The notes beneath the pieces are model-generated. The model ran no database searches. It had not been told where the DNA came from and saw only the letters and a list, made by a program, of their open reading frames with translations. Shown here one piece after another: positions 1 to 64,000 of a stretch of DNA of 64,000 nucleotides. The stretch spans positions 1 to 64,000 of the forward strand of contig CACIQQ010000002.1 in assembly GCA_902588835.1 (NCBI GenBank), given 5' to 3'. Each line of letters starts with the position of its first letter. The first letter of the stretch is position 1. The translations under genes and the position numbers were made by a program. The DNA is from an uncultured Pelagibacteraceae bacterium. Its GTDB lineage: Bacteria > Pseudomonadota > Alphaproteobacteria > Pelagibacterales > Pelagibacteraceae.

Positions 1-1068
1 AAAAGTTTAGAGGGCAGTGACGATCTAAATGACTTTAGAATGGAAGAAGAGTTTTTTGAAAATGGAGATCAGAAAGAAAATATAGAAAATATCATTCAAA
101 AACTAAATGTTTCAAAAAGCAACAAGGAGTATAAAATTTTCACAAGTAATTTCGACGAAATTGAAAAAGCTGAAAATTTAGAAAAGGAAGAAGAAATTAA
201 AAAACTAAGAAATAATCTAGATCAACAACTTACTAGTTTTCAGGACGTTATAACTAAACTTGCTAACAAATTACAAAGGCAATTGTTAGCAAAGCAGAAT
301 AGATCATGGGAGTATGATCTGGAAGAAGGTTTATTAGATAGTTCAAAATTAAGCAGAATAATTATAGATCCACAAAATTCTCTATCATTTAAAAAAGAAA
401 AAGATTATGAGTTTAAAGATACTATGGTAACACTTTTAATCGATAATTCAGGATCAATGCGAGGAAGACCAATAACTATTGCAGCATTATGTGCAGATAT
501 ACTTTCAAGAACACTTGAGAGATGTAATGTCAAAGTAGAAATACTCGGATTTACAACCAAAAACTGGAAAGGTGGAGAGGCAAGAGAAAAATGGAGTAAG
601 AATGGTAAACCGAAAAATCCAGGAAGACTTAATGACTTAAGACACATAATTTATAAAGCGGCTGATGTGCACTGGAGACAATCAAAAAAAAATCTTGGAC
701 TAATGCTCAAAGAAGGATTACTTAAAGAAAATATTGATGGAGAAGCAATACTATGGGCATTTAATAGACTTGTTAAGCGGAAAGAAGAGAGAAAGATAAT
801 GATGGTTATTTCTGATGGAGCTCCTGTTGACGACTCAACACTGTCTGTAAATTCAGGGGACTACTTGGAGAAACATTTAAAAAGAACTGTAAAATTTATA
901 GAGGCTAACTCAGACATAGAACTGCTTGCAATTGGTATTGGTCATGACGTTTCAAGATACTATAAAAAAGCAATAAAAATTTCTGATGTGCAGGAATTAG
1001 GTGATGTTATGATTTCTCAACTCAGCAATTTATTTGAAAAAAAGAAGAATCCAAAAAAATTAAACTAA
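1..1068 (+). CDS. cobT: Cobaltochelatase subunit CobT, C-terminal part (5' truncated)
   Basis: The reading frame is open from base 1, so the true start lies before the window; an internal ATG at 40 is not the start. The visible part is a charged acidic region followed by a von Willebrand factor A domain. Its MIDAS metal site is readable as DNSGSMRG, roughly 140 residues after the ATG at 40. This is the CobT architecture: with the AAA+ protein CobS it forms the chelatase complex that inserts cobalt in aerobic cobalamin synthesis, or acts as an orphan CobS-CobT pair. cobS would be expected just upstream but cannot be seen. The stop overlaps the convergent regB stop by 4 bp. Confidence 0.88.
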
Positions 1069-2345
1069 AGGTTTTTCAAATCTTTATTTTTCCACGTTAA
1101 TAAAACTTCTGCTCCTGGTCTAGTTTTTGAATTTCTACAAATCACTTTCGCACCATTTCTTTCAAGTAAAGTTTTTCCAATAAAAATTCCAAGACCAAGA
1201 CCTGACTTTGAATTATCTTCGTAAGACGAAGATTTAATATAAGGTTCTCCAATTTTGTTCAAAACATCTTTTGAATAACCATTGCCGTCATCCTCTATAG
1301 ATATCTCAGTTAATTGATTGTCACTTTTAATCGATATATATATTTTTTTTTTTGCGAATTTATTTGCATTGCCAACAAAGTTTCTTATTCCATAAATAAT
1401 CTCTATTAATTTTGTGATTTTAAAAGAATTTGTATTTTGACTATTATTTAATATAAATTCTTTATTTGAAATATCTTCGAATGATTTAATTATTTCACTT
1501 ACATAATCAACCATTGAACATTCTTGATCAATAAAATCGTCCTCAACACCAGGATTTAGTGACAATCTTTTGAGGATCTGGCTGCATCTTTCAACTTGAT
1601 TGACAAGTAATTCAAGGTCCTTTTTGAGTTCTTTTTTATCTTTAAATTGATCGTGAAGATCTTGAGAAATTATTTTTATAGTTGAAAGGGGTGTGTTCAA
1701 AGAGTGAGCGGCAGCTGCAGCTTGTCCTCCCAATGATACTAGCTCGTGTTCTTTTGCAATGAATTCCTCAATCTTATTTAATGCCTCTTTTCTTAAATTA
1801 GATTCTCTTCCAAATAATATTGCAAAATAATTAAGAAAAATAAGAGCAATAATTAAGGATATGGATGTACCATAATGGTAAAAATCATTAATAATTAATC
1901 TTTTGCCTGAAGGATAAATTAAATGTTTATGGTAAAGGGTAAGTATGATTATTGAAAATATTGTTATCAATATTAATGATAAACTTGTTTTAAATGACAG
2001 GTTAGATGAAGAAAAAACGCTTGGAATTATTAAAAAAATTGAAAAGGGATTTAAAACACCCCCCGAAAAGTAAAGTATAAGACTTAATTGAAGTATATCT
2101 ATTAATAAAAAAGAAAATGAAGCTCTATTTGAAAGAATGTTTTTTTGATAAAAATAAGATAGCACTAAATTTGATATTGCTCCTAAAGCAATAATAATGT
2201 TTACTATTACAATATCGAATTCAAAATTTAAAATATATTTTACAATATTGACTGTTAAGAACTGGCCAAAAATTGCTATCCATCGAAGATTGATATAGGT
2301 AGTTTTGTTTAATGTATATATTTTCGAAACTGACTTAGGCTCCAT
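1065..2345 (-). CDS. regB: Redox sensor histidine kinase RegB/PrrB/ActS type
   Basis: The 426-residue protein has several hydrophobic membrane segments in residues 20-175, then a kinase core. The quinone-sensing heptapeptide GGVLNPF sits at about 95-101, matching the GGxxNPF signature of RegB. The phospho-acceptor His is at about 214 ([10 protein letters not shown]), and a Cys at about 254 ([10 protein letters not shown]) matches the redox-active Cys of the RegB dimerisation region. ATP-binding N and G boxes follow ([20 protein letters not shown]). RegB/RegA systems switch photosynthesis, respiration, carbon and nitrogen fixation genes with redox state. The partner regA is not in this window. 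It starts 2 bp after gyrB ends, so it is probably co-transcribed with gyrB. Confidence 0.9.
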
Positions 2346-2347
2346 AC

Positions 2348-4678
<2,331 letters not shown>

Positions 4679-5701
4679 ATGAAAGTTTTAATAACTGGGG
4701 GATGCGGTTTCATTGGGACTAATCTGTCATTATTTTTGAAAAATAAAGGTTTCAAGGTCTCTACACTTGATAATTTAAGTAGAAAAGGATCTCAATTCAA
4801 CTACAGACTTATAAAAAAACATAAAATTCAAAATTATAAATTCAATATTTCAAACTATAATAAAATTAATAAACTGCCCAGATTCGATTTAATAATTGAT
4901 TGTTGTGCTGAGGCTGCAGTAGAAGTATCAAAAAAGGATGTCGACCGAGTTTTTAATACCAATTTATTGGGGACTTTTAATGTAATTAAAAAAGTAAAAA
5001 AAGATAAATCCAAAATTATTTTTTTATCATCAAGTAGGGTTTATTCACTTAATGCACTAAATGGTTTAATTAAAAGAACAATTTTGAAAAAAAAATTAAA
5101 AACAAATATAAAAATAAAAGAAAATTTTAAATGCGATGAACCTAAGTCTATCTACGGCTTTACTAAGCATGCATCTGAAATGTTGATTGAGGAATTTTCA
5201 CATGTGTATAAACTAAAGTATATAATCAACAGATGTGGTGTAATATCTGGTCCTTTACAATTTGGAAAACAAGATCAAGGATTTGTAAGTTTATGGTTAT
5301 GGAGACATATCAACAAAAAAAAAATAAGTTATATCGGATATGGTGGTAATGGCTTCCAAATTAGAGATGTTTTACATATAAGTGATCTTTGTAGTTTAAT
5401 ACATCAACAAATCTTAAATATTAATAAAATAAATAATAAAAAATTTAATGTCGGGGGAGGAAGAACCTCGTACACCTCCTTAAGAGATTTGACTAAAATC
5501 TGTCAAAGATTGACTGGAAATAAAGTTAAAACATCTTCAATAAAAAAAACATCAATTTATGATATACCATATTATATATCTGACAATACTAAGATAAAAC
5601 GCACTTATAAATGGATTCCTAAAAATAATGTATTTGATATCGTTACAGATACATATAATTGGCTTAATGAAAACAAGAAAGATTTAAAAAAATATTTATA
5701 A
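4679..5701 (+). CDS. NAD-dependent epimerase/dehydratase (CDP-paratose 2-epimerase-like SDR)
   Basis: Extended short-chain dehydrogenase of 340 residues. The Rossmann motif GGCGFIG is at residues 7-13. The catalytic part is SSSRVYS (Ser) and YGFTKHA (YxxxK). The N-terminal pattern with LDNLSRKGS resembles CDP-paratose/tyvelose 2-epimerases. It should convert one nucleotide-linked sugar into another for surface glycan synthesis. The stop codon overlaps the start of the next gene (TAATG), which encodes a second member of the same family, so both are one operon. The exact substrate cannot be read from the sequence; no CDP-dideoxyhexose pathway genes are in the window. Confidence 0.8.
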   Translation: MKVLITGGCGFIGTNLSLFLKNKGFKVSTLDNLSRKGSQFNYRLIKKHKIQNYKFNISNYNKINKLPRFDLIIDCCAEAAVEVSKKDVDRVFNTNLLGTFNVIKKVKKDKSKIIFLSSSRVYSLNALNGLIKRTILKKKLKTNIKIKENFKCDEPKSIYGFTKHASEMLIEEFSHVYKLKYIINRCGVISGPLQFGKQDQGFVSLWLWRHINKKKISYIGYGGNGFQIRDVLHISDLCSLIHQQILNINKINNKKFNVGGGRTSYTSLRDLTKICQRLTGNKVKTSSIKKTSIYDIPYYISDNTKIKRTYKWIPKNNVFDIVTDTYNWLNENKKDLKKYL

Positions 5702-6747
5702 TGTCAGTAATTTTAATAACAGGTTCAAATGGTTTAGTTGGATCAGAGTCAGTAAATTTCTTTTGTGATAAAGGGTACAATGTCATTGGCATAGATAACG
5801 ACCTCAGAGGTTTTTTTTTTGGAAAAAGTGCATCTACAAAATGGTTAAAAAAAGTTTTACTTGAAAGAAATAAAAAATTCAAAAATTATGATGTTGATAT
5901 AAGAAATTTTCAAAATCTTGAAAAAATTTTTAAAAAATACAAAAAGGATATAAAGCTTATAATTCATTGTGCTGCTCAACCTTCACATGACTACGGTAAA
6001 GACTATCCCATAATAGATTTTAATGTAAATGCAACAGGCACTCTTAATTTACTTGAGCTAACAAAAAAATATTGTTTTGAATCTCCGTTCATTTTTATGT
6101 CCACAAACAAAGTCTATGGTGATAACCCAAACACTCTCCCACTTAAAAAAGGTAAAACAAGATTCGAAATGAGTAACAAAAGTAAATATTATAAAGGGAT
6201 TAATGAAAAATTTCCAATTGATGACTGTACACATAGTTTTTTTGGAGTTTCAAAAACATATGCAGATCTTATTGTTCAAGAATATGGGAAAAATATTGGA
6301 TTAAAAACAGTTTGCTTTCGAGCGGGTTGTATTACTGGACCAAAGCATAGTGGATCTGAACTTCATGGTTTTTTATCTTACTTAGTTAAAAAATGCCTTA
6401 AAGAAAAGTCTTATAATATTATTGGATATGGTGGAAAACAAGTTAGAGATAATATTCATAGTAGTGATTTAGTGAAATGTTTTTGGGAATTTTTTAAGGA
6501 TCCAAAATTTGGAGAAATTTACAATATTGGAGGCGGAAGAAAATCAAATTGCTCTGTTATTGAGGCTATCAGTCTAGTGGAAAAATTATCAGGTATAATT
6601 ATAAAAAAAAAATACATAAGTAAAAATAGGGTTGGAGATCACATTTGGTACATATCAGACAATTCAAAATTCATGAAAGATTATCCAAAATGGAAACAAA
6701 AGTACGATACTAAAAAAATTATAGAAGAACTTATAAATTATAATTAA
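5701..6747 (+). CDS. NAD-dependent epimerase (CDP-paratose/tyvelose 2-epimerase family)
   Basis: Second extended SDR, 348 residues. It carries the Rossmann motif GSNGLVGSE, the conserved CAAQPSHD segment, MSTNKVYGD, the catalytic FGVSKTYAD region in which the usual YxxxK Tyr position reads Phe (FGVSK), and RDNIHSSDLV. The CAAQPSHD and TGPKHSGSELHGF motifs are typical of the CDP-tyvelose/paratose epimerase group. It probably makes a nucleotide sugar for the adjacent glycosyltransferases. It is translationally coupled to the SDR gene before it and overlaps the convergent methyltransferase gene by 4 bp. Function within the family is inferred. Confidence 0.82.
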   Translation: MSVILITGSNGLVGSESVNFFCDKGYNVIGIDNDLRGFFFGKSASTKWLKKVLLERNKKFKNYDVDIRNFQNLEKIFKKYKKDIKLIIHCAAQPSHDYGKDYPIIDFNVNATGTLNLLELTKKYCFESPFIFMSTNKVYGDNPNTLPLKKGKTRFEMSNKSKYYKGINEKFPIDDCTHSFFGVSKTYADLIVQEYGKNIGLKTVCFRAGCITGPKHSGSELHGFLSYLVKKCLKEKSYNIIGYGGKQVRDNIHSSDLVKCFWEFFKDPKFGEIYNIGGGRKSNCSVIEAISLVEKLSGIIIKKKYISKNRVGDHIWYISDNSKFMKDYPKWKQKYDTKKIIEELINYN

Positions 6748-7529
6748 TTATTAAACTTTTTACCTATAAAAAAAATATCAATTAAATCTTTTAATCTGGT
6801 TTTACCTCTTAAAACTCTGCCTAAAAGTCTTAAATTTTTTTCTGTTGGAAAAATAAAATTATCCTTTTCCAAAATTTTAGAGTTTGAAAAATAAATATTT
6901 CTCTCTGGATTTCTTTTATGAAATTCATGAACATTTTCTATTTTATAACCCCATTGTTTGAATTTTTTTTTTATTTTTTTTAAATTTGTTGAATTATTGT
7001 AAAGAGATAATTTAGAATTTACAATTGACTCCAAAACTCCTTTTTGAACAAGATTTCTATAAAATCCCAATCCTTCAAAGACTCTTAAATCATTACCTTG
7101 AGTATCACAATGTATGTAACAAATTTTACTTATTTTTTTCTCTTTACAAAAATCATGTAATCTAATTGTTTTAATTTTTATCTTTTTTTTTACCTTTACC
7201 CAGTCAGCAATTTTCTTAATTGAGACGTCTTGGTTGCCAGTCCAATATTTGTGTAGTTTTTTTCTTGGTTTGAGCAATGATGATGTTGCGTCATTTTTAG
7301 TAATATAAAATATCTTTTTTTCATCTTTATTAGAAACCGCTTCTCCGATAAAGAAAAAGTTTTTAAGGTGTATTCTAAATCTTTTTTCGATTTTTCTTTT
7401 ATTTCCTAATATTACTTTTTTCAGATACGGATTTGGCTCAAAAGAGTAAACGTTTATATTAGGATTTAGCATAGCAAACGCTAGGCCGTTGGATCCATCA
7501 TTTGAACCTATATCAAGTATTACCATCAT
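6744..7529 (-). CDS. FkbM-type SAM-dependent methyltransferase
   Basis: The 261-residue protein begins with a class I SAM-binding motif (LDIGSNDGS, residues 5-13) followed by YSFEPNP, the combination seen in FkbM-family methyltransferases. HCDTQGNDLRVFEGLG corresponds to the family's later HIDTEGxE-like motif. The expected role is O-methylation of a sugar in surface polysaccharide. It overlaps the GT2 gene upstream by 17 bp, so the two are probably co-transcribed. The start could be either of two adjacent ATG codons. Confidence 0.8.
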   Translation of the reverse strand: MMVILDIGSNDGSNGLAFAMLNPNINVYSFEPNPYLKKVILGNKRKIEKRFRIHLKNFFFIGEAVSNKDEKKIFYITKNDATSSLLKPRKKLHKYWTGNQDVSIKKIADWVKVKKKIKIKTIRLHDFCKEKKISKICYIHCDTQGNDLRVFEGLGFYRNLVQKGVLESIVNSKLSLYNNSTNLKKIKKKFKQWGYKIENVHEFHKRNPERNIYFSNSKILEKDNFIFPTEKNLRLLGRVLRGKTRLKDLIDIFFIGKKFNN

Positions 7530-8382
7530 TGCTTTTCAGATAAATTTTAAAGTCATTTTTTATAAAATAAATAAGAACAAAAATATTAATTATAATTAAA
7601 TTAAATCTTAGTTTATAAGTATCTTGTGCTATCCACTTAATAGTTTTTTTAAGCTGTCTAAAAGAATTTTTTAATGTTTTAATAAAGTTTCTATTTTTTA
7701 AACCATCTCCATACCTAATATACCTCCAATATCTATTTGACAAACTTCTGTAATTATCATCCTGTAAGTGATGACAAGTTGCTAAACTTGAATAATAAAG
7801 TTTAAAATTTTTTTTTTTTAAGCTTATTGAAAATTCTATATCCTCACCATTAGTTTTAAAGTATTCACCGTCTAAATTATAAATTTTTTTTTTATTTAAA
7901 TTTTTTGTGTCTAACAAATTGTTACATCCAAAGACAAAATTTGGATTACTTAAACTTTTATCACCCCATTGTTGTCCAATTCTGATAGATCTCCATAAAT
8001 TACAAGGATTATCTATGTATTTTTCAAACATCCTTCCCCCGATAAAAGTTATTTGATTTTTTTGCATATCTTCATATAAAATTTCTAACCATTTCGGATC
8101 TAATTCAACATCAGCATCTATAGATGCGATATATCGTGAGTTTAATCTATTGATTGCAAAGTTTCTTGAAAAAGAAAGTCCATAGTTTTTTGAATTATCA
8201 TGGACTACAATTTTTTCACCATATTTTTTGAGAATTTCTGACGTTCGATCATTTGAAAAGTCATTTACTACAAGGATGTTGTCAGGTCTCAATGTTTGGT
8301 TTAGTATAGAATTTAAACATTTTTCGATTGTTTTTTCTCCATTATAAACAGGAACATAAATTGAAATATCTGTATTTTTCAT
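7513..8382 (-). CDS. Family 2 glycosyltransferase
   Basis: The 289-residue protein has a GT-A fold signature: an N-terminal VPVYNGEKTIEKCLNSIL, then VVNDFSNDRT, and the metal-binding SIDADVELD region near residues 90-100. A hydrophobic segment near the C-terminus (about 265-278) suggests membrane association. It is expected to transfer a sugar from a nucleotide donor onto a growing surface glycan. Donor and acceptor are unknown. It is divergent from the GT61 gene with only 37 bp between starts. Confidence 0.85.
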   Translation of the reverse strand: MKNTDISIYVPVYNGEKTIEKCLNSILNQTLRPDNILVVNDFSNDRTSEILKKYGEKIVVHDNSKNYGLSFSRNFAINRLNSRYIASIDADVELDPKWLEILYEDMQKNQITFIGGRMFEKYIDNPCNLWRSIRIGQQWGDKSLSNPNFVFGCNNLLDTKNLNKKKIYNLDGEYFKTNGEDIEFSISLKKKNFKLYYSSLATCHHLQDDNYRSLSNRYWRYIRYGDGLKNRNFIKTLKNSFRQLKKTIKWIAQDTYKLRFNLIIINIFVLIYFIKNDFKIYLKSNDGNT

Positions 8383-8419
8383 TATTAATTACATGTTAGA
8401 TTAATTATCTTTTTAAAAT

Positions 8420-9517
8420 TTGAAACAAAATATATTAAAAAAATTAAATTATTACGCTAAAAAAAGTTACAGATCTGTAAGGAGCAAGCTATTTGTATCA
8501 ATTTACGGCAAAATAAGTTTATCGAAAAATCCCCCTAATTGTAATTTTAAAAAAATTAAAAGTGACAATAAATTAAAAATTAACATTTATAATTATAAAT
8601 TATTTAAGATTAAAGATGGAAGAGTTTTTACGGACAATATCGAAAATGTAAGTGTATTATCTGAAAATAAACTTTTAGACAAATTTTCGTATCAACAAAT
8701 AAAAGGAAAATTAGTCAGTTCAAAACAGAACCAAATAATTAAATCAGGTACACCCAAATTTTTAACAAAATTTAAAGGAAGCGTTGCCATACTCGCTCAA
8801 GGTGCTAGCGGCTACAATAATTATTCTCATTTTCTTTTCGATATTATTCCAAAAATCAAATTAATATCTATGGCTATAAATTTAAAAAAGATAGATTATC
8901 TTTATTTTTCTAAACTAAATAAATATCAAAAACAAATAATAAAAAAAATCAATTTAGATAAAAAAAAAATTATTGACTCTGATATATATAGATATATCCA
9001 ATGTGACCAATTGATTGGTGTAACCCACCCAAATTATTTTAAAAAAAGTATTTCTTATGCACACTCCAATATGCCACCATGGATAATTTTTTATTTAAGA
9101 AAAATATTTTTAGATAACAAAAAACCTTCAAAATATAATAAAATATTTATAGATAGATCTGACTCTCAATTAAATCATTGCAAACTAATTAATAATAACG
9201 AAATCAAAAAATTTTTAAAAGAAAGAGGTTTTAAAATTCTTAGATTATCTAAATTTAGTTTTAATCAACAAATAAACATTTTTAAAAACGCAAAAACAGT
9301 TATTGGACCTCATGGAGCTGGTTTTGCAAATTTAACTTTTTGTAAGAAAAAAACTAAGGTAATAGAAATTAAGCCTTATGACCACACAAATAAAGTTTAT
9401 GAAAGATTATGTAAAATAAATAAATTAAAATATAGATTAATCAAACTAAAAAAAATAAAAAACAAAAAGATCGGAGATATGTATTTAAAAAAAGAACTTT
9501 TAAAAAGATATATCTGA
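8420..9517 (+). CDS. GT61-family glycosyltransferase (DUF563-like)
   Basis: The 365-residue protein matches the bacterial GT61/DUF563 pattern: an NYSHFLFDIIPK block near the middle, IFIDRSD, and GPHGAGFANLTF with KVIEIKP towards the end. These enzymes act in capsule, LPS or other surface glycan synthesis. The start is probably TTG at 8420, because an in-frame TAA lies six bases upstream and there is no ATG in the first hundred codons. Lys/Asn/Ile content is very high. The stop codon is immediately followed by the 3' end of the oppositely oriented tRNA-Ser gene. Confidence 0.8.
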   Translation: MKQNILKKLNYYAKKSYRSVRSKLFVSIYGKISLSKNPPNCNFKKIKSDNKLKINIYNYKLFKIKDGRVFTDNIENVSVLSENKLLDKFSYQQIKGKLVSSKQNQIIKSGTPKFLTKFKGSVAILAQGASGYNNYSHFLFDIIPKIKLISMAINLKKIDYLYFSKLNKYQKQIIKKINLDKKKIIDSDIYRYIQCDQLIGVTHPNYFKKSISYAHSNMPPWIIFYLRKIFLDNKKPSKYNKIFIDRSDSQLNHCKLINNNEIKKFLKERGFKILRLSKFSFNQQINIFKNAKTVIGPHGAGFANLTFCKKKTKVIEIKPYDHTNKVYERLCKINKLKYRLIKLKKIKNKKIGDMYLKKELLKRYI

Positions 9518-9607
9518 TGGCGGAGAGAGTGGGATTCGAACCCACGAAAGAGTTTCCCCTAAACACGCTTTCCAAGCGTGCGCCTTAAACCACTCGGCCA
9601 TCTCTCC
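9518..9607 (-). tRNA. tRNA-Ser (anticodon GGA)
   Basis: The reverse complement folds as a class II tRNA of 90 nt. Acceptor GGAGAGA pairs with TCTCTCC, the discriminator is G and CCA is encoded. The anticodon stem CACGC/GCGTG encloses loop TTGGAAA, giving anticodon GGA. The long variable arm and the GGTTCGAATCC T-arm are present. It sits inside the glycan island, abutting the GT61 stop codon. Confidence 0.97.
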
Positions 9608-9613
9608 CATTAA

Positions 9614-10462
9614 TCATTTTTTTTTTACGATAGCAAATTCATTAATATTGCCTCTATAAAATTTTATAAAATCGACATTATTTAAAAAATAATTTTTTTC
9701 ATCTTGTTTTATGTATTTTGACTCAAAGTTTTCTTTGTTATTAATCTTTTTCAAAATTGTTTTTAAATCTGGGAACTCTTGATTTACACGCATATCCTCC
9801 CTCTTTTCTGGAAAATCTATTTCCTCTATAATGAAATAACCACCTGGTTTTAAAATTTTAAAGAGAATAAATAACGAAAGAATTTGATCTTTAAGCATAT
9901 GACTTGCGTCCTCAATTATCAAGTCAAACTTTACATTTTTTTTTATGATATCATTTTCGATTGAAGATCTAGAAGATGTATCTGTAAAAAAGTTTTTAAG
10001 TCGTTTGGATCTATATATGTACATATCAGGATTGATATCTGCACTGTAAATTTGTGAATTTTTAAAAAAGAAAAAAAATGCTGCAGAGGCGTTTCCGTAA
10101 AATGATCCTAACTCTATAATATTAAGTCTTTTTTCTTTATATTTGTAAAAATATTTTTCATAAATTTTAGCATATCCGTGAGAAACAACTTCCTCTTTTT
10201 TATCTTTAGAGGGTTTATCATATTGATTTTTGAATTTTTCACCTTTATCTGAATTAAAAAATTCACATAGAAAATTAAGATCTTTATTAAATAAATGTGC
10301 ATGATTTTTCGAAAAAATATCTAAGTCTTTTTTTTGAGGTAAATAGAAAAAATTAATGAAATATTTTAAAGGGATTATAATAAGAAGATAAATTTTTAAA
10401 ATTATAGAGGCTTTTTTAACTCTATGTCGATAGTAGATTCTATAAAAAGTCCGTAGCTTCAT
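9614..10462 (-). CDS. Class I SAM-dependent methyltransferase (surface glycan type)
   Basis: The 282-residue protein has a basic N-terminal region with a hydrophobic stretch near residues 22-40, then a Rossmann SAM site (IIELGSFYGNAS, about 117-128), an acidic loop (SADINPDMY), and motifs LIIEDASHM and LKPGGYFIIEE. The DASH/PGGYFIIEE combination resembles sugar O-methyltransferases of the TylF/CmcI-like group. It is expected to methylate a glycan or nucleotide sugar; the substrate is unknown. It lies downstream of the DUF4422-like gene on the same strand. Confidence 0.75.
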   Translation of the reverse strand: MKLRTFYRIYYRHRVKKASIILKIYLLIIIPLKYFINFFYLPQKKDLDIFSKNHAHLFNKDLNFLCEFFNSDKGEKFKNQYDKPSKDKKEEVVSHGYAKIYEKYFYKYKEKRLNIIELGSFYGNASAAFFFFFKNSQIYSADINPDMYIYRSKRLKNFFTDTSSRSSIENDIIKKNVKFDLIIEDASHMLKDQILSLFILFKILKPGGYFIIEEIDFPEKREDMRVNQEFPDLKTILKKINNKENFESKYIKQDEKNYFLNNVDFIKFYRGNINEFAIVKKK

Positions 10463-10496
10463 TTTAAATTCTCAAAAAATTTTATTTTATCAGATC

Positions 10497-11294
10497 TCAT
10501 TGAAGATGAGTGTCTGAAAATACCCATGGCCATTCAATAATTTTTGAATATTTTCTAAACCAAAAAGGCATATATCTTTCTGCCAGAAAAGCATATAATC
10601 TTTTTTGGTCGTAACCTTTCAGATCCTTAAACCCAAATATTTTTTCACACTTAAATAACCACTTAAATTGATCTTTAAAAAAATTATTCAAAATTCCTTT
10701 TTTTGAAATGAACATTATATGAGGGTTATATTTTGTATTTTTATTAACGAATTCTTTGAACTCTTTTTTATCTTTTTCATCCATTAGACTTATTGCTTTT
10801 TCCAATACACCGTGCCCATGATGTAAGTCAAAGTGGGTTTTGATGGTAATCTCACGATGATTAAATAATAGGTTTGGTTTTTTTATTACATTTTTCCAAC
10901 CCCTTTTTATTAACTTTGATAATTTTGTTCCAAGTTTTATTGGTTCGCAAAGCACAGCGTCATAATTCTCCCACTCACTCGGAATACTTTTTAATATCCT
11001 TTTAGAAATGTCATCCCCTTCATTACCCTTTTTAGAATTTAACCAAAATCTTCTTTTTTGACAAAATCCTATCCACTCATCTTCACGATGGTTTTGTAAT
11101 TGGTTTTTCCAAAACCAATAATGAAAAGTCAATTCGGAGTAGTTTTCTTCTTTGTAGAATATATTATCCTTAAAATCACATTTTAAATATTTATCAGAAA
11201 ATTTTTTTTTTCCAACTGCTGCTAATTTGTAGTCGCTTTCTTCCAAAAAAGGAATCTCTCTATCTGTAACACAGTAAATTTGAAGTTTACTCAT
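10497..11294 (-). CDS. DUF4422-like putative glycosyltransferase
   Basis: The 265-residue protein resembles the DUF4422 family found with or fused to glycosyltransferases. Recognisable points are the early KLAAVGKK region, YSELTFHYWFWKN (compare the family's YCELTxxYWxWKN), and WIGFCQKRRFW (compare YIGLCHYRRYF). The exact reaction is not established for this type. It overlaps the end of the upstream GT17 gene by 8 bp, so it belongs to the same transcript as GT17 and lepA. Assignment rests on motif resemblance only. Confidence 0.65.
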   Translation of the reverse strand: MSKLQIYCVTDREIPFLEESDYKLAAVGKKKFSDKYLKCDFKDNIFYKEENYSELTFHYWFWKNQLQNHREDEWIGFCQKRRFWLNSKKGNEGDDISKRILKSIPSEWENYDAVLCEPIKLGTKLSKLIKRGWKNVIKKPNLLFNHREITIKTHFDLHHGHGVLEKAISLMDEKDKKEFKEFVNKNTKYNPHIMFISKKGILNNFFKDQFKWLFKCEKIFGFKDLKGYDQKRLYAFLAERYMPFWFRKYSKIIEWPWVFSDTHLQ

Positions 11295-12099
11295 CTATCC
11301 AATCTTTATACTTATCTTTATTTTCTATTAGGTAAGAGGGAAATAAACTATCTAACGGTATCTTATTAAAACTATCGTCTCTGCCAATAATATCTTCACC
11401 TTTGATAATTCTTTTTTCAATCTCATTTATATTAAGAAATCGTTCATCTATTTTTTCCTTAAAATTTATAGGGTCATTTGTTTCACAAAGATTTTTATAC
11501 TTATATAATAAATTATCTGGTGTTTTTAAGTTACAAAAATGCCAGCCACCATTCTCTATCAAATTATTAAGTCTAAACTTATCTATTCTCCAAATTGGAC
11601 GTTTTTTAAATTTAAGGTTTCTAAGCCATTGAGGTGATTTAAGATACTTCTTTACACAGATTCTTGTACCGTTCCAAAAAGGATTATTTTTACTTTGCAA
11701 ATTAAATTTATAATAGAAATGCATCTGTTTAAATGAAGCGTATCGCATTTTATGACTGAAGTTATTAATTACTTTTGGATTTGGTATTTCATCTAAATCT
11801 GAAATTAAAATAATATCATCTTCTTTTGCATTTTTGATCCCTCTAAATATAGAATTTCTTTGATAATTTTCTCGTAAATAAGGGTCATCTCCATCAGGTA
11901 AATCAGTTACTGGGACATAAATAATTTTATCCTTAAATTTCTGAAATTTTTTAATATCAAACCTTAATTCTTTAGAATTATTTTGCCATGTTTTGTTACC
12001 TTCAACAATGACGAAGTAATCAACAATTTTATTCAAAATGTTTAATCTTAAGTCTAAAAGTAAATCTTCATCCCAATACGAAAAACAATCATAAATCAT
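11287..12099 (-). CDS. GT17-family glycosyltransferase
   Basis: The protein starts MIYDCFSYWDEDLLLDLRL, typical of GT17 (beta-1,4-N-acetylglucosaminyltransferase-like) enzymes, and continues with FVIVEGNKTW, YLRENYQRN and the DxD-containing ISDLDEIPNP. I chose the ATG at 12099 rather than the upstream one at 12132: the extra 11 residues are not family-like and would overlap lepA by 32 bp, while 12099 leaves 1 bp after the lepA stop. It probably transfers an amino sugar or hexose to a surface glycan. It is likely co-expressed with lepA as the tail of the translation operon. Confidence 0.82.
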   Translation of the reverse strand: MIYDCFSYWDEDLLLDLRLNILNKIVDYFVIVEGNKTWQNNSKELRFDIKKFQKFKDKIIYVPVTDLPDGDDPYLRENYQRNSIFRGIKNAKEDDIILISDLDEIPNPKVINNFSHKMRYASFKQMHFYYKFNLQSKNNPFWNGTRICVKKYLKSPQWLRNLKFKKRPIWRIDKFRLNNLIENGGWHFCNLKTPDNLLYKYKNLCETNDPINFKEKIDERFLNINEIEKRIIKGEDIIGRDDSFNKIPLDSLFPSYLIENKDKYKDWIDE

Positions 12100-12100
12100 T

Positions 12101-13909
12101 TTAATTTTCTTTATTGATCTTAAGCACGCCAATAAAGGCCTCTTGTGGAATTTCTACTCTTCCAAATTGTTTAGATCTTGCCTTACCTTTTTTTTGTTTG
12201 TCTAGCAATTTTCTTTTTCTGTCTCTAGCTCCGCCCCCGTGTATTTTTGTTAAAACATCTTTTTTAAATCCTTTGATAGTTTCTCTAGCTATTATCTTGC
12301 CACCGATTGCCGCTTGGACAGGAATCATAAAATTGTGTCTTGGGATAAGATCTTTTAACTTTTCACAAACTTCTCTACCTATTGTCTGTGCAAAATCTTT
12401 ATGGACCATCATAGCTAAGGCATCAACGGGTTCAGAATTTACAAGTATTGAAAGCTTAACTAGATCACCCTCTTTATGACCCAAAATTTCATAGTCAAAA
12501 CTTGCATAACCACTTGTCATTGACTTTAACCTATCATTGAAATCAAAAACTACCTCATTAAGTGGTATTTCGTAATTTAATACAGCTCTATTTCCTGAGT
12601 AATTCAAATTTTTTTGTATTCCTCTTTTGCTCTGACATATTTTCATGATTGAGCCCAAATACTGATCAGGGGTGATTATTGTTGCTTTGATCCAAGGCTC
12701 TTCTATAAATTTTATTAAAGTTGGATCAGGTAAATTCGAGGGGTTTTGCAAATCTTGAATGTTTCCATTATTTAAATGGACTTTATACACAACTCCTGGA
12801 GTCGTCGTTAATAAATTAATATCAAATTCCCTCTCAAGTCTTTCGGTAATTATTTCAAGATGTAATAAACCTAAGAAGCCACAGCGAAAACCAAGACCAA
12901 GAGCTGAAGAGGACTCGGCTTCGTAAGAAAAGCTGGAGTCATTTAACTGTAATTTAGCTAAACCATCTTTTAATTTTTGATACTCTGAGCTATCAACTGG
13001 AAATAAGCCACAAAAAACCACTGGTTTACTGGGTTTAAAACCGGGTAAAGCTTTTTTAAGAGGACTTTGAGCTTCGCAAATAGTATCGCCGACTTTTGTA
13101 TCAGATAAATTTTTTATTCCTGTAATAATAAACCCTATTTCACCAGATTTGAGCTCTTCAATGTCTTTGGCCTTTGGTGTAAATACACCTACTTTTTCTA
13201 CTATATATTCTTGGTCAGTAGACATCATTTTTATTTTCATATTTTTTTTTAATGTTCCATCTATCACCCTAACTAAAATAATAACTCCTAAGTAAGAGTC
13301 ATACCAACTATCAACTAGCAAACATTTTAATTGTTCTTTAGTTTCGCCTTTTGGTGGTGGTAGTGATGAGACAATCGATTCTAAAATATCTTCTATACCT
13401 TCACCTGTTTTTCCTGAACAGGGTACAGCATTTGAGGTATCTATACCGATTACATCCTCTATTTGTTTTTTAGTTCTATCTAAATCGGAAGCAGGTAGAT
13501 CAATTTTATTTAATACAGGTATTATTTCGTGATTTATATCTAGCGCCTGATAAACATTAGCAAGTGTTTGTGCTTCAACACCTTGAGTACTATCTACAAT
13601 TAATATGGATCCTTCACATGCGTATAGTGATCTACTAACCTCATAACTAAAATCTACATGGCCTGGCGTATCAATGATGTTAAGTATGTAGTCTTTACCA
13701 TCTTTAGCCTTGTAATTTAGTTTCACAGTTTGTGCTTTTATTGTGATTCCTCTCTCTCTTTCAATATCCATTGAGTCTAATACTTGATCCTTCATCTCTC
13801 TTTCTGTCAAACCCCCACACTTATGAATTATTCTATCTGCTATTGTTGATTTCCCGTGATCAATGTGAGCGATGATGGCAAAATTTCTAATGTTATCGAG
13901 ACTAGACAT
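12101..13909 (-). CDS. lepA: Elongation factor 4 (LepA), ribosomal back-translocase GTPase
   Basis: The 602-residue translational GTPase has G1 AHIDHGKST, switch [10 protein letters not shown] and G4 NKIDLP, followed by EF-G-like domains and the LepA-specific C-terminal domain ([20 protein letters not shown]). Length and motifs are normal. EF4 acts on stalled or mis-translocated ribosomes at the membrane/cytosol interface. It directly follows pheT (adjacent bases) and precedes the GT17 gene, in one minus-strand unit. Confidence 0.98.
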
Positions 13910-16294
13910 TTACGATCTTAATTTTGCACCAGTTTTTTCCTCTACAGTGCTAACTATTTTTTTTGATATATTTGTCAGATCACTTTCATTTAAAGTCTTA
14001 TGATCAGACTGAATTGTTACTTTTAATGCAATTGATTTTTTATCAGATGGAATATTTTCCCCTTCGTAAACATCAAAAATTTTTATTTCTTTGATTAAAT
14101 TTTTATCTATATTCTGGATGACTTCTGTTAAATCTTGAGCTCTAGTATCTTTATTGACTAAAAAAGCAAAATCCCTATCTGACTTCTGATAATCTGAAAA
14201 AGTTAGACTTTCTTTAATCTTTTTATTTTTTACTTTATATTCAACTAAGTTTTCTAAAAAGATTTCAAATCCAAAAGTATTTGAAATTATTTTTGGATGT
14301 AAAGCACCAAAATATCCAAGAACAAGATTTCCATCTTTTGAGACTATAGAACCTGAAATACCTGGGTGATAATAAGAAGGTGTATTTTCCTCAACCTTAA
14401 AATCTTCCTTTCTTATCTCAAGTTCTGTTAATGATTGAACTAAATCTTTTTTAATATGAAAAACATCTACTAAATCATTTTTCTTTAAATTATTATCTTC
14501 TTCTATAAATTGTTTTTTAATCCCACAAACAACGGTGATTTGTTGACCAGGTTTTTTTCCTGTAAAAGTTGGACCAATTTCGAAAAGGGCTTGATCACCA
14601 AATCCTCTGTTTAAGTTTTTTTCCAAATAGAAAATGAGATTTGGATACAAAGAGTTTCTTAATACATTTAAATCTGAACTTATTGGATTTACAATCTTTA
14701 TACTTTCTAACTTTTCTTTAAATTTGTTATTAATTTTTTCGTCAGTAAACGACCATGTTATTGTTTCAAGATATCCTTTTGAGGCTACTGATCTTTGAGC
14801 TAAATGAAAATGCTTCTGAAAGAAATTAAGTGTCGGTTTAGTTCGCTTTTTCTCAGGTTCAATGGACTTAATTTTTTCAAATCCAATAATTCTAATAACT
14901 TCCTCTACTAGATCAATCTCACCAAAGATATCTGGTCTCCAACTTGGAACCTTAACATTGAGGAATTTACCCTTAGATTTAATAGTGAAGCCTAAGTTTG
15001 ATAAGATCTTTTTTATTTCATTAGCGTTTATATTGGTTCCAACTGTCTTTGTTACCATTTTAGGGTCAAAGTTTATCTCAAGATCTTTAAATTTTTTTGT
15101 CTGCTGTACATCTAATTTAGAAACTTCCCCTCCACAAATTTCTAAAATTAGTTCGACAGCTGATTCTAGCCCAGCAGTTACGGATTGAGGATCTACCCCT
15201 CTTTCAAAACGAAACTTTGCATCACTATTCAAATCTAATTTTTTAGCAGTTTTTCTAATTAATGTGGGATCAAAATATGCTGACTCTAATAGTATATTTT
15301 TTGTATGTATTTCTGTGCCCGATCTTTCGCCTCCGATTATTCCACCTAAACCAAGTACACCTTCATCATCAGCTATCACACACATGTCTTTATCAAGTGT
15401 ATAATTTTTATTATCTAAAGCTTTAAAACTCTCTCCTTTTTTTGAATTTCTAACGGTAATTTTATTCTTTATCTTGTCTAAATCGTATGCATGAAGAGGT
15501 CGGTTTAAATCAAACATAACATAATTTGTTATGTCAACAACGGCAGAAATAGGCCTTAAGCCAAGAGCTAAAATTCTATTTTTTAACCATCCTGGACTTT
15601 CAGTATTTTTAATATTTTTAATGATACAGCTTCCAAAAATTGAACATGCCTGGTTTTTATTTTTTTCAATCTTTATCTTTAAATTATGTTTAATGTTCTT
15701 TTTAACTTTACTTTTTCTTGGTTCTTTTAATTTTCCAAAGTTAGAGGCTGACAAGTCTCTCGCTATACCTCTCACACCTAGGCAGTCTGGTCTATTTGGG
15801 GTAATCGATAATTCAATTACATTTTTTCCTTTTTTCTCACCGAAGAATGATTTTCCAATTTTTGTTTTATATTTATCATTTAGATCTATTATTCCTTCGC
15901 TCTCATTAGAAAGTTTCAATTCTGACTCAGAACAGAGCATTCCGTAAGAGGTTTCTCCTCTGATCTTTGATACCTCTAATTTCATGCTATTTTTTGGAAT
16001 TACTGAACCCGGCGGTGCGTAGATTGTCAAAAGTCCATCTCTTGCATTAGGAGCACCGCACACAACTTTAAGTGTATCTTTTTTTCCTATATCCACATCA
16101 CATAACTTAAGCCGGTCAGCATTAGGATGCTTATTTGCTTTTATTATTTTCGCTACAATGAAGTCGCTTAATTCATTTTTTACTGGCTCTACCTTTTCTA
16201 CTTCTAGGCCAATACTATTTAATTTCTGGATAATTTGTGACTCACTTTTATTTGTTTTTAAATGAACATCAAGCCAGTCTTTTGTAAATTTCAT
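13910..16294 (-). CDS. pheT: Phenylalanyl-tRNA synthetase beta subunit
   Basis: The 794-residue protein has the N-terminal tRNA-binding domain ([19 protein letters not shown]), the B3/B4 editing and B5 domains ([19 protein letters not shown]), the catalytic-like core and a C-terminal anticodon-binding FDX-ACB domain ([12 protein letters not shown]). Length is normal for the family. It charges tRNA-Phe together with PheS. The start overlaps the pheS stop by 4 bp, so the two are translationally coupled. Confidence 0.98.
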
Positions 16295-17358
16295 TTACTT
16301 AAACCTCTATAGTTTGTTGGAACATCTAAAGGATCAAAACCATAATAATTTAACCATCTATAATCACATTCAAAAAAAGATCTTAGATCATTAATTCCGT
16401 ATTTAAGCATTGCCAATCTATCAATACCAATACCGAATGCGAAACCCTGATAAATTTTTGGGTCAACCTTACAGTTTTTTAAAACATTTGGATGAACCAT
16501 TCCACATCCAAGAATCTCAAGCCATTTATCGCCTTCACCAATAATAATTTTGTTATTTTCGATCTTATACCCAATATCTACCTCAGCTGAAGGTTCTGTG
16601 AATGGAAAGTGACTAGGTCTAAATCTCATCTTAATTTTATCCACTTCAAAAAATTCTTTAATAAAATAATTTAAACATCCTTTTAAATGTCCCATATTAA
16701 TATTTTTATCTATGTGAAGACCTTCCAGCTGATGAAACATTGGAGTATGAGTTTGATCACTATCGCTACGATAAGTTCTTCCTGGTGCAATTATCTTAAA
16801 AGGAGGTTTGCCTTTTAACATTGTGCGAACTTGAACTGGAGAAGTGTGGGTCCTAAGCAAGGTTTTCATGTTCTCATCTAAATAAAACGTGTCATGCATA
16901 TCTTTTGCTGGATGATCTTCGGGAGTGTTTAAGGCAGTAAAATTATTATAATCATTTTCAACATCAGGCCCCTCTTCTACGCTAAATCCTATCTCTGAAA
17001 AAATACACGATATTTCATCAATAACTTGAGATACAGGGTGTATCTTTCCTATTTTGAATTCTTTCTCAGGTAAAGTGACGTCAATTTTTTCTTTTTTTAT
17101 TTTTTCATTAAGATCTTTATCCAAAACTTCTGTTGCTTTTGATCTAAATATTTCAAGTAATTCTTGTTTTGCTTTGTTTATATTGGATGCAAAAGTTTTT
17201 TTCTCATTCTCAGATAAAGAACCAAGTTTTTTAAACTGAGAATTTATAAATCCATTTTTACTAAAAATATCTATTCTTATAGCTTCAATTTCTTTTGAAT
17301 CCTGGGTGCTGTTTAATCTATTTTTAAACTCGAGAATTTTTTTTTCAAAATCGGACAT
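16291..17358 (-). CDS. pheS: Phenylalanyl-tRNA synthetase alpha subunit
   Basis: The 355-residue class II synthetase subunit has an N-terminal coiled-coil region (residues 1-90) and motif 2 ([24 protein letters not shown]), motif 3 being [14 protein letters not shown]. PheS forms the catalytic half of the alpha2beta2 enzyme. It follows rplT by 43 bp and is coupled to pheT. No attenuator-like hairpin with a Phe-rich leader is visible upstream. Confidence 0.98.
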
Positions 17359-17401
17359 TTTTAGAGATTATTTCTTAAACTAAGAAAAACAATAGGGAAG
17401 A

Positions 17402-17758
17402 TTAATTAAGTGCTGCTTGAGCTTTTTTTATAATTGTTTTAAACGCTTCAGGGTTATCATAAGCAATTTCAGCTAGAATTTTTCTATCTAGCTTAATACC
17501 AGATTTACTTAAAGCATGTATAAATTTTGAATACGTGAGTCCCTCACCTCTCACACCTGCATTAATCCTCTGTATCCATAATGATTTAAACTCTCTTTTT
17601 TTATTTCTACGATCTCTGTAGGCATACTGCATCGACTTTTCCATCGCTTGTCTTGCAACTCTTATAGTATTCTTTCTTCTTCCCCACTGACCTTTTACAG
17701 CTTTAAGAACTTTTTTATGTTTAGCTCTGCTTGTGACTCCTCTTTTTACCCTTGGCAT
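17402..17758 (-). CDS. rplT: 50S ribosomal protein L20
   Basis: The 118-residue basic protein starts [16 protein letters not shown] and carries the L20 segment [20 protein letters not shown]. It is an early assembly protein that binds 23S rRNA and in many bacteria represses its own operon. It lies 1 bp after rpmI in the conserved infC-rpmI-rplT order. Confidence 0.98.
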
Positions 17759-17759
17759 T

Positions 17760-17966
17760 TTATCCTCTCAAACTATATGGCATGTATGATTTTACAATTT
17801 TGCCATCCTGTTTAGACATTACTGTTGTTCCTCTTTGTTTTCTAATTTGTGAATTCGTTCTCTTGATCATGCCATGTCTTTTCCCAGCTTGAGGCATGAT
17901 AACCTTTCCTCTTGCAGAAATTTTAAATCTTTTTTTAGCTGAACTTTTTGTTTTTAACTTTGGCAT
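17760..17966 (-). CDS. rpmI: 50S ribosomal protein L35
   Basis: The 68-residue protein starts [15 protein letters not shown] and includes [18 protein letters not shown], both standard for L35. It lies between infC (45 bp upstream) and rplT in the canonical operon. Confidence 0.98.
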
Positions 17967-18011
17967 AACTTGAGGGGTTATACAAATATAATGATAAATT
18001 TACAAGAATAA

Positions 18012-18557
18012 TTAAATTGGTTGAATGACCATAATCATCTGTTTACCTTCAAATTTAGGCTGTAACTCTACTTTTCCAAGTTTTTCTATATCGGTCTTAA
18101 TCTTATCCATTAATTCGTGTCCAAGATTAGAGTGTTGAAGCTCTCTTCCTTTAAATTTAATTGTAAATTTTACTTTATCACCTTTAGTTAAAAATTTTTG
18201 GGCATTCTTTATTTTAAAAGTGTAATCATGAATTTCTGTTACTGGTCTAAGCTTTATCTCTTTTAGCTCAATTTTTTTTTGTTTTTTCTTAGCTTTATTA
18301 GCTTTTTTTTGAGCGTCATATTTAAACTTACCCATATCCATAATTTTGCAAACTGGAGGCTTGGCATTTTGTGCAATTTCAATTAAATCTAATCCTTCAT
18401 TTTTAGCCATGTTAATTGCCTCTTGGGTATTTAGTATTCCTAAATTTTTTCCATCGCTTGATATTACCTGTACCTCTTGAGACATTATCCTGTTATTTGA
18501 ACGAGGACCTCGATCCTTAGTTCTTCTTTGGAAATAGTTTTGTTTGAAATCTGCCAC
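18012..18557 (-). CDS. infC: Translation initiation factor IF-3
   Basis: The 181-residue protein has the IF-3 N-domain (LDLIEIAQNAKPPVCKIMDMGKFKYD), a Lys-rich linker (about 90-105) and the C-domain (KIKNAQKFLTKGDKVKFTIKFKGRE). It keeps ribosomal subunits apart and proofreads start codons. The start is GTG at 18557, directly after the thrS stop codon; an ATG at residue 25 would cut into the conserved N-domain. E. coli infC also uses a rare start (AUU) for autoregulation; whether the GTG matters here is unknown. Confidence 0.97.
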   Translation of the reverse strand: MADFKQNYFQRRTKDRGPRSNNRIMSQEVQVISSDGKNLGILNTQEAINMAKNEGLDLIEIAQNAKPPVCKIMDMGKFKYDAQKKANKAKKKQKKIELKEIKLRPVTEIHDYTFKIKNAQKFLTKGDKVKFTIKFKGRELQHSNLGHELMDKIKTDIEKLGKVELQPKFEGKQMIMVIQPI

Positions 18558-20474
18558 TTATAATGATGGAGCTTTGTTTAAAGCTTGATAGTGATTAATA
18601 AATTTTTTTAGTTCCATATTTTCTTGTTTTGTAGAATCCAATTGTCTAATAGTTACACTATTACTGTCAACTTCTTTTTTTCCACAAATTAATAGTATTG
18701 GAACCTTTGATAACGAATGTTCCCTTATTTTGTAATTTAAATTGTGATTCTTAAGATCAACTTCCGAATTTAAACCAGATGCAATAAGTTTTTCATTAAC
18801 TTCAACGGAATAATCATTAAAGTCCTCAGAAACTGGTATTACCATGATTTGTGATGGGCTAATCCAGAATGGAAGTTTTCCAGAGTAATTCTCAATTAGT
18901 ATTCCAATAAATCTTTCAAGAGAACCGAATAAAGCTCGATGCAACATTACTGGAACTTTTTTTGAACCATCTTTATCTACAAAAGATGCACCAAGTCTTC
19001 CTGGCAAATTTAAGTCAACTTGAAGAGTTCCACATTGCCAATCTCTTCCTATTGCATCTCTTAAAACAAACTCAATTTTTGGACCATAAAATGCACCTTC
19101 TCCTTTATTAATACTATATTCTAGTTTTGAGGCTTTAACTGCTTCCAATAGAGCTTTTTCTGCTTTATCCCAAACTTCATCCTCTCCAACTCTAAGGTCT
19201 GGTCTATCAGAATATTTTAAAATAACATTTTCAAATCCAAGATCTTTATAAATATTTAAGATTAGATTTGTAACTGATAGAGACTCTTCTGTGATCTGAT
19301 CTTCAGTGCAAAAAATATGAGCATCATCTTGAGTAAATGCTCTTACTCTTAATAAGCCATGTAATGCTCCTGATGGTTCATATCTATGAACTTTTCCAAA
19401 TTCAGACATTTTATAAGGTAAGTCTCGATAACTTTTTAAGCCTTGATTAAAAACTTGGACACATCCAGGGCAATTCATAGGTTTAATAGCGAATACTTTT
19501 TCATCTGGAGTTTCAGATGTATACATGTGTGCACCAAATTTTTCCCAGTGGCCAGATTTTTCCCACAAAGATCTATCTAAAACTTCTGGGGTGTTTATTT
19601 CTTTATAACCTGCTTCATTTTGTTTTTTCCTCATATAATCGATAAGTTTTTGAAACAATGTCCATCCTCTTTGATGCCAAAATACTGCACCTGGACTTTC
19701 CTCTCTAAAATGGAATAAGTCCATTTCTTTACCAAGTTTTCTGTGATCTCTTTTTTCAGCTTCTTCCAATCTTTTAATATAATTATCTAAATCTTTTTTT
19801 GATGCCCAGGAAGTTCCATAGATCCTTTGCAGCATTTCATTTTTTGAGTCACCTCTCCAATATGCACCCGCAACCTTAGTTAACTTAAAATTCTTACCAA
19901 TTTTACCAGTGGATGATAGATGCGGCCCTCGACAAAGATCATGCCATTTTCCATGAAAGTATATTGATATCTCTTCATTCTTGGGAATATCTTGAATAAT
20001 TTCTGACTTGTAGTTCTCACCAATTTTTTTGAAATGCGAGATAGCTTCGTCCCTATCCCAAACTTCTCTATAAGTTGGTTCATCTCTATCAACAATTTCT
20101 GACATCTTTGTTTCAATCTTTTTTAAATCAGCCTCAGTGAAAGGTTCTTTTCTAGAAAAATCATAATAAAAACCATTCTCAATAGTTGGTCCGATCGTCA
20201 CTTGAGTTCCAGGAAATAGCTCTTGGACTGCCATTGCTAAAATATGTGCTGTATCATGTCTGATAGTATCAAGCCCATCTTTATCTTTTGAAGTTAAAAC
20301 CTTTACTTCGCAATCTTTTTCAATTTCATAACTTAAATCTTTTAATTTTCCATCGACACTTATTACTAAAGCTTCTTTCGCGAGGGATTTACTAATTTTT
20401 TCAGCAACTTTAAGTCCTGAAACTTTTTCTTTAAAAGCTAATTTTTTTCCATCAGGTAAAGTTATATTAGGCAT
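18558..20474 (-). CDS. thrS: Threonyl-tRNA synthetase
   Basis: The 638-residue class II enzyme has an N-terminal TGS domain, an editing domain with HDTAH, the catalytic core (MNCPG zinc Cys, RYEPSGALHGLLRVRAFTQDD, and GRDWQCGTLQVD) and the C-terminal anticodon domain. In MNCPGCVQVF the residue after CPG is Cys where many homologues have His; this position is not one of the zinc ligands known from E. coli ThrRS. The gene begins 8 bp inside the preceding GT4 gene. Confidence 0.98.
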   Translation of the reverse strand: MPNITLPDGKKLAFKEKVSGLKVAEKISKSLAKEALVISVDGKLKDLSYEIEKDCEVKVLTSKDKDGLDTIRHDTAHILAMAVQELFPGTQVTIGPTIENGFYYDFSRKEPFTEADLKKIETKMSEIVDRDEPTYREVWDRDEAISHFKKIGENYKSEIIQDIPKNEEISIYFHGKWHDLCRGPHLSSTGKIGKNFKLTKVAGAYWRGDSKNEMLQRIYGTSWASKKDLDNYIKRLEEAEKRDHRKLGKEMDLFHFREESPGAVFWHQRGWTLFQKLIDYMRKKQNEAGYKEINTPEVLDRSLWEKSGHWEKFGAHMYTSETPDEKVFAIKPMNCPGCVQVFNQGLKSYRDLPYKMSEFGKVHRYEPSGALHGLLRVRAFTQDDAHIFCTEDQITEESLSVTNLILNIYKDLGFENVILKYSDRPDLRVGEDEVWDKAEKALLEAVKASKLEYSINKGEGAFYGPKIEFVLRDAIGRDWQCGTLQVDLNLPGRLGASFVDKDGSKKVPVMLHRALFGSLERFIGILIENYSGKLPFWISPSQIMVIPVSEDFNDYSVEVNEKLIASGLNSEVDLKNHNLNYKIREHSLSKVPILLICGKKEVDSNSVTIRQLDSTKQENMELKKFINHYQALNKAPSL

Positions 20475-21624
20475 TTATTAGTTTTTTATATTCTGAATAA
20501 GTTGAAAAACACATTTTTTCAACATTAAATTTTTTTTGCACGTTTTTTCTACCATTATTTCCCATCACATTAAGTGAAGTATCGTCCAATCTAAAAATAA
20601 AATCTAATTTTTCACTCAATGAATGATGATCGCTAGAACTGAATAATAAACCAGTTTTATTATCAACTATTGTTTCCCTGGATCCACCAATATCACTTGC
20701 AACTATTGGTTTTTTCATTGATTGTGCTTCGACTGATATTCTGCCAAAAGCCTCAGGTTCAATTGATGCGGAAACAATAACGCTAGAGACGCTATAGGCA
20801 ACAGGCATTGAGGGTGCATGTTCAAGAAAAATTACATCATTATTTAATCTAAATCTTTCAATCAACCTAATAAGTTTTTTTTTGTAGATTTTTCTTCCTT
20901 GATCAGACCCAAGAAGTATAGCTATAAAATTTTTATATCCATATTTTATTTTGAGATCATTAAGAGCTTCAATAAAAATTTCTTGACCCTTCCACTCAGT
21001 AAGTCTTCCTGGCATTAAAATAATCTTTTTATTAGCATCAATGTTTAGTTTTTTTAAAAATTTAATTCTATCTGCTTCTTTGATGTTATCAGGATCGTAA
21101 TACTCAGTATTGATTCCTCTAAAAATAACTAAAAACTTTTTAATTCTGGAAATGTACTCTGGATATTTTTCTTTGATATGGGAAAAAATAAAATTTGAAC
21201 CTGCAATTACGCAATCCGACTTTAACATAATTGCATTGTATTTTTTTTTTATTGAATTATTAAAATTATATGTCCCGTGAAATGTTGTTACTAATTTACA
21301 TCTAGTTATTTTAGAAACATAGTAACAAGACCATGCTGGCGCTCTGCTTCTTACATGAAGTATATTAATTTTATAAAATAAAACTATAAAAGTAAGTATA
21401 AAAATATTTATTAAAATCAGTAAAGGATTTTTGCTGTGAACCGGAAGTCTAAATAGTTTTACTTTTTTTTTGTCTATATATTTCAATAACTCTCCTCCGC
21501 TAGTAGCAATAAAGGAGCTTGATTTTTGTTCTTTTAAATAATGAGCAAGATCGTAACAACCTATTTCGGCTCCACCATAACCAAGTCTTGGTATTACTTG
21601 TAAAACTTTTAATTTAGATGACAT
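20467..21624 (-). CDS. GT4-family (group 1) glycosyltransferase
   Basis: The 385-residue GT-B enzyme has an N-terminal LGYGGAEIGCYDLA, then the nucleotide-sugar-binding PGRLTEWKGQ and EPEAFGRISVEAQSMKKPIVASDIGG, with the E-x7-E motif of the retaining GT4 family. It should transfer a sugar to LPS or another membrane glycolipid. It is the first gene of the minus-strand block ending in lepA and overlaps thrS by 8 bp. It is divergent from the hydrolase gene with 36 bp between starts. Confidence 0.88.
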   Translation of the reverse strand: MSSKLKVLQVIPRLGYGGAEIGCYDLAHYLKEQKSSSFIATSGGELLKYIDKKKVKLFRLPVHSKNPLLILINIFILTFIVLFYKINILHVRSRAPAWSCYYVSKITRCKLVTTFHGTYNFNNSIKKKYNAIMLKSDCVIAGSNFIFSHIKEKYPEYISRIKKFLVIFRGINTEYYDPDNIKEADRIKFLKKLNIDANKKIILMPGRLTEWKGQEIFIEALNDLKIKYGYKNFIAILLGSDQGRKIYKKKLIRLIERFRLNNDVIFLEHAPSMPVAYSVSSVIVSASIEPEAFGRISVEAQSMKKPIVASDIGGSRETIVDNKTGLLFSSSDHHSLSEKLDFIFRLDDTSLNVMGNNGRKNVQKKFNVEKMCFSTYSEYKKLINA

Positions 21625-21660
21625 TTGTCTAACTTATAATATCATATTTAAAATTTCAAA

Positions 21661-22407
21661 ATGACTAAATTCAATTATATCTATTTTAAAAAGGATAAAA
21701 AATTACGAATTTTGAATAGCAAATTAAATTCTAAACTTACTGTTGTGTTTTTGCACGGTTTAAAATCTGATATGGAAGGAAAAAAACCTCTTTTTTTAAA
21801 TAGATATTGTAAGAAAAACAAAGTTAACTTTCTGTCTCTTGAGTATGCTGGTCATGGCAAGTCATATGGAAAATTCGAAAATGGAACTATCTCTCAATGG
21901 AGGAACAACATTAAATTTGTAATTCGCAAAATAATTAAAAAAGAAAAATTTTTAATAGTTGGTTCAAGTTTAGGTGCTTGGCTCGGACTTCTTCAATTTA
22001 AGGATTTTAGGAAACAAATAATTGGATTTATTGGAATAGGTTCTGCTCCTGAATTTTTGGATAGATTGATTTGGCAAAAACTGAAAAATAATGAAAAAAA
22101 AATATTTTTAAAAAAGAAATTCTACATGCTTAAAAGTGATGGCAATGAATATAAAATCAAATTAGCTTTTCTGAAAGATGGTAGAAAAAATAAAGTACTT
22201 AATAAAAAGATAAACTTAAAAATCCCTGTCTTTTTAATTCATGGGAAAAAAGATGACGTTGTTCCTTTAAAACTATCAAAAAAAATTTTTAGTATTTTTC
22301 CTAAAGCAAAAAAGAAAATGCAGATTATAAAGGGAGGCGATCATAGCTTGTCTCGTAAAGGAGATTTAAATAAACTCGCAAATTTAATAGACGAAATTAT
22401 ACATTAA
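21661..22407 (+). CDS. Alpha/beta hydrolase (ABHD10-like)
   Basis: The 248-residue hydrolase has HGLKSDMEG as the oxyanion region, the nucleophile elbow VGSSLGAW (GxSxG with Ser near residue 102), the acid in HGKKDDVVP and the His in GGDHSLS. The order and spacing resemble the alphaproteobacterial relatives of mitochondrial ABHD10 acyl-protein thioesterase. The substrate is unknown. It overlaps the convergent SDR gene by 11 bp. Confidence 0.78.
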   Translation: MTKFNYIYFKKDKKLRILNSKLNSKLTVVFLHGLKSDMEGKKPLFLNRYCKKNKVNFLSLEYAGHGKSYGKFENGTISQWRNNIKFVIRKIIKKEKFLIVGSSLGAWLGLLQFKDFRKQIIGFIGIGSAPEFLDRLIWQKLKNNEKKIFLKKKFYMLKSDGNEYKIKLAFLKDGRKNKVLNKKINLKIPVFLIHGKKDDVVPLKLSKKIFSIFPKAKKKMQIIKGGDHSLSRKGDLNKLANLIDEIIH

Positions 22408-23254
22408 CTTTCAAACCTTCTTCGTAGGTTGGGTAAATCAATTTTAATTTAAATTTATCTTTAATCTTTTTATTTGAAACTTTTTTAGAATCTTTATAGA
22501 AATCTTTAAGCATACCTTCCTCTAATTCATCAAAACTAATAATTTTTGGTAATTCAAAATTAATCAAATTACATGCATACTTAACGACCTCAATATTTGA
22601 TGCTGGCTTATCATCTGACAAATTGTAAATATCATTATTTAAAGACTTATTCAGTGACAGATATAATGTTTGAGCTATATCTTTAACGTGTATCCTTGAA
22701 AAAAAGTGATTTTTTTTTTCAACAACAAATTTTTGATCATTTCTAAGTCTGGTAATTGCATTGTATCTATCAGAATAAATCCCAGAAAGTCTAAAAATTT
22801 GAACTGGCAATGAATTTTTTGTTCCAATAGACAACCAATCTCTCTCAACATTTAATCTGTTTTTTCCTGCAAGCGTTTGTGGATTTGTTGTACTATCTTC
22901 ATTTACCCAGGCTCCATCGTGATTACCATAAACACTTGTTGAGGATAAATAAGTTAGCCATTTTAGGTTTTGTAAATTTAAATTATTTTTTACTAATCTT
23001 TCTATAAACATATCCTTCCCATTTATTGGGGGAACAGATATCAAAATATGATCGGACTCTTGTAATGGATTGATCAAATCTTTATCAAAATCATTTTCAT
23101 TAAATTCATAATTAAAATATTTTAAATTTTTAAAAGTAAGCTCAGAAGTATTTTTTCTAGATGTGGTTGTTAATCTTAAATCAACATTAAAATTTAATAT
23201 ATGTTCCACAAAAGATTGGGCTACCTGTCCAAAACCAAAACAAAATAATTTCAT
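22397..23254 (-). CDS. SDR-family NAD(P)-binding protein (YeeZ-like)
   Basis: The 285-residue protein has an N-terminal nucleotide-binding segment (CFGFGQVAQSF), then YLSSTSVYGNHDGAWVNE and RLSGIYSDRYNA. This is the atypical SDR layout of E. coli YeeZ and relatives, where the usual catalytic YxxxK is not obvious. The biochemical role is not established. It follows gltB on the same strand with a 6-bp gap, so it may be the last gene of the glutamate synthase transcript. Confidence 0.72.
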   Translation of the reverse strand: MKLFCFGFGQVAQSFVEHILNFNVDLRLTTTSRKNTSELTFKNLKYFNYEFNENDFDKDLINPLQESDHILISVPPINGKDMFIERLVKNNLNLQNLKWLTYLSSTSVYGNHDGAWVNEDSTTNPQTLAGKNRLNVERDWLSIGTKNSLPVQIFRLSGIYSDRYNAITRLRNDQKFVVEKKNHFFSRIHVKDIAQTLYLSLNKSLNNDIYNLSDDKPASNIEVVKYACNLINFELPKIISFDELEEGMLKDFYKDSKKVSNKKIKDKFKLKLIYPTYEEGLKVNV

Positions 23255-23260
23255 TTTTTA

Positions 23261-26200
23261 TTAACTTGCGAAATTAGAGATTTTATTTGTAATAGGATTT
23301 TCAAGTTTGTCGATCATTTCTTTTGGACAGACTTGAATAAAATTATTAATCTCTGTATCAAAGTTTTCTAGTATTTTTTTTGAAACGTTTGAATTTGTCT
23401 CATTTGAATGTTCTTCAACTAATTTTTTTAGAAATTCCTGCCAAAATTTTGTTTCAACACTTTGCCAAATTACACTTTCAGGATTTACTCTTTTTTCGAA
23501 TTCTTTTTCTTTATCATAAATAAAAGCCATGCCACCTGTCATACCGGCAGCAAAATTATCTCCAGTATTTCCTAAAATTACAATATTTCCCCCAGTCATA
23601 TATTCACAACCATTCGAGTCACATCCTTCAACTACAGCCGTAGCCCCAGAATTTCTAACAGCAAATCTTTCACCTGCTTGACCAGCTGCAAATAATTTTC
23701 CTGAAGTTGCTCCGTATAAAACTGTGTTGCCAATAATTGTGTTGTCTTTTGAAATCAAATTACTTTCTTTGCTAAGTTTAATGACTATCTTACCTCCTGA
23801 TAATCCCTTCCCAACATAATCATTGGCATCTCCACTTAAAACTAATTTTAGTCCTTTAATACCGAATGCACCAAAAGATTGTCCCGCAGATCCTTCAAAA
23901 TTCAAAGTTAAGTAGTCATCGTTTAATTTTGCATTATTATATTTCTTATATAATTCATAAGAAATACGTGTGCCTACAGCTCTATGAGTGTTTTCAATCT
24001 GATAGGATTTTTCAATTTTTTCATTGTTATCAATTTTTTTATTTATCTCAGGCCAAATTTTCTGGTCTAATGTGTCTGGTACAAAATTTATTATTTGTTT
24101 TTCGCAATATCTTTTGTTTTTACCAGGATCAGCTCGTACAAAAAGAGGATTCAGATCTAAATCATCTAAATTTGGTGATCCTTTGCTCACCTGCCTTAAG
24201 AGATCTGTTCTTCCAATTATTTCGTTTAAAGATTTAAATCCAAGCTCAGACAGAATTTCTCTCACCTCTTGAGCTATAAAAGTGAACAGGTTAACCACCT
24301 TATCAGGAGTTCCGTTAAACTTTTCTCTCAATTTTTCATCTTGTGTACAAACTCCTACTGGACAAGTGTTTGAATGACATTGCCTTACCATAATACATCC
24401 CATAGCTACTAATGCAGTTGTAGCTACACCAAATTCTTCCGCTCCCATCATGGCTGCAATGACAACATCCCTACCAGTTTTAATTCCACCATCTGTCCTC
24501 AATGTAACTGTATGTCTTAAATTATTTAGAGTTAAAACTTGGTTTGCCTCGGTCAATCCCATTTCCCAAGGTATACCAACGTATTTAACACTAGTTTGAG
24601 GAGTAGCTCCTGTTCCACCATTATGCCCGGAAATTAAAATTATATCAGCTTTTGCCTTTGCAACTCCTGCTGCAATTGTACCAATGCCAGAAGATGCAAC
24701 AAGTTTTACACCAACACGTGCTTTAGGATTTATCTGTTTTAAATCATAAATCAATTGGGCCAAATCCTCAATTGAGTAAATATCATGATGAGGAGGGGGC
24801 GATATTAAAGTCACCCCAGGAGTAGAATGTCTTAATCTAGCAATTTCCTTTGTGACCTTAAATCCAGGTAACTGTCCACCTTCTCCTGGTTTAGCGCCTT
24901 GTGCAATTTTAATTTCTATCTCGTTGCAGTTATTTAAATAATTAATTGTAACTCCAAATCTCGCAGATGCTATTTGTTTCACTCTTGAATTAGCACTATC
25001 TCCATTAGACCGAATTTGAAATCTTTTTTCATCTTCACCACCTTCTCCACTGCAAGATGCTCCTTTAATTCTATTCATTCCAATAGCTAGTGTTTCGTGA
25101 GCTTCTTTTGATAGAGCTCCATGAGACATACTTCCACTTCCAAAACGTTTTAAAATATTCTCAACTGGTTCCACTTCATCGATGCTGATTGTATTTTTTT
25201 TCTTGAAATCAATTAAGTCCCTTAAATTAATAGGAGGTAAATCATATATTCCTTTAGAGTATTTTTTATATAATTCATAAGATTTGTTTGTAACTGCCGA
25301 TTGAAGCAAATGTATCAGTTTACCTTGGTATTGGTGTGTCTCACCGTTTTTTCTATATCGATAAATTCCTCCTATTGGCAATACGTTTGTATCAGATCTA
25401 AAAGCCTCCTCATGAATACCTCTTATCTTTTTTTCAATCCCTGTAAGTCCGATACCTGAAATTTTAGAGGTAACACCAGGAAAAAAATCATTAACAATTG
25501 TTCTGCTTAATCCTACAGTTTCAAAATTACATCCTCCTCTGTAAGAACTAATTACAGAAATACCCATTTTTGACATTATTTTTAAAAGGCCTAAGTTTAC
25601 GGATTTTACATACCTTTCTACACAATCATCATAAATAAACTTTCCAAATAATTTTTTTTCAAATCTCTGGTAAAGACTGTCTAATGCTAAATAAGGATTA
25701 ACTGTAGTAGCTCCAACTCCTATAAGAGTTGCAAAAGAGTGAGTGTCTAGCGCTTCACCCGTTTGAGCATTAATTGAAACATAGCCTCTTAACTTTAATT
25801 TGATTAGATGCGTATGAACAGCACCAATACATAGAAGCATAGGAATTGGGTACTTGTCCTTAGAAACTTCTTTATCGCTTAAAATTAGTTGCGTTACCCC
25901 TTGTCTTACTAAAACTTCAGCCTCTTTTTTTAATCTTTCGAGTGAAGATTCTATATTTTCTTCATTGGTAAAAGTACAATCTAAAACTTGATTATTTTTG
26001 TCAAAAAAAGAAACAAATTTTTCAAACTGTTTGTTTGATAGAATTGGACTGTTTAGTACATAAATATTTTCTTCAGTAAGGTTATTAAAATCTAAAATAT
26101 TACCAAGATTTCCAAACCTTGTTTTTAAACTCATAACCTTATTTTCTCTTAATGAGTCGATTGGCGGGTTTGTTACCTGGCTAAAGTTCTGTCTAAAAAA

Positions 26201-27787
26201 ATGATACAAGGGTCTATATTTATTAGACAAAACTGCTAGAGGTGTATCATCGCCCATTGATCCAGTCGCCTCTTTTGCATCCTCTGCCATTGGGTGAAGT
26301 ATCAACTCAAGGTCCTCTAGACTGTATCCAAAACAATGTTGAAGTTTTCTTAATTGATCACCTTTAAATAAATTTGTCTCATTTTTAATCGGGAATTTTT
26401 TATCTAAATCAATAATCTGGTTATTAAAATGTTTGTACTCTTTTGCTAAGTAGTTTTTTATCTCTTTATTTTTAAATATCTTCCCTTTTTCTATTCTTAC
26501 ACCTAAAATTTCACCAGGACCTAGTCTTCCTTTTGAAACTATCTTTTTTTCATTAAGTTCAATCATTCCAGTTTCTGATCCAGCAAAAAGTAAATTATCT
26601 TTTGTGATTGTGTATCTCATAGGTCTAAGACCATTTCTGTCTGTAGCAACTATCACCCATTCATTATCTGTGGCAGCAATAGCTGCAGGACCATCCCATG
26701 GTTCCATTGTGCTATTAAGAAAGTTAAATAATTTTTGATGTTCAGCTGGTAGCACTTTACTTTTCTTAGACCAAGCGTCAGGTATTAACATTAATTTTGC
26801 TAAAGGCGCGGGTTGACCAGAAATATTAAGTAATTCAAAAACATTATCTAATGATGCTGAGTCTGAATTTCCGCTTGGGATAACTGGTTTTAAGTTCTCC
26901 ATATCCTCAAAAACTGGGCTGAACATTTCTTCCTCATGAACCTTCATCCAATTTACGTTACCTTTTAGGGTATTTATTTCTCCATTATGTGCTAGAGCTC
27001 TGAATGGTTGTGCTAGATCCCAGCTTGGTGCGGTATTGGTCGAAAATCTCTGATGAAAAATTGCATATCTTGATACAAATCTTGGATCTTTAAGATCTAA
27101 ATAAAAATCAGACAAGGACTCAGCAAGGAACATTCCCTTGTAAATGACTGATTTAGAACTAAACGAACATATGTAAAACTCATTAAGGTTTTCTTGAAGT
27201 ATTTTTTTTTCAATCTTTCTTCTAGCTTCATAAAGTTTTATCTCTAGTGACTTACCCTTTTCATTTTTATCATTATGTTTAAACAAGACTTGTGTAATTT
27301 CTGGTCTATTTAAATCTGCCTTTTCTCCTAGAACAGTAGGGTTTACAGGTACCTGTCTCCATCCATAGATGTTAAAATTACTTTTTGTTAACTCACTTTC
27401 AACAATAGTTCTGCAAGCCTCTTGGGCGCCATAATTATTTCTTGGAAGAAACAACATTCCCACACAAACTTCTGAGTTATCATGTTTATGACCTGTAGCT
27501 TCAATTTTTTCGATAAAAAAATCTGAAGGAATTTCTATATGGATACCAGCACCATCACCTGTTTTTCCATCAGCATCAATTGCTCCTCGATGCCAAACAG
27601 CTTTTAATGCTTCAATTCCATATTCAACAACTTGTCTTGATTTTTTTCCGTCTGTAGATGATACCAAACCAACTCCACAAGCATCATGTTCCATATTTTC
27701 GCTGTAAACATGATTTGATTTTAATAATTCCAAGTTTTCTTTTCTTCTTAATTTTTCTAACTTTAGATTTATCTTTTTTTTACTCAC
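23261..27787 (-). CDS. gltB: Glutamate synthase (NADPH) large subunit
   Basis: The 1508-residue enzyme is full length. A 36-residue propeptide precedes the catalytic N-terminal Cys (HDACGVGLV, Cys37) of the class II glutamine amidotransferase domain. Then come the central domain, the FMN-binding synthase domain (GEGGEDEKRF, KPGEGGQLPG) and the 3Fe-4S cluster Cys set (CIMVRQCHSNTCPVGVC), and a C-terminal beta-helix domain of G-x-x-G repeats. It makes two glutamates from 2-oxoglutarate and glutamine. It lies 2 bp after gltD, so the operon order is gltD-gltB. Confidence 0.98.
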   Translation of the reverse strand: MSKKKINLKLEKLRRKENLELLKSNHVYSENMEHDACGVGLVSSTDGKKSRQVVEYGIEALKAVWHRGAIDADGKTGDGAGIHIEIPSDFFIEKIEATGHKHDNSEVCVGMLFLPRNNYGAQEACRTIVESELTKSNFNIYGWRQVPVNPTVLGEKADLNRPEITQVLFKHNDKNEKGKSLEIKLYEARRKIEKKILQENLNEFYICSFSSKSVIYKGMFLAESLSDFYLDLKDPRFVSRYAIFHQRFSTNTAPSWDLAQPFRALAHNGEINTLKGNVNWMKVHEEEMFSPVFEDMENLKPVIPSGNSDSASLDNVFELLNISGQPAPLAKLMLIPDAWSKKSKVLPAEHQKLFNFLNSTMEPWDGPAAIAATDNEWVIVATDRNGLRPMRYTITKDNLLFAGSETGMIELNEKKIVSKGRLGPGEILGVRIEKGKIFKNKEIKNYLAKEYKHFNNQIIDLDKKFPIKNETNLFKGDQLRKLQHCFGYSLEDLELILHPMAEDAKEATGSMGDDTPLAVLSNKYRPLYHFFRQNFSQVTNPPIDSLRENKVMSLKTRFGNLGNILDFNNLTEENIYVLNSPILSNKQFEKFVSFFDKNNQVLDCTFTNEENIESSLERLKKEAEVLVRQGVTQLILSDKEVSKDKYPIPMLLCIGAVHTHLIKLKLRGYVSINAQTGEALDTHSFATLIGVGATTVNPYLALDSLYQRFEKKLFGKFIYDDCVERYVKSVNLGLLKIMSKMGISVISSYRGGCNFETVGLSRTIVNDFFPGVTSKISGIGLTGIEKKIRGIHEEAFRSDTNVLPIGGIYRYRKNGETHQYQGKLIHLLQSAVTNKSYELYKKYSKGIYDLPPINLRDLIDFKKKNTISIDEVEPVENILKRFGSGSMSHGALSKEAHETLAIGMNRIKGASCSGEGGEDEKRFQIRSNGDSANSRVKQIASARFGVTINYLNNCNEIEIKIAQGAKPGEGGQLPGFKVTKEIARLRHSTPGVTLISPPPHHDIYSIEDLAQLIYDLKQINPKARVGVKLVASSGIGTIAAGVAKAKADIILISGHNGGTGATPQTSVKYVGIPWEMGLTEANQVLTLNNLRHTVTLRTDGGIKTGRDVVIAAMMGAEEFGVATTALVAMGCIMVRQCHSNTCPVGVCTQDEKLREKFNGTPDKVVNLFTFIAQEVREILSELGFKSLNEIIGRTDLLRQVSKGSPNLDDLDLNPLFVRADPGKNKRYCEKQIINFVPDTLDQKIWPEINKKIDNNEKIEKSYQIENTHRAVGTRISYELYKKYNNAKLNDDYLTLNFEGSAGQSFGAFGIKGLKLVLSGDANDYVGKGLSGGKIVIKLSKESNLISKDNTIIGNTVLYGATSGKLFAAGQAGERFAVRNSGATAVVEGCDSNGCEYMTGGNIVILGNTGDNFAAGMTGGMAFIYDKEKEFEKRVNPESVIWQSVETKFWQEFLKKLVEEHSNETNSNVSKKILENFDTEINNFIQVCPKEMIDKLENPITNKISNFAS

Positions 27788-27789
27788 GG

Positions 27790-29229
27790 TTAGGCTACCT
27801 TTCTCTTTGAGTCCTTTAAATCTTTCAAATATTTATGAATACTTTCTGCAACATCTCTTCCATCTTTTATAGCCCAAACAACCAATGAAGCTCCACGGAC
27901 TATATCGCCTGCTGCAAATACACCCTTTACACTTGTCTCCATAGTATCAAAATCAATTTTGATTGTTCCCCATCTTGAAACTTGTAATTTGCTTTCGCCA
28001 AATAATACTGGTAGATCCTCTGGGTCGAAGCCTAAAGATTTGATAACCATGTCAGCTTTCAGTTCGAAATCGGAATTTTCTTGAATAATAGGTTTTCTTC
28101 TTCCACTTTCATCGGGATCTCCAAGTTTAATTTTATCTACTGAAACTTTTTCTATTTTGTTTTTACCTAAAAACTTTTTCGGACTCGATAACCAAACAAA
28201 TTCAACGCCCTCTTCCTCAGCGTTTGCAACTTCTCTTGATGAACCTGGCATGTTTTCTTTATCTCTTCTATATAAACATTTTACCGATTTAGCTTTCTGT
28301 CTTACGGCGGTTCTTACACAGTCCATTGCAGTATCACCACCCCCGATTACAATAACGTCTTTATCTTTTGCATCCAGAGATCCATTATCAAAGTTTTCAA
28401 CTTTATCTCCTAAACCTTTTTTATTTGATGCAGTCAAGAATTCCATTGCAGGATAAATATTGTTTAAATCACTACCTTCGATTTCAATTTCTCTTGGTTT
28501 ATAAACTCCAGTAGAAATCAAAACAGCATCGTGTTTTTCTTTTAGTTCACTTAACGAAGCATCTTTTCCAACTTCGAAATTTAAAACGAATTTAATTCCA
28601 CCATCCTGTAAAAGTTTTGTTCTTCTTTCGACAACATGTTTTTCCAATTTAAAATTCGGTATTCCGTATATTAATAATCCACCAGCTCTATCATATCTAT
28701 CGTAAATAGTTATTTGGTAACCCTTTTTTCTGAGCTGCTCGGCACAAGCCATACCCGCAGGTCCAGATCCAATGATTCCTATACTTTGAGTTAACTCCCT
28801 CTCAACTTTGATTGGCTTTACCCAACCCTTGTCCCAAGCATTGTCGGTTATAAATTTCTCAACAGATCCTATCGTTACCGTGCCATGACCAGACTGTTCG
28901 ATAACACAATTACCTTCACACAATCTATCTTGTGGACAAATTCTTCCGCAGACTTCTGGCATATTATTTGTACTTTGAGATAAATTGTAAGCCTCTTCTA
29001 ATCTTCCCTCCGCTGTAAGTTTTAACCAATCTGGAATATTGTTACTTAAAGGACAGTGAACTTGGCAAAAAGGAACACCGCATTGAGAGCATCTGCTTGA
29101 TTGTTCTTTCGCACCTTCATGAATGAACTCTTTATATATTTCATTAAAATCTTCTTTTCTGGAATCGGTTTTCCTTTTAGGTGGGTTCTGCTGACCTATT
29201 TCCACAAATTTGAGCATTTTTTCAGACAT
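27790..29229 (-). CDS. gltD: Glutamate synthase (NADPH) small subunit
   Basis: The 479-residue flavoprotein has an N-terminal pair of 4Fe-4S Cys motifs (SRCSQCGVPFCQVHCPL; CGRICPQDRLCEGNC), the FAD site GSGPAGMACAEQL and the NADPH site VIGGGDTAMDCVRTA. It passes electrons from NADPH to GltB. It is first in the operon. The upstream 178-bp gap to the divergent uppP holds a perfect inverted repeat (see separate entry). Confidence 0.97.
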   Translation of the reverse strand: MSEKMLKFVEIGQQNPPKRKTDSRKEDFNEIYKEFIHEGAKEQSSRCSQCGVPFCQVHCPLSNNIPDWLKLTAEGRLEEAYNLSQSTNNMPEVCGRICPQDRLCEGNCVIEQSGHGTVTIGSVEKFITDNAWDKGWVKPIKVERELTQSIGIIGSGPAGMACAEQLRKKGYQITIYDRYDRAGGLLIYGIPNFKLEKHVVERRTKLLQDGGIKFVLNFEVGKDASLSELKEKHDAVLISTGVYKPREIEIEGSDLNNIYPAMEFLTASNKKGLGDKVENFDNGSLDAKDKDVIVIGGGDTAMDCVRTAVRQKAKSVKCLYRRDKENMPGSSREVANAEEEGVEFVWLSSPKKFLGKNKIEKVSVDKIKLGDPDESGRRKPIIQENSDFELKADMVIKSLGFDPEDLPVLFGESKLQVSRWGTIKIDFDTMETSVKGVFAAGDIVRGASLVVWAIKDGRDVAESIHKYLKDLKDSKRKVA

Positions 29230-29338
29230 AGTGTGGTGGCTTATATATTATTAGACTATTGAATTAAACGAAAAATAGGACAGTTATTATTACCTATATT
29301 TTAAAAAATTCACTGTTTTTGCTAGTTTTTTCCTGTTT

Positions 29339-29355
29339 TGCATACCTCATATGCA
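29339..29355. promoter_or_regulatory. Inverted repeat between gltD and uppP
   Basis: TGCATA and TATGCA form a perfect 6-bp inverted repeat with a 5-bp spacer, within the 178-bp divergent region (29230-29407). It is 110 bp upstream of gltD and 53 bp upstream of uppP, a plausible operator position. The repeat is short and could be chance in A/T-rich DNA. Confidence 0.25.
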
Positions 29356-29407
29356 TTCATGTTATTGCTTTAATTTACCCCTAATTAGTTTAGTTAAATA
29401 ATTAATA

Positions 29408-30172
29408 ATGGCGGAATTCATCGAAATTTTAATTTTATCAGCAATACAAGGGATATCTGAATTTATTCCCGTGAGTTCCTCTGCTCACTTATACTTAATG
29501 TCTGAAGTACAAAATTTTGAGATAAAGTCTCTTTTGACTGATGTTTCTCTTCATCTAGGATCACTATTAGCAATACTATTTTATTTTAGAAATGATTTTT
29601 TAAAATTATTCAAAGATCAAAAATTACTTAAATTATTAATTTTTGGATCTCTACCTCTAATTATAGTTGGTTTCTTTGTATTCAAAACCGGCTTAATTAA
29701 TTATTTTAGAAGCATTGAAATAATAGCGTGGACTACAGTAATTTTTGCAATCTTTTTATATATTGCTGATAAATTTTCTGTAAGAAAAAAAATTGATACA
29801 GATTTAAATTTAAAGGCAATACTTGCTATTGGCATTTTTCAAGTGCTTGCATTAATTCCAGGAGTAAGTAGAGCTGGAATTGTTATTACTGCTGGTAGAT
29901 TACTCAACTTTGATCGATACGATTCAACCAAAATTTCATTTTTTCTCTCTGTACCAGCAATCGCCGGTGCAAGTTTTTTAAACTTAAAAGAATTAACTTT
30001 TTCAAATATTGAAGTAAATTTTATTGTTTTGCTTGCGGTCATCTATTCTTTTATTTTCTCATATATCACAATTAAATATTTTTTAATTTTTGTTAAAAAA
30101 TTTAGTATGAATTTTTTTGTAATTTATAGGGTTTGCTTAGGATTAGTCTTATTTTGGTTTATCTATACTTAA
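29408..30172 (+). CDS. uppP: Undecaprenyl-diphosphatase (UppP/BacA)
   Basis: The 254-residue integral membrane enzyme has the two family motifs: QGISEFIPVSSSAHL near residues 15-29 and PGVSRAGIVITAGR in the second half. Multiple hydrophobic segments run through it. It dephosphorylates undecaprenyl diphosphate so that the lipid carrier can be re-used for peptidoglycan and O-antigen synthesis. The 3' end overlaps the convergent EamA gene by 24 bp. Confidence 0.95.
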   Translation: MAEFIEILILSAIQGISEFIPVSSSAHLYLMSEVQNFEIKSLLTDVSLHLGSLLAILFYFRNDFLKLFKDQKLLKLLIFGSLPLIIVGFFVFKTGLINYFRSIEIIAWTTVIFAIFLYIADKFSVRKKIDTDLNLKAILAIGIFQVLALIPGVSRAGIVITAGRLLNFDRYDSTKISFFLSVPAIAGASFLNLKELTFSNIEVNFIVLLAVIYSFIFSYITIKYFLIFVKKFSMNFFVIYRVCLGLVLFWFIYT

Positions 30173-31054
30173 TCGTTTAAATTCTGGCATCAATTGTGAA
30201 AGCAAAACTCCAGCAAGAATAAATAAACATCCTAAAATATTATCTATATTTAAAATTTGATTTAGTATAATCCAAGCTGCTATTGTTGCAAAAACACCCT
30301 CTAATGAATAAATTATTGCTGCTGGTGCGGGACTAATGTTTTTTTGGGCATAAATTTGTAAAACAAAGGCAAATCCACCGGATAATACGCCTGCATAAAG
30401 AATTTCATATGTTTCGGATAAAATATTTGAAATTGTAAAATTCTCGTAAACTAATCCAATAAAAATTGATAAAATTGATACTATTAAAGTTTGAATAAGA
30501 CCAACTGTGACTGGTAAATCAAATTTTTCTACCATTTGACCGATAAAAATAATGTGCAAACTCCAAAACAAAGCGCATACCAATACTAATATGTCTCCTT
30601 TTCTTACTGATGCGTCGTAAAAATTTGTTAGCAGATATCCTCCTACTACACACAACAAAACAGACGGCCAAACACTCCAATGAACTTTTTTTCGATAAAG
30701 GATATAAAGAACAAATGGTACTAAAGGTACATAAAAAATTGTAAAGAAAGCTGCATTAGCTACATCAGTATAAAGAAGCGCAACTTGTTGTAATGCAGAG
30801 GCTAAGAATAAAAATATACCTATAGAGATTGAGAGATATAGAAAATTTTTTTTATCTTTATTAAATTCATTAAAAAATTTATTTTTTTCAATTACAAAAA
30901 AAAATGGAATAAGAGCAAGGAAACCAACAAAAAATCTCACACCATTAAATGTGAAAGGACCTATTTCATCCATCCCTGTGTCTTGTGCAATAAAAGTAGT
31001 ACCCCAGATCAAACAACAAACAAACGCGCTTATAAGTGATAGTCTCTTTGACAT
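30149..31054 (-). CDS. EamA/DMT-family transporter
   Basis: The 301-residue protein shows about ten hydrophobic helices in two EamA repeats (LIWGTTFIAQDTG early in the first; FWSLHIIFIGQ in the second half). Drug/metabolite transporters of this type export amino acids or other metabolites; the substrate cannot be told. It is 8 bp after the E2 gene of pyruvate dehydrogenase on the same strand, so it is likely the last gene of that operon. Confidence 0.85.
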   Translation of the reverse strand: MSKRLSLISAFVCCLIWGTTFIAQDTGMDEIGPFTFNGVRFFVGFLALIPFFFVIEKNKFFNEFNKDKKNFLYLSISIGIFLFLASALQQVALLYTDVANAAFFTIFYVPLVPFVLYILYRKKVHWSVWPSVLLCVVGGYLLTNFYDASVRKGDILVLVCALFWSLHIIFIGQMVEKFDLPVTVGLIQTLIVSILSIFIGLVYENFTISNILSETYEILYAGVLSGGFAFVLQIYAQKNISPAPAAIIYSLEGVFATIAAWIILNQILNIDNILGCLFILAGVLLSQLMPEFKRLSIDKPK

Positions 31055-31062
31055 TTAATTAA

Positions 31063-31959
31063 TTATATTGAGAGGTTGTAAGCGAAATTTTTACCTAAGT
31101 TTTCTTTAATTTCATTACAAAACCTAGCAGCATCTGCTCCGTTAATAATTCTGTGGTCATAGGATAATGACAGTGGAAGTATAAGTTTCTCGCTTTTATC
31201 TTTTTGAAATATTTTTCCTATTCCTAATATAGCTACCTCAGGAGGGTTTATTATGGGTGTAAAAAATGTTCCACCTATTCCTCCAAGACTAGTGATAGTT
31301 ATTGAGCCACCTTGAAATTCTTTTTTATCAATTTTTAGATTTCTGCATTTATCACTTACTTCTTTTAGTTTTTGCGATAAGTCAGATATCTTAAATTTAT
31401 CGGCATCTCTTATTTTAGGAACCATGAGACCATGTGGAGTATCTACTGCAATACCGATATGAAAATATTTTTTTAATATTATTTGATAATTTTCCTCGTC
31501 TTTTATAGATGAATTGAAGATTGGATATTTCATCATGCTCTTCACTAATGCCTTAATTATAAAAGCAAGTGGGGTAATTTTCTTTTGCTCACCTGTGTAA
31601 CCATCCTTTAAATTTTTACGGAAGTTTTCAAGTTCAGTCACATCAGCCTCATCATGATGGGTGACGTGAGGGATAGTTCTCCACGACTCTGATAACAGCG
31701 GTGCTGCGAGCCTTTTTACTCGTGGCATTTCAACAACTTCTATTTCACCAAATTCAGAGTGATCAATTAAGTTAATTTTTGGCTCTGGTTTTTGTGTTTC
31801 TTTTAATAGCGTATTCTTTTTAGAACCTTTTATAAAATTTTTAACATCTTCCTCTGTTATCCTGCCGTTCCTTTCAGACCCTTTAAGATTTGAAATATCA
31901 GCCCCTAATTCTCTTGCAAACTTTCTTACTTTTGGAGTGGCGAGTATTCTATTAATCAT
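31063..31959 (-). CDS. aceF: Pyruvate dehydrogenase E2 (dihydrolipoyl acetyltransferase) lacking a lipoyl domain
   Basis: The 298-residue protein has a peripheral subunit (E3)-binding domain at about residues 5-43 (ATPKVRKFARELG, RNGRITEEDV), a short linker and the catalytic acyltransferase domain (about 70-298). No lipoyl domain precedes them, although E2 normally carries one to three. The active-site motif reads YDHRIINGADAARF: His is present and the usual Asp of HxxxDG is Asn, as in Azotobacter-type pyruvate E2. The missing lipoyl domain is found on the adjacent AceE. The start overlaps the aceE stop by 4 bp (ATGA). No E3 gene is nearby. Confidence 0.9.
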   Translation of the reverse strand: MINRILATPKVRKFARELGADISNLKGSERNGRITEEDVKNFIKGSKKNTLLKETQKPEPKINLIDHSEFGEIEVVEMPRVKRLAAPLLSESWRTIPHVTHHDEADVTELENFRKNLKDGYTGEQKKITPLAFIIKALVKSMMKYPIFNSSIKDEENYQIILKKYFHIGIAVDTPHGLMVPKIRDADKFKISDLSQKLKEVSDKCRNLKIDKKEFQGGSITITSLGGIGGTFFTPIINPPEVAILGIGKIFQKDKSEKLILPLSLSYDHRIINGADAARFCNEIKENLGKNFAYNLSI

Positions 31960-34900
31960 AATTTTGTTGGTATAGGTTTATTTTTATCAATGTTATACTT
32001 CTTAATCGCTTGTTCTGCATATTTTGAGGGGATTAATTGTTCTTTTGCTAAAACACTTAAAGCATAAGTAACAATATATTTTTTATCCACCTCAAAGAAA
32101 TTTCTAAGTTTTTCTCTACTGTCACTTCTCCCATATCCATCTGTTCCTAGTGAATAAAAACTTTTGTTAGTAAACGGTCTTATTTGATCTGATGTAATTC
32201 TCATATAATCTGATGCAGCTAGTATAGGGCCTTCAGCGTCTTTTAAGCAATTCTCAACATATGTTTTTTTGGGTTTTTCATTTGGATTTAAGAGATTATA
32301 TCTCTCCACTTCCATGCCATCTTTTCTTAATTCATTAAAACTTGTGACACTCCATACATCACAATCAATTTTAAAATCTTTATCCAATATGTCTGCTGCC
32401 TGCATCATTTCTCTTAAAATAGTTCCAGATCCTAATAGTTGAATTTTTTTTTTTTTGTTTTTTGAAATTTGTTTAATTTTATACATTCCTTTTAAGATTG
32501 CTTCTTCAATATTTTTATCTTTTGGTATCGCTGGATGCGGATAATTTTCATTCATTGTTGTAATATAATAAAAAATGTTTTCCTTTTTTTCATACATTCT
32601 TCTTAAACCGTCTCTGAATATTACAGCTAACTCATAAGCAAAGGTTGGGTCATAGGAAACACAATTTGGTATTGTGGAAGCAAGTAGATGGCTATGTCCA
32701 TCTTGATGTTGTAATCCTTCTCCAGCCAAAGTTGTTCTCCCAGATGTAGCGCCAATAAGAAATCCTCTTGCCTGACTATCTCCTGCAGCCCAGGCGAAAT
32801 CACCGACTCTTTGAAAACCAAACATTGAATAGAACAAATATATTGGAATCATTTCTATATCATGATTAGTGTATGATGTTCCTGCTGCTATCCAAGATGA
32901 CATGGAACCAGCCTCCGTTATTCCCTCCTCTAACACCTGTCCTGATTTATCTTCCCTGTAAGATGAAAGTAGTTTCGAATCCACAGGCTCATACTTTTGA
33001 CCTTCATGCGCGTAAATACCAATTTTTTGAAAAAAACCCTCCATGCCAAATGTTCTAGCCTCATCAGGAATTATAGGAACTAATTTGGGTGAAACATTTT
33101 TATCTCTTAAGAGGTTTGTTAACATTCTAACTAGTGCCATAGTCGTCGACATTTCTTTAGTGCCTGTTGATTGTTTCATCACATCGAAGATATCTTTTGG
33201 AGGAACTTTAATTGGTTTGGCAAAAGATGATCTCTCAGGAATGAAGCCACCAAGTTGTAATCTTCTCTCTTTTAAATATTTTATTTCTTGTGAATCTTCT
33301 TTTGGTCTGTAGTACTCAATATTTTTTACTTGCTCGTCAGTTAAAGGAACATCAAATCGATCTCTGTAATAAAGTAAATCGTCTACGTCCAATTTCTTTT
33401 GTTGATGGGTGGTATTAATACTTTCTCCAGATTTACCCATTCCATAACCTTTGATGGTTTTGGCAATTATCACTGTTGGACTACCTTTATTTTCTACTGC
33501 TCTATGGTAAGCTGAATACACTTTATGTGGATCATGGCCTCCTCGATTGAGCTTCCATATATCTCTATCGGTTAAGCTTGAGACCATTTCTTTTAATTCT
33601 TTGTATTTTCCAAAAAATTTGTCTCTTACATATGCGCCGCCCTTCGCCTTAAATGCTTGATACTCACCATCAACAGCTTCATTCATTCTTTTTACCAATA
33701 AACCTGTTTTATCTTTTGCTAATAATTGGTCCCAGTAAGATCCCCATATCACCTTTAACACGTTCCAACCAGCTCCTCTAAAAATTCCCTCAAGTTCTTG
33801 AATTATCTTTCCATTACCTCTTACAGGTCCATCTAATCTTTGAAGATTGCAGTTAACTACAAATATTAGGTTATCTAATTTTTCTCTAGAGGCTAATCCA
33901 ATTGCACCTAAAGACTCCGGTTCATCCATTTCCCCATCTCCTAAAAAGGCCCAAACTTTTCTATTCTCATCTTTAATCAAACCTCTATTAATTAAATATT
34001 TCATAAACCTAGCTTGATAGATCGCTAGCATTGGACCAAGACCCATTGATACAGTTGGAAACTGCCAGTAGTTTGGCATAAGCCAAGGGTGAGGATAAGA
34101 GGATAAACCACCTGGTAAAACCTCCTGTCTAAACGAGTCCAGTTGTTTCTCAGTTAATCTTCCCTCTAAAAAAGATCTTGCATAAATTCCAGGAGCACTA
34201 TGACCTTGAAAATATATTAGATCTCCACCAAACTTATTATTTTTTGCTCTCCAAAAATGGTTCATGCCAACGTCATATAATGTTGCAGCTGAGGCAAAGG
34301 TTCCTATGTGACCTCCAAGATCGGGGTTTTTTTTATTTGCTCTTACAACCATTGCAGCTGCATTCCATCTAATTAAAGATCTTATTTTTCTTTCAATGTT
34401 TTGATCCCCTGGAGATTTTTTATCCTCTTCAGGAGGAATAGTATTTATGTAAGGTGTATTTCGAGATAAGACTAAATCTGAGCCTTCTTTATAAGAATGT
34501 TCAATTAATTGTTTTATTAAATATTGAGCTCTTTCTTTACCGTCGTTTTGAAGAACTGCAGATAAAGACTCTAGCCACTCTTTAGTTTCAGTTGGATCTA
34601 AATCATTGCCATCAGATATTATTTCAATATTTCTGATTGGTTTCTTTTTCTCTTGGCTAATAGTTTGTGTTTCAACAGGTTTTTCTTGTTCTACTCTTTG
34701 AGATTTTTCTGCGTCTACAATTATTTTTTCAGTATCTTTAGGAATATCTAAATTTTTGACTTCTTTTTTCTCAGGTTTTTGTTTTTTTTCAGAAGCAGAT
34801 TGAATTTCTATTAGCTTATCTCCCTTCGATACTTTATCACCCACTTTTACTAAAATTTTTGAGACCTCACCTTCTTCCGTGCTTGGGACCTCCACACTTG

Positions 34901-35027
34901 ATTTATCACTTTCAAGTGTAACAATAGAGTCGTTGTTTTGAATTTTTTGACCCTCTTTAACAAGGACTTCAATAATTTCTACGTTTTCAAAATCTCCTAT
35001 ATCAGGTACTAGAATATCTTTTTTCAT
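31956..35027 (-). CDS. aceE: Pyruvate dehydrogenase E1 (AceE) with an N-terminal lipoyl domain
   Basis: A single 1023-residue frame. Residues 1-77 are a complete lipoyl domain with the lipoylation site ESDKSSVEVPS (Lys42). A charged Pro/Lys/Glu-rich linker spans about 78-140. From about 145 it is a homodimeric-type E1 (E. coli AceE is 887 residues): PTETKEWLESL, GGHIGTFASAATLYDVG, and the thiamine diphosphate motif LGDGEMDEPES...NCN. It decarboxylates pyruvate and reductively acetylates the lipoyl group. Having the lipoyl arm on E1 instead of E2 is unusual. A 40-bp-loop inverted repeat lies directly upstream of the start. Confidence 0.95.
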   Translation of the reverse strand: MKKDILVPDIGDFENVEIIEVLVKEGQKIQNNDSIVTLESDKSSVEVPSTEEGEVSKILVKVGDKVSKGDKLIEIQSASEKKQKPEKKEVKNLDIPKDTEKIIVDAEKSQRVEQEKPVETQTISQEKKKPIRNIEIISDGNDLDPTETKEWLESLSAVLQNDGKERAQYLIKQLIEHSYKEGSDLVLSRNTPYINTIPPEEDKKSPGDQNIERKIRSLIRWNAAAMVVRANKKNPDLGGHIGTFASAATLYDVGMNHFWRAKNNKFGGDLIYFQGHSAPGIYARSFLEGRLTEKQLDSFRQEVLPGGLSSYPHPWLMPNYWQFPTVSMGLGPMLAIYQARFMKYLINRGLIKDENRKVWAFLGDGEMDEPESLGAIGLASREKLDNLIFVVNCNLQRLDGPVRGNGKIIQELEGIFRGAGWNVLKVIWGSYWDQLLAKDKTGLLVKRMNEAVDGEYQAFKAKGGAYVRDKFFGKYKELKEMVSSLTDRDIWKLNRGGHDPHKVYSAYHRAVENKGSPTVIIAKTIKGYGMGKSGESINTTHQQKKLDVDDLLYYRDRFDVPLTDEQVKNIEYYRPKEDSQEIKYLKERRLQLGGFIPERSSFAKPIKVPPKDIFDVMKQSTGTKEMSTTMALVRMLTNLLRDKNVSPKLVPIIPDEARTFGMEGFFQKIGIYAHEGQKYEPVDSKLLSSYREDKSGQVLEEGITEAGSMSSWIAAGTSYTNHDIEMIPIYLFYSMFGFQRVGDFAWAAGDSQARGFLIGATSGRTTLAGEGLQHQDGHSHLLASTIPNCVSYDPTFAYELAVIFRDGLRRMYEKKENIFYYITTMNENYPHPAIPKDKNIEEAILKGMYKIKQISKNKKKKIQLLGSGTILREMMQAADILDKDFKIDCDVWSVTSFNELRKDGMEVERYNLLNPNEKPKKTYVENCLKDAEGPILAASDYMRITSDQIRPFTNKSFYSLGTDGYGRSDSREKLRNFFEVDKKYIVTYALSVLAKEQLIPSKYAEQAIKKYNIDKNKPIPTKL

Positions 35028-35041
35028 CTATATTTTTAAAG

Positions 35042-35118
35042 ATCAATATTTTAACATATTTATATCTTTTTTTCGTCATCCTAAAATGGGTTAATTAGCA
35101 TATGTTAAAAATATTGAT
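35042..35118. promoter_or_regulatory. Long inverted repeat upstream of aceE
   Basis: Arm 35042-35059 (ATCAATATTTTAACATAT) and arm 35100-35118 (ATATGTTAAAAATATTGAT) are reverse complements except for one extra A/T in the second arm. They flank 40 bp. The proximal arm begins 15 bp upstream of the aceE ATG, so the repeat is in the leader or promoter of the pyruvate dehydrogenase operon. It could be two operator half-sites or a large mRNA hairpin. Confidence 0.6.
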
Positions 35119-35214
35119 TAATTTTATAAAGAAAAAGCCTAATTATAAAAATTTAGATGCAAAAATTTGGATACAAAATATTATTCTAAATAAATATTAT
35201 AAAACACTCAAATA

Positions 35215-36321
35215 TTAATCTTTTTCTATACACATCGAAATTCCCATACCTCCTCCGATGCATAGTGTTGCCAAACCTTTTTTTCCACTTATTTTTTTTA
35301 ATTCATTTAAAAGCGTAACAACAATTCTTGCTCCTGAGGCACCTATAGGATGACCGAGTGCTATTGCTCCGCCATTGACATTTACTTTTTCTTTAGGAAT
35401 TTTTAACTCTTTTATTACAGCAATGCTTTGTGCGGCGAACGCTTCATTAATTTCAACTAAGTCCAAATCTTTTACATTCCATTTCGCTATTTCAAGAGCT
35501 TTGTTTGACGAAGGGATTGGCCCTAACCCCATTATGGATGGATCAACACCACAGGTTGCCCAAGATATAATCTTTCCTAATATTTCTAAATTATGTTTTT
35601 CAGCTAACTCTCTTGTAGTTAAAACAACTGCAGCGGCTCCATCATTAATACCAGATGAATTTCCAGGAGTGACGGTTCCCTTTTCTTTGAATGCAGAATT
35701 TAATTTTGAAAGATCATTTATTGTAATTCCAGATCTTGGATGTTCATCGGTATCATCATTAATAATTTCATTATCAAATTTTTTTTTGTTTATTGCTATA
35801 TTTGTTTTCTGTTGAGACTCAATTGCAAATTCATCTTGTTCTTGTCTTGATATATTATATTTTGCAGCAACATTTTCAGCTGTAACACCCATATGGTAAT
35901 TATAAAAAGCATCCGTTAAACCATCTTTCATCATTTGATCATGAAGTGAATTGGTCATACTTTCTTGGCCTCCAGCAATTATAAAGTTTGCAGAATTTGT
36001 TATTAATGATTGATATCCATTAACAATAGATCTTAGTCCAGACCCACACACTTGATTAATAATTATTGCAGTCTTTTCTTTTGGAATTCTAGAATTTATA
36101 GCTGCTTGCCTAGCTGGATTTTGTCCACATGATCCTGTTAAAACTTGTCCTAATATTACCTCATCAATCATATCTTCTTTTAACTTGGTCTTTTGAATTA
36201 AACTTTTGATTACTAACGAACCTAGATCATGAGCCTGTAGATCTTTATAAATACCTTTATATCTTCCTATGGCTGATCTCTGAGCTGCAACAAAAACAAT
36301 ATCTTTAGAATTTTTTGACAT
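35215..36321 (-). CDS. Acetyl-CoA acetyltransferase (thiolase)
   Basis: The 368-residue thiolase has all catalytic residues: nucleophile Cys in NQVCGSGLRS (about 89), His in GGAIALGHPIGASG and the second Cys in LCIGGGMGISM. It condenses or cleaves acetoacetyl-CoA or longer 3-ketoacyl-CoA. It is about 20-25 residues shorter than the common biosynthetic thiolase (about 390), the loss falling after the ESMTNS block and before TDEHPRSG. It is separated from aceE by 187 bp, so probably a separate unit. Confidence 0.93.
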   Translation of the reverse strand: MSKNSKDIVFVAAQRSAIGRYKGIYKDLQAHDLGSLVIKSLIQKTKLKEDMIDEVILGQVLTGSCGQNPARQAAINSRIPKEKTAIIINQVCGSGLRSIVNGYQSLITNSANFIIAGGQESMTNSLHDQMMKDGLTDAFYNYHMGVTAENVAAKYNISRQEQDEFAIESQQKTNIAINKKKFDNEIINDDTDEHPRSGITINDLSKLNSAFKEKGTVTPGNSSGINDGAAAVVLTTRELAEKHNLEILGKIISWATCGVDPSIMGLGPIPSSNKALEIAKWNVKDLDLVEINEAFAAQSIAVIKELKIPKEKVNVNGGAIALGHPIGASGARIVVTLLNELKKISGKKGLATLCIGGGMGISMCIEKD

Positions 36322-36384
36322 TAATATAGAATAAATATTTATTTAAAAATTACATTATTAAATATGATTATTTTTTATAATTTA

Positions 36385-36461
36385 GCGCCTGTAGCTCAAC
36401 TGGATAGAGCGCTTGGCTACGGACCAGGAGGTTCTGGGTTCGACTCCTAGCAGGCGCACCA
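36385..36461 (+). tRNA. tRNA-Arg (anticodon ACG)
   Basis: 77 nt including encoded CCA. Acceptor GCGCCTG pairs with CAGGCGC, discriminator A. The anticodon stem CTTGG/CCAGG holds loop CTACGGA, anticodon ACG, read as ICG after deamination. D-arm and T-arm (GGTTCTGGGTTCGACTCC region) are normal. Confidence 0.97.
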
Positions 36462-36466
36462 AAATT

Positions 36467-36550
36467 ATGAAAATCTCTTTGCAATCAAGTGTTGTATATT
36501 TTTTTGCTATAGTATTAATAGTTTTAATTTTATTAACAATTTTTTTATAA
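36467..36550 (+). CDS. Possible 27-residue single-span membrane peptide
   Basis: An ATG 5 bases after the tRNA-Arg CCA opens a 27-codon frame ending in TAA three bases before the thioesterase start. The peptide has a short polar N-terminus (MKISLQSS) and then an unbroken hydrophobic run to the end. No clear Shine-Dalgarno sequence precedes it, and it may be chance in A/T-rich spacer DNA. If made, it would be a small inner-membrane peptide co-transcribed with the hotdog gene. Confidence 0.25.
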   Translation: MKISLQSSVVYFFAIVLIVLILLTIFL

Positions 36551-36553
36551 AAA

Positions 36554-36955
36554 ATGAAAAACGAATTTGAGCAAATCAGTAAAGTTTCTGGTTTTATGAA
36601 ACACAATGGTGGACTGCTTTTTAGAGATGTATCGGAGACTGAGTTTGAGTTTAAAAGCACAATACAAGATATACATTTAAACAAAAGAGAGATCACTCAT
36701 GGGGGATTTATTTGTTCTTTGATTGATGCAGGTGCTGGTACCGCTGTTTATAGAGCTAGCAACAATCAATCATGTGTTACAATTTCATTAGATGTAAAAT
36801 TTATTGCACCTTCTAGACTAGGAGATGAGATATTAGGAAAAGTAAACATATTAAAGAAAACAAAGTCGATGTTATTTGTGAATTGTAATTTATATATAAA
36901 CAAAAATATTATTGCATCAGCAACGGGTGTTTGGAAAGTAGTAAAAAAAATATGA
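36554..36955 (+). CDS. PaaI-type hotdog thioesterase
   Basis: The 133-residue protein has the PaaI/4HBT hotdog pattern: an early HNGGLLFRD region, THGGFICSLIDAGAGTAVY (the HGG...D active-site helix) and TISLDVKFIAPSRLGD. It is expected to hydrolyse acyl-CoA thioesters; the substrate is unknown. Its stop overlaps the start of the racemase-family gene (ATGA). Confidence 0.85.
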   Translation: MKNEFEQISKVSGFMKHNGGLLFRDVSETEFEFKSTIQDIHLNKREITHGGFICSLIDAGAGTAVYRASNNQSCVTISLDVKFIAPSRLGDEILGKVNILKKTKSMLFVNCNLYINKNIIASATGVWKVVKKI

Positions 36956-37650
36956 TCGGAATTTTAGGAGGAATGGGAACACAAGCTGGTTTAGATATTT
37001 GTAACAAAATAGCTATTTTGCATAGAGGAAAACATGATCAACAATATCCAAAATTTTTATTATACAATAAGTCTGACACACCTAAGAGACCAGAAAACTT
37101 AAAAAAATACTACAACGTTCTAAAAGAATTAGTTAAAGGTTGCAAATTATTAGAAAAAAATAAATGTAAGTTTATTGTAATGCCGTGTAATACGGCGCAC
37201 TTTTGGTATGATGATTTAAGGAAGAAAGTTAAGATACCTATTTTAAGTATGCCGGAGGAAGTTTATAATCATACAAAAAAAAGCTGTAAGATTAATTCTC
37301 AAATTGGAATACTTGCTACCGAAGCTACCTTAAACACAAAGATCTATCATAAGTATTTCAATAAAAGGTTTAAGCTTTTATCGCCACCTAATAAAATACA
37401 AAAAAAGAATGTAAATAAAGCAATCAAATTTGTTAAAATGGGTAATGTAAGAAAGGCAGAAAAAATAATAAAGCCTGCAATTGACTATTTAATAAAAATA
37501 AATTGTAAAAAAATAATCTTAGGATGTACTGAATTACCTATAGCGATTTTTGCATTCAAATCTTTTAAAAAAGCAAAAAAATCAAAAATTTTTATTGATC
37601 CAAATTTGATACTGGCAAATACTTGTGTAAATAGATATAAGGCTGCATAA
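36952..37650 (+). CDS. Aspartate/glutamate racemase family protein
   Basis: I chose the ATG at 36952, where MIGILGGMGTQAGLD matches the family N-terminus and overlaps the upstream stop by 4 bp; an upstream start at 36931 adds seven unrelated residues. Both catalytic Cys are present, in MPCNTAHFW and LGCTELPI. The family interconverts L- and D-Asp or Glu without cofactor; relatives act on hydantoins or other acids. Which substrate is used here is not visible. It is coupled to the thioesterase gene. Confidence 0.85.
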   Translation: MIGILGGMGTQAGLDICNKIAILHRGKHDQQYPKFLLYNKSDTPKRPENLKKYYNVLKELVKGCKLLEKNKCKFIVMPCNTAHFWYDDLRKKVKIPILSMPEEVYNHTKKSCKINSQIGILATEATLNTKIYHKYFNKRFKLLSPPNKIQKKNVNKAIKFVKMGNVRKAEKIIKPAIDYLIKINCKKIILGCTELPIAIFAFKSFKKAKKSKIFIDPNLILANTCVNRYKAA

Positions 37651-37730
37651 TTTGATCAAATATGTTAATATTAATAAAATTAAAAATGAGAACTTTTACC
37701 TTAATGATTCGGACTTGTTTTAGACTATTT

Positions 37731-37758
37731 TTGTTCTTAAGCGATAACAATATATAGT
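37731..37758 (+). promoter_or_regulatory. Putative sigma-70-type promoter of the helicase operon
   Basis: TTGTTC (37731-37736) and TATAGT (37753-37758) are separated by 16 bp and lie 31 bp upstream of the helicase ATG, inside the 139-bp gap 37651-37789. Match to consensus is moderate and chance hits are common in such A/T-rich DNA. Confidence 0.35.
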
Positions 37759-37789
37759 AGTAAAAAAATTTAACACACCAAAAGTAGAA

Positions 37790-40270
37790 ATGACAAAACA
37801 TAAAATAACTGCTGTTCTTGGACCTACAAACACAGGAAAAACCTTCCTTGCTATTGAAACGATGTTGTCTTTTAGCTCTGGTATGATGGGTTTTCCCTTA
37901 AGGCTTCTAGCTAGGGAAGTTTATGACAAAGTTGTTAAGAAAACTGATCCAAATAAAGTTGCACTAATCACAGGTGAGGAAAAAATTATACCTCCTAATG
38001 CTAAGTATTATTTTTGCACTGTAGAGTCTATGCCTATAGAAAAAAATTTAGAATTCGTCGGAATAGACGAAATTCAAATGTGTTCTGACCATGAAAGAGG
38101 TCATATTTTCACTGACAGATTATTAAACCTAAGAGGTGAAAAATTAACAATGTTTATGGGATCAAACTCAATGAAAAATATTATTGAAAAATTAGATGGT
38201 GATATAGAATATATCGATAGAAAAAGACTATCTAAATTAAGTTACTCAGGTCACAAAAAAATCTCTCGAATAGAAAGAAAAAGCGTAATAATAGCATTTT
38301 CAGCAGAAGAAGTTTATGCGATTGCAGAATTAATTAGGCGTCAAAAGGGTGGAGCTGCAATCGTTATGGGGTCTTTAAGTCCCAAGACAAGAAATTCACA
38401 AGTAAATTTATACCAATCTGGAGATGTTGACTATCTTGTTGCAACCGATGCAATTGGTATGGGAATAAACATGGATTTAAACAATGTTTTTTTTTCGAGT
38501 ATTAAAAAATTTGATGGTAAAAAAATAAGGCGACTCAAATTATCCGAAATTGCACAGATTGCTGGAAGAGCAGGCAGATATCTTAATGATGGATCATTTG
38601 GCATTACAGGTGAATGTGGCGAGATAAGTCCAGAGGAAATTGAATTACTTGAAACCCATAAAATTCATGACATCAATACAATTTTTTGGAGAAATCCAAA
38701 TTTAAACTTTAAAAACGGACAATCTTTAATCAAGTCGTTAGAAGAGAAGCCGAACAAACCTTGGCTAAAAAGAATTTCGGAGTGCGAGGACGAAAAAGTT
38801 TTAAAATATATTTTAAAAGATACTGAAAAATTACAAATTTATAGTAATGAAAATGAATTAAAACTATTATGGGAATGTTGCCAGATCCCCGATTTTGTAA
38901 AAAAAACTTACGGAAATCATTTAGAGGTAATTGGAAAAGTATTTAATTTTTTAAGAGAAAAAACAGGAAAAATTTCAAATAAATACATGAAAGAACAACT
39001 TTCAATTTTAGATAAGGTTGATGGAAATGTAGATTCTATATCTAATCGAATTGCTAATGTAAGAACATGGTCTTATGTTTCCAACAAAAACGGTTGGGTA
39101 GAAAATCAAGACTATTGGGTAAAAAGGACAAAATTTTTAGAAGATAAACTATCTGATAGATTGCACGAAGAACTTACCAAAAGTTTTATTGACAAACGAG
39201 CAAGTGTACTAGCAAGAGGTTTAAAACAAGATATTTCTTTTGAGACAAAAATTGAAAATAATGAAAAAGTTTTAATTAATAATCAATTTATTGGGAACTT
39301 AAAAGGTCTTAAGCTTGAATTAGATTTTAAAGTGGGTGATTTAGAAACTGACATTAAATCTTTAAAGAAGGCTGCAAGACAAAATGTAAGCCCGGAAATT
39401 TCAAAAAGAATAAACCAAATAATTGATGGAAAACAAATTGAATTAAAAGAGAATAGAAAAATTTATTGGAATAATTTTCCTATAGCAATTCTTACTAAGG
39501 GTGTAGATTATCTTTCTCCAGAACTTAATTTAATTGTAGACGATATTGTGGAAAATGATGAAAAATTAAAACTTCTTTCTTTTTTAAAAAAATGGGTAGA
39601 CACAAAAATTGCTAATGAACTAGATAGTTTATTTAAACTGAAGAACATAAATTCGGTAAATTCTCAAATAAGAGCTTTATCTTATCAATTATATGAAAAC
39701 AACGGTGTAGTAAAAAGAGATGAGGTTCTAAATATCGTTAACAGTTTGAGTCAAGATGAAAGAAAAACTCTCAGAAATTTAGGGGTAAAATTTGGAAGAT
39801 ATCACATATTTTTGTTCAAACTTTTTAAACCTAGTGTTGTCTCTTTAAGAATTTTACTTTGGAAGAATTTTAAAGGAGAAGACTTAAATCTATTTCCTCC
39901 TACTTTTGGATTAAATTTTGTGAACGACTTAAAATACAGAAACAAAAAATTTATGCTTTTATGTGGATTTGAAAAATTTGATAACTTTTTTGTAAGAATT
40001 GATATTTTAGAAAGATTATTTATTGAAATTATAAACTCTAATGAAAATAAATCCGACAAAATTAAACTATTGCCCAAAATGTTAAATTTACTGGGTTGTG
40101 ACAAAGAAAGTTTTGTAAAAGTAATTAAATTAATGGGGTATAAAGTTTTTGACGAAAAAAACGAAACCTTTTTCAAATATAAACCTTTTAAAAAGATTAA
40201 AAAGAGTTTAGATTTAAAGATCAAAAAAGATAATCCCTTTGAAGCATTAAAACAGTTAGATTTAAAATGA
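37790..40270 (+). CDS. SUV3-type DEAD/DEAH-like RNA helicase
   Basis: The 826-residue helicase starts at once with Walker A (GPTNTGKT, residues 11-18), then the Walker B-like DEIQMCSDHERG, GSNS (motif III position), and the second RecA domain with ATDAIGMGINMDL and QIAGRAGRY. A long C-terminal half follows, with a Lys-rich end. This is the alphaproteobacterial relative of the mitochondrial SUV3 helicase, which unwinds RNA for degradation. It heads an operon with a TerB-like gene, fdxA and carD. Substrate and partner nuclease in bacteria are not established. Confidence 0.9.
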   Translation: MTKHKITAVLGPTNTGKTFLAIETMLSFSSGMMGFPLRLLAREVYDKVVKKTDPNKVALITGEEKIIPPNAKYYFCTVESMPIEKNLEFVGIDEIQMCSDHERGHIFTDRLLNLRGEKLTMFMGSNSMKNIIEKLDGDIEYIDRKRLSKLSYSGHKKISRIERKSVIIAFSAEEVYAIAELIRRQKGGAAIVMGSLSPKTRNSQVNLYQSGDVDYLVATDAIGMGINMDLNNVFFSSIKKFDGKKIRRLKLSEIAQIAGRAGRYLNDGSFGITGECGEISPEEIELLETHKIHDINTIFWRNPNLNFKNGQSLIKSLEEKPNKPWLKRISECEDEKVLKYILKDTEKLQIYSNENELKLLWECCQIPDFVKKTYGNHLEVIGKVFNFLREKTGKISNKYMKEQLSILDKVDGNVDSISNRIANVRTWSYVSNKNGWVENQDYWVKRTKFLEDKLSDRLHEELTKSFIDKRASVLARGLKQDISFETKIENNEKVLINNQFIGNLKGLKLELDFKVGDLETDIKSLKKAARQNVSPEISKRINQIIDGKQIELKENRKIYWNNFPIAILTKGVDYLSPELNLIVDDIVENDEKLKLLSFLKKWVDTKIANELDSLFKLKNINSVNSQIRALSYQLYENNGVVKRDEVLNIVNSLSQDERKTLRNLGVKFGRYHIFLFKLFKPSVVSLRILLWKNFKGEDLNLFPPTFGLNFVNDLKYRNKKFMLLCGFEKFDNFFVRIDILERLFIEIINSNENKSDKIKLLPKMLNLLGCDKESFVKVIKLMGYKVFDEKNETFFKYKPFKKIKKSLDLKIKKDNPFEALKQLDLK

Positions 40271-40704
40271 TATTTAAATTTTTTAATAAGAACAATGAGA
40301 AACCTAACTCCAATGAAGAGCCTGTTAACATTGCTTGTCTTTTAATACACGCTGCCAAAATAGATGAAAACTATACTTCAGAGGAAAAAGAAATAATTAA
40401 GAAGACTGTGAAGAAATTATACCCTGAATTAAATAAATTGGATGATGTTGTTTCAAAGGCTGAACAAAAGGAAAATGACTCAAATCATATTCAAGAATTC
40501 ACTAAAGTTGTTAAATCTCTTAGTTTGGAAAATAAAACTATAATTGTAGAAACTTTATGGAAAATCATTTTATCAGATGGTAAATCAGATATTTATGAAA
40601 ATAATTTAATGAGACGTTTGGCTGGGTTGCTTTATTTGGATGATAAGATAGTGGGTGAAATAAAAGTAAAAATTTTAGGAAAAAAAAATGACATACGTAG
40701 TTAA
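40267..40704 (+). CDS. TerB-like protein
   Basis: The 145-residue acidic-helical protein resembles TerB/DjlA N-terminal domains: two similar helical units with acidic patches ([18 protein letters not shown] and [19 protein letters not shown]), residues that bind metal in TerB. Its role is unknown; despite the name, tellurite resistance is not implied. It overlaps the helicase stop by 4 bp and fdxA by 17 bp. In other alphaproteobacteria an S4-domain RNA-binding protein usually occupies this slot. Confidence 0.75.
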
Positions 40705-41014
40705 TGACAAATGTATTAAATGTAAATTAATGGACTGCGTAGACGTATGTCCTGTTGACTGTTTTTATGAGGGTAAAAATATGCTTGTAATTAAACCAGA
40801 TGAGTGTATAGATTGTGGCGTTTGCGAACCTGAGTGTCCAGTTGAAGCAATAAAACCTGACACTGAAAGTGAAAGTGAAAAATGGTTAGAATTAAACAAA
40901 AAATATTCAGAGATATGGCCGAATATTTCAGAAAAAAAAGATCCACCAGCAGATAACGAAAAATACAAAAATGAAGAAAATAAATTTGAAAAGTATTTTA
41001 AAGAAAACCTTTAA
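40688..41014 (+). CDS. fdxA: Ferredoxin FdxA (7Fe-type)
   Basis: The 108-residue protein has two cluster motifs: [18 protein letters not shown] near residues 9-25, and [16 protein letters not shown] near residues 39-54. The pattern is that of Azotobacter FdI-like 3Fe-4S/4Fe-4S ferredoxins, including the acidic C-terminal extension. It carries electrons in the cytosol. It overlaps both TerB-like and CarD genes, so translation of all three is likely coupled. Confidence 0.93.
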
Positions 41015-41840
41015 GAAAAAAAAGAAAAACTTACCCAAAAAAAAGGCAAAGGCTCTATTAAAAAAATCTAAACCAACTAAAATTAAAAACAAAATCGGGA
41101 GACCCAAATTAAAACAATTAAATAAAAGTTCTTTGAAAGAAAAATCCAAGGTAAATTTATCCAAACCAAAAAATACTGAAAATTTACGTCTTACTAAAAG
41201 CCAAGACCAAAAACCTGAAATAGTAAAAATTAAAAAACAGGAGACAGAGAAAAAACAATTTAAACCTAAAGATTATATCGTTTACCCGAAACATGGTGTA
41301 GGTCAAATTTTATCAGTAAGCTCAAAAACAATAGGTGGTATAGACGTGCAATGTTATGATATTAAATTTGAAAAAGATAAAGCTGTAGGATTGTTGCCAA
41401 TAAATAAGCAGTCACACTTGAGACCACTATCCACAATCAACCAAGTTAATAAATCTATCTCAATTTTAAAAGGTAAACCAAAAATAAAAAGATCGATGTG
41501 GAGTAGAAGAGCTCAAGAATATGAGCAAAAAATTACATCTGGAAAAATCTATGAATTGGCTGAGGTAGTAAGGGATTTAAATAAAGGTGATGATATTATG
41601 ATTGATCAATCATACAGTGAAAGACAATTATTTGAAAAAGCTTATGAGAGAATTTTAACAGAATTCCAAATAATATTGAATCTATCTCTTGAAGATACCC
41701 AAAAAAAGCTCGATAAAGCATTAAAGAGAAATCTAGAGAAGAGCCAACAAAACTTAGAAAAAAAAACACCAACTAGCCCACAACAAAGCCAAGATACTGA
41801 AGAACCAGAGAATTTAGAAAACGTTTCAGAAGAAGAGTAA
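40971..41840 (+). CDS. carD: CarD-family transcription regulator with charged N- and C-terminal extensions
   Basis: Residues about 98-255 are a CarD/CdnL domain: the Tudor-like RNA polymerase interaction module ([17 protein letters not shown]) and the helical C-terminal part ([35 protein letters not shown]). It is known to stabilise open promoter complexes. About 95 residues of Lys-rich sequence precede it and an acidic Gln/Glu tail ends it ([13 protein letters not shown]), longer than the usual 165-175-residue alphaproteobacterial CarD. The only ATG gives 44 bp overlap with fdxA; the nearest alternative is TTG at 41133, which would remove 54 residues of the extension. A strong terminator follows. 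Confidence 0.9.
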
Positions 41841-41842
41841 AA

Positions 41843-41881
41843 AAAAACGCTTCTCACACAAACGTTATGAGAAGCGTTTTT
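41843..41881. terminator. Bidirectional factor-independent terminator between carD and the Lys/Arg mini-gene
   Basis: AAAAACGCTTCTCA (41843-41856) and TGAGAAGCGTTTTT (41868-41881) form a perfect 14-bp stem with an 11-nt loop. The T-run serves carD on the plus strand; the A-run on the other side serves the convergent mini-gene on the minus strand. It begins 3 bp after the carD stop. Confidence 0.93.
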
Positions 41882-41893
41882 AAAAAAGAAAAC

Positions 41894-41965
41894 TTATCTT
41901 CTTCTTCTTCTTTTTTTTGCTTTTTTCTTAGCTTTTTTCTTAGCTTTTTTTCTTCGTTTAGCCAT
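41894..41965 (-). CDS. 23-residue Lys/Arg-rich mini-protein
   Basis: A 24-codon frame starts MAKRRKKAKKKAKKKA and ends in five Arg: 11 Lys, 7 Arg, 4 Ala, 1 Met. The start has a good Shine-Dalgarno sequence (GGGAG, 8 nt before ATG), an upstream TTGACA -35 box, a 5' leader hairpin and a strong terminator downstream, so it is a complete small transcription unit. The composition suggests binding to nucleic acid, ribosome or polyphosphate; analogies are the AKKKA repeats of histone H1-like proteins and the very small basic ribosomal peptides such as Thx. I do not recognise a named family. It is convergent with carD. Confidence 0.7.
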   Translation of the reverse strand: MAKRRKKAKKKAKKKAKKRRRRR

Positions 41966-41983
41966 CTTTAGCTCCCTGTTGTT

Positions 41984-42041
41984 ACGAATCTTTTTGATTC
42001 GTTATAACTTAATTTTTAAATATTTTCTTTTGTTATGTCAA
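41984..42041 (-). promoter_or_regulatory. Promoter and leader hairpin of the Lys/Arg mini-gene
   Basis: On the minus strand, TTGACA (42041-42036) is a perfect -35 box; 17 bp later TAAAAA (42018-42013) is a weak -10. The transcript would start near 42006 and begin with a stem ACGAATC/GATTCGT closed by loop AAAAA (42002-41984). The Shine-Dalgarno GGGAG and ATG follow. Confidence 0.5.
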
Positions 42042-42163
42042 ACATTTAATTAGTTATAAATTGATTCATCAACGAAGTAAAAAATTAAATTTAATTTTAG
42101 AAATGTTAAATGTTAAAAAAGAATAGTGTTTATGCGCATTATAATCAACTTTATTTGTTAAAT

Positions 42164-43852
42164 TTAATAAAGTTTTTCTAAATCTTTTTTATATTTTTCT
42201 AAAATTTTTTTTCTTTTTAATTTTAAAGTTGGTGTTAACATTCCATTTTCAATTGTAAATTCCTCTTTAATTATTTTTATTTTTTTAACTTTTTCTATTG
42301 TTTGCAAGTTTTTATTTAAATTTTCGATGTATAAATTAATTTCCGATCTATTTTCTTCGTTATCACTTACAATTAATGCAACTAAATATGTTTTTTTATC
42401 TCCATAAACTAAACTTTGTTTAATTTTTTCATTTAAACAAAGTAAATTTTCAATTTTAGATGGAGAAATGTTGTCACCACCTAAATTTACAATGATTTCT
42501 TTTTTTCTATCAGTTATTTTCAAGTTTCCCTCTTTAGTAAACTCTCCAATATCACCTGTATGCAACCATCCTTCTTTTAAAACTTCATTGGTTTCATCTT
42601 TTTTATTCCAATATCCAAGCATAACGTTTTCCCCTTTTACTAATATTTCACCATCGTTTGAAATTTTAACTTCATTGGTTTTAAATGGAGGTCCTACAGT
42701 CTCAATTTGAATATTTCCTGGAACGTTACAGCTAACGACTGGAGAAGCTTCAGTCAGTCCATATCCTTGTAATGTGGGTAAACCAATAGAATTAAGAAAT
42801 TCTCCAATTTTTTGGTCAAGAGCACCACCACCTGAAACAAAAGCTTGTAACTCTCCACCAAACTGTTTTTTGATCTTTTTCCTGACTAAAATTTCACACA
42901 AAAAATTAGATATTTTTTCACCAAAATTTAGGTTTTCTTTTTTAAGTTTTTTTGTGCCAAGTTTAAGGGTGTTCGTTATTAATCTTTTTTTTAAACCCTC
43001 CATTTTAGAAAAATTTAAAGAAATTTTGTTATATAAATTTTGATAAAATCTTGGAACAGCGGTCATGATGGTTGGTTTCGCCACTGACATGTTAGGAATA
43101 AGTTTATCTAGACTTTCAGCATAATAAACTTTTGCTCCCAGAGAAATTTGAACGAATTGAACAGTATGTTCATACGAATGTGAAAGAGGTAACCATGTCA
43201 AAAAAACCGGTTTTTTCTTTTTGACAATAGAAGCCAATATTTCTAAAGCTCCCTCGCAATTTGAGAGAATTCCACCATGACTTAACATTACTCCTTTTGG
43301 TTTACCTGTCGTACCAGAGGTATAGATTATACAAGCTAAGTCATTTCTTTTTATTTTATCGTTATAACTTTTATTAGTAAGATTTGTTTTTTTGAATATT
43401 TCTGAAAAGTTTTCAATTTCATTTGTTAATTCATCAATAGAAATTATCTTAATCTTGTCATTTAAAAATTTTTCTATTTTTTCATATTGTAATTTATTTG
43501 AAACTATACAAACCTTTGGTCCACAATCATTAATTATATATTCATAGTCTGAGTCTGAGTAAGTGGTAAATAATGGCACTGTTACACCTCCAGAATTCAT
43601 TATTGCAATATCAGCAATTAACCATTGTGGTCTATTCTCAGACAATAATACACATCTGTCCCCAGGGGAAATATAGTCTTGTAGAAAAGTTGTTAAGCTT
43701 TTAATTTTTAATGTTACTTCATTCCAATTTAACGAAGAGTTTTTATCTTTTGAACTTAATCCAAATAAAAAAGGAGGACCTTTTTTGTTTTTAATTTCAT
43801 CGTATTTTTTGAAATAAAGTTCTACTAAACTATTTATGTTTTCTATTTTCAT
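42164..43852 (-). CDS. Long-chain acyl-CoA synthetase (AMP-forming)
   Basis: The 562-residue ANL-superfamily enzyme has the P-loop-like YTSGTTGKPKGVMLSHGG, GYGLTEASPVVS, the adenylate motif GWLHTGDIGEF and the hinge ITDRKKEIIVNLGGDNISP. It activates fatty acids to acyl-CoA through an acyl-AMP. Chain-length preference is not readable. The start lies 4 bp from the tRNA-Leu 3' end. The 198-bp region 41966-42163 downstream contains only the mini-gene leader. Confidence 0.93.
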   Translation of the reverse strand: MKIENINSLVELYFKKYDEIKNKKGPPFLFGLSSKDKNSSLNWNEVTLKIKSLTTFLQDYISPGDRCVLLSENRPQWLIADIAIMNSGGVTVPLFTTYSDSDYEYIINDCGPKVCIVSNKLQYEKIEKFLNDKIKIISIDELTNEIENFSEIFKKTNLTNKSYNDKIKRNDLACIIYTSGTTGKPKGVMLSHGGILSNCEGALEILASIVKKKKPVFLTWLPLSHSYEHTVQFVQISLGAKVYYAESLDKLIPNMSVAKPTIMTAVPRFYQNLYNKISLNFSKMEGLKKRLITNTLKLGTKKLKKENLNFGEKISNFLCEILVRKKIKKQFGGELQAFVSGGGALDQKIGEFLNSIGLPTLQGYGLTEASPVVSCNVPGNIQIETVGPPFKTNEVKISNDGEILVKGENVMLGYWNKKDETNEVLKEGWLHTGDIGEFTKEGNLKITDRKKEIIVNLGGDNISPSKIENLLCLNEKIKQSLVYGDKKTYLVALIVSDNEENRSEINLYIENLNKNLQTIEKVKKIKIIKEEFTIENGMLTPTLKLKRKKILEKYKKDLEKLY

Positions 43853-43856
43853 AAAA

Positions 43857-43943
43857 TGGTGGGCAAAGAGAGAATCGAACTCTCACAGTATTGCTACTAT
43901 TGGATTTTGAGTCCAACGCGTCTACCAGTTCCGCCATTCGCCC
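43857..43943 (-). tRNA. tRNA-Leu (anticodon CAA)
   Basis: The reverse complement is an 87-nt class II tRNA with encoded CCA. Acceptor GGGCGAA pairs with TTTGCCC (one G-U), discriminator A. Anticodon stem TTGGA/TCCAA encloses CTCAAAA, anticodon CAA. The long variable arm and GAGTTCGATTC T-arm are present. Confidence 0.97.
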
Positions 43944-43992
43944 AATATTAATAATTTCATTTTTATAATTATAGTATAAAAACAAATTTAGT

Positions 43993-44601
43993 ATGTTTAA
44001 AGAAATATATAGAAAATCAATTGAATTAGCAGGTCATAAAAAATCAAAATTTTTTCTAGGTTTTATCTCATTCATCGAAAGTTTTATATTTCCAATACCA
44101 CCAGACGTTTTTATTATACCAATGACTATTGCTAAGAGAGCTCAGTGGATTAGAATTGCACTAATTGCTACCATTGGATCTGTTTTAGGAGCATGCCTTG
44201 GATATTTTATTGGTTACGTTTTTTTTAACGAGATTGGTGTAAAAATATTTGAATTATACGGTGTTGATAATGCTAATTTTTTAAAAGATAAAATGTCCTC
44301 AGAAGGTGGCGTAATAGCTTGGGTAACTTTATTGGCTATTGCTGGTTTCACGCCTGTACCATTTAAATTACTCACTATTACAAGTGGATTTGTACACTTC
44401 AATTTTTTCTATTTTGTTATTGTATCTTTATTAACAAGAGGTTCTAGATTTTTTTTAATAGCATTTTTAATTGGAAATTTTGGACCTACTATGAAGAAAA
44501 TAATTGAAAAAAAACTAGTTACAGTTTCAATAATAATATCTGTTATTTTAGTAATAGTTGCTTACTTAGTATATAATTTCTTAATAAAATTTACATCCTA
44601 G
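43993..44601 (+). CDS. YqaA/DedA-related VTT-domain membrane protein
   Basis: The 202-residue membrane protein has the family blocks ESFIFPIPPDVFIIPM, GSVLGACLGYFIGY and GFTPVPFKLLTITSG, with four to five hydrophobic helices and a C-terminal anchor. DedA/VTT proteins affect lipid scrambling or carrier-lipid recycling and membrane homeostasis; the activity of the YqaA branch is not established. The stop is immediately followed by the dsbB start. Confidence 0.85.
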   Translation: MFKEIYRKSIELAGHKKSKFFLGFISFIESFIFPIPPDVFIIPMTIAKRAQWIRIALIATIGSVLGACLGYFIGYVFFNEIGVKIFELYGVDNANFLKDKMSSEGGVIAWVTLLAIAGFTPVPFKLLTITSGFVHFNFFYFVIVSLLTRGSRFFLIAFLIGNFGPTMKKIIEKKLVTVSIIISVILVIVAYLVYNFLIKFTS

Positions 44602-45078
44602 ATGGTCTTAGAAAAAAAATTTAAGATATTTTATTTGTTTATTATATTGCTGTGTGTGACTTCGATATTTTACGCATTTTTTGTAGAATTTTTTTTGGGA
44701 TATAAACCATGTATTTTATGCAAGTATCAAAGAGTGCCTTATGCTCTTGGTTTGATAATTGGATTTTATGGTTTTTTTAAACCTTCAAATACAAAAATAT
44801 GCATCTATATATTTTTAACCTTTTTAATAAGCATGATATTATCTGGATACCATGTTGGTATTGAACAAGAATTATACCAATCAATTTTTAATTGTTCAGA
44901 CGATAATTTAAGTATTTTGGAAGAGGGTAAATTGCTTGAAAGTTTAAGTGTTATAAATCCTGACTGTAGAAATGTAAATTTTGCTGTATTTGGAGTATCG
45001 CTTGCGACTTTAAATTTTGTATTATCATTTGTAATTTCTTCATTTTCTTATTATTTGTATTCTTATGCAAAAAACTAA
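44602..45078 (+). CDS. dsbB: Disulfide bond formation protein DsbB
   Basis: The 158-residue four-helix membrane protein has the first redox pair in PCILCKYQR (CxxC, near residues 37-40) and a second periplasmic Cys pair in NCSDDNL and PDCRNVN. It reoxidises DsbA with ubiquinone as electron acceptor. It is adjacent to YqaA and overlaps the COQ7 gene by 14 bp; the latter makes ubiquinone, the DsbB electron acceptor. Confidence 0.9.
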   Translation: MVLEKKFKIFYLFIILLCVTSIFYAFFVEFFLGYKPCILCKYQRVPYALGLIIGFYGFFKPSNTKICIYIFLTFLISMILSGYHVGIEQELYQSIFNCSDDNLSILEEGKLLESLSVINPDCRNVNFAVFGVSLATLNFVLSFVISSFSYYLYSYAKN

Positions 45079-45598
45079 TAAACAAAAATTAGAAGAATTC
45101 ATTAGAGTTGATCACGCTGGGGAAAGAGGAGCGATCAAAATTTACGAAGGTCAGCTATTAGCATTGAATACGATAATTAAAGACGAGACCTTAAAAAAAA
45201 AGATTGAAGACATGAAAAAACACGAAGATGAACACTGTTCATTTTTTGAAAATGAGATTAAAAAAAGGAATATAAGTCCAACTAAATTTTTACCTTTATG
45301 GGACCTTTTAGGATTGGGTCTTGGGTTTGGAAGTACAATATTAGGAAAAAAGGCTGCCATGCTTTGCACTGCGTCTGTAGAGGAAGTAATTGATGAACAT
45401 TACCTAAACCAAATTAACCAGATAAAAGACGATGAAAAGAAATTAAGAGAAAAAATTAAAAAATTCAGACAGGATGAAATTGATCATAAAGATATCGCAT
45501 ACGAAGAAGGAGCAACGAAAAAAGGTTTATACTCTGTTATGGACAAAGTAATAAAAACTGGATCAAGAATAGCGATCAATATTTCTGAAAAAATCTAA
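45065..45598 (+). CDS. coq7: Demethoxyubiquinone hydroxylase (COQ7)
   Basis: The 177-residue di-iron protein has the ligand motifs EFIRVDHAGERGA, KKHEDEHCSFF, SVEEVIDEHY and RQDEIDHKDIAYEEGA, i.e. two E...ExxH sets on a four-helix bundle. It adds the C6 hydroxyl in ubiquinone synthesis and is peripheral to the membrane. It is the oxygen-dependent COQ7 type common in Alphaproteobacteria and mitochondria. Confidence 0.95.
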   Translation: MQKTNKQKLEEFIRVDHAGERGAIKIYEGQLLALNTIIKDETLKKKIEDMKKHEDEHCSFFENEIKKRNISPTKFLPLWDLLGLGLGFGSTILGKKAAMLCTASVEEVIDEHYLNQINQIKDDEKKLREKIKKFRQDEIDHKDIAYEEGATKKGLYSVMDKVIKTGSRIAINISEKI

Positions 45599-45599
45599 T

Positions 45600-46166
45600 T
45601 TAAGGTTCTAATTCAACATCCCAATATAGATAATCCATCCAACTTTTATGAAGGAAATTCGGAGGAAAATTTTTTCCATTTCTGTGTAGATCTTCAGTTG
45701 ATGGTTGATAAGGCATTTTGCTCAAAGTCATACCTGATTTTGAAAGCAGTCTTCCACCTTTTTTAACATTGCAAGATGAACATGCAGTTACTACGTTATC
45801 CCAATTAGTTTTTCCACCTTTTGATCTAGGTAATAAATGGTCAAAAGTTAATTCTTTGTTGCTTCCACAATACTGACAAGAAAATTTATCTCTTAGAAAA
45901 ACATTAAATCTTGTAAAATTTGGATTTGACATTGGTTTAATATAACTTTTCAATGCAATCACACTTGGAAGTTTCATACTAAACGAAGGGCTTCTAATTA
46001 CTCTATCGTAATAACTAACAATAGAAACCCTATTTAAAAAAACTGATTTAATAGAATCTTGCCAGCTCCATAATGACAATGGATAATAACTTAATGGTCT
46101 ATAGTCTGCATTTAAAACAAGTGCAGGACACTTTTCTAAAGACATATTATCACTATTTAACATCAT
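45600..46166 (-). CDS. HNH endonuclease family protein
   Basis: The 188-residue protein has a conserved N-terminal block (PALVLNADYRPLSYYPLSLWSW) and a C-terminal HNH domain: FSCQYCGS, TFDHLLPRSKGG, NWDNVVTACSSCN. Two CxxC pairs bind structural zinc. This lone chromosomal HNH protein type is common in Alphaproteobacteria; its substrate is unknown and it need not be a mobile homing enzyme. A second in-frame ATG seven codons on (46145) may be the start. Confidence 0.87.
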   Translation of the reverse strand: MMLNSDNMSLEKCPALVLNADYRPLSYYPLSLWSWQDSIKSVFLNRVSIVSYYDRVIRSPSFSMKLPSVIALKSYIKPMSNPNFTRFNVFLRDKFSCQYCGSNKELTFDHLLPRSKGGKTNWDNVVTACSSCNVKKGGRLLSKSGMTLSKMPYQPSTEDLHRNGKNFPPNFLHKSWMDYLYWDVELEP

Positions 46167-46223
46167 AAATTTTTAATAAGTTAACCTAAAAAATATTTTA
46201 ATTCAATGGGTCAATTAATTAAA

Positions 46224-46883
46224 CTAAGAATTTATATTAAATATCTTTTTTAAAAAAGTCAGGCCCAAACTAGACGCTTCAACAGGTATGTTGTGACCAC
46301 ATCCCTTTAACATTTTCGTTGTTATATCAATTTTATTTCTCTCAAAAAAATCTTTCGCCTCTAATAAATTCACAGGTGGCACAATTTCATCTTGATCTCC
46401 GTGAATTAATAATGTAGAAGGTCTCGATAAAATTCTGTTACCCAATTCATTTCTGTTAATTATTTTTCCTGAAAATCCTATAATCCCTGCAAATTTTTCT
46501 TTCTCAGATAATCCAACGTTAATTGACATCATACATCCTTGGCTAAAGCCCGATAAACAAATATTTGAATTGTGCAAATTATATTTAGTCTTAATTTCTT
46601 CTATGAATTTTTTTAATATTTTCTCACTTTCTAAAGCTTTTTCGGTAATATATTTTTCATCTTCGGTGTTTAAATCAAACCATTCATAACCCATAGGATT
46701 AATAGAACATTTTTCAGGTCCATTTGGACAAATAAAAAGAGTGTTTGGTAGAAATCTCTTCCAGTTAATTGTGAGTGCAGCTATGTCATTTCCATCCCCA
46801 CCATAACCATGTAATAAAATTACTACATTATTGATCTTTTCGCCCACTGGCTTAATCATTTTAGCATCTAGACAAAATGTCAT
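46224..46883 (-). CDS. Carboxylesterase/phospholipase-type alpha/beta hydrolase
   Basis: The 219-residue hydrolase has LLHGYGGDGND (oxyanion), SGFSQGCMMSIN (GxSxG nucleophile), HGDQDEIVPP (acid) and GCGHNIP (His), the set typical of the phospholipase/carboxylesterase (YpfH/Est) family. It hydrolyses carboxyl or thioester bonds of small or acyl substrates; the natural substrate is unknown. It is divergent from the HIG1 gene across a 51-bp gap. Confidence 0.88.
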   Translation of the reverse strand: MTFCLDAKMIKPVGEKINNVVILLHGYGGDGNDIAALTINWKRFLPNTLFICPNGPEKCSINPMGYEWFDLNTEDEKYITEKALESEKILKKFIEEIKTKYNLHNSNICLSGFSQGCMMSINVGLSEKEKFAGIIGFSGKIINRNELGNRILSRPSTLLIHGDQDEIVPPVNLLEAKDFFERNKIDITTKMLKGCGHNIPVEASSLGLTFLKKIFNINS

Positions 46884-46934
46884 TTTATAAAAAATTTTAA
46901 TTTTTTTTCTTTAAATATGTAATACATATAATTT

Positions 46935-47138
46935 ATGATTTCAGAAATATTTGTCAAAGTAAGTGCAGTAATACTTTTGGTCTCTGTAGCGGTTGTATTA
47001 ATATTAGGTATTGGTACCCTGTTTAAAGGTGGGGACACTAGCAAGAAATACTCCAATAAACTTATGCAGCTTAGGGTTCTGTTGCAGTTTGTAGCCATAA
47101 TAGTCCTGGTTTGTTTAGCATATTTTTTTAAAGATTAA
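46935..47138 (+). CDS. HIG1-domain twin-transmembrane protein
   Basis: The 67-residue protein is two hydrophobic helices joined by a basic loop (FKGGDTSKKYSNKLMQLRVLLQF), matching the bacterial HIG_1_N type, including the S-N-K-x-M-x-x-R-V-x-x-Q pattern. Mitochondrial homologues (Hig1/Rcf1) associate with cytochrome c oxidase. A respiratory role here is inference from homology. It overlaps the convergent TlpA gene by 4 bp. Confidence 0.88.
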   Translation: MISEIFVKVSAVILLVSVAVVLILGIGTLFKGGDTSKKYSNKLMQLRVLLQFVAIIVLVCLAYFFKD

Positions 47139-47665
47139 TCATAATTTAAAAGCCAGTTAACGAATTTAGGATCTTCAAAATCTATCGAACCTATAACTTT
47201 TGCAAATTCATAACCATCTTTATTGATCAAAATTGATGTTGGAATACCTCTTAAAGAAAATTTCTTGGCTAGTTTTACATCAGAGTCATAAAATATTTCA
47301 AAAGCATCAATATTTACATCTGAAAAAAACTTTCTGATCGAATTTTTGTCCTCTTGACCAATATTAATTGGTAAAATTTTAAGATTTTTAAATTTTGAAT
47401 TGTTTTGAAGATTTTGCAGAGATGGCATTTCTTCTTTGCATGGTTCGCACCAAGTAGCCCAAAAATTCAGAATTAGTAATTTGTTTTCATATTCAGATAA
47501 TGAAACATTCTTATCTTTTTCATTTTTAAATGATATTTCGCTAATTTTTTTTTTATCCTTATAAATAACTAAATTTTTTAAACTATTTAATTCTTTTGAA
47601 TCAACTATATTTGGGATAAATAATACCACTAATAAGATAAAGAACTTTAAAGTTAATAATTTCAT
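47135..47665 (-). CDS. TlpA-like thiol:disulfide reductase
   Basis: The 176-residue protein has a hydrophobic signal or anchor (residues 3-21), then a thioredoxin fold with active site ATWCEPCKEEMP and cis-Pro in RGIPTSILI. It likely acts in the periplasm, reducing disulfides for cytochrome c or oxidase copper-site maturation. It is divergent from argH with only 23 bp between starts, so promoters must overlap the coding regions. Confidence 0.9.
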   Translation of the reverse strand: MKLLTLKFFILLVVLFIPNIVDSKELNSLKNLVIYKDKKKISEISFKNEKDKNVSLSEYENKLLILNFWATWCEPCKEEMPSLQNLQNNSKFKNLKILPINIGQEDKNSIRKFFSDVNIDAFEIFYDSDVKLAKKFSLRGIPTSILINKDGYEFAKVIGSIDFEDPKFVNWLLNYD

Positions 47666-47688
47666 ATAAAGTAGTATAGTTACATATC

Positions 47689-49083
47689 ATGAGTCAAAAT
47701 AAAAACAATAATACAGTTTGGAACACTAGAATTAAAAAAAAGACTTCAAACATTTTTAAAAAAGTTGGATCATCTATTGAGGTAGATAAAAGGTTGTACA
47801 AAGAAGATATATTAGCATCCGTTTCACATGCTGAAATGTTATACAAACAAAAGATTATAACTATCAAGATTAAGGATAAAATTTTATGGGGATTGAAAAG
47901 AATCCAAAATGAAATTGAGAAAAAAAACTTCAAATTTAACGAAAATTTAGAAGACATTCATATGAACATAGAGAATAGACTTTTTGAACTTATTGGTAAT
48001 GATGCTGGTTATTTACATTCGGCACGATCTAGAAACGATCAAGTAGTTACAGATTTAAAACTATGGTTAAAAAAATCCACAATAGAAATTGATAGTTTAT
48101 TATTAAAGCTAATAAAATCTTTGATCAAAATTTCAGAGAAAAATATATTTTCTATAATGCCAGGTTTTACTCATCTTAAAAATGCTCAACCAATTTCTTT
48201 AGCACATTATTTTTTATCAAACGTTGAAATGTTCAAAAGAGATAGATTTAGATTTTCTTCTAATATGAAAAGTTTGAACCAAAATCCTTTGGGAGCTGGT
48301 GCTTTTTCTGGAACATCTTTTAATATTGATAGATGGTATACCACTAAGAAACTAAAATTTGAGGAACCAACAAATAACTCTTTAGATACAGTTTCTGACA
48401 GAGATTTTGTTTTAGATTTTTTGTACAGTTCATCTATATGCTCAATGCATATATCAAGAATTGCAGAAGAGTTAATAATTTGGAATTCAGACCAATTTAA
48501 ATTCATTAGCTTAAAAGATAATATTGTAACAGGCTCATCGATAATGCCTCAAAAGAAGAATCCTGATACTTTGGAGTTTTTAAGAGGAAAAACTGGATCA
48601 ATTTTTGGAAATCTTTTTTCAATGTTAACAATTGTTAAAGGTTTACCAATTTCTTATTTTAAAGACTTACAAGATGATAAAGATCTAGTTTTCAGATCTT
48701 TTGATAATTTGAAAAATTGTTTAATAATTTTTGATGAAGTAATAAATGGAGTAATTGTTAACAAGAAAGTGATGTTAGATGCTGCTAAAATAGGATTCAC
48801 AACAGCAACCGATTTTGCTGATGCATTGGTTAAAAACATGAATTTTTCTTTTAGGGAAGCTTATTTGTTAACGGCTAAAGTTGTGAATTTTGCTGAAAAG
48901 AAAAATTTAGCTTTAAATGAAATTGGACATGAAGATTTAAAGAGGATTGTTCCAAAAATAAGTCCCGAAGTGATGAAAAATCTAGATTTAAGAAACTCTG
49001 TAAATTCAAAAAAATCATATGGTGGAACTTCTTTTGAAAACATAAAGAAAATGATAAGAAAACATAAAAAGGAGATAAAATGA
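47689..49083 (+). CDS. argH: Argininosuccinate lyase
   Basis: The 464-residue fumarase/aspartase-superfamily enzyme has HSARSRNDQV near the first third and the signature GSSIMPQKKNPD. It splits argininosuccinate into arginine and fumarate. Full length. It is followed by a mini-lipoprotein gene and lysA in the order usual for proteobacteria (argH-lptM-lysA). Confidence 0.97.
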   Translation: MSQNKNNNTVWNTRIKKKTSNIFKKVGSSIEVDKRLYKEDILASVSHAEMLYKQKIITIKIKDKILWGLKRIQNEIEKKNFKFNENLEDIHMNIENRLFELIGNDAGYLHSARSRNDQVVTDLKLWLKKSTIEIDSLLLKLIKSLIKISEKNIFSIMPGFTHLKNAQPISLAHYFLSNVEMFKRDRFRFSSNMKSLNQNPLGAGAFSGTSFNIDRWYTTKKLKFEEPTNNSLDTVSDRDFVLDFLYSSSICSMHISRIAEELIIWNSDQFKFISLKDNIVTGSSIMPQKKNPDTLEFLRGKTGSIFGNLFSMLTIVKGLPISYFKDLQDDKDLVFRSFDNLKNCLIIFDEVINGVIVNKKVMLDAAKIGFTTATDFADALVKNMNFSFREAYLLTAKVVNFAEKKNLALNEIGHEDLKRIVPKISPEVMKNLDLRNSVNSKKSYGGTSFENIKKMIRKHKKEIK

Positions 49084-49196
49084 AAAATATTTTTATTATT
49101 GTCGTTTTAAGTTTTTTATTAATTTCCTGTGGAAAAAAAGCAGATCCTGAATACAAAGGTTCAATTGGAACAAATAGTTTAATTCAAACATCGTAA
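49080..49196 (+). CDS. 38-residue lipoprotein, LptM-like
   Basis: Short frame with a strong Shine-Dalgarno sequence (AAGGAG, 5 nt before ATG). The peptide is a signal sequence followed by lipobox LISC (Cys17) and 21 further residues beginning CGKKADPEYKG. The position between argH and lysA is that of the small lipoprotein LptM/YifL, whose mature part normally starts CGxKGPL; that KGPL core is not kept here. LptM helps oxidative maturation of the LptD LPS translocon. It overlaps argH by 4 bp and lysA by 1 bp. Confidence 0.75.
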   Translation: MKNIFIIVVLSFLLISCGKKADPEYKGSIGTNSLIQTS

Positions 49197-50410
49197 TGAA
49201 TTATAAAAACAGTAAATTTTATGTTGAGAATATTTCTATAGAGAAATTAACTCGATCATTTCAAACTCCTTTTTACTGTTATTCAAAATCAAGACTAAAT
49301 CAAAATATAAAAAACTTTAATAAAAACTTTGAAAAAACAAAACCATTAATATGCTTTTCTGTAAAATCTAATTCGAATTCAAAGTTATTAAAGATAATAA
49401 AAGACAACGGATTGGGCGCTGATGTTGTCTCAATAGGTGAGCTCCAAAAAGTTTTAAAAGTAGGTTTTAAACCAAATAAAATCGTGTTTTCAGGAGTTGG
49501 AAAAACTACAAGTGAATTAGATTTTGCAATTAAAAAGAAAATTTTATTGATAAACGTCGAGTCTGAGAGTGAACTAAAAAATATTATCAGTTTATCTAAA
49601 AATAAAAAAACTGTGGTCAATGTAGGTATAAGATTAAACCCAAATGTAAACGCTCAAACTATAGGAAAAATTTCAACTGGCAGGATGCAAGATAAATTTG
49701 GATTAACTTTTAAAGATGCAATCAAAATTATAGATAAATATAAAAATTCAAATTCAATTAGATTTAAATGTTTAAGTGTTCACATAGGTAGCCAAATTTT
49801 AAGTAACGTGCCTTATCAAAAAATGATAGGTGTTGTGAATAATTTTCTAGAAAAAGTTTCTGTAAATTTTGAATACGTAGATTTTGGTGGCGGGATGGGT
49901 ATTGACTATAGTTCAAACAAAAAAACTTTTGATTTTAAAAAGCTTGCTTTGGAAATTCATAAATTTTCAAAAAGAAATGAATGTAAAATTATTCTTGAAC
50001 CAGGAAGATCTATAATAGGGGATACTGCCGTACTCATTTCGAAGGTTATCTATATAAAAGAAAATCCAACCAAAGATTTTATTATTTTAGATGCTGGCAT
50101 GAACGATCTAATTAGACCAGCTTTATATAATGCAAAACACATGATTATTCCTGCAATTAAATCGAGTAAAAAAAGCAAAAAAGAATATGATTTTGTTGGT
50201 CCAATTTGTGAGACTTCAGATAGGTTTTTGAAAATGAAAAAATTTCAAAAGCTAAATGAGGGGGAGATTGTTATTCTAAAAGATGTAGGAGCATATGGTT
50301 ATGTATTGTCATCAAATTACAATGTACGACCAATGCCAAAAGAAGTTTTAGTTGATAAATCAAAAACTCAAATCATTAATAAAAGGCAGTCCATTAAAGA
50401 TCTTATTTAA
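49196..50410 (+). CDS. lysA: Diaminopimelate decarboxylase
   Basis: The 404-residue fold-type III PLP enzyme has the Lys in FSVKSNSN (near residue 61), the glycine loop DFGGGMGIDY, LEPGRSIIGD and the substrate-binding Cys in PICETSD. It makes L-lysine from meso-diaminopimelate. Full length; it begins at TAATG overlapping the mini-lipoprotein stop. Confidence 0.97.
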   Translation: MNYKNSKFYVENISIEKLTRSFQTPFYCYSKSRLNQNIKNFNKNFEKTKPLICFSVKSNSNSKLLKIIKDNGLGADVVSIGELQKVLKVGFKPNKIVFSGVGKTTSELDFAIKKKILLINVESESELKNIISLSKNKKTVVNVGIRLNPNVNAQTIGKISTGRMQDKFGLTFKDAIKIIDKYKNSNSIRFKCLSVHIGSQILSNVPYQKMIGVVNNFLEKVSVNFEYVDFGGGMGIDYSSNKKTFDFKKLALEIHKFSKRNECKIILEPGRSIIGDTAVLISKVIYIKENPTKDFIILDAGMNDLIRPALYNAKHMIIPAIKSSKKSKKEYDFVGPICETSDRFLKMKKFQKLNEGEIVILKDVGAYGYVLSSNYNVRPMPKEVLVDKSKTQIINKRQSIKDLI

Positions 50411-51112
50411 ATGATAAGAAATATAATATTTTTCCTTTTTTTTTATCTAGGGATTATCTCAATTTCAATTTTATTTATTCCGACACTTTTATTTCCAAAA
50501 AAAGGGGTTCAGTTTGGAGGTCGTTTGATGGGTATTTGGACTGGTATTTGTCTTAAACTTTTTTTAGGTGTTAATATCTTAGTTAAAGGTTTAGAAAACA
50601 TCCCTAGAGAAAAAAAGTACTTTGTTGTTTGTTCACATCAATCTATGTTTGAAACATTTTATTTACAAACAATCTTTGAATCGTCAGTTTTTATTCTTAA
50701 AAAAGAATTGATGAGAATCCCTCTATTTGGATCATATCTTAAGAAGATGGGGTGTGTATCAATTGATAGGGACAAAATTTCTAAGGCAAATTTAGGTTTC
50801 AAAGGATTAGTTGAAGAAGTTTTAAATGACAAACGAAACACGCTTATAATTTTTCCCCAAGGTACAAGGAAAGATTATAAAGACAGGTCAAAGTTTAAAA
50901 AAGGGTTTGCAAGAATTTACAATGACTTTCAAATAAATTGCCTTCCAATTGCGATTAATTCAGGGAAAACATGGCCAAAGTCCTCTTTATTAAGGAGTAA
51001 ACAAAATATAACAGTCTCTATATTAAAATCCTTTGAGCCCGGTAAAGATTTAGAGCAGTTCTCTAAGGAAGTTGAAAATTTAATCTATAAAGAATTAGAT
51101 TTAATAAATTAA
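50411..51112 (+). CDS. plsC: 1-acyl-sn-glycerol-3-phosphate acyltransferase
   Basis: The 233-residue membrane acyltransferase has an N-terminal membrane span, the catalytic block CSHQSMFET (HX4E rather than HX4D, as in an HQSxxET subfamily) and FPQGTRKDY corresponding to FPEGTR. It makes phosphatidic acid from lysophosphatidic acid. It follows lysA directly and ends 2 bp before the convergent dnaN. Confidence 0.9.
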   Translation: MIRNIIFFLFFYLGIISISILFIPTLLFPKKGVQFGGRLMGIWTGICLKLFLGVNILVKGLENIPREKKYFVVCSHQSMFETFYLQTIFESSVFILKKELMRIPLFGSYLKKMGCVSIDRDKISKANLGFKGLVEEVLNDKRNTLIIFPQGTRKDYKDRSKFKKGFARIYNDFQINCLPIAINSGKTWPKSSLLRSKQNITVSILKSFEPGKDLEQFSKEVENLIYKELDLIN

Positions 51113-51114
51113 AT

Positions 51115-52227
51115 TTAACCTTTCATCGGCATTATCACAAAAATGCTATCAAAATCACTTGGATCTTTTATTAATGCTGGCGATGCAGTATCATTAAAAA
51201 AAATTTCTATCTTTTCACCTTCTAACTCACTAGCAACATCTATCAAGTATTTAGAATTGAAAGTTATATCTAAGTCATGTTCAAATTTTACAGAAACGCT
51301 TTCATTTCCATCGCCACTATGAGTATTGTTGACTGAAAGATCGAGTTTATCTTTTGATAATTTAATTTTTACCCCATCTTTTTTATCTGTAGAAACAGAC
51401 GCAACTCTATCTACACTGCTTTTAAACAATTCTAAATCTGCTTCCATCTTTTTCTTATTATTTTTTGGAACAACCTGAGCATAATTGGGGAATTTTCCAT
51501 CTATTACTTTTGAGATAAGAACACTGTTGTCCATGGAAATTTTAATTTTTGTTTTTGAATTTGAGACTTTGATTTTTCCTTGGTTGTTTTCTAATATCGA
51601 GCAAAGTTGAAAAATTGTTTTTTTTGGTAATATTATTGGTTCAAAGTTGATGGATTTCTCAAGTCTCATTTTCGATATGGACATTCTGTGAGAGTCTGTT
51701 GAAACAGCAGTCAAAAAGTTTTTATCATCCCCACTAGTAAAATGTAAAAAAATACCACTTAAATAATGTCGAGTTTCATCATTTGAAATTGAAAACTTGC
51801 ATTTATTTAGTAGCTTTAAAAAACTTTGTGAGTCTAAATTGATTTCTTCACCCTCAAATCCTTCTTCCATTAATGGAAATTCCTGGGGATCAATGCAATT
51901 TAACTTAAATTTGGATTTTTCAGACTCTAGTTGCATCTTATTTTCCGACAGGCTTTCTACGTTAATTTTTTTTCCTGAACTGAATTTTCTTACAATATCG
52001 TACATTATAAGAGAATTTGTGGTTGTTTTACCTTCCTTTTCAATTTCGACACTTTGAATTCGGTGGACAAAAATCATATCTAAATCTGTCGCAGTTATAA
52101 TTAGTTCTTTTCCACTAGCCTCTAAAAGAACATTAGATAAAATTGGCAGTGTACTTCTTCTTTCAATTACATTTTGACAAAAACTTAATGACTCTTGAAG
52201 ATCTTTTTGATTTACACTAAATTTCAT
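51115..52227 (-). CDS. dnaN: DNA polymerase III beta subunit (sliding clamp)
   Basis: The 370-residue protein has the three clamp domains; recognisable segments are RRSTLPILSNVLLEA, DLDMIF and HYLSGIFLH, and the C-terminal VIMPMKG. It forms the ring that holds the polymerase on DNA. It overlaps dnaA by 11 bp, so dnaA-dnaN is an operon; recF is not next to it. Confidence 0.97.
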   Translation of the reverse strand: MKFSVNQKDLQESLSFCQNVIERRSTLPILSNVLLEASGKELIITATDLDMIFVHRIQSVEIEKEGKTTTNSLIMYDIVRKFSSGKKINVESLSENKMQLESEKSKFKLNCIDPQEFPLMEEGFEGEEINLDSQSFLKLLNKCKFSISNDETRHYLSGIFLHFTSGDDKNFLTAVSTDSHRMSISKMRLEKSINFEPIILPKKTIFQLCSILENNQGKIKVSNSKTKIKISMDNSVLISKVIDGKFPNYAQVVPKNNKKKMEADLELFKSSVDRVASVSTDKKDGVKIKLSKDKLDLSVNNTHSGDGNESVSVKFEHDLDITFNSKYLIDVASELEGEKIEIFFNDTASPALIKDPSDFDSIFVIMPMKG

Positions 52228-53620
52228 TTTCTGATTTATACATTATCTGGTTTTTGAGATAGTTTATTCCATTATTTATTTCGCTATTTTCTACCTTTAA
52301 TTTCTCTATAGTTTTTACAGAGTGAATTATTGTTGTGTGATCTCTATTTGAAAATTCTCTACCTATTTCTGGTAAAGATTTTGATGTGAGTATTTTTGAC
52401 AAGTAAATTGCTACCTGCCTTGGTCTTACTAAATATCTTGATCTTCTTGAGGAAAGCATTTCATTTTTACTAATTTTAAAATATTTACAAACTAACGTTT
52501 GAATATTATCTATAGAGACTTTGGCTTCGTTTATGTTTAGGAGGTCTTTAAGTATTATTTTAGTTTCTGAAATATTTGGAACTCTTTCATATATCCTTGC
52601 AAATGATGCTATTCTATTTAAGGCGCCAACCAATTCCCTGATACTGCTTCTTATTTCGTAACTAATAAATTTAAGTATTTCCTCCGATATATTAATCTTT
52701 TCATTATAATATAAATTGAGTTCATTAGTTTTTTCTTTGAGAATCTTATATCTCAATTCATATTCGGGATTTTGAATATCAACCACCAATCCTCCTGAAA
52801 ACCTAGATTTAATTCGCTCTTGAATTCTTTTTAACTTATTTGGTGGTCTATCTGCTGAAACAACTATTTGTGAACCTTTTTCAAGTAATGCATTAAATGT
52901 ATGAAAAAACTCTTCCTGCATTGCCTCTTTTCCATCCATAAATTGAATATCATCTACAATTAAAACATTAGTATTTCTAAAGTTATCTTTAAATCTGACC
53001 ATTTCATTACTTTTTATTGATTTAACAAATTGGTACATAAATCTCTCCGCTGAGATAAATGTGACCTTGTTTTCAGATTTAAGCTTTAAACCAATAGCAT
53101 TTAACAAATGAGTTTTTCCCATCCCTACACCTCCATACAAATACAAAGGATTATAGTGGGATATATTTTCTGAGACTTTTTTTGATGCTTCAAAAGCTAG
53201 TTTATTACTTGTTCCGATAATGAAGTTATCAAATGATTTATTTTGATCGATTCTATTGTACTGCAGAAAACTGTCTTTAATGAAAGAAATATTATCATCT
53301 TTTTTAATGATATTGTTAACTGCTTTATCTTTTTCATGCTCTTTGTCCTCAATTTTAAATTCTATTCTAGAAATTTCCCTTATCTGTTTTTTTACAATCT
53401 TTAAAATTTCATCTAAATATCTTGATACAATCCAATCTCTGAGAAATCTTGTTGAAACTGAAACGACCAAATAATTGCTATGTTGTTCTTCAAAATATAT
53501 CTTTTTAAGCCAGCTCTCATAAATTTCTGAACCAAATTTTGATTTCATTTCTTTTTGAATTTCTGTCCATATTAGGTTTGCATCTTTTTTTTGATTGAAA
53601 TCTTTATTTAAATTTTTCAT
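52217..53620 (-). CDS. dnaA: Chromosomal replication initiator DnaA
   Basis: The 467-residue protein has the N-terminal domain I, a short linker, the AAA+ domain with Walker A GGVGMGKTHLL and Walker B LIVDDIQFMDGKEA, and the C-terminal DNA-binding domain (RPRQVAIYLSK, GREFSNRDHTTIIH). It binds DnaA boxes and opens the origin. The upstream 290-bp gap to rpsT shows no good DnaA box. Confidence 0.98.
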   Translation of the reverse strand: MKNLNKDFNQKKDANLIWTEIQKEMKSKFGSEIYESWLKKIYFEEQHSNYLVVSVSTRFLRDWIVSRYLDEILKIVKKQIREISRIEFKIEDKEHEKDKAVNNIIKKDDNISFIKDSFLQYNRIDQNKSFDNFIIGTSNKLAFEASKKVSENISHYNPLYLYGGVGMGKTHLLNAIGLKLKSENKVTFISAERFMYQFVKSIKSNEMVRFKDNFRNTNVLIVDDIQFMDGKEAMQEEFFHTFNALLEKGSQIVVSADRPPNKLKRIQERIKSRFSGGLVVDIQNPEYELRYKILKEKTNELNLYYNEKINISEEILKFISYEIRSSIRELVGALNRIASFARIYERVPNISETKIILKDLLNINEAKVSIDNIQTLVCKYFKISKNEMLSSRRSRYLVRPRQVAIYLSKILTSKSLPEIGREFSNRDHTTIIHSVKTIEKLKVENSEINNGINYLKNQIMYKSENEI

Positions 53621-53910
53621 GTGAAGTTTATTCTAGCTAATCTTTAAAAAATTTTTATTCAATAAAATATTTCCTTGTTAGTAAGAAATTTAAAATCCTT
53701 AATTGAATGAAATTAAAAATTGTATAAATTTAAAATTGAAAATCGATTAGCTCTAGAATTGAATTCAATTTTAAATATTAAAGTAAATAAAAATTTACTT
53801 TTTTAATTTACCAAAACTTCAACATGTTGTGTTCAAGCTTTAGATCCTGATTACATTTTGTGGCAAGACTTTTTTATATATGCGGTAAAAAAAATTTAAC
53901 TGGAGGTTGT
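53621..53910. other. Intergenic region between rpsT and dnaA
   Basis: This 290-bp gap should hold the dnaA promoter. It contains a perfect 14-bp palindrome AATTGAATTCAATT (53757-53770) and a stem-loop AAAGTAAAT-AAAA-ATTTACTTT (53780-53801), perhaps the rpsT terminator. I searched by eye for TTATCCACA-like boxes on both strands and found none with fewer than two mismatches, so an origin here is not supported. Confidence 0.5.
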
Positions 53911-54171
53911 TTATAGAGAATTTATTTTTCTCGTAATCTTAGAAACGTTTCGAGTTGCGTTTCCTTTTTTGATTACGCCTGTCTTGGCAATTTTCATTAA
54001 TTCCGAGTTCAATTTGGGTAAGTAGGAAAGGGCTTCCTTCTTTTTCTTACTATCAATCAATTTTTTCATTTTTTTTAATGCAATTTTATAACGGCTTTTA
54101 CGGGCCTTATTTACCTCTGTTTGCCTTTTTATTCGTCTAATTCTTTTAATTGCTGATTTTGTATTTGCCAT
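53911..54171 (-). CDS. rpsT: 30S ribosomal protein S20
   Basis: The 86-residue basic protein starts MANTKSAIKRIRRIKRQ and is S20 over its length (KKALSYLPKLNSELMKIAKTGVIKKGNATR region). It binds 16S rRNA. The rpsT-dnaA neighbourhood is conserved in Alphaproteobacteria. Confidence 0.98.
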   Translation of the reverse strand: MANTKSAIKRIRRIKRQTEVNKARKSRYKIALKKMKKLIDSKKKKEALSYLPKLNSELMKIAKTGVIKKGNATRNVSKITRKINSL

Positions 54172-54218
54172 TTTGGCGATGGTATATCCTCTCTAAGTTG
54201 GGCGGTCAATAGGTATTT

Positions 54219-55076
54219 TTACTTTTGACAAACAGAGCATATAAAAGTGGATCTGTTTGAAATTATTTTTCTAATAATTTGTCCAAAACAATTATTCCGA
54301 CTACATCTCTTTTTTGCACGATCATATACTTTAAACTCAGACTGGAAATTACCACTTTTACCTGTGATGCCTTTGAAATCCCTTATTGAAGAACCTCCAA
54401 ACTCTATAGCTTTTTTTAGGATTATTTTCGAATACTTAACTATTCTTTTGTTTTCGTCTAAATTAATCAGATAAGATTTTTTAAACGGATTTATCTTCGC
54501 CTGAAATAATATTTCATTTACGTAAATATTACCTAGTCCAGAGACTAATTTTTGATCTAACAATAAGTTCTTAATATTTTTTGTTCTATTCTTTAAAATT
54601 TTACTAAGGTAAGTTTTGTTAAATTCTTTACTTAACGCCTCAGGGCCTATTCTAGTAAAAAACCTTAAATATTCACTCTTATTTTTTAAAATCTTAAAAA
54701 ATCCAAATCTTCTAGGATCATTGTAAATTAGTTTAAAATTTTTAAATCTAAAAATTATATGATTATGTTTTTTTGGTAGACTTTGAGATCCATAAAAACT
54801 TAAATTAGTGGTCTTTTTTTTTAAACCCATAAAATGAAGTGTGCCTGACATGCCTAAATGGATCACACAGTAAAGATTATTATTAAATACCAAAATAAGA
54901 TATTTTGATTTTCTTTGAATCTTTTCTATGACTGCATTTTTGAATATTTGTTCAAAATCCTTTGGTACTTTAAGTCTCAGGTTTCGGTTATTGACTTGAA
55001 TATTTATTATTTTTCGGTTCTTTACTTGTCTATTTAGGGACTGTCTTACTATTTCTACTTCTGGTAATTCTGGCAT
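54219..55076 (-). CDS. mutM: Formamidopyrimidine-DNA glycosylase (MutM/Fpg)
   Basis: The 285-residue enzyme has the catalytic N-terminus PELPEVE (Pro2 becomes residue 1 after Met removal), GLGNIYVNEILF, the helix-two-turn-helix and a C-terminal zinc finger (CSRNNC ... CSVCQK). It removes 8-oxoguanine. The first Cys pair has four residues between, as in some alphaproteobacterial relatives. It is divergent from ubiE with 34 bp between starts. Confidence 0.97.
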   Translation of the reverse strand: MPELPEVEIVRQSLNRQVKNRKIINIQVNNRNLRLKVPKDFEQIFKNAVIEKIQRKSKYLILVFNNNLYCVIHLGMSGTLHFMGLKKKTTNLSFYGSQSLPKKHNHIIFRFKNFKLIYNDPRRFGFFKILKNKSEYLRFFTRIGPEALSKEFNKTYLSKILKNRTKNIKNLLLDQKLVSGLGNIYVNEILFQAKINPFKKSYLINLDENKRIVKYSKIILKKAIEFGGSSIRDFKGITGKSGNFQSEFKVYDRAKKRCSRNNCFGQIIRKIISNRSTFICSVCQK

Positions 55077-55110
55077 TAAATATTATATTATATTTTTATA
55101 ACATTTAAAT

Positions 55111-55815
55111 ATGCAACAAAATCTGCAAAAAAAAAGAGGTCTTGTAAAAAAAGTTTTTGATAACGTCTACAATAAGTACGATCTCATGAACGATTTTATG
55201 TCTTTGGGTGTCCACAGACAGTGGAAAAGAGAACTCATCAGACAAATGAATCCCTATCCAGAGAGTACTTTAATTGATGTTGCATGTGGTTCTGGAGATA
55301 TTGCTAAATTATTTGCTGATAATACATCCAATAAATCAAAAATATTATGCGTTGATTTTAATAAAAAAATGTTGGACGAAGGAAAAAAAAGGTTATCAAA
55401 TTACAAAAATATTAACTGGAAGGTTTCAAGAGCTGAAAAAATTGATGCACCAAATGAAACCTTTGATTATTATACAATTAGCTTTGGTTTAAGAAACACA
55501 AAGAATTTAAACTCAACTATCTCGGAAGCTTATAGGGTTTTGAAAAAAGGAGGTAGATTTTTCTGCCTTGAGTTTTCAAAAATTCAAAATCAAAATTTAG
55601 AATTCATTTACAAACAGTATTCAAAACTAATACCATTAATAGGAAAATTAGTAGTTGGAAAAAGTGCGCCTTATGAATACTTGGTTCAAAGTATTGATGA
55701 ATTTGTTAATCAAGAAGAATTACTCGATTTAATCAAAAGTAAAAATTTCTACAATGCCAGTTATAAAAACTTGTCTGGCGGTATTGTATCTTTACATACA
55801 GGTTGGAAAATATGA
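55111..55815 (+). CDS. ubiE: Ubiquinone/menaquinone methyltransferase UbiE
   Basis: The 234-residue SAM methyltransferase has the UbiE signatures YNKYDLMNDFMSLGVHRQWK and DVACGSGDIA, FGLRN, and HTGW at the end. It carries out the C-methylation step of ubiquinone synthesis. Its stop overlaps the ubiB start, giving the conserved ubiE-ubiB pair. Confidence 0.97.
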   Translation: MQQNLQKKRGLVKKVFDNVYNKYDLMNDFMSLGVHRQWKRELIRQMNPYPESTLIDVACGSGDIAKLFADNTSNKSKILCVDFNKKMLDEGKKRLSNYKNINWKVSRAEKIDAPNETFDYYTISFGLRNTKNLNSTISEAYRVLKKGGRFFCLEFSKIQNQNLEFIYKQYSKLIPLIGKLVVGKSAPYEYLVQSIDEFVNQEELLDLIKSKNFYNASYKNLSGGIVSLHTGWKI

Positions 55816-57377
55816 TTTTTAATAAATTCTTTATACTTTTCAAAATTGGAAGAAAAATTGGCAAATCTAATATAATAAACATAGTTTCGGAAACTCATAA
55901 AATACCAGTATTCATTAAATTATTTTTTAATTTGTTAGCCTTTTCATTTTCAAGTTCAAATAATACAAAAAGTAAGGGTAAAGAAAACTTGAGTGAATCA
56001 ATTCAAGAAATGGGAACTACTTTTATAAAACTTGGTCAATTCTTGGCCACACGCCCAGATATAATCGGTGAAAAATTGTCTAAAGAACTTGAGTCTCTTC
56101 AAGATAAATTGCCTCCTTTTTCAAAAAAAGAGGCGGAAAAAATTATAATAGAAAATTTAGGTCAGTCTAATTTTGATGATATAATTGACTTATCAGAACC
56201 TATAGCAGCTGCTTCGATAGCCCAAGTCCATAAAGCCAAAATTAAAGAGGATAATATAATCAAAAATGTTGCAATAAAAGTTTTAAGACCAAACATTAAG
56301 AAAATTTTTAATGATGAGATAGATGCCATTATGTTATTGGCATATATAGTTGAAAGTTTAATCAGTAAAACAAAAAGACTTAAACTCATTGAAGTTGTCT
56401 TTCTTTTCAAAGAAATAACAAATCACGAAATGGACTTAAGATTTGAAGCTGCAGCTGCAAATGAGTATGCTGAAAATACCAAAAATGATTTAGGATTTTT
56501 TGTCCCTAAAATATATTGGAATTTTACAAGCGAAAGTGTTCTTACCTTAGATTGGGTGGATGGGGTATCGATAAGAGAAAAGGACTTACTCAAAGAAAAA
56601 AATATTGAGACCTCTAAAATAGCTACAAATTTAATTCAACATTTTTTAAGACAAGCAGTCCGTGATGGATTTTTTCATGCTGACATGCACCAAGGAAATA
56701 TTTTTATTAATGAGTCTTCCCAAATAGTTCCGATAGATTTTGGTATAATGGGCAGAATAGATAAATTGAGTAGAAGATACTTAGCAGAAATTTTATACGG
56801 ATTTGTACGTAGAGATTACAAAAAAGTAGCTGAGGTACATTTGTTAGCTGGATTAGTACCAAAAGGCACATCTGTAGAGGAATTAGCTCAAGCCTTAAGA
56901 TCTATTGGAGAGCCAATATTTGGTCAGAGTGTTAAAGACATATCGGGTGGAAAATTATTAAAACAATTATTTGATATTACAGAAAAATTTAATATGCAAA
57001 CTCAACCACAATTACTACTTTTACAAAAAACAATGGTTGTAGTTGAGGGCGTTGCTAGGAATTTAGACCCAAATAATAATATATGGGAGACCTCTAGACC
57101 TGTCCTAGAGAACTGGCTAAAAGAGACTAAAGATCCTGTAAAGAATATGATGGATACTTTAAAAGACTCTTCTGAAGTAATTAAAAGAATTCCTGAGTTA
57201 CCTAAGATAATGGATAATGCAAATCAGGCTTTAGCATTTTTGGCAAGTGGTCAGATACCCCAAAATACAAATTCTTTTTCTTCTTTTAATGATAAAAAAA
57301 ATGAGATGAAATCAATTAGAAATCAAAGTATTATTGGTTTATTAGTGCTTGTCTTTTTAGGTGTCATAGTATTTTAA
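55812..57377 (+). CDS. ubiB: UbiB/ABC1/ADCK-type kinase-like protein
   Basis: I chose the ATG at 55812, overlapping the ubiE stop by 4 bp (ATGA), rather than a TTG three codons earlier; length 521. It has the KxGQ motif (FIKLGQFLATRPD), the Ala-rich loop AAASIAQVHKA, the kinase-like HADMHQGN and DFG, and a C-terminal hydrophobic hairpin (IIGLLVLVFLGVIVF). It supports ubiquinone synthesis at the membrane, possibly by extracting lipid intermediates. Confidence 0.95.
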   Translation: MIFNKFFILFKIGRKIGKSNIINIVSETHKIPVFIKLFFNLLAFSFSSSNNTKSKGKENLSESIQEMGTTFIKLGQFLATRPDIIGEKLSKELESLQDKLPPFSKKEAEKIIIENLGQSNFDDIIDLSEPIAAASIAQVHKAKIKEDNIIKNVAIKVLRPNIKKIFNDEIDAIMLLAYIVESLISKTKRLKLIEVVFLFKEITNHEMDLRFEAAAANEYAENTKNDLGFFVPKIYWNFTSESVLTLDWVDGVSIREKDLLKEKNIETSKIATNLIQHFLRQAVRDGFFHADMHQGNIFINESSQIVPIDFGIMGRIDKLSRRYLAEILYGFVRRDYKKVAEVHLLAGLVPKGTSVEELAQALRSIGEPIFGQSVKDISGGKLLKQLFDITEKFNMQTQPQLLLLQKTMVVVEGVARNLDPNNNIWETSRPVLENWLKETKDPVKNMMDTLKDSSEVIKRIPELPKIMDNANQALAFLASGQIPQNTNSFSSFNDKKNEMKSIRNQSIIGLLVLVFLGVIVF

Positions 57378-57383
57378 TTCTGT

Positions 57384-58598
57384 ATGAAATTTTTAGAAAA
57401 TAAAAAAATATTGATTATAATAACAGGTGGAATTGCCGCTTATAAAACATTAGATCTAATTAGAAAATTATCAAAGCTAAATTGTGAAATTAAAACAATT
57501 TTAACTAAAAGCGGTAAAGAATTTGTAACCCCTTTATCAATTACCTCATTATCAAAGAATAAAGTTTATACAGATTTATTTTCAGTGGAAAATGAAAGTG
57601 AAATGGATCATATCTCTCTTTCAAGATGGTCTGATCTAATACTTGTTGCTCCAGCTTCTTCAAATTTTCTTACAAAAATTTCAAATGGTTTTTCAAATGA
57701 TTTAGCAAGCACTGTAATTAAAGCATCAGACAAAAAAGTTTTTTTGTGCCCTGCAATGAACGTTAGAATGTGGGAACACGCATCAAATAAACAGAGCATA
57801 AGTACCTTAAAGAGTTATGGTTATAGAATTTTAGGACCAGAAATTGGTGAGATGGCGTGTGGTGAATTTGGAGGAGGAAAGATGTTAGAGGTTGATGAAA
57901 TTATTAATCAACTTCAAATTTATTTTAAACAAATAAGTAAAAACAAAAAATTAAAAGCGATAGTTACTGCTGGACCTACTCAAGAATTGATTGATCCTGT
58001 TAGGTTTATCACCAACAGATCTAGTGGTAAACAAGGATATGAGATCGCAAATTCTTTAGTGGAATATGGATTTGATACAACCTTAATATCTGGACCTACC
58101 AACTTAGAACCAAATGATAACTTAAAATTAATAAAGGTCAAAACTGGAGAAGAAATGCACAAAAAAACAATGGAGTTGCTTCCGTGTGATCTTGCAATTT
58201 TTACAGCTGCGGTCTCAGATTTTAAGATAAAAAAATTTAATAAAGAAAAAATTAAAAAAAATAAAGATCAAAGTTTTGATTTAGACTTAAATCCAGATAT
58301 TTTAGAATTGGTTTCTAAAAGTAATAAAAAACCAAAAATTGTTGTTGGTTTTGCCGCCGAGTCTGAGAATTTATTCAATAATGCAAAATCAAAACTGGAA
58401 AAAAAAGGTTGTGATTTGATTGTTGCAAATGATGTAAGTAATAATGAAATTGGGTTTGAGTCTGATTTTAATGAAGTTCATTTGTTTTATAAGGACAAAA
58501 ACATAGATGATGAAAAAATCCCAAAAAATTTCAAATCTGTCATTGCAGATGAATTAATTAAAAAAATTACGAATAAATTTAATTTTTTTAATGATTAA
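57384..58598 (+). CDS. coaBC: Bifunctional phosphopantothenoylcysteine decarboxylase/phosphopantothenate-cysteine ligase
   Basis: The 404-residue fusion has the CoaC flavoprotein domain at residues 1-180 (GGIAAYKTLDLIR, PAMNVRMWEH, the Cys in EMACGEFGGGKM), and the CoaB domain after 190 (TAGPTQELIDPVRFITNRSSGKQGY). It carries out two steps of coenzyme A synthesis. It overlaps dut by 8 bp; coaBC-dut is a conserved proteobacterial pair. Confidence 0.97.
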   Translation: MKFLENKKILIIITGGIAAYKTLDLIRKLSKLNCEIKTILTKSGKEFVTPLSITSLSKNKVYTDLFSVENESEMDHISLSRWSDLILVAPASSNFLTKISNGFSNDLASTVIKASDKKVFLCPAMNVRMWEHASNKQSISTLKSYGYRILGPEIGEMACGEFGGGKMLEVDEIINQLQIYFKQISKNKKLKAIVTAGPTQELIDPVRFITNRSSGKQGYEIANSLVEYGFDTTLISGPTNLEPNDNLKLIKVKTGEEMHKKTMELLPCDLAIFTAAVSDFKIKKFNKEKIKKNKDQSFDLDLNPDILELVSKSNKKPKIVVGFAAESENLFNNAKSKLEKKGCDLIVANDVSNNEIGFESDFNEVHLFYKDKNIDDEKIPKNFKSVIADELIKKITNKFNFFND

Positions 58599-59031
58599 GG
58601 TTTTAATTAAAAAGTTAAACCAAAAAGTAAAAATTCCCTCTTATAAAACGACAGGGTCTTCTGGAGTTGATCTTGAAGCTTTTTTGGAAAATCCAATTGA
58701 AATAGGGCCAAATAAATCTGCTTTAATTCCAACCGGACTTGCAATTGCTATACCTGAAGACACAGAGGTTCAAATACGTCCAAGATCTGGACTTGCAGCT
58801 AAGTCTAATATTGGCGTGCTCAATTCACCAGGTACGATTGACAGTGATTATCGTGGAGAGATAAAAATTATTCTTTTTAATCACGGTAATGAAAAATTTT
58901 TAGTTAACAATGGAGATAGAATAGCTCAGATGGTATTAATGCCAATTTTGAAATTTAAGTTTGAAGAAACAAAAGATTTACCAGACACTTTGAGGGGTTC
59001 AGGTGGATTTGGATCTACTGGAAAAAAATGA
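58591..59031 (+). CDS. dut: dUTP diphosphatase
   Basis: The 146-residue trimeric-type dUTPase has its five motifs: SSGVDLEA, PRSGLAAK, GTIDSDYRGEI, GDRIAQMVL and the C-terminal arm RGSGGFGSTG. It keeps uracil out of DNA and supplies dUMP. It overlaps coaBC and the ThiF-like gene. Confidence 0.97.
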   Translation: MIKVLIKKLNQKVKIPSYKTTGSSGVDLEAFLENPIEIGPNKSALIPTGLAIAIPEDTEVQIRPRSGLAAKSNIGVLNSPGTIDSDYRGEIKIILFNHGNEKFLVNNGDRIAQMVLMPILKFKFEETKDLPDTLRGSGGFGSTGKK

Positions 59032-59759
59032 ATTTAAAAACAAAGGAACTTGAGAGATATTCTCGACAAATAATTATTAAAGATATTGGTATCTCAGGAC
59101 AAAAAAAAATTAAAAACTCAAAAGTTCTTATTGTTGGATTGGGTGGATTAGGGTGTCCTGTTGTAGAATATTTGTGTAGATCTGGAGTAGGCACGATTGG
59201 TTTAGTTGATCATGATAAGATAGATCTTTCAAATATACATAGACAATCTATGTTTACGACAAAAGATATTGGTAAGTACAAAGTAAAAGTAGTTAGTGAC
59301 AGAGTTAAAAAGATTAATCCAAACGTAAAAATAGAGAGTTATAAAAAAAAATTAAATCAATCGAATGTTGAAAACCTTATAAGGAATTTCGATATAGTGG
59401 TAGATGGAACAGACAATTTCACAAGTAAACTTCTTGTAAATGAATTTTCTAGGAAATTTAAAAAAATTTTTGTGTGTGGTGCAATTAGTAAATTTGATGG
59501 TCACATATTTAGTTTTAATTTTTCAAAAGATAAGAAGTTGTGTTTAAAATCTTTTTATCAAACAATACCAAATGATGAAGTTTTAAATTGTGAGGCAGAC
59601 GGTGTTGTTGGTACAATAGCAAGTGTTGTAGGTAGTATTCAGGCAAATGAAGTAATCAAAAATATTGTGGGAATTGGAAAAAGTTTAAATGGCAAAGTTT
59701 TGATAATAAACCTTTTAAATCTAGACTTTAGAGTAAGTAACCTTAAAAAGATAAGATGA
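59028..59759 (+). CDS. ThiF/MoeB-family adenylyltransferase (E1-like) without zinc-binding CxxC pairs
   Basis: The 243-residue protein has RYSRQIIIKDIG, the ATP motif GLGGLGCPV, DxDxIxxSNxxRQ-like DHDKIDLSNIHRQ, and the E1-type Cys region NCEADGVVGTIASVVGS. In MoeB and ThiF two CxxC pairs bind zinc; here the first reads CLKS and the protein ends before the second. It activates a ubiquitin-like sulfur carrier (ThiS or MoaD) by adenylation. Which carrier it serves is not clear. It is coupled to dut and the SH3 protein gene by overlaps. Confidence 0.85.
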   Translation: MNLKTKELERYSRQIIIKDIGISGQKKIKNSKVLIVGLGGLGCPVVEYLCRSGVGTIGLVDHDKIDLSNIHRQSMFTTKDIGKYKVKVVSDRVKKINPNVKIESYKKKLNQSNVENLIRNFDIVVDGTDNFTSKLLVNEFSRKFKKIFVCGAISKFDGHIFSFNFSKDKKLCLKSFYQTIPNDEVLNCEADGVVGTIASVVGSIQANEVIKNIVGIGKSLNGKVLIINLLNLDFRVSNLKKIR

Positions 59760-60205
59760 TTAAAAAATTTTTAATTATAAAATTATTTTTATTTAGTTTT
59801 TTTTTGACTAATTCTTATTCAGATAACAATACGTATATGTCGCTTAAGAATAAAAAGGTAAATGTAAGATATGGCCCTGGATTAGATTACCCAATAAAAT
59901 TTGTATTTAATAAAAAGAATTATCCTGTTGAAATTATAGACCAAAAAGAAAATTTTAGAAAAATTTTAGATTTTAAGAAAAATAGCGGATGGATTCATAG
60001 ATCTCAGTTAAAAAAAAGTAGTTCATTTATAACGCTAGATACTATAATTCTTTTTTCTGATAGTACAAAATTTTCAAGACCTATTGCAAAAATTGAGTCG
60101 GGTAGACTATTAAATACAAAAAAGTGTAATTTAAATTGGTGTAGAGTTGAAACTGGAGAATATAAAGGATGGGTTTTAAAAGAAAATCTTTGGGGGTTAA
60201 ATTAA
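59756..60205 (+). CDS. Exported SH3-domain protein
   Basis: The 149-residue protein has a signal peptide (residues 1-22, ending NSYS) and two bacterial SH3-like units: KNKKVNVRYGPGLDYPI with SGWIHRSQL, and a second unit ending GWVLKENLWGL. Such proteins bind peptidoglycan or act as envelope scaffold in the periplasm. Function is inferred from the domain only. It overlaps the upstream gene by 4 bp and ends 1 bp before the peroxiredoxin gene. Confidence 0.8.
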   Translation: MIKKFLIIKLFLFSFFLTNSYSDNNTYMSLKNKKVNVRYGPGLDYPIKFVFNKKNYPVEIIDQKENFRKILDFKKNSGWIHRSQLKKSSSFITLDTIILFSDSTKFSRPIAKIESGRLLNTKKCNLNWCRVETGEYKGWVLKENLWGLN

Positions 60206-60206
60206 A

Positions 60207-60692
60207 ATGAAATACAAAATTAACGATCAAATTCCCGATTGTGAAGTTTTCCAATTAATTGATGGAAATCCGAAAAAATTTCAAATAAACGACTTTTTTA
60301 AAGATAATAAATCTATTCTATTGGGAATGCCCGGTGCGTTTACATCTGTGTGCTCAAATAAACACTTACCAAGTTATAAAGATAACATTGATAAGATAAG
60401 ATCCAAAGGTGTTGATAAAGTTTTTTGTATCAGTGTAAATGATCCATATGTTATGGATGCTTGGGCCAAAATTTCAAAAGTTGAGAATGAGATAATAATG
60501 TTAGCAGATCCTTTTGGAGATTTTTCCAACAAATTAGGAGTATTAGTAAATAAAGATGCAAAAGGCCTAGGAATGAGATCTAATCGATATACGATGGTTA
60601 TTGAAAATAAAGTTATAAAATACGTAGCTGTAGAAAAGGAAACAGGGATCTGTGAGCTATCAGCTGCAGATAATGTTTTATCTAAGCTTTAG
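60207..60692 (+). CDS. Peroxiredoxin, Prx5/glutaredoxin-dependent type
   Basis: The 161-residue protein has the peroxidatic Cys in PGAFTSVCSNKHLP (near residue 50), SVNDPYVMDAW and LADPFGDFSNKLG, the pattern of Prx5-type peroxiredoxins. A further Cys lies in TGICELS near the C-terminus. It reduces hydrogen peroxide and organic peroxides with glutathione/glutaredoxin or thioredoxin. It is convergent with the zinc-ribbon mini-gene. Confidence 0.93.
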   Translation: MKYKINDQIPDCEVFQLIDGNPKKFQINDFFKDNKSILLGMPGAFTSVCSNKHLPSYKDNIDKIRSKGVDKVFCISVNDPYVMDAWAKISKVENEIIMLADPFGDFSNKLGVLVNKDAKGLGMRSNRYTMVIENKVIKYVAVEKETGICELSAADNVLSKL

Positions 60693-60698
60693 AGGTCT

Positions 60699-60878
60699 TT
60701 ATTTTTGTTGTGAACAAACGTCTTTAATTACCGGCACATTAGCACAATCACCACATTTAGTTAATTGAACTATGCATCCATCATCTAGAACTTTTACATC
60801 AACTTTTCTATCACATTTAGAGCATGTAGAAGAAATTGTTAGTCCACATTTTTTACAATTGTAGTTTTGTAATTCCAT
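60699..60878 (-). CDS. 59-residue zinc-ribbon-like protein
   Basis: The minus strand has a 60-codon frame starting MELQNYNCKKCGLTI. Its eight Cys fall as CxxC (8,11), CxxC (19,22), C35, CxxC (42,45) and C55, suited to one or two structural zinc sites. There is no clear Shine-Dalgarno sequence, but the Cys spacing is unlikely by chance. I do not recognise a family. It is the last gene on the minus-strand katG side; the 120 bp upstream hold two Fur-box-like sequences. Confidence 0.65.
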   Translation of the reverse strand: MELQNYNCKKCGLTISSTCSKCDRKVDVKVLDDGCIVQLTKCGDCANVPVIKDVCSQQK

Positions 60879-60924
60879 AATACAAAAATAATTGGTGTAA
60901 AAATATTTTTCAAGAAAATACTGT

Positions 60925-60943
60925 GATAATGATAATTGTTTGC
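60925..60943. promoter_or_regulatory. Fur-box-like sequence 1
   Basis: GATAATGATAATTGTTTGC matches the 19-bp Fur consensus GATAATGATAATCATTATC at 15 positions. It is 47 bp upstream of the zinc-ribbon start. A/T-rich DNA raises the chance of such matches; the fully matched left half (12 bases) is the main argument. Confidence 0.35.
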
Positions 60944-60979
60944 AAAAAAATTTTTTTTTATGGGATTATTTAGTTTGAA

Positions 60980-60994
60980 TAATAATCATTCTCA
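60980..60994. promoter_or_regulatory. Fur-box-like sequence 2
   Basis: TAATAATCATTCTCA matches the 7-1-7 Fur consensus TGATAATnATTATCA at 12 of 14 positions. It lies just 4 bp after the stop of the DUF2061 gene and 102 bp upstream of the zinc-ribbon start. Confidence 0.35.
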
Positions 60995-60998
60995 ATGA

Positions 60999-61241
60999 CT
61001 ATTTTTTAGATTTACTTGCCCACCATTTATCTAGAATAAAATACCAAACAGAGTTTGCGATAGGTTCAACTATAGCATCAGTAAGGGCAATCATAAAAGA
61101 AACATCTGCAACTAACATTAAAACTGTAATTGCTATTGCAAAATGACCAACAGTATAAACGATTGTCCTTAATATTGAGCCTCTATTGTTACTGTATATT
61201 TCTTTACTTGCTTCAAATATACCTTTTGTAACTTCGACCAT
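60999..61241 (-). CDS. DUF2061-like membrane protein
   Basis: The 80-residue protein has a polar N-terminus and two hydrophobic helices (RTIVYTVGHFAIAITVLMLV and FMIALTDAIVEPIANSVWYF) ending in a basic tail (DKWWASKSKK). This resembles DUF2061, including the Arg-Thr start of the first helix and the aromatic end. Its role is unknown. It directly follows the oxygenase gene with no gap. Confidence 0.75.
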   Translation of the reverse strand: MVEVTKGIFEASKEIYSNNRGSILRTIVYTVGHFAIAITVLMLVADVSFMIALTDAIVEPIANSVWYFILDKWWASKSKK

Positions 61242-61853
61242 TTATTTAAAAGGACTTTCTAAAACACAAGCTACTAGATGTATTCTAGACTGTTCTCCTC
61301 CGTTAAAAAAATTATGATATTTAGTGTTATTCGTTATCCAAACTTTTCCATCTGCTGGTAAATGTTTTGCTACATTTTCAATGACCATAGAGCACCCTTG
61401 ATTTGTGACAATTGGCACATGTAATCTGCACTCCGGATCTTTATGCCAGCTGAGAGTTGACCTTGGTTCTTTTAGTAAAAGTCTTACTCTTCCAAGCTTA
61501 AACTTTTTACTTAATGTTTCATAAACTTCTTTAAAATATGTTTTTTCAAACTCCGGTAAAAGTTGCGTATATTTTGACTCGTCTATATCAACGTCTCTTG
61601 AAACTTCTTTTCCACTTTCATCAGCAATGGTCCAATATTTACCTCTAATTTTATTTCCATTAATTGAGTCTGCATCATTTGGGATTTGATTTAAAGGTAT
61701 TGCGCCAAAATGTGTAACTCCAGGTGTATTAAATTTTTTTTCTTTTAGAATTAATTCCAAGTCTTTTCTTAATCTATCAATATCAAATTTTAGATTTGGA
61801 ACTTCATAGAAATCTTCAAAAGATACCTTGGGAGTGTTTAAAGCAGTTTCCAT
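61242..61853 (-). CDS. 2OG-Fe(II) oxygenase, aspartyl/asparaginyl beta-hydroxylase type
   Basis: The 203-residue protein has the iron ligands in WHKDPECRLHVPI (HxD) and the distal His in the SRIHLVACV segment, the layout of the Asp/Asn beta-hydroxylase (Asp_Arg_Hydrox) family. It uses 2-oxoglutarate, O2 and iron to hydroxylate a protein or small substrate, which is unknown. It lies 5 bp after katG and is adjacent to the DUF2061 gene, so the three form one unit. Confidence 0.83.
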   Translation of the reverse strand: METALNTPKVSFEDFYEVPNLKFDIDRLRKDLELILKEKKFNTPGVTHFGAIPLNQIPNDADSINGNKIRGKYWTIADESGKEVSRDVDIDESKYTQLLPEFEKTYFKEVYETLSKKFKLGRVRLLLKEPRSTLSWHKDPECRLHVPIVTNQGCSMVIENVAKHLPADGKVWITNNTKYHNFFNGGEQSRIHLVACVLESPFK

Positions 61854-61858
61854 TTTTT

Positions 61859-64000
<2,142 letters not shown>

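Follow-up and report, generated by a model that had tools for sequence, protein, structure and literature searches.

Cells of the SAR11 group are among the most abundant in the sea, have few regulators, and are thought to have very little transcriptional regulation. Direct half-sites spaced at 11 bp typify response regulators of the OmpR/PhoB family, and where a box ends 11 nt ahead of a -10 and there is no proper -35, the arrangement is that of a promoter that depends on an activator. At PhoB-activated promoters the unit is 11 bp and the box is located 10-11 nt before the -10. The locus described here, between aceE and a divergent small gene in a SAR11 genome, shares with the Pho box both the 11-bp unit and the distance from box to -10, and the genome encodes PhoB (TIGR02154, above cut-off). 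The unit read in the aceE sense, TGTCAAAAA, resembles the Pho-box half-site TGTCAT. However, when set against the Pho box, the orientation to the activated gene is reversed and the middle unit does not contain TGTCA. Moreover, neither target is a phosphate gene.

The ArcA box of Escherichia coli, from the same OmpR/PhoB family, also has direct half-sites in an 11-bp register. According to passages of PMC3798270, ArcA sites consist of two to five direct repeats with a spacing of 11 or 22 bp, and pdhR-aceEF-lpdA is among the places where they occur. The element described here is likewise near a pyruvate dehydrogenase gene, and ArcA acts on carbon oxidation (PMC3798270). In contrast to ArcA, for which these passages give 176 bound regions and mostly repression, there are at most two sites per genome here, and the regulator would act by activation. 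The likeness concerns the repeat layout, and an ArcA ortholog in SAR11 is only hypothetical. The CenR box of Rhodobacter, TGA-N8-TGA, is another tandem direct repeat for an alphaproteobacterial OmpR-family regulator, but its sequence and spacing differ from those of the element, and the study describing it (PMC9275681) found no CenKR homologs in the Pelagibacterales. The candidate structured RNAs of Ca. Pelagibacter ubique (PMC2704228) are similar in coming from the same organism group and from long intergenic regions; by term counts, the words aceE, pdh and pyruvate do not occur in the main text of that paper. Among the matches listed from the openly licensed PMC literature (subscription literature being outside this scope), no description of the element, the small gene or the RNA upstream of ccmC (see below) was recognised.

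The window is the whole stretch of DNA that was analysed, 64,000 nt in length. The Pelagibacteraceae (SAR11) genome to which it belongs totals 967,393 bases over 25 contigs and is 87% complete. The features of the locus are as follows.

31956-35027, minus strand: aceE, a lipoyl domain fused to pyruvate dehydrogenase E1 (matches to Biotin_lipoyl, Transketolase_N and PDH_E1_M)
35042-35059, no strand assigned: proximal arm of the inverted repeat, ATCAATATTTTAACATAT, overlapping the aceE-side end of the conserved element
35048-35056, minus strand: extended -10-like sequence of aceE, TGTTAAAAT, overlapping the aceE-side third of the element (candidate from sequence)
35048-35078, plus strand: regulator-box-like element of 31 bp, ATTTTAACATATTTATATCTTTTTTTCGTCA in the small-gene sense, conserved across relatives
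35090-35095, plus strand: weak -10-like GTTAAT of the small gene, 11 nt past the element, its place deduced from the ccmC-side copies
35100-35118, no strand assigned: distal arm of the inverted repeat, ATATGTTAAAAATATTGAT, spanning the small-gene ATG and first codons
35102-35218, plus strand: small gene of 38 aa, MLKILINFIKKKPNYKNLDAKIWIQNIILNKYYKTLKY and stop, divergent from aceE and convergent with the thiolase gene
35215-36321, minus strand: thiolase gene, the upstream neighbour of aceE

The aceE upstream regions were collected from 123 loci, comprising the window's own, 33 of a set of 80 related loci (L003-L035, the nearest ones), and 89 other loci from genomes of the family. Two of these (L031 and L032) start within aceE and have no upstream region; they were omitted, leaving 121 usable upstream regions. 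Many of the genomes are near kin, and the counts given below do not equal independent events. Sites were located by profiles built from the same family, and the matches to the R1 and R2 profiles include training sites.

The preliminary description of this DNA had pointed to a long inverted repeat next to the aceE start, with arms identical but for one base. The two arms are indeed present, separated by 40 nt and near-perfect, but the lone difference is an inserted T and not a mismatch; apart from this indel they are perfect reverse complements. The near arm stops 14 nt ahead of the aceE ATG (35027). With a score of 15, the repeat ranks first among 1065 overlapping 120-nt tiles of the window, followed by scores of 14, 13, 13 and 13. 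The same score was reached by 6 of 2000 dinucleotide shuffles of the repeat's own 120 nt (shuffle mean of 8.9). The repeat is therefore real and locally unusual, yet within chance for 64 kb of A/T-rich DNA, and the earlier wording that it is far longer than chance was too strong, although its top rank in the window stands.

The repeat is not maintained among relatives. In the 120 nt before aceE, the score of 15 is kept only in the window's own locus (L001) and in L003-L005, with AceE proteins that are about 99-100% identical. Of the remaining loci, six have a score of 13 and thirteen a score of 11-12, and no other locus exceeds 10. The score is at background (8-9) in L094-L097, with 86% AceE identity, and does not exceed 10 in any more distant locus. 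Base pairs between the arms were counted in 16 of the 23 loci with scores of at least 11, corresponding to 15 distinct sequences, the window included. The covarying arms that the preliminary description proposed to look for upstream of aceE were sought in these 15 sequences, and no pair shows a compensatory change. The 18 arm pairs comprise 14 that are invariant, and hence uninformative, and 4 that vary by breaking only; a C-G pair is broken in 11 of the 15 sequences and never compensated. The proximal arm is located within a 46-bp block that is invariant across 19 aligned close sequences, while the distal arm drifts.

The two arms had been suggested to be paired operators of a protein that regulates the pyruvate dehydrogenase operon, which could equally take the form of one palindromic site. 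The rank of the repeat among the 1065 tiles and the invariant block around the proximal arm are what this reading would lead one to see. However, the full score is limited to four loci and falls through 13 and 11-12 to background, the broken C-G pair is nowhere restored, and the distal arm is coding DNA, which together make the reading very improbable. A hairpin in the mRNA leader, formed by the arms and controlling the translation of aceE, is scarcely credible. The arms are able to pair, but their RNA fold is no better than that of shuffled sequences (z of -0.99, with 34 of 200 shuffles equally good), the arm pairs show no covariation, and the repeat score is already at background in L094-L097 and no higher than 10 in loci farther off. 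A search of the window against Rfam finds three tRNAs only and nothing at the repeat, in agreement with the earlier remark that no known riboswitch was recognised. Since the score decays with distance, no pair is compensated and the distal arm is coding, we reject the repeat as a conserved unit. It looks like a lineage-specific, recent coincidence of two separately constrained sequences, and it illustrates that two unrelated sequences of this kind can be masked when A/T-rich DNA presents a conspicuous inverted repeat.

The constrained sequence on the aceE side is the 31-bp element, with the consensus WTTTTrACA-CATTTtnnnCnat-TTTTTGnCA when read toward the small gene. Nine positions are invariant in 26 dereplicated sites (less than 80% identical), and these include C at 11-bp steps. 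The three residues C10, C21 and C32, at positions 35055, 35066 and 35077 of the window, are invariant in 43 aligned sites. The middle half-site is weak, with one invariant C only, and in those sites that are the most regular the clear period is 22 bp. With direct half-sites about 11 bp apart, the middle one otherwise weak, the element has what appears to be the layout of an OmpR/PhoB-type box.

The element is tied to the small gene rather than to aceE. The small gene (by profile match) is found in 83 of the 121 upstream regions, and all 83 have the element (score of at least 14); 10 others have an element score in the absence of the small gene, and 28 have neither. When no limit is placed on distance, the end of the element is 22-24 nt from the ATG of the small gene in 78 of the 83. 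The other five have distances of 20, 25 and 54 nt and two partial profile matches elsewhere (L017 and L167), for which a search limited to 18-29 nt from the element gives 23 and 22 nt. The distance-limited search as a whole finds the 22-24 nt spacing in 80 of 81 cases, and the link between the element and the small gene is strengthened by the recount that is free of this limit. In the same loci, the distance from the element to aceE varies between 36 and 120 nt. Two genomes with no AceE match at an E value of 1e-100 (G154 and G178) retain both the element and the small gene. The idea of an operator near aceE thus survives in altered form: an operator-like conserved element does exist there, overlapping the proximal arm and the stretch between the arms, but it is a direct repeat, and its spacing is held to the small gene and not to aceE.

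The element is rare within each genome. With a strict tandem pattern allowing at most one mismatch, 7 of 10 genomes give the site at aceE and no further site is found; the reversed control finds none. The sequence-only profile R1 has its best match at the site between aceE and the small gene in 18 element-bearing genomes of 24; 11 of these 18 contributed R1 training sites and 7 did not. An upstream reading frame, ATGACGAAA..., starts within the element on the aceE strand. By eye, it has early stops in many relatives, and coding therefore does not explain the conservation of the element.

The aceE-side third of the element may double as an extended -10 of aceE, though not everywhere. The motif AwTGTGnTAAAA is found at the site of this third in 14 loci that do not have the small gene. 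Only 1 of these 14 loci retains C21 and 5 retain C32, and since both are mostly lost where the small gene is absent, the far half-sites follow the presence of that gene. The anchor used in these 14 loci requires four aceE-side positions, the retention of which holds by construction, and this weakens the claim for aceE. Another 14 loci of the window's genus that do not have the small gene (L098-L101, L103, L104, L107, L121, L147, L151-L153, L155 and L159) have no element left and, by eye, mostly have a tRNA gene upstream. The motif is thus retained in half of the 28 loci of this kind in the genus.

From these observations, the element could be regarded mainly as the core promoter of aceE (an extended -10, TRTGnTAAAAT), read by no dedicated regulator, with the near-fixed spacing to the small gene as a by-product of compact intergenic DNA. 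The persistence of the motif in the 14 loci is consistent with this, as is the position of the -10-like part in L154, only 5 nt before the aceE ATG. On the other hand, the motif is missing from the other 14 loci, the distance to aceE is variable, and in the g2 sites and most g4 sites the bases at this place (CAAAAA and the like) do not resemble a -10. Moreover, the element is kept in the two genomes with no AceE match and also upstream of ccmC. We consider a core promoter of aceE an unlikely explanation.

In six g4 loci (L164, L169, L175, L177, L178 and L179), a further conserved stretch is located between the element and aceE. It ends in CAGTTTATAATA, or nearly so, just ahead of aceE, and looks like a separate aceE promoter.

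The constrained sequence on the other side is the overlooked small gene. In four groups of relatives, the dN/dS values of its frame are 0.10 (16 distinct close sequences), 0.17 (21), 0.25 (8) and 0.23 (4), values that mark the frame at 35102-35218 as a protein-coding gene under purifying selection. A profile built from 23 of the small proteins matches 167 of 297 genomes of the family, in 8 of 14 genera, at E values up to 0.01; some of these matches are weak, and many of the 297 genomes are incomplete. A search of the small protein against Pfam gives only BESS (18.7 bits) and a GNAT model (14.3), both under their own cut-offs, and a search against NCBIfam gives no match. The predicted fold has two helices, with a mean pLDDT of 71 and a pTM of 0.34, which is too weak for a fold search.

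The -10 signal of the small gene is weak, with A2 in 16 and T6 in 16 of the 25 sequences of the small-gene set. If this -10 is placed at the same distance from the element as on the ccmC side, the start of the small gene would fall on the ATG itself. We infer a leaderless mRNA, starting at or beside the A of the ATG.

There are variants of this arrangement in other genomes. In two loci (L201 of G029 and L202 of G042), the small gene and the element have beside them only an ORF of about 185 aa with an AceE-like lipoyl start, and the whole genomes have no AceE match at an E value of 1e-100. In three others, where aceE was not found (L198, L199 and L200, from G178, G238 and G278), the ATG of another gene, with a product starting MTKNRSNYVDK..., sits at the element's edge, and the frame of that gene runs across the element.

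A second copy of the element is located upstream of ccmC. Twelve of the secondary matches to R1 were examined, six of which are orthologous and upstream of ccmC, with hspQ on the other side in five; the names ccmC and hspQ are by NCBIfam for L244 only. The other six (L246, L248, L250, L251, L254 and L255) are in reading frames or, for L255, at an edge, and those in L246 and L251 lie in an apparent rplE. Unselected ccmC loci were then taken from 36 of the 46 CcmC-bearing genomes among 61 of the window's genus. All 36, the window's own genome included (L286), have the element upstream of ccmC with all seven key positions intact, as do the six loci through which the copy was found. With R1 alone, Infernal reaches an E value of 0.006 in 18 of 30 ccmC loci, and a few weaker matches are at the same place. 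A match at nine positions, of which two were picked once the ccmC sites were known, is found in 30 of 30 ccmC regions, whereas mononucleotide shuffles give it in 28 of 15000. With the combined profile R2, the best sites in the window's genome are at C1:30771 (E of 2.5e-6) and C2:35047 (E of 5.6e-4), both in the R2 training set, and the next is at 0.07. Of 22 genomes searched with R2, 10 have two sites at E below 0.005, 5 have one and 7 have none; these seven include the five genomes of g5, g9 and g12.

The ccmC-side copy has the clearer promoter. A hexamer exactly 11 nt past the element has T1 in 24, A2 in 22 and T6 in 21 of 24 loci, and corresponds to a -10 box (25 loci were entered, and L273 fell outside the search pattern). 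We considered an ordinary TTGACA -35 as part of the small-gene promoter and rejected it, as the ccmC-side -10 lies 11 nt away and not about 17. The element appears to take the place of the -35 at a fixed distance from the -10, clearly on the ccmC side and weakly on the small-gene side.

This -10 is followed by a hairpin RNA, located between hspQ and ccmC, at G000:C1 ~30770-30930 in the window's own genome (L286) and also in L244, L256-L285 and L287-L291. Its 15-bp stem shows compensatory changes at 9 of the 15 pairs. The mean for shuffled sequences is 4.1, with none of 500 as high, and slid versions give 2-4. The loop contains TTATCTCCCTC in nearly all of the aligned loci, and its conserved UUAUCUCCCUC would be able to pair with Shine-Dalgarno-like sequences. 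No Rfam family matches the hairpin at E values up to 1 in the loci searched, and a search for the loop in viral contigs found 0. In stationary cells of Ca. P. ubique under sulfur limitation, ccmC mRNA increases 4.7- to 10-fold (PMC5069961). This rise is an independent hint of regulation, and the passages of PMC5069961 that report it make no mention of the element.

Comparison between relatives thus shows the small gene and, at near-fixed spacing from it, the box, as well as a second copy with its -10 and the RNA hairpin. Taken together, these features suggest that the leaderless small gene and the ccmC-side RNA are driven by the element acting as an activator box, probably one read by an OmpR/PhoB-family regulator, a reading to which we assign a probability of about 0.68. 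The 31-bp box between aceE and the divergent small gene, with its direct half-sites 11 bp apart, would be bound by a putative winged-helix response regulator of this family. The end of the box, 11 nt before the small-gene -10, would let it substitute for a -35, and transcription would start with the A of the ATG or right beside it. The first codons of the small gene supply what would then be a fortuitous distal arm, and the proximal arm would be the aceE-side third of the box, the other strand of which (TGTTAAAAT) may serve as, or overlap, the extended -10 of aceE. A protein bound to the box would thereby come into contact with the aceE promoter as well. The same box would drive the hairpin small RNA upstream of ccmC. 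From this arrangement we infer protein binding, that the protein is a response regulator, activation, the start sites, and any role at aceE.

At most two sites per genome are above noise, which is few for a response regulator. A two-target regulon in part of the Pelagibacteraceae, consisting of the small protein by pyruvate dehydrogenase and the hairpin RNA by ccmC, is a tentative proposal that we hold with some doubt. If true, carbon entry, cytochrome c maturation and starvation would be linked by one regulon in SAR11, and the box, the overlooked small protein and the overlooked small RNA would make up one of the few testable regulatory circuits of these organisms.

The box might instead be bound by a regulator of another family, such as an AraC-type or other two-headed protein. 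The half-sites recur most regularly at 22 bp, with the middle repeat weak, and no response regulator was found to co-occur with the element, both of which would fit such a protein. Against it stand the C residues that never vary, at three steps of 11 bp, across the 43 aligned sites, and the distance of 11 nt between box and -10, which is the geometry of PhoB-type activators. We regard another family as rather improbable, though deserving of some weight.

Within the OmpR/PhoB family, the distribution of genes does not single out a regulator. The window's own genome, which is 87% complete, encodes 3 proteins with a PF00486 domain, and 19 other genomes encode 3-4. The count is 4-5 in the element-negative genomes G005, G009, G012, G022 and G040, and 3-4 in element-positive genomes. 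No co-occurrence of the element with any response-regulator gene was seen, and presence and absence point to no candidate. Besides PhoB, the own genome has what look, by eye, like a regulator of the ChvI kind and an orphan winged-helix protein whose receiver is degenerate, and G003 presumably has an OmpR-like regulator. The ChvI-like and OmpR-like proteins have NCBIfam matches below cut-off only. The orphan protein is a candidate reader of the element.

The orphan protein has about 190 aa (L352, in the region of G000:C2:97351-97563, and L353) and an OmpR-type DNA-binding domain. By eye, its N-terminal half is degenerate and fast-evolving, and its gene adjoins a sugar/adenosine kinase-like gene.
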